Made by a program: the position numbers and the translations under genes
Shown here: positions 1 through 31,991 of the stretch, in pieces
Layout: each line of letters begins with the position of its first letter
Numbering within the stretch: position 1 is the first letter of the stretch
IMG/VR virus record: IMGVR_UViG_3300035070_000401
Span: 1 to 31,991 of that record
Length of the DNA stretch: 31,991 nucleotides
From: a virus
Strand: one strand, 5' to 3'
Notes under the pieces: model-generated
Seen by the model: only the letters and a program-made list of their open reading frames with translations
Databases searched by the model: none
What the model was told of the DNA's origin: nothing

Positions 1-220
1 TTTGTAGCTTCGTGAAGGTACTCAGCGAATTAGCCTTGGGCAAATCCTCAAAGGTCAGGAACCACGACCGCCATGCCTGAGCCTTAGCCTTAGCGTTGAA
101 GGTAAACGTGCCGAGCTTTGCGTGGTCTGTCGTATCGTAGCAGGTGACAGCGTACAGCTTCTGGCCTTTCAGTTTAGTTGCTTGGGTAGCGTATAAGGTC
201 TTATACATAGTGTCTGACAT
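1..220 (-). CDS. Hypothetical protein, N-terminal part (cut by window edge)
   Basis: An open minus-strand frame of 73 codons starts at an ATG at 220 and runs off the left edge. The product begins MSDTMYKTLYATQATK and is a small soluble-looking protein rich in Thr, Lys and aromatic residues. I do not recognise a family. An AAGGATC ribosome-binding site lies about 8 bases before the ATG. It is the last visible gene of the leftward, GC-richer cluster and is separated from the preceding gene by a hairpin and a telomere-like repeat. The codon pattern (GCT, AAG, ACC, TGG) and the absence of stops over 220 bases support coding. The function is unknown and the full length cannot be judged. Confidence 0.75.
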   Translation of the reverse strand, partial: MSDTMYKTLYATQATKLKGQKLYAVTCYDTTDHAKLGTFTFNAKAKAQAWRSWFLTFEDLPKANSLSTFTKLQ

Positions 221-232
221 GATCTTTGATCC

Positions 233-252
233 TTAGGGTTTAGGGTTTAGGG
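233..252. repeat. Short TTTAGGG tandem repeat (about 3 units) in a gene leader
   Basis: Three consecutive TTTAGGG-type units on the plus strand read as CCCTAAA on the coding strand. They lie just upstream of the ribosome-binding site of the gene that starts at 220. A degenerate relative lies at 626-652 before the next gene. The resemblance to plant telomere repeats is probably coincidental. It could be a leader-RNA or DNA-binding element. Confidence 0.6.
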
Positions 253-261
253 TAGTCTAGA

Positions 262-293
262 CAGCGTCCAAAGGGTCTTATCTATGGACGCTG
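262..293 (-). other. Perfect 9-bp hairpin after the 101-aa gene
   Basis: CAGCGTCCA (262-270) and TGGACGCTG (285-293) are perfect inverted repeats with a 14-base loop. The hairpin starts about 15 bases after the stop codon of the leftward gene at 308-613. No T-tract follows on the minus strand, so it is not a standard intrinsic terminator. It may be a 3' stability or processing hairpin. Confidence 0.6.
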
Positions 294-307
294 CTAAGGC
301 TATCCTA

Positions 308-613
308 TCACCATACGCCGAGGGCCTCCAAGATTGTTCTATCACGGTCCAGATGTTTGACGTCATAGCCTTCAATGGCCTTGCCCACTGCATCAAAGAT
401 AGCCCGTTGCCTGTCATTAAACATAGCTATGGTGAACATGCCCACCTTGTAAGGGTTTGCCTCCAAGGTCATGGCTTGCCAAGCGGCGGCGGCATCGGTG
501 TCAGATTTAGGACACTTGGCCTTCAGCATGCCTTGGTTCTTACCACGGCTGACCTTGGCGGCGTCTATGGCTGCAATGCATACGTCGCGGAACTCTGCGC
601 TTGTCATGGTCAT
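308..613 (-). CDS. Hypothetical 101-aa protein
   Basis: The ORF starts with MTMTSAEFRDVCIAAIDAAK and ends at a TGA at 308-310. An AAAGGAAT ribosome-binding site about 8 bases upstream supports the ATG at 613 over the second Met two codons later. The product is a small soluble alpha-helical-looking protein rich in Ala, Lys and Asp, with no transmembrane segment or recognisable motif. It lies in the leftward cluster between the GP88-like gene and the edge-truncated gene. The opposite strand also has a long frame here, but that frame has a poorer start context. The function is unknown. Its position next to the control region suggests an early or accessory gene. Confidence 0.7.
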   Translation of the reverse strand: MTMTSAEFRDVCIAAIDAAKVSRGKNQGMLKAKCPKSDTDAAAAWQAMTLEANPYKVGMFTIAMFNDRQRAIFDAVGKAIEGYDVKHLDRDRTILEALGVW

Positions 614-625
614 AGTTTTAATTCC

Positions 626-652
626 TTTAGGGTTATGGGTTAGTGTTTAGGG
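626..652. repeat. Degenerate TTTAGGG repeat in a gene leader
   Basis: TTTAGGG, TTATGGG and TTTAGGG motifs are spaced across 626-652 immediately upstream of the ribosome-binding site of the gene starting at 613. It is the second CCCTAAA-type leader element after the one at 233-252. Each has three GGG runs, one short of a canonical G-quadruplex. Confidence 0.5.
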
Positions 653-685
653 TAAGAGACGTGGGCGACATCGCGAGGCCGTGGC

Positions 686-700
686 GACGCTTTACGCGTC
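686..700 (-). other. Small hairpin spanning the stop codon of the GP88-like gene
   Basis: GACGC (686-690) and GCGTC (696-700) flank a 5-base loop. The TAA stop of the leftward gene lies at 692-694, inside the loop. The stem is short at 5 bp, but the two neighbouring genes in this cluster also have hairpins at or just after their stops. Confidence 0.35.
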
Positions 701-1489
701 AACCACAAAACCGGATTTGTCACGCTTGGCCGCACCCTTCGCATATAGTGCGACAGCAACGCCTTGCGGCTCGATGAAACGGGCGTCGGTATCGTCGCCA
801 TGCACAATGGGCAGGCCCTGGAATGTGTCGCCGTTGTTAATGAGGCGTTCTACAGTCTCATAATCACGGAACACTACCGCAAGGCGCATGCCAGCGGCGA
901 CGGCCTTGGCCACGAAAGGCGCATAGCCGCGCGTCCCGCTATAGCTATAAGTGAGGTCATACCAGGACAGCGCGCGCCTGTTCGGAATTTTGGTGTAGTC
1001 GTAAACTTTTAGGCCGTATTGATCCACTAGCGCGCCAACCATTGCCACCCATTGCGGCCAGTTTTCGAAGCGTATGTCGCTAGTGCCATTAGGGCGATAG
1101 GCTGGCGTCACGCCGTCACGCTGGCAAGCTTTGCAATGGCGTACAAGGTCACGCTCTAAGCGCGCCAGAAAAACTTCCGGCATTTGCTGCAGGACTAGAG
1201 TGCGGCGCAATCGTGAAAGCATCACGCTAGACATAGCGCCACGGCCTGCGGTGAATAGGCAAGGTGCGGCGCATTTGGCGACATCGGCCATCGCGCATAC
1301 GTTTTGCCCGCTAAGTTTATGAGGCGCTAGATATGTCACGGCTGTACGAATGCCAAGCTTTTCGCCTTTGGATGTTTTAGCGTCCGCGCCGATTGTTACA
1401 ACGCTGTCGATCACGTTACGGCTCTTGGCGATATAGGCGGCCATCTGTTGGCGGGTGGCGGCGTCTAGTGCTGTTAGGTCTAAGGTCAT
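692..1489 (-). CDS. GP88/DUF7227-like cysteine-containing phage protein
   Basis: A 265-aa product starts at ATG 1489, preceded by AAAGGATAAC. The central region has the pattern I associate with the phage GP88/DUF7227 family: LSGQNVC followed by CAAPCL (C65, C73, C77), a GRG motif (82-84) and an RRT (95-97) followed by a P..F segment. A second cysteine pair, C119 and C122, lies further on, followed by GTSDIRFE (135-142). Family members are common in phages of actinobacteria and proteobacteria; I know of no proven biochemical role. The cysteines could bind metal or an iron-sulfur cluster. The family call is from pattern memory only. The gene is the largest of the leftward GC-rich cluster, and its composition differs from that of the late operon. 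Confidence 0.7.
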   Translation of the reverse strand: MTLDLTALDAATRQQMAAYIAKSRNVIDSVVTIGADAKTSKGEKLGIRTAVTYLAPHKLSGQNVCAMADVAKCAAPCLFTAGRGAMSSVMLSRLRRTLVLQQMPEVFLARLERDLVRHCKACQRDGVTPAYRPNGTSDIRFENWPQWVAMVGALVDQYGLKVYDYTKIPNRRALSWYDLTYSYSGTRGYAPFVAKAVAAGMRLAVVFRDYETVERLINNGDTFQGLPIVHGDDTDARFIEPQGVAVALYAKGAAKRDKSGFVVDA

Positions 1490-1517
1490 GGTCTGTTATC
1501 CTTTGGTTGCGTTGTTT

Positions 1518-1569
1518 GTTTAGTTCAAGCCTTGGGAAAGCCTGAGCCCTCCCAAGGTATCAACTAAAC
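1518..1569 (-). other. Long imperfect hairpin directly after the 60-aa gene
   Basis: GTTTAGTT (1518-1525) pairs with AACTAAAC (1562-1569). After a symmetric 4x4 internal loop, CCTTGGG (1530-1536) pairs with CCCAAGG (1551-1557) around a 14-base loop. The outer arm abuts the stop codon of the leftward gene at 1570-1752. No T-tract follows on the minus strand. Likely roles are an mRNA stability or processing element or an attenuator between the two leftward genes. Confidence 0.6.
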
Positions 1570-1752
1570 TTAAAGGGTTTCTTCAAGGTGGACGCGTAAT
1601 TTAGTAACGTCATCTGCGAACACTGTCAGCCGGAACATACCTTCTTCGGTTTCAAGCACCAAATTGCGATACTTTGCGCCCTTTTCGTTGACTTCGGCAA
1701 TCGCACTCAACGTGATTGACTTAACATGATGAACACTTGTGTTGATTGACAT
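1570..1752 (-). CDS. Hypothetical 60-aa protein
   Basis: The small product begins MSINTSVHHVKSITLSAIAE and ends in HLEETL. It has an alternating hydrophobic pattern (NLVLETEEGMFRLTVFADD) that suggests a small beta-rich fold. The start has a purine-rich GAAAGAGAG stretch upstream. It is the first gene leftward from the control region and lies about 120 bases downstream of a candidate leftward promoter, so it is a plausible early gene, perhaps a host-takeover or regulatory protein. No family is recognised and the function is unknown. Confidence 0.65.
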   Translation of the reverse strand: MSINTSVHHVKSITLSAIAEVNEKGAKYRNLVLETEEGMFRLTVFADDVTKLRVHLEETL

Positions 1753-1873
1753 TTTGTTTCTCTCTTTCGTTTGTTTGTTTCGATGGATATGAAGGTAGGA
1801 CGTTCCAGACAGATTAGCAACAGTAGTTTCGCATACCAGCCATGCGGTTTATGCATAGCTCACTCGCGTGTGT

Positions 1874-1902
1874 ATTATATAGCAAGGACAAAAAAAGAAC
1901 AA
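1874..1902 (-). promoter_or_regulatory. Candidate leftward sigma70-type promoter
   Basis: On the minus strand there is a perfect TATAAT (plus 1874-1879), with a TG a few bases upstream. A weak TTGTTC -35 (1897-1902) lies 17 bp away. It sits about 120 bases upstream of the first leftward gene, in the right orientation. The -35 matches consensus at only 3 of 6 positions, so an activator may be needed; the repeat arrays lie just upstream. Confidence 0.45.
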
Positions 1903-2008
1903 ACCGCAAGTCAGGGTCGCCATGGGATATGCAACGTTGGGAAAGAGAAGGCCACTCCAGGGCGCTTAAAATCGGTTTAAACGGCTAAGGTAACATAGTA
2001 CCGCTATA

Positions 2009-2060
2009 GTGTTGCAAATTTACCACAGGTGTTGCAGAAATGTCACAGGTGTTACATTGT
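2009..2060. repeat. 20-bp direct repeats with GTGTTGCA core
   Basis: Units start at 2009, 2029 and 2049, an exact 20-bp period. The first two share GTGTTGCA near the start and CACAG at the end; the third keeps GTGTTACA. Two helical turns per unit put every copy on the same face of the DNA, as in iterons or operator arrays. Confidence 0.65.
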
Positions 2061-2106
2061 ATCAATTCGTTAGATATTACATAGCAGGCTAATGGTTAAT
2101 GCCCTA

Positions 2107-2166
2107 ACAGTAAGCAAGACGACAGTAAGTTACGCAACAATAAGCTATGCAACAATTAGGGTGCTA
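2107..2166. repeat. Four degenerate 15-bp direct repeats (ACARTAAG type)
   Basis: Units start at 2107, 2122, 2137 and 2152. They read ACAGTAAGCAAGACG, ACAGTAAGTTACGCA, ACAATAAGCTATGCA and a diverged ACAATTAGGGTGCTA. The period is exactly 15 bp. This sequence differs from the arrays on either side. Confidence 0.55.
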
Positions 2167-2177
2167 ACTAATTTCCA

Positions 2178-2309
2178 TTGTGCGATGCAGCATTCTATTG
2201 TGCGGTGCAGCATTTCACCAGGTGAATTTGTGCAGTGCAGCATTCTATTGTGCGGTGCAACATAGCAGCCAGTATGTGTTGTGCGGTTGTGTTGTGCGGT
2301 GCAGCACAT
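2178..2309. repeat. TTGTGCGGTGCAGCATT repeat array (six sites)
   Basis: Copies begin at 2178, 2198, 2228, 2248, 2279 (partial) and 2292, so the spacings are 20, 30, 20, 31 and 13 bp. The first four intervals are close to whole helical turns. The last copy is a clean inverted repeat, TGTGC-GGTGCA-GCACA (2293-2308); the others have a weaker right half. A perfect 13-bp palindrome (2214-2226) sits between the two inner copies, giving the array an almost symmetric plan. It looks like a binding array for a dimeric protein. Confidence 0.75.
2214..2226. promoter_or_regulatory. 13-bp palindrome, candidate operator
   Basis: TTCACC-A-GGTGAA is a perfect inverted repeat with one central base. It is centred between the second and third TTGTGC repeat copies. 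The form is typical of a site for a helix-turn-helix dimer. Confidence 0.5.
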
Positions 2310-2313
2310 TTTT

Positions 2314-2340
2314 GGGGGTCCGGGCCGGGGGTGCGCGGGG
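2314..2340 (+). other. G-quadruplex motif on the plus strand
   Basis: Four G runs (GGGGG, GGG, GGGGG, GGGG) are joined by loops of 3, 2 and 5 bases, which satisfies the canonical G4 pattern. It is an isolated GC-rich island in AT-rich surroundings, directly after the last TTGTGC repeat. It may act at the DNA level (origin, recombination start) or in RNA. Confidence 0.6.
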
Positions 2341-2555
2341 TGCCTCTTATATGTACAATACACCAAAACATTTTCTAATAATTTTTTAGGTCATGCAAAA
2401 AGCCCTAGAAAGCTCCTGTACGTCCAAGGCTTGTTTCTAGGCTACGAACCCACCAGATAACAAGACAAGGACACCACAGGAGGCTCCTAGAGCTTTACAA
2501 GAGCTATTTGACATATGAGGCTACCCTAGAAAAGCGGAACCTTCCTAAGGATATA

Positions 2556-2640
2556 CTTAGTACTATCCTATGTACTATAATCCTTTATATATTTTCTTTA
2601 TAGATTTACCTAGTACAGTACTAAGTACTATCCTTAGTAC
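2556..2640. repeat. Pair of 20-bp GTAC-rich repeats with a TAGTAC-A-GTACTA palindrome
   Basis: CTTAGTACTATCCTATGTAC (2556-2575) and CTAAGTACTATCCTTAGTAC (2621-2640) differ at only three positions. A 13-base palindrome lies between them at 2611-2623. The set ends just before a TATAAT at 2649-2654 that lacks a -35, and about 80 bases before the strong rightward promoter. Confidence 0.55.
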
Positions 2641-2721
2641 GTCCTAAGTATAATACTAGGGTATCATACTTACCAATCTTTGTCAATAATAAAATTAAAA
2701 ATATATTTTGCACTTTCCCTA

Positions 2722-2750
2722 TTGACACCAACATAAGAATGCTATATACT
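2722..2750 (+). promoter_or_regulatory. Strong rightward sigma70 promoter for the late operon
   Basis: A perfect TTGACA -35 (2722-2727), a 17-bp spacer and TATACT -10 (2745-2750) precede the small terminase gene by about 85 bases. The flanks are AT-rich (A-tracts at 2690-2705). This is the best host-type promoter in the window and predicts that host RNA polymerase starts the structural operon, with a start site near 2757. Confidence 0.85.
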
Positions 2751-2784
2751 GTTTAACAAATCAATTATTCATTAAAATAAGTAC

Positions 2785-2829
2785 CCTTAGTTCTAGTCCT
2801 TAGGACATACTAAGGATACCTTAAGGAAC
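2785..2829 (+). promoter_or_regulatory. Structured leader around the small terminase ribosome-binding site
   Basis: CCTTAG (2785-2790) pairs with CTAAGG (2810-2815), enclosing a second small stem GTCC/GGAC. The ribosome-binding site AAGGA is part of a CCTTAAGG palindrome just after this hairpin. Such folding could limit translation of the first gene; this is inference from pairing only. Confidence 0.35.
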
Positions 2830-2834
2830 CCTAA

Positions 2835-3368
2835 ATGGCTTTGTTTGAAAGAGAAGCATTTATTAACTCAGTTGGTCATACAAGAATTAAGTCACTATTT
2901 TTTGAGTTGAGTTATGATAACAATAAGTTCCATCTATTTACTTTAAAAGATAAAGACTTTGTTACCCCCGAAGGTAAGACCCTTCTTAGTATTAAGAAAT
3001 TGTATTTAGATTATGTGTCAAATGATCCAACTGAGTATACCTTTGCTATGGCTGTCTTTGGTACTTGGGATATTTGGGATACGATAAGAACTAACCTATC
3101 TCTCCGTAAGTACTACAGTAGGTGGCGAGAAGAAGTTGATGTAAGGATTAAGTCAGAAGCAATCAGAAGCATAGCTGAGGAAATGAGAGAAGGTGGTAGG
3201 TCATCCTTTACAGCAGCCAAACTACTTCTAGAAAGAGGTTGGATTGAAAAGGTTAGTCCTAATGATCGTAAGTCCGCAAGACAAAAGCAAAAAGAAACTG
3301 CCTTAGATCGTCAAGCTATGCAAATGCTCTCCAAAGACGCAGAACGGTTAGGTCTAAAGGTTAACTAG
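2835..3368 (+). CDS. terS: Putative terminase small subunit
   Basis: A 177-aa product begins MALFEREAFINSVGHTRIKS, followed by FFELSYD, a TLKD segment and a DPTEYTFA motif. From memory this matches a conserved protein in marine podoviruses and other tailed phages that is annotated as terminase small subunit. The small subunit recognises the packaging site on DNA and loads the large subunit. Residues about 90-135 look helical and basic (RKYYSRWREEVDVRIKSEA) and the C-terminus is Lys/Arg-rich, suitable for DNA contact. It is the first gene after the strong promoter, but is separated from the large terminase (7602) by the tail spike block. The ribosome-binding site AAGGA is 7 bases before the ATG. 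Confidence 0.65.
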   Translation: MALFEREAFINSVGHTRIKSLFFELSYDNNKFHLFTLKDKDFVTPEGKTLLSIKKLYLDYVSNDPTEYTFAMAVFGTWDIWDTIRTNLSLRKYYSRWREEVDVRIKSEAIRSIAEEMREGGRSSFTAAKLLLERGWIEKVSPNDRKSARQKQKETALDRQAMQMLSKDAERLGLKVN

Positions 3369-3373
3369 AGTAG

Positions 3374-3411
3374 ACTCAGTAAGAAGTACTCAGTACTGAA
3401 AGCACTCAGTA
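3374..3411. repeat. Three ACTCAGTA direct repeats between small terminase and tail spike
   Basis: ACTCAGTA occurs at 3374-3381, 3388-3395 and 3404-3411, filling most of the 61-base gap before the tail spike gene. The middle copy also forms AGTACT-C-AGTACT. It may be a protein site or a weak RNA structure. The role is unknown. Confidence 0.45.
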
Positions 3412-3429
3412 GGAAATAGGGAATACTAA

Positions 3430-6207
3430 ATGGCTAAGAAACCTACCGTCTCGACTATCACTTCAGGGTATGCGTCAAATACTCAGCTTAATGCTAACTT
3501 TGAAGCACTAAGAGATTCCTTCGATAATACTTTGTCTCTTGACGGTAGTACTCCTAACTCTATGGGTGCTGACCTAAATCTAAATAGTAATGACATTCTA
3601 AACGCAGACGGTATTCAAGCTAATAGTCTTACCATTGCAGGGTCAAGTTTTAACATCTCAGCCCTTACAGGTTTAGCCTCAGTATCAGGGGCTTTTATTG
3701 CTCCTCGTTCATCGGCACCAACTACAAGAGATGACGGAACAGCACTCCAGTCAGGTGACATCTACCTTAACACAACAAGTAACCTGGCTTTCATTTACAA
3801 TGGTTCAACCTTTGTTGGCCTAAGTACAAACACGACAGTAGCTGAAGTTGATGTATTCTCAGGTAACGGATCAACTACAGGCTTTACTCTTTCTTCAGCA
3901 CCTGAATCAGAGAACTTCACCTTTGTCTATGTATCAGGTGTATACCAGGCTAAATCAGCATACTCAGTATCTGGCACTACCTTAACATTTAGCTCAGCAC
4001 CCGCTTCAGGTACTAACAACATTGAAGTAGTTAATTTCGATGGTTCTCTTCTCCAGACTTCAGTCAACAAACTAGCTAACAGAACAGCACTCAAGGCATC
4101 ATCTACTTCGTCTATCCAACAGTTTGATGGTTCTTGGTGGGTATACGACTCAAGTGTACCTATCGCTACTTATTCGATTGATGCTTCAGAAGCTATCCTT
4201 GTATCCCCCACAGGTTCAGGTAACGGAGCTTGGGTCAGACAGTTCGATGATGGTAAACTTAACATCCGTTGGTTTGGTGCAGTAGGAGACAACAGTACTA
4301 ACGATGCCCCAAGCATTCAAAATGCTGTGTCTTTTGCTTCCTTCTGCGAAAGAACCGATACACATAACGGAGACGGGTCTACAACAGCTTTTAGTATGTC
4401 TACTGTAGCTATTATTGATGGAAGTGCTGTAGCTTACACAGATACATCGCAGATAGAAGTTGAAGTAGGTGGTGTAATTAAAACACTAGGAAGTGACTAC
4501 TCAGTATCAGGAACTACAGTAACCTTTAATTCAGCACCTCCTTCAGGTACTGACAACGTTTCTATTGAGTATGGTTGGTCTGAAAGCACCGGTTACGGCA
4601 GAACAGTTTACATTCCTAACACCTACAACGGAACTAGTGAAAATGGTCGTCACTTTGAATGTAATACACATATTGCATTTGCTAATTTAGACAACATAGC
4701 TTTCGTAGGTGATGGTCCTCAGTTATCTAAACTAAGATTTAGAAATGATAGTGACGGACTAAAGGTTACAAACAGCACTACCGGACAAAACCAAAGAGTT
4801 CAGTTCAAAGGTTTTTCTCTTAGAGGTAACTCCGACACAAGCACTAACTCAACCCCTTTTGTAGGTATTCTTCTTGAAAACTGCTCTAACTGTGTATTTG
4901 AAGATATCTATATTGAAAGATTTGTAGACGGTATTGTTATTGACGCTGACCCGATTGGCACTTCAGGCACAGGTTCGATTAACAATAAGTTCCTAAGGGT
5001 TTACATTGACCAAGCTAGGTACCCTAACCCAGTTAATGACTACCCTAGATACGGTGTTCATTTTAAAAACTCCCAAGGCACTTCCCACAAACCTCAGCTT
5101 ATGCAGTTCAAAGACTGTACTATTTACAGTTCCATCCTCGTAGACACAAAGGAGCTAACAGGCGATGGCAGTAACCTTTCTTTTGTAATTGACAACTTCT
5201 CAGGTCTAACCCAAGCCTCAGGCATTAAAGTTTTTGTTGAGGACTCAGATGGCAACTGGGAAAAAAGAACAATAGGCACAGGCTCAACTCAGTACAAATT
5301 GTACGACTACACTGGGACTACCCAGGGCGATGAAATTACAACAGCTAAGTCTGCCAAAAACAATACTATGCCTAACTCAAACGGAGCCTTAATTACTAAA
5401 GCTGAGGTAGTCTTTGTTACCGCTCCTCCAGCTCAGTCTAACAACGTGTTTCTTGTTCACTCAGACCCAAGAGGTTATCAAGCTATCCGCATAGACGAAG
5501 GGTCAGCTAACTCCTTTGATTGCAGTATCGGTGGTTATGAGACAGGTGTCTACTTCGATGGTGGTCCTACTAACAGTCTAATTGACGAGAATGAATTTAC
5601 TTTTCAGTACGTTCAGTTGACAGACACAGTAATAGACAGACATGCAAGCATAAACACATTTGGTGCTACCACAATTACAGTTAATGATTACGCTACCTCC
5701 CATGTAGATGAGTACGTCGACCCAAGTAGACCAATGACTAATTGTATCATTGACAAGCATGGACCAACCAGAAGAATCTCAGACAAACTAACATCGGATG
5801 TAGTCCTTACAGGAAGCTACCAAGACATTCTTACTTGGGACGTACCTAACAGAAGGCATGGTACACACAGACACATTGAGGCTTCAATCTTTATTACAGC
5901 CATTGAGACTTCAACCACAAGAGTTTCTGCTGACGTAAAGCTAGAGTACTCCGACGACAACGGAGCTAACTACTCAACCCTCCAGACTAGAAGACTTGAG
6001 TCAGATGTCACAGGAGCTTCAGGCAATACAAACCACTTAAGCACTTACTTAAGCACTTACCACGATGTTTCTGTGTACAACCCAAAAGAACAGAAGACCT
6101 TAAAATACAGAGTGCAAGCTAAACTTGTTTCAGGTGACACAGTTACAGCCGAAGGCTCAAACACTTCGTACCAAAACACAGGTACAGTCACGATTGTAAA
6201 TCCATAA
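3430..6207 (+). CDS. Tail spike/fibre with pectate-lyase-type beta-helix
   Basis: A 925-aa receptor-binding or depolymerase protein. The N-terminus (MAKKPTVSTITSGYASNTQL, then an LDGSTPNSMGADLNLNSN segment) is the virion-anchor type common in marine podovirus fibres. At about residues 275-300 the sequence NIRWFGAVGDNSTNDAPSIQ is the classic entry to a Pectate_lyase_3 beta-helix, seen in tail spikes that cleave surface polysaccharide. Three related modules of the form GDGST..F...V(S)GTT.TF.SAP.SGT.N occur at about residues 140-205, 312-383 and 575-678. The second and third interrupt the beta-helix. The C-terminal region (about 790-925) is beta-rich, possibly for trimerisation. Unusually for a T7-like plan, the gene lies upstream of the large terminase and portal. 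No catalytic residues can be assigned by eye. Confidence 0.8.
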   Translation: MAKKPTVSTITSGYASNTQLNANFEALRDSFDNTLSLDGSTPNSMGADLNLNSNDILNADGIQANSLTIAGSSFNISALTGLASVSGAFIAPRSSAPTTRDDGTALQSGDIYLNTTSNLAFIYNGSTFVGLSTNTTVAEVDVFSGNGSTTGFTLSSAPESENFTFVYVSGVYQAKSAYSVSGTTLTFSSAPASGTNNIEVVNFDGSLLQTSVNKLANRTALKASSTSSIQQFDGSWWVYDSSVPIATYSIDASEAILVSPTGSGNGAWVRQFDDGKLNIRWFGAVGDNSTNDAPSIQNAVSFASFCERTDTHNGDGSTTAFSMSTVAIIDGSAVAYTDTSQIEVEVGGVIKTLGSDYSVSGTTVTFNSAPPSGTDNVSIEYGWSESTGYGRTVYIPNTYNGTSENGRHFECNTHIAFANLDNIAFVGDGPQLSKLRFRNDSDGLKVTNSTTGQNQRVQFKGFSLRGNSDTSTNSTPFVGILLENCSNCVFEDIYIERFVDGIVIDADPIGTSGTGSINNKFLRVYIDQARYPNPVNDYPRYGVHFKNSQGTSHKPQLMQFKDCTIYSSILVDTKELTGDGSNLSFVIDNFSGLTQASGIKVFVEDSDGNWEKRTIGTGSTQYKLYDYTGTTQGDEITTAKSAKNNTMPNSNGALITKAEVVFVTAPPAQSNNVFLVHSDPRGYQAIRIDEGSANSFDCSIGGYETGVYFDGGPTNSLIDENEFTFQYVQLTDTVIDRHASINTFGATTITVNDYATSHVDEYVDPSRPMTNCIIDKHGPTRRISDKLTSDVVLTGSYQDILTWDVPNRRHGTHRHIEASIFITAIETSTTRVSADVKLEYSDDNGANYSTLQTRRLESDVTGASGNTNHLSTYLSTYHDVSVYNPKEQKTLKYRVQAKLVSGDTVTAEGSNTSYQNTGTVTIVNP

Positions 6208-6222
6208 GGCTAAGGAAAACAA

Positions 6223-6651
6223 ATGACAATTCTTTCTAGAGTTTTCGGACTAAGGTATGAGCAGGGTGAGTTTACACCTACCTACGTTCCTGTAACTACT
6301 AACTTTGATACAGACCCTACCTACGATCAGCAGGATGGAGACTACGTTAGGATTGGCAATCAAGTTTTTGTCACCGTCCGTATCAGAACTGACAACGTAG
6401 ACGCCACAGGAGCCGTAGGACAGATTTCAGTGTCAGGTCTTCCATATGCAGCTATTGCCGCCTACCACGCAGCCCCTGTAGGTTTTGCAGGTACGTTTGG
6501 GACAGACCCTGAGTACGGTACAGTAATCTCAGGTGAAAGCAGAATTAGACTCTACAAAGCCGGTGGTTCACAGTTAAGTGCTTCTGATCTAGGTACAGGA
6601 GCTAATAACAACCAACTTTATCTTTCATGTACCTATATTACTAATCCGTAA
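6223..6651 (+). CDS. Tail-spike-associated structural protein
   Basis: The 142-aa product starts MTILSRVFGLRYEQGEFTPTY and contains GDYVRIGNQVFVTVRIRT. The G-x-Y-x-(K/R)-I-G-N-x-V pattern is common in C-terminal beta domains of phage fibres and spikes. Together with its place right after the spike gene, this suggests a second subunit or cap of the adsorption apparatus. There is no transmembrane segment. The start follows the spike stop by 15 bases and has an AAGGAAAAC ribosome-binding site. A stand-alone spike-tip protein is my best guess; a general virion protein is the alternative. Confidence 0.55.
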   Translation: MTILSRVFGLRYEQGEFTPTYVPVTTNFDTDPTYDQQDGDYVRIGNQVFVTVRIRTDNVDATGAVGQISVSGLPYAAIAAYHAAPVGFAGTFGTDPEYGTVISGESRIRLYKAGGSQLSASDLGTGANNNQLYLSCTYITNP

Positions 6652-6675
6652 ACCACGCATAAGAGGAAAAACTTT

Positions 6676-6951
6676 ATGGCTCTTACAATTCTTTCTGAAG
6701 CACTAACGAACGGACAGACTACCTCAGGGGATTGTTTCCTCAATAGGGGTTACTTTAACTTGGGTATCTCAGGTTCGTTCACAGGTACTGTAACAATTCA
6801 AAGAAGCGCAGACAAAAGCACTTGGGCTACTGTAGCTACTTACACAGCACCTACTGAAGAAGTCGGCCAAGAAGGTGAAGACATTCACTACAGAGCTTCT
6901 TACTCAGGTACAGGCACAGCTACAGTTCGGTTTGGACAAGACCGTAACTAA
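6676..6951 (+). CDS. Small beta-rich virion protein
   Basis: The 91-aa product (MALTILSEALTNGQTTSGDC) is followed by an immunoglobulin-like pattern of alternating strands: SGSFTGTVTIQRSADKSTWA, then HYRASYSGTGTATVRFGQD. Similar short proteins sit beside fibre genes in marine podoviruses and are usually called structural or hypothetical. An AAGAGGAAAAAC ribosome-binding site precedes the ATG. It shares the ILS start with the previous gene, which hints at a common origin of the N-termini. The function is inferred only from composition and location. Confidence 0.5.
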   Translation: MALTILSEALTNGQTTSGDCFLNRGYFNLGISGSFTGTVTIQRSADKSTWATVATYTAPTEEVGQEGEDIHYRASYSGTGTATVRFGQDRN

Positions 6952-6987
6952 GCTGTTTAATGTGACGGAGCAAAAGGATGCTAAGTC

Positions 6988-7335
6988 ATGGAAGGCGCTA
7001 TTGATGTACGGCTGATTGTTACCTTAGGAGGAATACTCTTCAGTGTTGCAGGTGCAGCAGCCGTAGGTAAAATGCAGATTAAGGCTATCTTAGAAACCTT
7101 AACTGACTTAGAGAAACGACTCAGAAACCTAGACAAACGCTTAGATACTATGGAGACTAAGGTAGAAACTCAACACCAAAGACTATCTATTATTTCAGGT
7201 ATGATGGACCCTAATACAATGGAACGTCGTCACAGAGAAATGGCTACAATACAAGCTGATATATCAAGTCTTAAGTTCCATGTAGACAAACTGTCACACA
7301 TGCACAATGGCAGACATCCAGAAATTAAGAGTTAA
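6988..7335 (+). CDS. Membrane-anchored coiled-coil protein (possible lysis gene)
   Basis: The 115-aa product has one hydrophobic segment at about residues 8-26 (LIVTLGGILFSVAGAAAVG), followed by a heptad-rich charged stretch at about 32-70 (LTDLEKRLRNLDKRLDTMET) and a polar tail. One N-terminal membrane helix plus a long periplasmic coiled coil is the layout of inner-membrane spanins and of some XhlA-like lysis proteins. The next gene is a tiny protein with a hydrophobic N-terminus, so the pair could be a lysis pair, but no lipobox was found to confirm a spanin system. An AAAGGATG ribosome-binding site lies upstream. Function is unproven. Confidence 0.5.
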   Translation: MEGAIDVRLIVTLGGILFSVAGAAAVGKMQIKAILETLTDLEKRLRNLDKRLDTMETKVETQHQRLSIISGMMDPNTMERRHREMATIQADISSLKFHVDKLSHMHNGRHPEIKS

Positions 7336-7351
7336 AAAAGGGGTTACACAA

Positions 7352-7567
7352 GTGGAATTAGGTCTAGTATCAAAGCTGCTACTGTTGTTGGTTGTTACAC
7401 TACCTGATGGTTCATACGAAACAAAGTTATCAGAAGTTACTGAGTGTCCAGCCTACGAAGTAGTACAGCAGATTATGAACTACAGGCTTGAGATAAAAGA
7501 AATAACTTCTTGGTATGCTGGCTGCTCTGAATACCCTTTTCTTGAGCTTAAGAAACAACCAGTTTAA
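7352..7567 (+). CDS. Small protein with hydrophobic N-terminus (GTG start)
   Basis: I chose the GTG at 7352 because AAGGGG lies 8 bases upstream and it follows the previous stop by 16 bases. An in-frame ATG at 7307 lies inside the previous gene with no ribosome-binding site. The 71-aa product starts (M)ELGLVSKLLLLLVVTLPDGS, a short hydrophobic segment that could be a signal or membrane anchor. Then come YETKLSEVTECP and a C-terminal part with a second Cys (AGCSEYP). The two cysteines would suit a disulfide in the periplasm. Small proteins with a VTLPDG(S/T)YE motif seem familiar from marine podoviruses, always without known function. Confidence 0.55.
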   Translation: MELGLVSKLLLLLVVTLPDGSYETKLSEVTECPAYEVVQQIMNYRLEIKEITSWYAGCSEYPFLELKKQPV

Positions 7568-7601
7568 TTAGCTGCCTTTTTGATTTAGCCTAAGGTTTTA
7601 T

Positions 7602-9149
7602 ATGCAACCTAAAAAACCATCATTAGACGACGTAAGACTAGCTGCTGAAGCTGACCTTTCAGTATTTATTAAGTTGGTTGCGCCTGAGCAGATGTTAGGT
7701 ATTTGCCACGAAGATGTAATTAACTGGTGGACTAGGCAAGACAGTAAGTCACACCAGCTTCTACTCTTTCCTCGTGACCACGGTAAGTCTAGGTTAATTG
7801 CATTTAGGGCAGCCTGGGAACTAACTAAAGACCCAACACTTAGGATTTTATACATTTCAGCTACAGCAAACCTAGCTGAGAAACAGTTGTCGTTCATCAA
7901 GGGTATCCTTACATCTGATACATATCAGAGATACTGGCCTGAACATGTCCACAAAGAAGAAGGTAAGCGCACCCGTTGGACGACATCTGAAATTTGCCTA
8001 GACCACCCACTAAGAAAAGAAGAGAACATTCGTGATCCTTCCGTCTTTACAGGTGGCCTAACTACTAGCTTAACTGGTTTGCATTGTGACATCGCAGTAC
8101 TTGACGATGCAGTCGTATACGAGAATGCCTACACAAACGAAGGACGAGACAGAGTTAAAAGTCAATACTCTTTGTTGTCATCCATCGAAGGAGCTAACTC
8201 AAGGGAATGGGTTGTAGGCACTAGGTATCATCCTAAAGATTTGTATAACGACTTAATGCAAATGCAAGAGGACACTTACGACGACAACGGAGACATAGAC
8301 GGTTCTATTCCAATCTACGAAGTATACGAAAGAGCAGTCGAAGATAGTGGCGAAGGTAATGGTGAGTTCCTTTGGCCTAAGCAAAAACGTAAAGATGGAA
8401 AGTGGTTTGGTTTTGATCGTCAGGTCTTAGCTAAGAAAAGAGGGCAGTACCTAGACAAGAGCCAATTCAAAGCTCAATACTACAACGACCCTACTGATCC
8501 TGACAACGTACCAGTCAGAAGAGAAAAGTTTCAGTACTTCGAAAGAAAGTTCTTGACAAGGGATAACGGTTACTGGTACTATAAGGACCGTAGAATCAAT
8601 GTATTTGCAGCAGTTGACTTTGCATTTAGTTTAAATCGTAAGGCTGACTACACAGCTATTGTAGTTGTAGGTGTAGACGGAGAGAATAACTGCTACGTTA
8701 TTGACATAGATAGGTTCAGAACTGAGAGAATTTCAGACTACTTCGAACACATACTTAATCTACATGCTAAGTGGTCTTTCCGTAAGATCAGAGCCGAAGT
8801 TACAGTAGCTCAGTCAGCTATCGTAAAACAACTAAAAGAAATGATTAAAGACCACGGCCTGTCTCTCAGCATTGATGAGTTCAGACCTAGTAAGTCTCAT
8901 GGTAGTAAGCAAGAACGTATAGCATCTACCCTTGAACCTAGATACGACAACTTACAGATTTGGCATTACAAAGGTGGCAACATCCAAATACTAGAAGAAG
9001 AGCTATCTAGTAGGAACCCACCACACGATGACGTAATCGACGCATTAGCTTCATGTATTGATATGGCTATTAAACCATCGACTAGCCTAAACAGAAAAAA
9101 CAGAAGCAACATTGTTTGGGCTAATAACAGATTTAGAGGTGCTGCCTAA
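7602..9149 (+). CDS. terL: Terminase large subunit
   Basis: The 515-aa packaging motor drives ATP-dependent DNA translocation into the prohead and cuts concatemers. The Walker A-like motif is LLLFPRDHGKSR (residues about 53-64). Walker B is DIAVLDD (about 163-169). A coupling-motif region follows. The RNase H-like nuclease domain begins with FAAVDFAFSLN (acidic D near 338) and ends with the typical NPPHDDVIDALA (about 472-483). Length is normal for the family. The stop overlaps the portal start as TAATG, so the two are translationally coupled. The start is at ATG 7602. An AAGG lies about 10 bases before it. Confidence 0.95.
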   Translation: MQPKKPSLDDVRLAAEADLSVFIKLVAPEQMLGICHEDVINWWTRQDSKSHQLLLFPRDHGKSRLIAFRAAWELTKDPTLRILYISATANLAEKQLSFIKGILTSDTYQRYWPEHVHKEEGKRTRWTTSEICLDHPLRKEENIRDPSVFTGGLTTSLTGLHCDIAVLDDAVVYENAYTNEGRDRVKSQYSLLSSIEGANSREWVVGTRYHPKDLYNDLMQMQEDTYDDNGDIDGSIPIYEVYERAVEDSGEGNGEFLWPKQKRKDGKWFGFDRQVLAKKRGQYLDKSQFKAQYYNDPTDPDNVPVRREKFQYFERKFLTRDNGYWYYKDRRINVFAAVDFAFSLNRKADYTAIVVVGVDGENNCYVIDIDRFRTERISDYFEHILNLHAKWSFRKIRAEVTVAQSAIVKQLKEMIKDHGLSLSIDEFRPSKSHGSKQERIASTLEPRYDNLQIWHYKGGNIQILEEELSSRNPPHDDVIDALASCIDMAIKPSTSLNRKNRSNIVWANNRFRGAA

Positions 9150-10894
9150 TGGCTGGTGAAACTTTAGACATTGAAAACATTGTTGAACCGGAGGTCTTAG
9201 CGGTTGAGATTGCTAACAGGTGGCGTGAGTGGGACACCCTTCGTAATACAAAAATCCAAGAGTGGAAAGAACTGCGTAACTACCTCTACGCAACTGACAC
9301 TAAGACCACAGGCAATGCTATGCTCCCTTGGTCTAACACTACTACGACTCCTAAGCTCACGCAGCTTATGGATAACCTTCATGCTAATTACTTTGCTTCT
9401 TTGTTTCCCCAGCAAAAGTGGATGAGGTTTGAGGCTTCGTCCATTGATTCAAATGTAAAGTCTAAAAGAGACACCATCCAAGCGTACATGGAAAACAAAG
9501 TTAGACAGTCTGATTTTGTCAACACAGCTTCTGATCTAATCTATGACTACATTCAATACGGTAATTGCTTCGCTACAGTACAGTGGGAAGACAGATACAA
9601 GATTAAAGAAGACGGAGATTACATTTCTCAGTACGTTGGTCCTAAGGTAGTTCGTATTTCCCCCTACGATATTTGCTTTAATCCAGCAGCATCTGATTTC
9701 CTTAAAGCACCTAAGATTATTAAGTCAATTAAAACCTTGGGTGAAATCAAAAGAATGATTAAGGATGACCCAGCTAAGGAAAACATGCAGGTTATCCTAG
9801 ATAAAATGCTTCATGCTAGAGCAGCAGTAAGAGGTTCAGACGCTACCTTCAACAAATCAGAAGGCTACATTGCAGATGGTTTCTCATCTATTCAGCACTA
9901 CTACGAATCTGACTATGTAGAAATCCTAACTTTTTATGGCGATATTTTTGACTACCAGAATGACGAACTCCAAGTAGACCGTATCATTACAATAGTTGAT
10001 AGAGCTTACATTCTATCTAACGAAGAAAACCCATCTTGGCTTGGACATGCCCCTGTCTTCCACGCAGGATGGAGACCTAGACCTGATAACCTCTACGCTA
10101 TGGGACCACTAGATAACCTAGTCGGTATGCAGTACAGGATTGACCACCTAGAGAACCTCAAAGCTGACGTATTCGATCAGATTGCTTACCCAGTTATGAA
10201 GATCAGAGGTGACGTAGAAGACTTCGACTTTGAACCTGGAACTAGAATCTATCTAGGTGAAGAAGGTGACGTAGGCTACCTAGTACCTGACGCTACAGCA
10301 CTTAACGCTGACCTCCAGATTCAGACCCTAGAGAACAAGATGGAGGAAATGGCTGGCGCACCTAGACAAGCTATGGGTATCAGAACCCCAGGTGAAAAGA
10401 CAGCCTTCGAAGTCCAGTCTCTACAGAATGCTGCGTCTCGTATCTTCGAACACAAGACTGCTCACTTCGAAAGAGTATTCCTCGAACCAATTCTAAACTC
10501 CATGCTTGAGACAGCAAGACGGTACATGAACTTCAGTGACACTATTAAAGTTATTGATGATGCTACAGGTGTTGCTTTCTTTAGAGACATTACAAAGGAT
10601 GACATTATTGCCTCCGGTAAAATTGTACCTGTTGGCGCTAGACACTTTGCCGAAAGGGCCAGGCGTGTTCAAAATCTCACTCAACTATTTCAAATCAAAG
10701 CTGCTGATCCCACCGTTTCTGCGCATCTCTCAGGTAAAGAGTTCGCTAAGATCATCTCTGAAGAACTTGGTGAGGCGTCTCTCTTTGGTGAAAACATCTC
10801 TGTCTCTGAGCAACTTGAGACTCAAACCCAGATGCAGAATGCTGAGGCGGTTAATCAAGAGAACCTAATGACACAAGAAGAGATGGGTATCTAA
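9149..10894 (+). CDS. Portal protein (head-tail connector)
   Basis: The 581-aa product has the T7 gp8-like portal pattern: an N-terminal helical part (ANRWREWDTLRNTKIQEWKE), an MLPW(S)NTTT segment, LFPQQKWMRFEA (about 88-99), DYIQYGNCFA (about 130-139), then LGHAPVFHAGWRPRPDNLYA and GPLDNLVGMQYRIDHLENLK in the core, and GEKTAFEVQSLQNAASRI before the C-terminal helices. Twelve copies would form the ring at the special vertex through which DNA enters and leaves. It overlaps terL and the following small gene by TAATG junctions, consistent with tight co-translation. Confidence 0.93.
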   Translation: MAGETLDIENIVEPEVLAVEIANRWREWDTLRNTKIQEWKELRNYLYATDTKTTGNAMLPWSNTTTTPKLTQLMDNLHANYFASLFPQQKWMRFEASSIDSNVKSKRDTIQAYMENKVRQSDFVNTASDLIYDYIQYGNCFATVQWEDRYKIKEDGDYISQYVGPKVVRISPYDICFNPAASDFLKAPKIIKSIKTLGEIKRMIKDDPAKENMQVILDKMLHARAAVRGSDATFNKSEGYIADGFSSIQHYYESDYVEILTFYGDIFDYQNDELQVDRIITIVDRAYILSNEENPSWLGHAPVFHAGWRPRPDNLYAMGPLDNLVGMQYRIDHLENLKADVFDQIAYPVMKIRGDVEDFDFEPGTRIYLGEEGDVGYLVPDATALNADLQIQTLENKMEEMAGAPRQAMGIRTPGEKTAFEVQSLQNAASRIFEHKTAHFERVFLEPILNSMLETARRYMNFSDTIKVIDDATGVAFFRDITKDDIIASGKIVPVGARHFAERARRVQNLTQLFQIKAADPTVSAHLSGKEFAKIISEELGEASLFGENISVSEQLETQTQMQNAEAVNQENLMTQEEMGI

Positions 10895-11136
10895 TGAAAC
10901 AAGTTTGGTTCAGAGGAACTAAATCTGAGGACAAAGAAAAAAGAAGGCACGAAGTTCTTAATTACAGAAATGCCTTCGAAGCTCTAACTGAAATTCTTAA
11001 CACTCATTACAAAAAGAAAGATGGTGTTAGGGACTACGAGACACCTAATTGGGAGTTTCGTCAAATCGCCGTCAACGAGTACAACCGAGTGCTTGAAGAT
11101 ATTCTTGAACTAATTGATCTAAACAAAAAGGATTAA
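10894..11136 (+). CDS. Conserved small protein between portal and scaffold
   Basis: An 80-aa, charged, helical-looking product (MKQVWFRGTKSEDKEKRRHE) ending VLEDILELIDLNKKD. Short genes of this type, with a Trp-rich middle and a C-terminal helix containing YNR, occur right after the portal gene in several marine podoviruses. I recall them only as hypothetical proteins. The start overlaps the portal stop (TAATG) and scaffold starts 3 bases after its stop. It could be a head-assembly cofactor, but there is no direct evidence. Confidence 0.6.
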   Translation: MKQVWFRGTKSEDKEKRRHEVLNYRNAFEALTEILNTHYKKKDGVRDYETPNWEFRQIAVNEYNRVLEDILELIDLNKKD

Positions 11137-11138
11137 CA

Positions 11139-11927
11139 ATGTCCGTTTTTGACACTGGCTCCGATCAAACCACAGACGGTAGTCAGGCTACAGAGTCAGC
11201 TTTTGAAACTGAAACCCAACCACAGGATTCATTTTTAAACAGACTCGTCGAGACTAAGGGAGAGCAATGGAGTGACCCTGAGGTACTAGCTAAAGGTAAA
11301 CTTGAAGCTGATACCTACATTAGTACTCTTGAGTCCCAACTTAAGGAACTCAAAGAAGATTTAGGTAAACAGGATTATGCCAAGTCATTGCTCGAACAAC
11401 TTCAGAATAGGGCTACGGATACCACTAACGTAAACACTGAAGTACAGTCCAACAACAATAATACTAGTGGCACTGAAGCAGGCAATACCACGCCAGACCT
11501 AAGTGAGAACACACTTAAAAGCCTTGTTGAGCAGACGCTAACAGAACGTGAGAAACAGAGTACAGCTAAACAAAACATTGACTCTGTTAACCAGCAACTA
11601 GAACAGATGTATGGAACTGAGGCCAAGGTTGAAATTGAGAAGAAGGCCCAAGCATTGGGTATGCCAGTAAGCCGTCTTCAAGATATTGCAACTGAGTCTC
11701 CTACAGCTTTCTTCACGCTAATCGGTGAGCAACGTAGGGATACCCAACCTATGGTCACCGGCACGATCAGAACTGAAGGCGTCAACATGCAGTCCGGCAA
11801 TCAGGAAAGAAACTGGGACTACTACCAGAACCTGAGACGGACTAACAAAAACCTGTACTACAGTCCTAAGGTTCAACAAAGTCTACTAGAGGATAGAAAA
11901 CGACTAGGGAACCGATTTGGGCTTTAG
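11139..11927 (+). CDS. Scaffolding protein (capsid assembly)
   Basis: The 262-aa acidic, hydrophilic protein has a disordered N-terminus (MSVFDTGSDQTTDGSQATES), long predicted helices (LESQLKELKEDLGKQDYAKS, about 66-90), an Asn/Thr-rich linker (TEVQSNNNNTSGTEAGN) and a C-terminal helical part with basic residues. This composition and the location between portal and capsid are typical of T7 gp9-like scaffolds, which guide prohead assembly and then leave. Sequence conservation in this family is low, so the call rests on position and composition. Confidence 0.8.
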   Translation: MSVFDTGSDQTTDGSQATESAFETETQPQDSFLNRLVETKGEQWSDPEVLAKGKLEADTYISTLESQLKELKEDLGKQDYAKSLLEQLQNRATDTTNVNTEVQSNNNNTSGTEAGNTTPDLSENTLKSLVEQTLTEREKQSTAKQNIDSVNQQLEQMYGTEAKVEIEKKAQALGMPVSRLQDIATESPTAFFTLIGEQRRDTQPMVTGTIRTEGVNMQSGNQERNWDYYQNLRRTNKNLYYSPKVQQSLLEDRKRLGNRFGL

Positions 11928-11969
11928 TATGTCCTTTGTAAAAACAAGACAAAACTAGGAGAAAATATC

Positions 11970-12929
11970 ATGGCTATGACCACTGGTAATGTTGATCTCC
12001 TTACTCGCGGCGAAGTATGGTCTGGCGAGCTTAAGGAAATCCTACGAGACGAAATGATGGCACAGAAGTATGTGCGTATGCTTGAGGGCTTCCCTGATGG
12101 CGATACGTTCTTTATTCCTTCCATCGGGCAGGCTCAGGTTGACGACTATTCGGAAGACACCGAAGTTGCATATCGTCCACTTGACACGGGTCAGTTCACG
12201 TTTTCTGTGGACAAGTATCTGTCGTCTGCTACCTACATCACGAAGAAAGCTGAACAGGACTCCTTCTACAGTGAAGAGCTTATCTCTCGCTTTGTTCCTG
12301 AGCAGGAAAGAGCTATCATGGCTCACTTCGAAACGACGACCCTTGCTGCTGCTGACTCAGGTGTTGCAGCCAACAGTAACGAAGCTCTTGACGGTGTAGA
12401 ACATCGTTGGGCTGCTGCTGCTGGTACGATTTCGATTGAAGACTTTGCTCGTGCGCGCTTCGCTTTGAAAAGAGCTAGTGTTCCCGATCAGGCTTTGGTT
12501 GCTATTGTTGACCCATCTGTCGAGTACACGATCAACACGATCTCTAACCTCGTTAATGTCAGCAATAACCCACGGTTCGAAGGCATTGTTGCAGACGGTA
12601 TCGCCACGGGCATGACGTTCGTTAAGAACATCTATGGCTTTGACGTGTACTGCTCTAACTACCTTGCGGATGTTACTGACAATGCTCTGCCAGACCGTGA
12701 TAATTCAAATGTTGACTTCTCTTCTGACAACGGTAAGGCAAACTTGTTCTTCTCCGCTGCTCCGACTGTCACTCCCTTCGTTGGTGCGTGGCGTCAGATG
12801 CCAGAAGTTGACTACGAATATAACAAGGACTTGCAGCGTCACGAGTATGTTACGACGAGCCGTTATGGTGTTAAACTGTACCGGCCTGAGAACATGGTTC
12901 GTGTTGCTTCCAAGCCTTCTGTGGTATAA
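11970..12929 (+). CDS. Major capsid protein
   Basis: The 319-aa protein (MAMTTGNVDLLTRGEVWSGE) contains FIPSIGQAQVDDY, TFSVDKYLSSATYITKKAEQ and VDPSVEYTINTISNLVN, the pattern of HK97-fold capsid proteins in T7-like and marine podoviruses. An AGGAG ribosome-binding site 9 bases before the ATG suggests high expression. Codon use differs clearly from the neighbours: of about 17 arginines counted by eye, only about 2 are AGA and most are CGT/CGC, while terminase and portal genes use AGA/AGG heavily. That fits selection for very high translation or a separate origin. The TAATG coupling is interrupted here: there is a 42-base leader. Confidence 0.93.
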   Translation: MAMTTGNVDLLTRGEVWSGELKEILRDEMMAQKYVRMLEGFPDGDTFFIPSIGQAQVDDYSEDTEVAYRPLDTGQFTFSVDKYLSSATYITKKAEQDSFYSEELISRFVPEQERAIMAHFETTTLAAADSGVAANSNEALDGVEHRWAAAAGTISIEDFARARFALKRASVPDQALVAIVDPSVEYTINTISNLVNVSNNPRFEGIVADGIATGMTFVKNIYGFDVYCSNYLADVTDNALPDRDNSNVDFSSDNGKANLFFSAAPTVTPFVGAWRQMPEVDYEYNKDLQRHEYVTTSRYGVKLYRPENMVRVASKPSVV

Positions 12930-12946
12930 GAAAGGAGAATTAAATT

Positions 12947-13423
12947 ATGTCTTATACTAATGCAGACGGTCTGTTTGTTATCACTAACAACGCTCAAGGT
13001 GCAGCTAGAGACAATGGCCTTAACGCTCAGAACGGTGTTAAGACTATGGTCTTTGAACTTAAAGATGCAACTAAGCTAGGTACTTCTGATGTTGATCCAC
13101 AGCCGAATGATGCGTTCATTCCTGCTGGCTCTTACATCACGAAAGCCTCTTTGGTTGTCACCACGGCGTTTACCTCAGGTGGTTCCGCTACTCTGGGTAT
13201 TGGTCTTCAGCAGGCTGACGGCAGTATCATTGATGCAGATGGTATTGACGCGGCTATCGCTGTTGCTGACTTGGCTGCTAACAAAGCTGTCGTATGTAAC
13301 GGCGCTCTTGTTGGTGGCACGGCTACGGTTGGTGCGGCTAATGCGTATATGTCGGTTGTTTACGGTACTGCTGCCTTCACGGCTGGTGCTGCTAAACTGG
13401 TAATCGAATATATCGAAGTCTAA
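12947..13423 (+). CDS. Capsid-associated structural protein (possible decoration protein)
   Basis: The 158-aa product is rich in Ala, Gly, Thr and Val with a repeating strand pattern (AGSYITKASLVVTTAFTSGG, then SATLGIGLQQADGS), indicating a beta-rich virion protein. It follows the capsid gene by 17 bases with a strong AAAGGAG site and shares that gene's CGT/GCT-type codon use, so it is probably also made in large amounts. A strong hairpin follows its stop. A head decoration or fibre role is plausible; I do not recognise a named family. Confidence 0.6.
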   Translation: MSYTNADGLFVITNNAQGAARDNGLNAQNGVKTMVFELKDATKLGTSDVDPQPNDAFIPAGSYITKASLVVTTAFTSGGSATLGIGLQQADGSIIDADGIDAAIAVADLAANKAVVCNGALVGGTATVGAANAYMSVVYGTAAFTAGAAKLVIEYIEV

Positions 13424-13430
13424 AAACTAA

Positions 13431-13467
13431 GGGGAGGAGCCTCAGGGATTACTTGGGGTTCCTCCTC
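13431..13467 (+). terminator. Strong hairpin after the capsid pair (partial terminator or processing site)
   Basis: GGGGAGGAGCC (13431-13441) pairs with GGTTCCTCCTC (13457-13467) over 11 bp with two G-U pairs. Further pairing inside can extend it to about 16 bp with a 5-base loop. The following sequence (TACCTTAACTT) is not a proper T-tract, so full termination is unlikely. It more likely reduces read-through or protects the 3' end of a capsid message. Confidence 0.6.
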
Positions 13468-13488
13468 TACCTTAACTTGGAGCAGTAA

Positions 13489-13953
13489 ATGGCTAACGTA
13501 ACTCATTCCAGTCTAACAGGTGCTGACCTACACGAACCTAAAGGAGTAGAAACAGCTAACTCTGAAGACGTATATGTAGCTGACGGCTCAGGTTCAGGTT
13601 CTTGGAAAGGCCAGTCTTTACTTCTTGACCTAAAACTAACTGACATTTCAGGTTCATTCGATAGGTATGTCCCTATTCCTGTAGCCTGTAGAGTCGTGCA
13701 TATTACTACAGCACTAAGCGCAGCCATCTCAGGAAGTGACTTAGTTCTTACAGTTAAGAATGCAGCAGGAAGTTCTATGGGTACTATCACAGTAACTCAA
13801 TCAGGTTCTGCCGCAGGTGATGTTGATACGTTAACCCCTTCGTCTAATAATACCTTTGCAGTTAACACGGCTATTGAGATTGAAGGTAACGGTGGGCCTA
13901 GTTCCCATGTGGATTTAGACGTTGCAATCCTTCTTGAAAGAGTTACCTCGTAA
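13489..13953 (+). CDS. Virion structural protein with HSSLTGADLHEPKG motif
   Basis: The 154-aa protein begins MANVTHSSLTGADLHEPKGV. The THSSLTG(S/A)DLHEPKG motif recurs at the N-terminus of structural, head-fibre-like proteins in many phages. The rest is beta-rich (DISGSFDRYVPIPVACRVVH and DLVLTVKNAAGSSMGTITVT) and fits a small jelly-roll or decoration-type domain. It follows the terminator-like hairpin and overlaps the next gene by TAATG. Role: likely head fibre or decoration, or a head-tail interface protein. Confidence 0.6.
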   Translation: MANVTHSSLTGADLHEPKGVETANSEDVYVADGSGSGSWKGQSLLLDLKLTDISGSFDRYVPIPVACRVVHITTALSAAISGSDLVLTVKNAAGSSMGTITVTQSGSAAGDVDTLTPSSNNTFAVNTAIEIEGNGGPSSHVDLDVAILLERVTS

Positions 13954-14675
13954 TGAAGAAAACTCTCCTTGAGCTAGTCCAAAGTATCTTAAGTGACATG
14001 GACTCAGAGCCAGTCAACAGTATCAGTGACTCGATTGAGGCTGAGCAAATTGCATCTGTAATCGAAGACACCTATTTCAACTTTATCTCAGCTAGGGATA
14101 TACCTGAGCATAGACAGTTAATTAAGATTACGTCTCTTTCTGATAGCACTAAGCCTACTCACTTTAAGTACGTTGGCAAGGAAATCTATTGGCTTAGATA
14201 CAACATTGATGAAGCCACAGGAACTAACTACAGGGAAGTTAAGTTTATTGAACCTGGGGATTTTGTCACCCGCAATGTAGATACATCCAACACTCTAATT
14301 GTACCTGACGTTCAAGCAGGAACTGAGTTAATAATTCGAAACGACAGAATGCCTTCGTTCTATACGTCCTTTGATGATGAACACATTGTTATGGACGCCT
14401 ACAAAAGCTCAGTAGAGTCTACCCTTCAGAACAGTAAGACCCAAGCCTACGGGGTGGTATACCCTACATTCACTATCTCAGACACCTTTACACCTGACCT
14501 AGATGACACACTGTTCCCTTACTTGTTAGCTGAGTCTAAGTCAGTAGCCTTCTCATTGTTTAAGTCAGGGTCTGACCCTAAGGTAGAACAAGCAGCTAGG
14601 CGTCTTAAGTCTTACGTTCAGAATGACATGTTCAGGACTAAGAAAGAAAACGTAAGAAACAAGTACGGAAGATAA
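13953..14675 (+). CDS. Tail tubular protein A-like (head-tail adaptor)
   Basis: The 240-aa product (MKKTLLELVQSILSDMDSEP) has the pattern of T7 gp11-type tail adaptor proteins: an N-terminal helical start, VIEDTYFNFISARDIPEHRQ, then ELIIRNDRMPSFYTSFDDEH and a C-terminal helical segment with AESKSVAFSLFKSGSDPKVE. This protein forms a ring between the portal and the nozzle. The start overlaps the previous stop (TAATG). The order adaptor - small gene - nozzle - internal virion proteins supports the call. Confidence 0.82.
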   Translation: MKKTLLELVQSILSDMDSEPVNSISDSIEAEQIASVIEDTYFNFISARDIPEHRQLIKITSLSDSTKPTHFKYVGKEIYWLRYNIDEATGTNYREVKFIEPGDFVTRNVDTSNTLIVPDVQAGTELIIRNDRMPSFYTSFDDEHIVMDAYKSSVESTLQNSKTQAYGVVYPTFTISDTFTPDLDDTLFPYLLAESKSVAFSLFKSGSDPKVEQAARRLKSYVQNDMFRTKKENVRNKYGR

Positions 14676-14676
14676 C

Positions 14677-14988
14677 ATGGTAGAGTTTGAAGAAGATACA
14701 GTTAACCAAACCTGTGTCTGTAAACTAAGTAACCTAAAACAAGAGTTGACTATTCGTAAGTCTAAAGATGGTTTTATCTTCTTTGAGATTGCTGCTCCAA
14801 AAGGCAAGGTAGCCTACGAACTATCAGGTAAGTACAGTTCGATAGCTTTAGCTAAGAAAGCAGTTCAGGCTTATGACATCAACCTACCTCTTAGCCCTAC
14901 AATAAAACGCGAGCAGTTTGCACAAGACCGACTCAAACGTAAGGAAAAGAAAACTAATGCCCCAGTCTTTGAACCAGAAGGTAACTAA
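14677..14988 (+). CDS. Hypothetical 103-aa protein
   Basis: The start codon begins 1 base after the tail adaptor stop (TAACATG). The product (MVEFEEDTVNQTCVCKLSNL) has a short beta-like middle, then GKYSSIALAKKAVQAYDINL, and a charged C-terminus. Its 3' end overlaps the nozzle gene's start at 14957 by 32 bases. I recall similar small genes between tail tubular proteins A and B in marine podoviruses, without a known role. No transmembrane segment or catalytic motif is visible. Confidence 0.6.
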   Translation: MVEFEEDTVNQTCVCKLSNLKQELTIRKSKDGFIFFEIAAPKGKVAYELSGKYSSIALAKKAVQAYDINLPLSPTIKREQFAQDRLKRKEKKTNAPVFEPEGN

Positions 14989-17266
14989 CACATTTATCAA
15001 AGGTTTAATTACTGAAGCTGGTGAGCTTACTTTTCCTGCGGACGCTTCAGTTGATGAACTAAATTGTCTACTCGAAAGGGATGGAAGCAGGAAAAGAAGA
15101 GAAGGAATTGCCTTTGAACCTAACTTTGAAAACTCCTCCTTTTCGGTTAAAGACGGAGATATAGTTTCTACAGGTACTTGGACAAACGTAGCTGGGTTTC
15201 CTGAGAAGGAGTTCCTAGTAGTTCAGGTCAACAGTCATATCTACTTCTATGACAAAGCAGATGCACCTTACTCAAGTACTCAAATAAAAAATTTTTCTTG
15301 GACATCTACTGACGGTAACTTCCTTAGTCAGACTGGACAAGAATACATTAACATGCGGTCTTTTGACTACAAAAAAAGTGGTGACTTCAACGACCACAAA
15401 TGTGACTTTACGTCTATCTCAGGTATTCTAGTTATTGCACACCCTGAGACAGAAACTACAGCTATCATAGCTAAGTTAGATAACTCCACAGGGTCTGACG
15501 TTTGGAGCTTTAAGGTCGAACCAATTAGGTTTAGAACTAGAGACTTTAAGTATCTTAGCAAAAGGTCTGACCTTCTTGACCCAGTAGATGAACTAGAGGT
15601 ATCGGCTCAAAGAATTTACGACACATCTAACAGTGGTTGGTTTGGCGTAGGCAATGGTAGTGCAGCCTTAAAGACTTACCGCACAGACGAAGGACAGTTC
15701 CCTGCTCTTAACCTTTCTTGGTTTGCAGGTATTAACGCAGCAGGTGCTTTTACTACGGCTGAGTGGAAGCAGATACAAGCTGGTTCTTCTTTGATAGGTA
15801 ATGGACTAAACGTAGTTGACTTCTTTAACAGAAGCAGAAAACCCTTAGATAATGTTCCTTTGATTGCAGATGGAAGTGTTCGTAGACTACCAGATGAGTT
15901 AGCTAATGAAAAAATCTTTGATAGGTTCTCAACTGTAGCTACACTAAGTGGTAGAGTATTCTACTCAGGTCTTAACAAGGGTGGGCATGACGACAGTAAC
16001 GTAGTTCTTTTCTCAGCCGTTACTGAAGGGGCTTCTGCTAGTGTTTCTGCTGATGCTTCTAGCCTTGGTGAGTGCCTACAGAAGAATGATCCTACGTCTC
16101 AGGACTTCTCTGATTTGTTGGATGACGACGGAGGTGTAATCAGAATAGCTGAGGCTTATGGTATTCGTAAGCTACATCCGTTTAATAATAGTATCTTTGT
16201 TTTTGCTGAGAATGGTGTATGGCAGATCAAAGGTGTTGATGACGTATTCAGAGCTACAGGGTTTGCTGTCAATAAGATTTCTTCTGTTGGTCTGTTCAAT
16301 AAAGATACCTTTGTTTCTGCTGATGGTGTTCCTTTCTGGTGGAGTGATGTAGGTATTCATACTCTTGGGTTTGATGGTCAGACTTTCCAGGCTTCAGAGA
16401 ATAACATTAGCCTAAACACCATTCAGACTTTCTTCGATAAGATTAAGTCAGACCAAGCTAGGAGATGCGTGTCAGTCTTTGATCCTGTCAATAAGCGTAT
16501 CTACTGGATGTATCCAAACGAATCTGAGCCTGTACTTTCTAAGCTAAATAACTTCCTAATTCTAGACATACCTCTTCAGGCTTTCTATCCTTGGAAGATC
16601 GAAGACACAGACTCAAATACACCTGAGATTATTGGTGCTGAGTACTACACAGGTTTCTCATCTGAGGTTACTACATACAACATTGTAGATAATGACGAAG
16701 ACACAGTAGTAACCAACTCAGGTAACTTAGTCGTTAACTACAGCCAGAGATTTGTTGACACAGGTGAGCCTGCTTTGGTGTTCCTGTGCAGAGGTGGCTC
16801 AAGTCAGTTTGTAACTATGGGTTTCTTCTATGATACTGACTTTAAGGACTGGGGGGAAGCAAGCTACCTATCCTTTGCTGAGGCAGGGCATGAGTTTATG
16901 GGTGATCTTATGTTACGAAAGAATGCACCTTACATCCAAGTGTACTCCAGAGTGACTGAAACTGGTTGGGAAGGTAACGAAACAAGTGGTTATGACCCAA
17001 TCAGAGAAGGCTCATTGTTAGTTTCTTCCTTCTGGGATTTCAGTAAGACCAATACACAGCAGCAGCAAGCGTACAGGCTTAAGCCTATGCCGATTGTTAA
17101 CCCAAGTGACTTGACTGACTTTGGTTATCCTGATACAGTGGTAGATACCAGACTTAAAATTAGAGGCAGAGGTAAGTCTATGCGTCTTAGGTTTGAGTCA
17201 GAAGAAGGTAAAGACTTTCACCTACTTGGATATGGAGTTTTAAGTGCCACCAACAGAAGGTTCTAG
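14957..17266 (+). CDS. Tail tubular protein B-like (tail nozzle)
   Basis: I prefer the ATG at 14957 (769 aa, MPQSLNQKVTNTFIKGLITE) over an in-frame ATG at 14918, because AAGGA lies 11 bases upstream. The start NTFIKGLITEAGELTFPADA with NCLLERDGSRKRREG is the standard N-terminus of T7 gp12-like nozzle proteins. The beta-propeller-like body includes SGRVFYSGL, ENGVWQIKGVDDVFRATGFA, PFWWSDVGIHTLGFDGQTFQ and RIYWMYPN. It closes the tail tube distally and holds the fibres. It ends with LRFESEEGKDFHLLGYG, a typical C-terminal strand region, and overlaps the next gene by 23 bases. Confidence 0.9.
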   Translation: MPQSLNQKVTNTFIKGLITEAGELTFPADASVDELNCLLERDGSRKRREGIAFEPNFENSSFSVKDGDIVSTGTWTNVAGFPEKEFLVVQVNSHIYFYDKADAPYSSTQIKNFSWTSTDGNFLSQTGQEYINMRSFDYKKSGDFNDHKCDFTSISGILVIAHPETETTAIIAKLDNSTGSDVWSFKVEPIRFRTRDFKYLSKRSDLLDPVDELEVSAQRIYDTSNSGWFGVGNGSAALKTYRTDEGQFPALNLSWFAGINAAGAFTTAEWKQIQAGSSLIGNGLNVVDFFNRSRKPLDNVPLIADGSVRRLPDELANEKIFDRFSTVATLSGRVFYSGLNKGGHDDSNVVLFSAVTEGASASVSADASSLGECLQKNDPTSQDFSDLLDDDGGVIRIAEAYGIRKLHPFNNSIFVFAENGVWQIKGVDDVFRATGFAVNKISSVGLFNKDTFVSADGVPFWWSDVGIHTLGFDGQTFQASENNISLNTIQTFFDKIKSDQARRCVSVFDPVNKRIYWMYPNESEPVLSKLNNFLILDIPLQAFYPWKIEDTDSNTPEIIGAEYYTGFSSEVTTYNIVDNDEDTVVTNSGNLVVNYSQRFVDTGEPALVFLCRGGSSQFVTMGFFYDTDFKDWGEASYLSFAEAGHEFMGDLMLRKNAPYIQVYSRVTETGWEGNETSGYDPIREGSLLVSSFWDFSKTNTQQQQAYRLKPMPIVNPSDLTDFGYPDTVVDTRLKIRGRGKSMRLRFESEEGKDFHLLGYGVLSATNRRF

Positions 17267-17720
17267 TATTTCTTACGCAATAGAAACCTACCAAACAGTT
17301 CAAGAAGAAATGAGAACTTTAGTAGGTGAGCATTGGGAAGAGATAGCGGTAAACAAAGACAAAATAAAACTTAACCCTGATTGGGAGTCTTATGAACGTT
17401 TGTCTGATGAAGGGTACTTAGGTATCTATACTGCAAGATCAAACGGGGCTTTAGTAGGTTACTTTATCGTAGTGGCTACACCTAACATACATTACAAGGA
17501 CCATATCTTTGGTGTGAATGATGTTTTGTTTTTGCAGAAGAAGTACCGAAAAGGTTTGACAGGTGTTAAACTAATTAAATTTGCAGAAAAAGATTTGAAG
17601 GAAAAGGGTGTCTCAGTTTTAGTTATTAACACTAAAGTTCACACACCTTTTGACAAAATTCTAGAACGCATGAAGTATTCTCTAGTTGAAAGAGTCTACT
17701 CTAAGTATATAGGAGAATAG
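17244..17720 (+). CDS. GNAT-fold acetyltransferase-like protein (T7 gp13 position)
   Basis: The 158-aa product starts at a GTG (17244) with GGAG 6 bases upstream, inside the end of the nozzle gene. The sequence has the GNAT pattern: strands at NGALVGYFIVVA, a HYKDHIFGVNDVLFLQKKYR strand-turn, and the motif A region YRKGLTGVKLIKFAEKDLKE where acetyl-CoA would bind, then VLVINTKVHTPFDKILERMK. Proteins at this place between nozzle and internal virion protein B are often GNAT-like in podoviruses (T7 gp13 relatives). It may be a virion assembly factor or a real enzyme; the substrate is unknown. Confidence 0.75.
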   Translation: MPPTEGSSISYAIETYQTVQEEMRTLVGEHWEEIAVNKDKIKLNPDWESYERLSDEGYLGIYTARSNGALVGYFIVVATPNIHYKDHIFGVNDVLFLQKKYRKGLTGVKLIKFAEKDLKEKGVSVLVINTKVHTPFDKILERMKYSLVERVYSKYIGE

Positions 17721-17721
17721 T

Positions 17722-18210
17722 ATGGCAATCGTCGGAGCCGTAGCAGCAGTAGCAGGTACAGCCTTTAGTGTTGTACAGCAGCAAAAAGCAGCAGGTCAGC
17801 AGAGAAAAGCTAGACAAGCGCAGCAACGTCAACAAGAACTTCAAGCTAGAAGACAAAGAATTAGGGCTGTACGCCAACAACAGATTGCTGCGTCACAAGC
17901 TAGGGCTGGTGCTGCTGGTCTAGGCGGCTTAGAGACCTCAGGGTTCAGAGGTGGTCAAACAGCACTACAGGCTAACCTTGGGGCTGGTCTTGGGTTCTCT
18001 ACTCAGATGTCAGGCTTGAGTAGAAACATTAGTATGTTCCAGCAGAGAGCTGCGGATGCTATGGGTCTAGCTAGAATGGGTCAGGCTTTTGCTAACTTAG
18101 GTATGCAAGGTGCGTCTTTAGGTTTACAAATGGGTGGTCAACCTACTCAGGCTACCATACCTAGTATTGCTACTGGCGATTACGGCGGTATTTACAATTT
18201 AGGTTACTAA
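17722..18210 (+). CDS. Internal virion protein B-like (gp14 position)
   Basis: The 162-aa product begins with a small hydrophobic segment (MAIVGAVAAVAGTAFSVVQQ), followed by a very Gln/Arg/Ala-rich helix (residues about 20-60), a Gly-rich stretch (GAAGLGGLETSGFRGGQTAL) and a C-terminus ending IYNLGY. This is the usual layout of the small ejection protein of T7-like phages, which is released into the host envelope to form a DNA channel with the two large internal proteins. AGGAG precedes the ATG at 17722. Confidence 0.8.
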   Translation: MAIVGAVAAVAGTAFSVVQQQKAAGQQRKARQAQQRQQELQARRQRIRAVRQQQIAASQARAGAAGLGGLETSGFRGGQTALQANLGAGLGFSTQMSGLSRNISMFQQRAADAMGLARMGQAFANLGMQGASLGLQMGGQPTQATIPSIATGDYGGIYNLGY

Positions 18211-18249
18211 TTAGTAAAAACCTTTTGTAGTCTATTTAAGGAATAAAGT

Positions 18250-21200
18250 ATGCCTGAGATTGGTAATGAAGAAGAAATGGTCTTTGAAGAAATAGGTGCG
18301 ACTAGCTCAGAGCCTATACCTTTGACGCCTGAAAGATCAATGGACATTCTTGTTGCTACTGGAGAACCGTTAGAAACTTCTGAAGAAGCTAAGGCTAGTT
18401 TAGCTCCTTACTCTCAGGATGCTCTCAGAGAAGTACTAAGCTCCGCTGAAGCAGATAGACTAACCCTAGATGAAGTTCAAGCTAAAGCTATAGAACTAAG
18501 TGAAAAGCAAAGAGCCTTTGAAGAAAACCCTGACGTTGTTTTAGAACAAGCTGCTTTAGTTAATAACCCTGCTGTTAGCTCTGCTGAATCAAATTTAGCT
18601 GTTAACACTCAAAGGGCATTGGAAGAAGTCGAAGCTGCAATTACAGAAGCAAAAGAAGAAAACAGCACCGTAGGGAATATGCTTAATTTCCTAGACAGAG
18701 AACTTGTTAGGGCGGTAGTTAACCCTATTGAAGCGTTTACTGAGAGAGACACTAGGTCTACTACTGAGATCATGTCAAGAAGTCTAGGCGATCCAAAAGA
18801 CTTTTTAACTTGGTTTAAGGGCTACCTAGAAGAAAGAAAAGAAGAAGGTGTCTTTAGAAGTGGTAGCATTAGTGCGCTTGAAGCTCTTAAAGAGGAAGTA
18901 GGTAATTTAGGTTTTGACCCAAACTCAGGTTTTAAAAAGGCTTTTTCTCTTATAGACTTACCTGCCATCGGCACTGTAGCAGCCAGTGCTAAAGTAGTTG
19001 GCAAAGGTCTTCAATTAACTTCTATTATTGGTTCAAAAACTACAGTCGGTAGAGTAACAGCACTTAGAGGAGAAAGAGCTGGAGAAGAAGCTGCTGAAAC
19101 AATTCTTGAAAGGGGGCCAGACCCAGAGACAGTAGTTGGCAGAGGTGATGCTACACAAGATTTAAGTGGTTCTGAACCTGTTAGAGCTAACAATTCTAGT
19201 TTTGCACAAAAATTAACTGAGACTGCTCTTGCTAAAGAGATTGACCAATTAGATCGTAAAGGTGCCTTTGGACGTTCTGTAACTAAAGAAAAAATTGCAG
19301 AAGCAGCAGGTAAAATTATTCAAGATATTCGTGATAACACAACCAATGTAATTAGAAGTGACGCTAAGATAGTCAATGAAGGTCTAGGGAACTGGCTTGT
19401 TTCTGTAAGACTAGGTAAAGCTAAAACAGGTGATGCTTACCTTCCTATCCAAACTAAAGCTGTAAAAGAAGGTGAACGTATTGTAGCTAAACTAGCAGAC
19501 GGAACAGCAGTTAAAGCTAAAGATGAACTATCAACCTTTGGGGAAACGACAGGTACAGGTACAGGTAAAGAAGGTACTTCTAAAATTGAGTATAAAGTAC
19601 CACCCTCTGTTAAACGTGCTGCTGAGAAACTTGGGCCTACAGCTAAGGTTGTCCAACTAGACCCCGCTGATGCCTCTAAAGGTTATGTCATTGAAGTAAC
19701 AGAGCGTGTAAGCACCTTAGGTCTTCAAGATAAACTTGGCGTAGAGCTAAACTTAAAGAACGACCTAGCTAGAAGAACTGTAGGTAAACTCTTTAACAAC
19801 AGACTTATGGCTGGTGCTGCACTTAGGGACAACAGATTTCTAACTACTTTGGCTCAATTAGGTCAAGGTGGTAGGGCCGTTGTTAGGGACATTGTTAGAC
19901 CTTATGAAAAATCAATTAAGGCTCTTGACTCTAAAGGTAAGTTTACTCTTAACGCTGTGTATGCCAAGCTGAGAGATGGGGAACATGCTCATGTACGCAC
20001 AAGGTACACTGATGAGGAGTTTTTTGATGAGTACAGAAAACTACACCCTGACGGTGCTGAAGCTACTCAAAAAGAATTGGATGCTTATCACGATCTAGCT
20101 ACCGTTGAAGAGACTGCCTACTTAATTGAAACGACTAATGTCCTTCAAAGGTTCCTATCCAAAGGGTACAATAGGGCTGTTGAGGTTGCCCCAGGTGTGT
20201 TCACTCCAGCTAAGAGAATTACAAAAGCTGAACTGAAGGACTCAGACATTGTTCTTGATGTCGAAGGAAGAGTCTATGGTAGATTAAACGATGAAATTGT
20301 TTTCGGAGATTTAGCTGATGACATTCCAGTTTGGAAGCTAGACCAAGCACTACCTACAGGGCAGAGCTTTGTGGTTAACCCTACTAATGCCCGTCTTATC
20401 GACCCTACTGATGTTATGGGGTACAACCCAGGTGGTAGAAGAATAAACCCTAACGCTAAGTACTTCCTAGTGATCGGTGGGCAAGGTAAGAGAGTTAAGG
20501 CTCTTTTGTCAACCTTTTCTGAGGCAGACGCTAAAGTAGCTAAGGATCAAATGAGGGTTGTTTTAAAAGCAATCAACGAGGGTTCTTCTGACATAGATGA
20601 GATTATTAAAAGAAACAACGACTGGAACCCTGACATTCAATCTAAAGCACAGTTTGATGAGTTAGCTTTCGAACAAGGGTGGGTAAAAAATAGAGGTGAC
20701 CAGATTGAAGGTGACGTAGCCTACAGAGCTAGAGACGGTGAGATAATAGGTGGTGACTTAGACAACGCAGACCTTTGGGCTAATACCTCAGCAGAAGACT
20801 ACATTCAAAATGACATGAGAAGACAAGACAAGGTTCTTATGGACTTTGGTGGAGGTAAAACCTATAACATTGACCCTGTGTCTTCTACCTTTGCTCAGTT
20901 TGGTGACTCAGTGTTTACCTATACCAATAAAGCCTACACACAGAATGCTATGGTTGGTTGGGTCAAAGCTGCTTTACCTAAGGATGGAGTAAAAAGGTCA
21001 GAATGGTTTAAGAAGGCTGGTGGTGTAAGTGAGTCTGACTACGAAACTCTCTTTAGAAACGCTGAAGTAACTGGCACAGATGAGTTCGCTGTCCGTATGA
21101 GAGAGCTTAGAAACATTACTCTTCGTAGGCTAAACATGCAGGATGAGCCATCTAGGTTTATGGAGCAACTTGGTACTAAAACTGCTGAGTATATTTTTGA

Positions 21201-22824
21201 TGGTAAGATACCCTTTGGTATTGGCAAAGGAAAGAAACTTAATTTCTTAGCTAATGACCCTACAAACACACTCCTTAGAATTGGCTTCCAAAGTTCTTTT
21301 GGTTTTATGAACATTTCTCAGTTTGTCATGCAAGGGTTACACGCTACAACCATCATGGCTATATCACCTAAGTATGGCCTCAATGCAGCGGCTATGGTCT
21401 TTGCTCAAAGAGGTCTACTAGGTTCAGCTAAAACTCCTGAGGCTTACAAAGAAGGTGTTAAAAGACTAGCTAAACATCACAGTCTTACAGAAGAAACTGC
21501 TGAAGAACTGCTAGAGTACATTAGAACTTCAGGTAGGCACATAGTTGCAGGTGACGCTATTGAAGCTGGTACAGGTATTTCTTGGAATATCTCAGGATGG
21601 AGAGGTAACAGCAATAAGTACAACTCCTTTTCAGCTAAAGCCCAAAGAGTTACAGATGCGTTAGCTAAAGGTTTAGACGTAGGTCTTTATCCTTTTAATG
21701 CAGGTGAGCGTTTGTCTCGTCTTACAGCTATCAATACAGCCTTCCTAGAGTTTAAAGCTAAATACCCTAACGTATCTGCTTCGTCTGACTTTGGTAGGCA
21801 GTTCATAACCAGCAGAGAACAGACCCTTACGTTTAATATGACTACAGCAGACAGAGCTATGGTTCAATCTAGCCTTATGAAGGTTCCTACTCAGTGGCTT
21901 TCCTACAGTTTTAGGTCTATGGAAGCAGTCTTTGTAGGTAGGGGTCTAACTAAAATGGAAAGAGCCCAATTATTCTTTATGATGGCTCCTCTGTATGGTT
22001 TAACTGGCTTTGGGGCGGGTAATGCTGCTGACTATGTAGGTGAGAAATTAGGCTTTGAACCTGGAGGCTCATCTTACGTTGGTCTTAAGTATGGGTTCTT
22101 CGATGGTATCTCCCACGCCTTAGGTGGACAAGAAGGTTGGGTAGGATTAGGGACAAGATTGGCTCCTATAGGTGCTTTCTTAGATACTTACGAAAAGATA
22201 TTCGAAGAAGAAACTATTGGAGCAATAGGTGGTCCGTCTGGTGAAATTGTCACTAACATTGGCGGTGCTGTTTTTGATGCTCTTGCTGACTTAGCTCACG
22301 GTAGAACAGCGTTAATGACTGAGGACTTAATTAAAGTACTTCGTCAGCCATCAGGTCTTAACAACGTAGCTAAATTTTTAGGTATTATAAATAACGGTAT
22401 GTATCGCAGTAAAAGTGGTGTTTCTGTAGGGGATGAAATGGGCATAGGTCAAGCTCTAATGGCTCTTGGCGGCTTTACTCCTGGGCCTGTTCAAGAAATT
22501 TACGAAAGAAAAGGTCAGGTATACAACGACAAAAAATCTCTTAGTAAGTTTAGAAAAGAAATTAGTCAAGAAGCTGACACAGCCCTTCGTTATATCTCAG
22601 AAGGTGACGAAGAAAGAGGAAGAAAAATGATTAGTGAGATAAGTGCTAAAATTGCTACGTCAGGTTTTAGTTTCAAGGAGACGGTTAGTCTTAGGAAATC
22701 AGCTTTGGCACCATTCCAAAAAGACTATCAGAAAATGTATATTCAAATGTTCAAGGACCCTAAGAATACTTACGGTACTAGAGCGTTCAGAAAACTTACT
22801 AAGAACCCTGAGGAGAATAACTAA
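18250..22824 (+). CDS. Large internal virion (ejection) protein, 1524 aa
   Basis: Follows the gp14-like gene after 39 bases with an AAGGAATAAAGT leader. The N-terminus is acidic and helical (residues 1-150), then mixed helical, with a Gly/Ala-rich hydrophobic part near 240-260. Hydrophobic stretches at about 1025-1060 (GFMNISQFVMQGLHATTIMA and following) and 1240-1260 (QLFFMMAPLYGLTGFGAGNA) could enter the membrane during ejection. No catalytic motif is recognised. Position and size match the gp15/gp16 class of ejection proteins, which are poorly conserved. The stop overlaps the next start as TAATG. Function is inferred from context, and I am confident only that it is a virion protein of the core/ejection type. 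Confidence 0.75.
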   Translation: MPEIGNEEEMVFEEIGATSSEPIPLTPERSMDILVATGEPLETSEEAKASLAPYSQDALREVLSSAEADRLTLDEVQAKAIELSEKQRAFEENPDVVLEQAALVNNPAVSSAESNLAVNTQRALEEVEAAITEAKEENSTVGNMLNFLDRELVRAVVNPIEAFTERDTRSTTEIMSRSLGDPKDFLTWFKGYLEERKEEGVFRSGSISALEALKEEVGNLGFDPNSGFKKAFSLIDLPAIGTVAASAKVVGKGLQLTSIIGSKTTVGRVTALRGERAGEEAAETILERGPDPETVVGRGDATQDLSGSEPVRANNSSFAQKLTETALAKEIDQLDRKGAFGRSVTKEKIAEAAGKIIQDIRDNTTNVIRSDAKIVNEGLGNWLVSVRLGKAKTGDAYLPIQTKAVKEGERIVAKLADGTAVKAKDELSTFGETTGTGTGKEGTSKIEYKVPPSVKRAAEKLGPTAKVVQLDPADASKGYVIEVTERVSTLGLQDKLGVELNLKNDLARRTVGKLFNNRLMAGAALRDNRFLTTLAQLGQGGRAVVRDIVRPYEKSIKALDSKGKFTLNAVYAKLRDGEHAHVRTRYTDEEFFDEYRKLHPDGAEATQKELDAYHDLATVEETAYLIETTNVLQRFLSKGYNRAVEVAPGVFTPAKRITKAELKDSDIVLDVEGRVYGRLNDEIVFGDLADDIPVWKLDQALPTGQSFVVNPTNARLIDPTDVMGYNPGGRRINPNAKYFLVIGGQGKRVKALLSTFSEADAKVAKDQMRVVLKAINEGSSDIDEIIKRNNDWNPDIQSKAQFDELAFEQGWVKNRGDQIEGDVAYRARDGEIIGGDLDNADLWANTSAEDYIQNDMRRQDKVLMDFGGGKTYNIDPVSSTFAQFGDSVFTYTNKAYTQNAMVGWVKAALPKDGVKRSEWFKKAGGVSESDYETLFRNAEVTGTDEFAVRMRELRNITLRRLNMQDEPSRFMEQLGTKTAEYIFDGKIPFGIGKGKKLNFLANDPTNTLLRIGFQSSFGFMNISQFVMQGLHATTIMAISPKYGLNAAAMVFAQRGLLGSAKTPEAYKEGVKRLAKHHSLTEETAEELLEYIRTSGRHIVAGDAIEAGTGISWNISGWRGNSNKYNSFSAKAQRVTDALAKGLDVGLYPFNAGERLSRLTAINTAFLEFKAKYPNVSASSDFGRQFITSREQTLTFNMTTADRAMVQSSLMKVPTQWLSYSFRSMEAVFVGRGLTKMERAQLFFMMAPLYGLTGFGAGNAADYVGEKLGFEPGGSSYVGLKYGFFDGISHALGGQEGWVGLGTRLAPIGAFLDTYEKIFEEETIGAIGGPSGEIVTNIGGAVFDALADLAHGRTALMTEDLIKVLRQPSGLNNVAKFLGIINNGMYRSKSGVSVGDEMGIGQALMALGGFTPGPVQEIYERKGQVYNDKKSLSKFRKEISQEADTALRYISEGDEERGRKMISEISAKIATSGFSFKETVSLRKSALAPFQKDYQKMYIQMFKDPKNTYGTRAFRKLTKNPEENN

Positions 22825-25800
22825 TGGCCGGTCCTTTTTATAACCCAGCAGCAGGTATGGGTATCGAACAAGCAGGTGCAAGTGCAGTAGAAAGTCCTGT
22901 AGCTCCTGTTACAACCTCAGCCGCCGACGCACTTACTGCTGGTTTTAACCTAGCTGCTGAGGGTGTGTCTTTGTACGCTAAGGACCAAAGGTATAAGAAT
23001 AGATACGGAGGGACCAGAAGCGGTAGACCTGACCCTAACTTGGCTCGTTTCTCAGAAGAGGTTCAGATAGCTCTCCGAAATAAAGAGCAGTTTGGAGAAG
23101 GCCGTTTTAAAATGGACATGAATAGAATTGTCCAAAACTTTGGTTCAGCAGGTCAGGCAATAGATAGAGACATGCTAACCTATTTTGAGCAGACAACAGG
23201 CTTACCTTCTGATACATACTTTGGTGTTGACCCAGTAGAAAAGTTTAAAGCAGCCCAAATTCAAACTCCAGAAATACAAGCTGCCGCTGCTCCTTTGATT
23301 GCTGCTGGGATGGACCCAGAGAAAGCCTTAAACCAAGCCTTAGAAGAGCAACAAACTTTTACTAGACTATCTGAAAATCTAAAACGAATTAATACACAAA
23401 ATGCAGCAGAATATATGGCACCAAAGGGTGGACAAGAAACCCAACAAGGGATTATTCAATTTTTTAGGGATACTGCCTATAGCCGACTAACCGCACTGGT
23501 TAACACAGGGAAAGCTACAGAACAAGATGCCAGAATAGTACTATCTAACTATCAAGCGTTACTAGCTACACCTAAAATGCAGATTCCTTCAGGTGTTAGT
23601 CCTGAAGTTAGGGCGCAAGAGGTCGCCTCTAGAAATAACCTAAAAGGCTCTATCGAAACTGTAGTGAAATTACTAGATGCTGGAGAACAGGGTCAGTCAC
23701 TGTTGCAGAACATTGCACAAGACCCAAAGATGCCTGACGACGATAAAAAGAATATGCTTGCAAGAATTTCTTTGCTTTCAGCTAAAGACCCAGTTCAGTT
23801 AATGTCTTTTATGGGCATTTCAGATATGAATGACTTGATAAAAGGTAACACAGCCTTAGGTAAACTTCCGCCAAGTAATTTTGAACTGGGTAATTTAAAC
23901 AGTGTAACTTCTAAAGGTTTAGCAAAAGCACCTCCAGGGCAGACTCCACCTCCTGAAGAGATTGTACCTCCTGAGCTTTCAGATGCAATTAAGAAGATGT
24001 CGTCAAGTGAGTTAGTAAGGTTTACTCAAGGTAACGCCAAGAAAGCATCTTATCCCGGCTGGGACTTTAACTCCCAAGAAGATGTAAAGGCTTTTGCTAC
24101 TTCTATGTACAGTGTAGCTCAAGGACTTACTGCACCTCAGCAGAATAGACTACGAACGATTGATGACTTAGGCAAACTATTAAATAGGAATATCTTTAAA
24201 AACCTAGACTCCCTAGATAAGGTGGACCCAGAGCAAGCAGCGTTACTTAGAGCTTCTTTAGGTGTAGGTTTGACTACTGAACTTACCAGAAGGAAGGTGC
24301 AGCTTAGTTCTATAGAAAAAAGTCTAGTAGGTGACGCAGCATCAGATGGTATTACCACAGCTAAGTTTAACCTAGAGACAGGTAAGTACGAGTTAACTCC
24401 TGAGTTTATTAACAGTCAGACCCCTGAGGATATGAAGTCTTTTCAGGTGGGTGTCGATTATGCCTACGGAGGTGACTTAGCTAAAGGTGCCGAGAATAAT
24501 TTCGTTAGGCTTACCACCGCAAGAAGCCCTAACCAAGGTCCAGGTGACGCAAGTAAAGTAGTGTCCGACGGAAACCTTATAAGAATTGAAGATGCCCAAA
24601 GAAACAGGAGAGCTACCGCAGCCCTTCGACAGTTCTACTCTTCTTTAGATGCTGGCGGTCAATTACCTCCTCTTGCTCAGGAGTTTAGCGATCCATCGAC
24701 AGAAGCTAGAAGAGTTGCTGCGACAGTGGCTGGTACTGCTCCTATGAACCAAGCATCTCCTCCCCCTCCTGCTGTTGAACAACCGGCAGACCAAGGTATA
24801 GGCACTAGCCCTAGACCTACGAACCAAAGACCAGAGGTTACTTTAACACCTACCAATAGAATGACTAGTGCTGGTAGAAGGCTCTATGAAACGTCTGAAG
24901 GAGAGTTGGTATCTGAAAAAACTACTACAGTTCAAGACCCAAATAGCAAACTGTGGTATAATATACCTACTATAAACAATGGCACTATGATGTCTGTTGA
25001 TGAAGCTGCTGAGCTTTACCTTGGTAAGGGTGAAGTTAAGGACGTAGAAACTGGACGTGTTATCCAAAGTTTCGAAACAATAGAAGAAGCTGAAAACGCA
25101 GCTAGAGCCAGAAGTCAAGAACTTAGACAAGGACAGACTATGGACCAAGCACCTCCGCCTCCTATTGTACAACCTGCTGGAGCTACCTCAGGTATATCCT
25201 CAGTTACTGAGGCCGGGGCTGGCTTTACGACTGTAACTAAGGCTGATGGAACTGTAGTCAAACGTGAAGGTGTTCGTAACTGGAGAAATAACAACCCAGG
25301 TAACTTAGAAGCAGGGGACTTTGCAACGTCTAAAGGTGCAATAGGTAGTGACGGAAGGTTTGCTGTATTTAAGACCTATGAAGAAGGAAGGGAGGCTATG
25401 CGATCTCTTCTGTTCGAAGGTAAAAACTACAGAACCAAAACAATCTCCGAAGCTATTACTAGGTATGCCCCTCCTAAAGAAAACGACACAGACCTCTACA
25501 TTAAAAGAGTTACAGATGCTTTAGGGGTTTCTGACAGTACAAAACTTAGTGACCTTAGCAATGACCAAAGGTCTGCTATGTTAGACGCTATGCAAAAACA
25601 TGAAGGCTTTAAAGAAGGGACTGAAACGGTAGTTGAACCTTCTTCTGGTCCCGATTTAGTTTCTAGGGCAGGGACTGCTATAGGTCAAGCTCTTTCGTCA
25701 CCTGCTCAAGCAGCGCCTTTGCCTGACAGTATGTTACCACCAGGGTTTAGGTCTACAGACTCACAGGGTCGTCCGTTCCTACGTCCTGAAGAAGGTGCTG

Positions 25801-26630
25801 AGGTTACTCAAGGCAGTATGCTAGATAGTCTTATATCTTCAGTTAGGTCTGCCTTAAACTTGGGGTCAGACGAAGAGGCTCGGTCAACAGCTGAGAAACT
25901 TATGCAGAGTGGTATCATTCCTCGTAGACCTGAAAGGAAACCTATGAGGCTACCTCCTGTTAGGCCAACAGAACAAGAGCTGGCTGAAGCAAACCAGTTG
26001 ACACCATTTGAAAGTTTTATAGAAAAAGCAAAAGATAGTACAGCTTATGTCGTAAACAGTATGGCCGAATTAGGTCAGGATATAACAGGAACTCCTGATG
26101 CTTTAGCTATGATGATTAAAGACGTAGGGTATAAAAATACACTAGGTATTCCTTTGGATAGAAAAACTCAAACGAAGTCTGACCTAAAGGCTAGTACATA
26201 TTCTGCTTTACAAGATTTAGCTAAGATAGCTCTTTCTAAAGGTAGGATGAGTATAGAATGGGATGACTACGGAGTAGACTCTAACAATATAAACATCAAG
26301 GCTTTAATTGGAGGAGGCGATACAAAAGCCGCTGATGATTTTTACCCTAGAAATAAATTAGGTTTCCTAAGGTTAGCTAAAACTCTTATGGTAGACCCTA
26401 AATTAGACGCTGCTTTGACTATCGGCGGGGCATCTCTAAAGAAAAATGACAAGGGTGAGATTATTCTAACAGACACTTACGACGCTGAAAAGTTTCTTAA
26501 AGGGTCTGCTTCTGGAGGTATTTACGGGTTTGTAAGAAATTATCTAGGTAAAGAAGGCCGCCTATCCCTAGAAAAAACAACAGATTCAAAAATTAAATGG
26601 GAAGTTAACTTAGGTAAGCTAGAGGAGTAG
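22824..26630 (+). CDS. Large internal virion protein with P5-like muralytic domain
   Basis: 1268 aa. Residues 1-600 are mainly helical. Pro-rich linkers at about 650-675 and 768-785 separate two recognisable modules. Module 1 (about 680-765) has GRRLYETSEGELVSEKTTTV and NIPTINNGTMMSVDEAAELY, a repeat-type domain seen in internal virion proteins. Module 2 (about 813-925) has NWRNNNPGNLEAGDFATS, GSDGRFAVFKTYEEG, then RYAPPKENDTDLYI. This pattern is annotated as 'structural protein P5'-like in phages and is believed to be a peptidoglycan-cutting domain. It would locally open the cell wall during DNA entry, as the gp16 transglycosylase does in T7. The C-terminal part (about 1090-1268) includes an EWDDYGVDSNN segment. 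Confidence 0.8.
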   Translation: MAGPFYNPAAGMGIEQAGASAVESPVAPVTTSAADALTAGFNLAAEGVSLYAKDQRYKNRYGGTRSGRPDPNLARFSEEVQIALRNKEQFGEGRFKMDMNRIVQNFGSAGQAIDRDMLTYFEQTTGLPSDTYFGVDPVEKFKAAQIQTPEIQAAAAPLIAAGMDPEKALNQALEEQQTFTRLSENLKRINTQNAAEYMAPKGGQETQQGIIQFFRDTAYSRLTALVNTGKATEQDARIVLSNYQALLATPKMQIPSGVSPEVRAQEVASRNNLKGSIETVVKLLDAGEQGQSLLQNIAQDPKMPDDDKKNMLARISLLSAKDPVQLMSFMGISDMNDLIKGNTALGKLPPSNFELGNLNSVTSKGLAKAPPGQTPPPEEIVPPELSDAIKKMSSSELVRFTQGNAKKASYPGWDFNSQEDVKAFATSMYSVAQGLTAPQQNRLRTIDDLGKLLNRNIFKNLDSLDKVDPEQAALLRASLGVGLTTELTRRKVQLSSIEKSLVGDAASDGITTAKFNLETGKYELTPEFINSQTPEDMKSFQVGVDYAYGGDLAKGAENNFVRLTTARSPNQGPGDASKVVSDGNLIRIEDAQRNRRATAALRQFYSSLDAGGQLPPLAQEFSDPSTEARRVAATVAGTAPMNQASPPPPAVEQPADQGIGTSPRPTNQRPEVTLTPTNRMTSAGRRLYETSEGELVSEKTTTVQDPNSKLWYNIPTINNGTMMSVDEAAELYLGKGEVKDVETGRVIQSFETIEEAENAARARSQELRQGQTMDQAPPPPIVQPAGATSGISSVTEAGAGFTTVTKADGTVVKREGVRNWRNNNPGNLEAGDFATSKGAIGSDGRFAVFKTYEEGREAMRSLLFEGKNYRTKTISEAITRYAPPKENDTDLYIKRVTDALGVSDSTKLSDLSNDQRSAMLDAMQKHEGFKEGTETVVEPSSGPDLVSRAGTAIGQALSSPAQAAPLPDSMLPPGFRSTDSQGRPFLRPEEGAEVTQGSMLDSLISSVRSALNLGSDEEARSTAEKLMQSGIIPRRPERKPMRLPPVRPTEQELAEANQLTPFESFIEKAKDSTAYVVNSMAELGQDITGTPDALAMMIKDVGYKNTLGIPLDRKTQTKSDLKASTYSALQDLAKIALSKGRMSIEWDDYGVDSNNINIKALIGGGDTKAADDFYPRNKLGFLRLAKTLMVDPKLDAALTIGGASLKKNDKGEIILTDTYDAEKFLKGSASGGIYGFVRNYLGKEGRLSLEKTTDSKIKWEVNLGKLEE

Positions 26631-26633
26631 ACC

Positions 26634-27077
26634 ATGGGTGGATTACCCTTAGAACTAATCACCATGCTAGGCTCAGGGTTGTTGTCAGGAGTTATGACAC
26701 TCTGGGGCCAAGCAGCTAAGTCCAAACAAGAAGCATTCAACAGGGCCATCGAAGGACTATCTGCACAGTCAGAAGCTACAGACCTAGCTAGGAGATACGA
26801 GAACAAGGGTTTCCAAGTTACTCGTAGGATCATAGCTCTTGCATCTGTAGCTGCTATCATAGTCTGGCCTAAGATTGTAGCTGTCTTCTGGCCTGAGATA
26901 CCTGTCACAGTAGGGTATACTGAGTGGCACCCAGGCTTCTTGTTCCTTACTGAGGGGACTGAGGAGACTACATGGCAGGCACTAACCGGGTTGGTCATCA
27001 CACCCTTAGATACCCACCTACTTGGAGCCATCATAGGTATGTACTTTGGTGCATCTATGGTTAAGAACGCGAGGTAA
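26634..27077 (+). CDS. Holin-like membrane protein
   Basis: 147 aa with three hydrophobic segments: about 5-25 (weak), about 65-87 (RIIALASVAAIIVWPKIVAV) and about 120-140 (TPLDTHLLGAIIGMYFGASM). The N-terminal helical region is amphipathic and charged. The motifs GFQVTRRIIALASV and LVITPLDTHLLGAIIG belong to a family found near the end of the late operon in marine podoviruses, often annotated as holin or membrane protein. Size and three-helix plan suit a class I holin, which would time lysis. A GAGGAG site precedes the ATG. No endolysin gene is seen nearby, so the holin role is likely but unproven. Confidence 0.6.
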   Translation: MGGLPLELITMLGSGLLSGVMTLWGQAAKSKQEAFNRAIEGLSAQSEATDLARRYENKGFQVTRRIIALASVAAIIVWPKIVAVFWPEIPVTVGYTEWHPGFLFLTEGTEETTWQALTGLVITPLDTHLLGAIIGMYFGASMVKNAR

Positions 27078-27082
27078 AGATT

Positions 27083-27352
27083 ATGGCTAAGAAACTAGAC
27101 AAATCTAAAATGAAGTGTAACAAACCTAAGCGTACTCCAGGTCATGCTACTAAGTCTCATGTAGTTAAGGCTTGTGCTAATGGCAAAGAGAAGATCATTA
27201 GGTTTGGTCAACAAGGTGTATCAGGTGCAGGTAAAAGCCCTAAGTCAGCTAAGGACAAAGCTAGGAAGAAGTCCTTCAAAGCTAGACACGCTAAGAATAT
27301 CAAGAAGGGTAAGATGTCTGCTGCGTACTGGGCTGACAAGGTGAAGTGGTAA
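27083..27352 (+). CDS. Small lysine-rich conserved phage protein 1
   Basis: 89 aa, strongly basic (MAKKLDKSKMKCNKPKRTPG), with HVVKACANGKEKIIRFGQQG in the middle and a C-terminus KKGKMSAAYWADKVKW. I recall this as a common conserved protein in marine podoviruses and other environmental phages. The two cysteines and basic tail suggest nucleic-acid binding. It opens a run of five tiny basic genes. The next gene starts inside its stop (TAATG). Role unknown: DNA compaction, RNA binding or a virion component are all possible. Confidence 0.75.
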   Translation: MAKKLDKSKMKCNKPKRTPGHATKSHVVKACANGKEKIIRFGQQGVSGAGKSPKSAKDKARKKSFKARHAKNIKKGKMSAAYWADKVKW

Positions 27353-27531
27353 TGGCTAAAGCAACTCCAACTAACCCATCTCTGTGGTCTAGAGCTAAGG
27401 CTGAGGCCAAGAAGAAGTTCAAAGTCTACCCTTCAGCGTATGCTAATGCTTGGGCTGCTAAGTGGTACAAAGGTAAAGGCGGAAGCTGGAAAGGTGGTGA
27501 CAATAAAGTCTCTAAGAAAGGTAAGAAATAA
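27352..27531 (+). CDS. Small basic DUF5872-like protein 2
   Basis: 59 aa. I start it at the ATG at 27352, which overlaps the stop of the previous gene (TAATG), rather than a GTG two codons upstream. The sequence LWSRAKAEAKKKFKVYPSAY then ANAWAAKWYKGKGGSW is the DUF5872-type pattern of aromatic and lysine residues common in phage and environmental proteins. The fold may be a short helical hairpin followed by a basic Gly-rich tail. It is coupled to the next tiny gene through another TAATG. Confidence 0.75.
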   Translation: MAKATPTNPSLWSRAKAEAKKKFKVYPSAYANAWAAKWYKGKGGSWKGGDNKVSKKGKK

Positions 27532-27701
27532 TGGCTAAAGGTGTTAAACACTATCTAAAAGATGGCACAGAGTATAAGGGTAATATGCACAAGATGCCAA
27601 ATGGTCAGATTCATTCAGGTAAGACACACGGTAAAACTAGTAAACGTCTGTATCACTTTAAAGACCTGAGTGCGGCTTCAAAAAAGAAAGCCAGAAAGTA
27701 A
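27531..27701 (+). CDS. Small basic protein 3, 56 aa
   Basis: A 56-codon ORF between two TAATG junctions, easily missed by length cut-offs. The product begins MAKGVKHYLKDGTEYKGNMH and ends SAASKKKARK. It contains the short pattern KMPNGQIHSGKTHGKTSKRL. Its pI must be high. The perfect stop/start coupling on both sides and the MAK start shared with its neighbours make it a real gene. Motifs such as HYLKDGTEYKG are reminiscent of other phage cluster proteins, but I cannot name a family. Confidence 0.75.
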   Translation: MAKGVKHYLKDGTEYKGNMHKMPNGQIHSGKTHGKTSKRLYHFKDLSAASKKKARK

Positions 27702-27925
27702 TGGCTAAAGGAGGCTTAGGTAAGTGGTTCTCTGAACAGTGGACTGACGTAAAGACAGGCAAGCCATGCGGTAGGAAGTCAGCTAAAGGTAAATCCAAAA
27801 GACCCTACCCAGCATGTAGGCCTAAGAGTGTTGCTTCTAGAATTACTAAGAAGGAAGCAGCTAAGAAGACCGGACCCAAGAGGGTTAAGTGGTCAACAAC
27901 AGCAAGTGGAAAGAAAAGGAAATAA
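27701..27925 (+). CDS. Small basic conserved protein 4
   Basis: 74 aa starting MAKGGLGKWFSEQWTDVKTG, then KPCGRKSAKGKSKRPYPACR, and a basic tail ending in KKRK. The pattern GLGKWF-(S/G)-E-x-W-x-D-(V/I)-K-TGKPCGR with a second Cys in YPACR is a widespread small phage/environmental protein type. The two Cys might bind zinc. It is TAATG-coupled to the preceding gene. Confidence 0.75.
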   Translation: MAKGGLGKWFSEQWTDVKTGKPCGRKSAKGKSKRPYPACRPKSVASRITKKEAAKKTGPKRVKWSTTASGKKRK

Positions 27926-27927
27926 CT

Positions 27928-28035
27928 ATGCCGTATTCCGAAACTAAGGGTGCAACGCCCTACAAGAACGCTACCAAGAAAAAGGTAGAAGACAAGAAGA
28001 AAAAGAAGAAACCTATGAAAAAGAGAATGAAGTAG
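27928..28035 (+). CDS. Tiny basic peptide 5, 35 aa
   Basis: The ATG at 27928 follows the previous stop by 2 bases, with AAAAGGAAATAACT as its leader. The product is MPYSETKGATPYKNATKKK followed by a run of lysines with few other residues, ending MKKRMK. The codons stay in frame up to TAG 28033-28035, just 8 bases before the terminator stem. It is the last gene of the late operon. Being so short, its reality rests on the ribosome-binding site, spacing and membership of the cluster. Confidence 0.6.
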   Translation: MPYSETKGATPYKNATKKKVEDKKKKKKPMKKRMK

Positions 28036-28043
28036 GTAAGACT

Positions 28044-28087
28044 AAGGGGAGAGCCATTGGATTGGTCCTCCCCTTTTTCTTTTTTTT
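28044..28087 (+). terminator. Intrinsic terminator of the late operon
   Basis: AAGGGGAG pairs with CTCCCCTT; after an A-C mismatch, GCCA pairs with TGGT around a 6-base loop. The tract TTTTTCTTTTTTTT follows. It lies 8 bases after the last late gene and 17 bases before the end of the converging thyX gene. On the opposite strand the stem exists without a good T-tract, so it mainly serves rightward transcription. Confidence 0.9.
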
Positions 28088-28103
28088 AGGTAGTCCCTGA
28101 GGT

Positions 28104-28808
28104 TTAACCCTGCTTGAAGGAGTACTCAATTAGCATCTCAGGTTGAACGAACTCAACTATGTCTGGGAACACCTTAGCTATCTCAAAGGCACAAGCCCTA
28201 GCTAATCGCCTATGCTCCTTCTGAGTAGACTCATGGGTTCTCAGTTCGATGTAGTGAATCCATGACCTAAGACTTGCATTAGCAAACAGTCTAGTTCTAG
28301 TCAAACCCTCAGGGAGTAATGCTCTAGCCTGCTCCTTAGCTATGCCCTTCTTTAAGGCTTCGTCGTACAAGCTAAAGCACTGGTCAATGACTTTATCCTG
28401 AGATGCCTTCCACCATATTTCAGTAGCTGCATTTGTATTAGGCAAGGAGTTCTGTCTGTTGACCGTATCCTGTAGCCTAGTCTCCCTTCTGTCTGAGTTA
28501 GTCTCAGTAGCTGCGTACCTCTGAGAGAACTCCTGAAACCCAGTGAAGGATTTATGCCTGAGTAGTTGTCTAGCTATATCCCTAGTAGTAGTTATGTCTA
28601 AGCAAACACTCACCATCTCGAAGGGGGACCAGTGCTTGTGGTTAATCAAGTAGTGAATCAGCTTAGAGTTGTTAAGCCCTGAGATTTGAGACGTAGGGTT
28701 AGACACTCTAGCGTAGTAGGCAATCAAGTCAGTGAAGTTATCACCTACACTAACCCCTTTGGTTGCCTTTGTGTAACCAGCTAAATTAACTTCACAAGTC
28801 ATTGTCAA
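28104..28808 (-). CDS. thyX: FAD-dependent thymidylate synthase ThyX
   Basis: 234 aa, the normal size. ThyX makes dTMP from dUMP with methylene-tetrahydrofolate, NADPH and FAD. Visible motifs are HKHWSPFE (residues 57-64), then RHKSFTGFQEFSQRY (84-98), corresponding to the ThyX signature RHR-x7-S-x-R. Two features are odd: the third residue is Lys instead of the usual Arg, and there are eight instead of seven residues before the Ser. The C-terminal RSWIHYIELRTHESTQKEHR is the conserved substrate-binding helix region. A good AAAGGAG site is 6 bases before the ATG; AACTC/GAGTT around it could form a small hairpin. It is the last gene of the leftward operon, right after the tRNA. Confidence 0.93.
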   Translation of the reverse strand: MTMTCEVNLAGYTKATKGVSVGDNFTDLIAYYARVSNPTSQISGLNNSKLIHYLINHKHWSPFEMVSVCLDITTTRDIARQLLRHKSFTGFQEFSQRYAATETNSDRRETRLQDTVNRQNSLPNTNAATEIWWKASQDKVIDQCFSLYDEALKKGIAKEQARALLPEGLTRTRLFANASLRSWIHYIELRTHESTQKEHRRLARACAFEIAKVFPDIVEFVQPEMLIEYSFKQG

Positions 28809-28831
28809 CTCCTTTTTTAGAGTTAGTAGTT

Positions 28832-28908
28832 TGGCGTCCCCGGTAGGATTCGAACCTACGACCCACAGCTTAGAAGGCTGTTGCTCTATCCTGCTGAGCT
28901 ACGGAGAC
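28832..28908 (-). tRNA. tRNA-Arg (anticodon UCU)
   Basis: 77 nt with encoded CCA (plus 28832-28834). The acceptor stem GTCTCCG/CGGGGAC has 7 pairs with one G-U. The D-arm is GCTC/GAGC. The anticodon stem ACAGC/GCTGT encloses the loop CTTCTAA, giving anticodon TCT. The T-arm GTAGG-TTCGAAT-CCTAC is canonical. It reads AGA/AGG codons, which most structural genes of this phage use heavily. It sits inside the leftward operon between the 141-aa gene and thyX, so it would be cut from a longer transcript. Confidence 0.97.
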
Positions 28909-28943
28909 TAACCCTGCTGAGTACCTTACGAAGCTACTAAGAC

Positions 28944-29369
28944 TTACTTCTGGTCTTCTGTTGGTTTTTCTGACCAGATAGTGAACTTAAAGTGCTTACC
29001 AAAACCATCCATAATTTCTTTAGGATAGCCGTTGTCAGTTAACCATTTCATAGTGTTACCAAGGATATTCTCCTGAGAGATAGGCTTAGGAAAACCCCAC
29101 TTGTAACCTTGCAGAGGGTCAATGTAGTAGGAAGATTTCTTATCCTTCTCTTTGTTAGATTTCTTTTCGGTATTCTCTGCCTCTCTTTCAGCTAGAACTT
29201 TTTCGAACTCTTTCTCAGTCATGTAGTAAGAGGAGAGAATAGTCGCGATTGCATCCTTAACCCTCAGGTCTTCAGCGTACTCACTAAGAGTGAAGTAGTC
29301 CTTGATGAGGGTTTCGACTACAATCTTATCTTTCTGGTCTTCAGAGATGTCGATACTCAAGCTAATCAT
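28944..29369 (-). CDS. Hypothetical 141-aa protein
   Basis: MISLSIDISEDQKDKIVVET is followed by a helical region (TLIKDYFTLSEYAEDLRVKD), a Lys/Glu-rich linker (about 78-95) and a C-terminal part with GYKWGFPKPISQENILGNTM. Its ATG overlaps the DUF3310 stop as ATGA, so the two are coupled. Acidic N-terminus and no transmembrane segment. I recall genes with the MISL-type start next to DUF3310 in phages, without a function. It lies between nucleotide metabolism genes and the tRNA. Confidence 0.65.
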   Translation of the reverse strand: MISLSIDISEDQKDKIVVETLIKDYFTLSEYAEDLRVKDAIATILSSYYMTEKEFEKVLAEREAENTEKKSNKEKDKKSSYYIDPLQGYKWGFPKPISQENILGNTMKWLTDNGYPKEIMDGFGKHFKFTIWSEKPTEDQK

Positions 29370-29641
29370 TTGGTTTCTCCTTTTGATACTTCAAGCTGGA
29401 GGTAACTAAGATACCACTTAGCCTTCTCCAAGTCTTGCGAAGCCTTACCTTTGTACCGCCAACGATGAAGATACTTCTTTGTATTCCCTTCGAGGTAGCC
29501 AATGAAGGCTTCCTCAGGTAGGTTGTCTTTGAGGTATTCGATACACTCAATCTCACCTGTGTTGTAATGCGGAGGTTTGTTGACAGCATCGACCACACTA
29601 TCACCCCTTAGTTCGGTTGAGTCTGGGTACTCGTCCCACAT
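29366..29641 (-). CDS. DUF3310 domain protein
   Basis: I start it at ATG 29641 (91 aa, MWDEYPDSTELRGDSVVDAV), one base after the RNR stop (TAAGATG). Upstream in-frame starts lie within RNR. The domain follows: VNKPPHYNTGEIECIEYLKD, GNTKKYLHRWRYKGKASQDL and EKAKWYLSYLQLEV, a good match to the DUF3310 (SaV-like) family of phage proteins. Family members often lie beside nucleotide metabolism genes and have been suggested to act as nucleotide-related kinases, which is unproven. An AGGAGG lies about 15 bases before the ATG. Confidence 0.8.
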   Translation of the reverse strand: MWDEYPDSTELRGDSVVDAVNKPPHYNTGEIECIEYLKDNLPEEAFIGYLEGNTKKYLHRWRYKGKASQDLEKAKWYLSYLQLEVSKGETK

Positions 29642-29642
29642 C

Positions 29643-31331
29643 TTAGACCCCACAACTTCCTCCTGATCCTGAGATGTCACAGATATCGTGTGTCTCAACA
29701 TGTTCGTCAAACTCCTCACCAAGTTTCTCAACAGCTTCAGTGTATGGCACAGATGTTAGCGGCTGTCCACCCCTACTGCCGTCAGGATAGCAAGTAAATC
29801 CTCTCAACCTACCTGCATACTTAGCTAGGGTCTTAGAAAAATCAGGAACTGTGTCTTCGTTGTTGAGCTTACTACCCCAAGCAGGAAGGTTAATGGTTGA
29901 GGAGATACTCATATCAACGTAGTCCTGAACGTCAGCTTGGAAGCTCATACGACGTTCGTAGTCAGAAGCTAGGTCGAGGGCTGACTCAACACTCTCAGGG
30001 TTGGCTCCGTACAGGTCAATGAGTTCCTGTGCTGCTGAGTCAACAACGTACTGATAGACCCAACGGTTAGTTCCTTTGAGGTATCTACGCTTGTATGCCA
30101 CAGCAAAGATAGGTTCTACGCCGGTCGAAGTACCAGCAAGAATACCAATACTACCAGTTGGAGCAATAGCCCTGTTAGCCACGGGAGTGGACACAGATAG
30201 CCCCTCAGCAAACTGTTTAGATACTTTGTCACTAACTCCCTTATATACTGACAACCACGAATGAAGCTCCTGAGTAACCTCATACTTGTAGTTTCTCTTG
30301 ATGAGCCATTCGTGTACTCCCATAAAACCAAGGCCCAGTCGTCTGTTTTTTTCTCGTGTTTCATGTACCTTCTCATATGGTAGGTGGGCTTTGAGTGTAC
30401 CGCAAATGAGGAACTTAGTGGATAGTTCAACTAGGTCAGACAACTCAGATAGGCTTTCGATCCTACCAAAGTTAAGTGAACCTAAGTTGCATACATCACT
30501 GTCGTCTTCTGAGGTAACCTCAGTGCAGGCGTTCCGTAGGGTTTCGTTTTCCTTGTCAAAGAAATTGAAGCTAAACCCAGGCTCAGCAGTCTTCATTGCC
30601 TGTAGTACGTTCTCCTCAAAGACCTTACCTACTTGACCTGTTTCGTAGTAGTTCAGCAGCCACTCAGTATCGTAGTTGACACTAATGTTGGTCATGTCCA
30701 TAGGTGCAGGGAAGTTGAAGTCATCCTGCTTAATATCCCAAAGAGACTTACCTGTGCTACCTACTGGCATACTAGCCCAGTCTTTAGAGCTTAGGAATTT
30801 CCCTACGTCTTGGTGTTTCCAGTTGAGGGACGCATAAATAGCTGACCTGCGGCTACCACCTTGCATGACCCTACGGCCAATCTCGTTAATCATCTGCATC
30901 TTAGGGATAGGACCAGAAGCCTGTCCCCCTGTACGCTGGATGGGTGCGCCTTCATGTCGGTACACACTGTAGTCTACACCAATACCACCACCTGTCATAA
31001 GACATGACTCAGCCTTCCAGCTTAGGTTAGCCCAGTCTTGTCTGCTGTCTTCTTCTGCCTTAAGTAGGTAACAGTTATTGAAGAACTTATTCTGTCTTCC
31101 TGCGTAGTACAGATACCTACCACCGGGGATGAACTTCATGTCAGTGATAGCCTTAGCTAGGTCAGTGCATTCATCCCTAGTCATTAGGTCACCACATACG
31201 TCATCCACTAGGGTCTTAGCTAGGGCTTCCCAAGTCTCACAGCCTTCATGCCGGTACTTGTGATTGAAGATGTCCTCGCTGAACTTTGACCTGAACATTG
31301 GGTTTAGGTTTGACTTGTACGACATGCTCAT
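29643..31331 (-). CDS. nrdJ: Adenosylcobalamin-dependent (class II) ribonucleotide reductase
   Basis: 562 aa, the compact single-chain type found in marine phages. It reduces ribonucleotides to deoxyribonucleotides using adenosylcobalamin. Visible: first active-site cysteine in NNCYLL (C87), MTGGGIGVDYS, the NACTE motif (C269, E271), CNLGSLN (281-287), PTGSIG (about 388-393) and a C-terminal redox pair C551/C560 in CDISGSGGSCGV. It is all in one frame, with no inserted intron. The start at 31331 has AAAGGAAAG about 10 bases upstream; a second ATG lies two codons on. Its first 86 bases overlap the upstream HNH gene in another frame. Confidence 0.95.
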   Translation of the reverse strand: MSMSYKSNLNPMFRSKFSEDIFNHKYRHEGCETWEALAKTLVDDVCGDLMTRDECTDLAKAITDMKFIPGGRYLYYAGRQNKFFNNCYLLKAEEDSRQDWANLSWKAESCLMTGGGIGVDYSVYRHEGAPIQRTGGQASGPIPKMQMINEIGRRVMQGGSRRSAIYASLNWKHQDVGKFLSSKDWASMPVGSTGKSLWDIKQDDFNFPAPMDMTNISVNYDTEWLLNYYETGQVGKVFEENVLQAMKTAEPGFSFNFFDKENETLRNACTEVTSEDDSDVCNLGSLNFGRIESLSELSDLVELSTKFLICGTLKAHLPYEKVHETREKNRRLGLGFMGVHEWLIKRNYKYEVTQELHSWLSVYKGVSDKVSKQFAEGLSVSTPVANRAIAPTGSIGILAGTSTGVEPIFAVAYKRRYLKGTNRWVYQYVVDSAAQELIDLYGANPESVESALDLASDYERRMSFQADVQDYVDMSISSTINLPAWGSKLNNEDTVPDFSKTLAKYAGRLRGFTCYPDGSRGGQPLTSVPYTEAVEKLGEEFDEHVETHDICDISGSGGSCGV

Positions 31332-31917
31332 TTGTTTTTCTTTCCTTTGTTAGTTCATGTTTCTCAAGATAGTTTAAAGCCTTCATAACACCTTCAATGT
31401 TGTCACCTAATTTTCCGATAGCCAGATTGCAGTGATTACAAAGCAAGCCTCTTATTAGCCCAGTATCGTGATCGTGGTCAACAGCGAATCTGTTAGTTAA
31501 CTTATTCTGATGAATGCCGCAGCAAGCACACTTACCCTTTTGCTCAGTAAACATAAGGTTGTACTCATGTAACCCTATGCCAAATTTTCTTTTTATGTCT
31601 TTGGCTCTAATCTTCTCCCTATTCTTTTCTCTGTAGGCTTTGCTCTTGGCTCTAAGCTTCTCCTTGTTCTTTTCTCTGTAGGCTTTGCTCTTGGCGTTAA
31701 TCTTCTCCTTGTTCTTTTCATAGTAGGCTTTGCTATGGGCTTTGTGGTAGGCTTTAATCTGCTCCTTATTCTTTTCTCTGTAGGCTTTGTGCCTGGCGTT
31801 AATCTTCTCCTTATTCTTTTCATAGTAGGCTTTGTTCCAGGCTTTGTGGTAGGCTTTAAGCTTCTCCTTATTCTTTTCTCTGTAGGCTTTTGCATCCTCA
31901 GGATTAGCATAAGGCAT
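31246..31917 (-). CDS. HNH (endonuclease VII-type) homing endonuclease with tandem-repeat N-terminus
   Basis: 223 aa. Residues 11-109 are six repeats of AYREKNKEK(L/I)-type (units alternate mostly 19 and 15 aa, strongly basic/acidic helices). The C-terminal domain is the endonuclease VII fold: GKCACCGIHQNKL (C130, C133), AVDHDHDTG (H148, D149, H150), RGLLCNHCNLAIG (C160, C163), i.e. the zinc and beta-beta-alpha-metal site. Ribosome-binding site GAGGAGG; the ATG directly follows the upstream gene's TAA. The last 29 codons run into the RNR gene in another frame. Likely a free-standing homing endonuclease; the repeats may help DNA contact. Confidence 0.85.
   Translation of the reverse strand: MPYANPEDAKAYREKNKEKLKAYHKAWNKAYYEKNKEKINARHKAYREKNKEQIKAYHKAHSKAYYEKNKEKINAKSKAYREKNKEKLRAKSKAYREKNREKIRAKDIKRKFGIGLHEYNLMFTEQKGKCACCGIHQNKLTNRFAVDHDHDTGLIRGLLCNHCNLAIGKLGDNIEGVMKALNYLEKHELTKERKTNEHVVQVKPKPNVQVKVQRGHLQSQVPA
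31629..31880 (-). repeat. 102-bp higher-order tandem repeat within the HNH gene
   Basis: The block starting CTCTGTAGGCTTTG (plus strand) recurs at 31674, 31776 and 31878, exactly 102 bp apart, and at 31629, 45 bp from the next copy. The repeats encode 34-aa (19+15) and 15-aa units and differ by few bases, implying recent duplication by slippage or unequal recombination. Confidence 0.85.
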
Positions 31918-31991
31918 TTAGTTATCCTCCTCTTCGTTTAGGTAATCGTTGTCGCTGAAGTAATCCTCCAAGTCGATCAACCCTTCAAAGA
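31918..31991 (-). CDS. C-terminal end of an acidic-tailed protein (cut by window edge)
   Basis: The last 23 codons of a leftward gene read FEGLIDLEDYFSDNDYLNEE and end in EDN, stopping at TAA 31918-31920, directly before the HNH ATG. The tail is very acidic (10 Asp/Glu in 23). Acidic C-termini occur in single-stranded DNA-binding proteins, but those usually end in an aromatic residue, so I do not assign a function. Confidence 0.7.
   Translation of the reverse strand, partial: FEGLIDLEDYFSDNDYLNEEEDN

Follow-up and report, generated by a model that had tools for sequence, protein, structure and literature searches.

What is the role of a closely packed set of direct repeats lying in non-coding DNA between two divergent sets of phage genes? 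The window (the whole stretch of DNA analyzed, 31,991 bases of an IMG/VR virus record that is classed as linear) carries such a region at 2009-2340, between leftward genes that extend to 1752 and rightward genes that begin at 2835. This setting was correctly described in an earlier note on the sequence, which suggested that the region might be a replication origin or a master switch. Its cis-acting character is borne out by the analysis, but an origin or switch is not the best reading, since the region can be aligned with the direct terminal repeats (DTRs) mapped in the Lentibacter phages ICBM1 and ICBM2 (Cobavirinae, Zobellviridae).

By its sequence the window is a 32-kb piece of a cobavirus genome (Zobellviridae; CRP-5/ICBM2/SIO1 group), a fragment with one copy of the terminal region. 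The roseophages CRP-5, CRP-4, ICBM1, ICBM2, SIO1 and P12053L match its terminase and tail-fibre region. In ICBM1, ICBM2 and CRP-5 the early genes run from one end of the genome and the late genes from the other, so that the arms converge mid-genome. The relative G002 (32,797 bases) shows this junction mid-contig, together with the whole early arm, which includes a DNA polymerase, primase-helicase, endonuclease I and dUTPase. We infer that the divergent gene sets flanking the repeats are the two arms of the genome joined at their ends; they would appear joined because the assembler merges the two identical end copies, and the collapsed copy is then seen as a concatemer junction. A chimeric contig is unlikely, as the region also connects the early genes with the late arm in four relatives (L006, L007, L009 and L010).

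Three repeat arrays with a common core

The three arrays are all present as the earlier note had them, with periods of 20 bp, 15 bp and about 10n bp (Table 1). For Array 2 a tandem-repeat finder gives 2122-2156, the wider limits of the table being a direct reading. The units of Array 3 are spaced by 20/30/20/44, and the five exact copies of TTGTGCRRTGCARCA are the only ones in the window, with 0 expected from whole-window shuffles. The density of repetition is well above chance. Within 2009-2340 there are 43 extra copies of repeated 8-mers, compared with a mean of 2.3 and a maximum of 12 in 1000 shuffles. Comparable 8-mer repetition is found elsewhere in the window only in coding repeats near 31.4-31.9 kb. 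The strongest repeat block of the window lies there, in a predicted protein (31246-31917, minus strand) with long tandem AYREKNKEK-type repeats (45/102-bp repeats in the DNA) that precede an HNH-type domain, as judged by eye. A tRNA-Arg (TCT) gene at 28832-28908 (minus strand) adjoins thyX.

Table 1. Coordinates of features of the terminal region and of flanking genes in the window.
Feature	Position	Strand	Remarks
Source record	31,991 bases		IMG/VR virus record, classed linear
GP88-family early gene (PF17338)	692-1489	-	
Possible early promoter, TTGTTC-17-TATAAT	1874-1902	-	9/12; read from sequence, under scan threshold; block conserved in L006, L007
Array 1, 20-bp units GTGTTGCA.../GTGTTGCA.../GTGTTACA	2009-2053	-	~2.3 units; GCARCA core on minus strand
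Array 2, 15-bp units ACARTAAG...	2107-2161	+	read directly from sequence; GCARCA core in middle units
Array 3, five exact TTGTGCRRTGCARCA units	2178-2306	+	starts 2178, 2198, 2228, 2248, 2292
13-bp match TTCACCAGGTGAA	2214-2226		two 6-bp arms around one base
G-rich tract	2314-2340	+	counterpart of conserved G+C-rich end of cobavirus terminal repeats
Terminal consensus TGCCTCTTATATGTACAAT	2341-2359	+	homologous to mapped DTR ends of ICBM1 and ICBM2
Large conserved hairpin, then CTTTTTGC on minus strand	2399-2497	-	leftward terminator-like element
Inverted repeats of TACTTAGTAC type	2554-2652	none	
Sigma-70-type late-arm promoter, TTGACA-17-TATACT	2722-2750	+	12/12 in L006, L007, L010
First late gene, 177 aa, PHROG 8035 (no function assigned)	2835-3368	+	candidate small terminase
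Large terminase subunit	7602-9149	+	

The arrays had been called unrelated, and this does not hold. All three carry the sequence GCARCA, on the minus strand in Array 1 and on the plus strand in Arrays 2 and 3, through which they are related at the level of sequence. There are nine copies, against 1.8 in shuffles, and none of 2000 shuffles reaches nine; in the 350 bp to the left of 2359 the nine copies compare with 0.65 expected from the record. What was taken for a perfect palindrome is the 13-bp match at 2214-2226, which falls in a stretch that is absent from the relatives and is thus unconserved. The G-rich tract at 2314-2340 is confirmed.

A predicted genome end to the right of the repeats

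The G-rich tract and ATATGTACAAT together span 2314-2359, and it is this combination that gives the region its identity. DTRs of 159-173 bp were mapped from PacBio reads in ICBM1, ICBM2 and ICBM3 by Bischoff and colleagues, who also noted that the terminal repeats of cobaviruses have a G+C-rich region, conserved between phages, at one of their ends (PMC6775973). We found the DTRs in the deposited ICBM1 and ICBM2 sequences, with lengths of 172 and 159 bp, respectively. Read in the direction of the window, each ends with a G-rich tract followed by GTATGTACAAC or GTATGTACAAT, giving the consensus GTATGTACAAY. A G-rich tract and terminal motif are found at the equivalent place in CRP-5, SIO1, P12053L and several more IMG/VR contigs, and CRP-4 has a variant form of the motif. 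When 2000-2840 was compared blind by BLAST with all phage records, 2337-2385 matched ICBM2 over its annotated DTR boundary, although weakly (E 0.3). The terminus is placed here because the tract and the consensus agree with the DTR ends mapped in ICBM1 and ICBM2, and the predicted terminase cut lies between 2359 and 2360. The only contigs that end exactly at the predicted cut are ICBM1 and ICBM2. On these alignments 2009-2359 is very probably the terminus region of a linear cobavirus genome.

Two positions are candidates for the left edge of the DTR. The lengths in ICBM1 and ICBM2 would place it at ~2188-2201, which would leave Arrays 1 and 2 immediately outside the repeat; the break in homology would place it at ~2009. 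At 2009-2010 homology with L009/L010 begins, the identity being at background to the left of 2009 and 84-88% just to the right. The region thus resembles the ICBM1 and ICBM2 DTRs in its G-rich tract, in GTATGTACAAY and in its position between early and late arms. It differs in its repeat units, in a conserved block of ~350 bp compared with mapped DTRs of 159-173 bp, and in that its ends are predicted from sequence.

Might the same repeats mark a replication origin? Iteron-like initiator sites next to an AT-rich segment that is unwound would account for the ordered direct repeats and for the composition to their right, where 2501-3000 has only 30% GC, and such an origin could coincide with the terminus. 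Yet the region contains no exact DnaA-type TTWTNCACA box, the sole exact match in the window being at 19200, and no initiator was recognized by Pfam among ten proteins of the G002 early arm, several of which belong to no known family. The position, moreover, coincides with mapped genome ends. We therefore consider an origin unlikely.

Phages T7 and T3 offer another comparison. These share with our reading of the window a linear genome, terminal repeats, presumed concatemers and packaging signals near the ends (PMC3276506). They differ in repeat sequence, and in the window the late genes run away from the end and no phage RNA polymerase is seen. As to a polymerase of the phage's own, G002 encodes a T7-like DNA polymerase, but a phage RNA polymerase was not seen in that genome. 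The phage RNA polymerase family PF00940 had no match in G000 or G002, but the search control matched nowhere either; apart from the DNA polymerase, the G002 early arm contains no ORF of RNA-polymerase size.

Variable repeats and a candidate small terminase

How constant are the repeats? The arrays recur in L006, L007, L009 and L010, and Array 1 is kept in the alignment of all four. The number of units in Array 3 differs, with two in L006 and in L009/L010, and in L007 the spacing is ~31 bp. The block 2360-2654 beyond the cut is ~95% identical in relatives. In most of the lineages that were tested, short repeats are enriched to the left of the cut, their units differing by lineage, with no excess in L010, SIO1 and L072; GCARCA is absent to the left of the cut in ICBM2, CRP-5 and CRP-4. 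The repeats have the look of sites that change fast next to a cut sequence that stays constant. In three contigs (L044, L091 and L126) a repeated perfect dyad TGTGATCACA occurs within 300 bp to the left of the cut, with several copies in L044; it forms a repeat set unlike that of the window and resembles CRP/FNR-type half-sites. Another dyad, TGTTATA(G/C)TATAACA, is conserved ~150-300 bp to the left of the genome end in ICBM1, ICBM2 and CRP-4, and is degenerate in SIO1 and at 2049-2065 of the window.

Rapid change of unit number and spacers between close relatives, and of repeat identity between lineages, is what would be expected of neutral turnover at a recombination-prone genome end where no protein is bound. 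Such turnover does not readily explain why GCARCA recurs across arrays of different period and orientation. Nor does it explain the six GCARCA sites that can be aligned in five of five genomes (the window and the same four relatives), where five sites vary, in each case by an A/G difference confined to position 4. Since the motif was already known when the genomes were compared, and the relatives are not independent, the comparison is suggestive and not a formal test; in the gapped part of the alignment, at the right end of Array 3, GCARCA sites vary at other positions too. Overall we find neutral turnover very improbable, and think it rather likely that the repeats act in maturation or packaging.

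Which protein might bind them? The product of the first late gene is the best placed, as all the relatives checked have a homologue adjoining the terminus, with identity as low as ~32%. This 177-aa protein has no family match in Pfam or NCBIfam and no PDB sequence match. Its structural model has a mean pLDDT of 65, with moderate confidence only in residues 32-140, and a Foldseek search of the model against the PDB and viral models found no match at E ≤ 0.001. The best three matches from VIA-align are all small-terminase-type phage proteins, from P22 (Z 4.6), Sf6 (Z 4.2) and phBC6A51 (Z 4.0); these are weak, and the tool warns that Z values of 4.0-4.6 can reflect merely a common arrangement. 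From the modeled fold, the protein is a candidate for the small terminase, and probably is one. A simple pairing of the protein with GCARCA is disfavoured, because ICBM2 and CRP-5 have the more similar homologue yet lack GCARCA near their ends.

The GP88-family early gene was also considered as the source of an array-binding protein and was rejected. L006, L007, L009 and L010 carry the arrays and have no DNA match to the gene, while in L011-L017 the gene is present and the array motif is missing. The GP88-family gene and its surroundings match L011-L017, which are contigs with a different, distantly related terminase, and this suggests exchange of early modules between phage groups.

Transcription signals and proposed packaging at the junction

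The placement of promoters bears on the second part of the original proposal, a master switch. As a multi-operator switch, the arrays would be bound by a phage or host regulator that sets early versus late transcription. The region does lie between divergent arms, and other lineages have dyads and repeated operators close to the end, as in the repetition of TGTGATCACA in L044. However, the near-perfect rightward promoter lies far from the arrays, 363 bp beyond the predicted cut, and more than 100 bp separate Array 1 from the possible leftward promoter to its left. The repeats of ICBM1 and ICBM2 differ although both phages infect one strain, which argues against a host protein, and the two arms are not neighbours in the linear DNA of the virion. 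A switch is thus quite improbable.

The DNA beyond the cut has its own elements. From 2360 to 2720, between the predicted end and the late promoter, it is non-coding, ~95% conserved in the window's group and includes the large hairpin. The hairpin is strong, and the changes among the few distinct sequences keep G-U pairs on the minus strand. A search of 1750-2840 against Rfam gave no credible family. Six relatives, CRP-5 (L002), ICBM2 (L018), L044, L101, L091 and L126, have leftward signals at about 50 to 400 bp beyond the cut. In each a leftward sigma-70 promoter scoring 11 or 12/12 lies just to the right of the cut, equally good ones occurring in 0-3 of 200 shuffles, and in most of the six a leftward terminator-like hairpin (that of L126 identified by eye) starts 73-132 bp from the cut. 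In the window's group the leftward promoter to the right of the cut scores only 9/12, which is chance level, and none is present beside the cut in ICBM1 and SIO1. It is conceivable, if doubtful, that many cobaviruses have a short leftward transcription unit inside the late end, aimed at the junction and with no evident gene, where a stopped host RNA polymerase could mark the junction for terminase or a small RNA could serve packaging. In T7 it is a complex of RNA polymerase with lysozyme that pauses at the concatemer junction, where it encounters gp18 and gp19 (PMC3276506); the hypothetical cobavirus unit would use the host polymerase in the role that T7 gives to its own enzyme.

With or without such a unit, we favour as probable the explanation that 2009-2359 is all or part of the DTR, seen as a concatemer junction, and that the role of its repeats is in maturation and packaging, probably as binding sites for the candidate small terminase. 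Replication would produce head-to-tail concatemers, in which a packaging protein, most likely the 177-aa candidate, would bind the repeated GCARCA-containing sites. The bound protein would direct the large terminase to cut near 2359/2360 beside the G-rich tract, and the terminal repeat would be duplicated so that both ends carry a copy. The cobavirus terminal repeat is a kind of element that is already known; the papers searched gave no description of the arrays of this phage.

Working from sequence alone, the analysis places the physical end of the genome in a marine phage lineage that is uncultured, and corrects its reading as an origin or switch. It also names candidates for the packaging sites and for the small terminase in a globally distributed group of phages, where the records of ICBM1, ICBM2, CRP-4 and CRP-5 annotate no small terminase. 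Given that lineage-specific sets of repeats appear to lie beside a constant cut sequence, the rules by which packaging sites are recognized would become testable.
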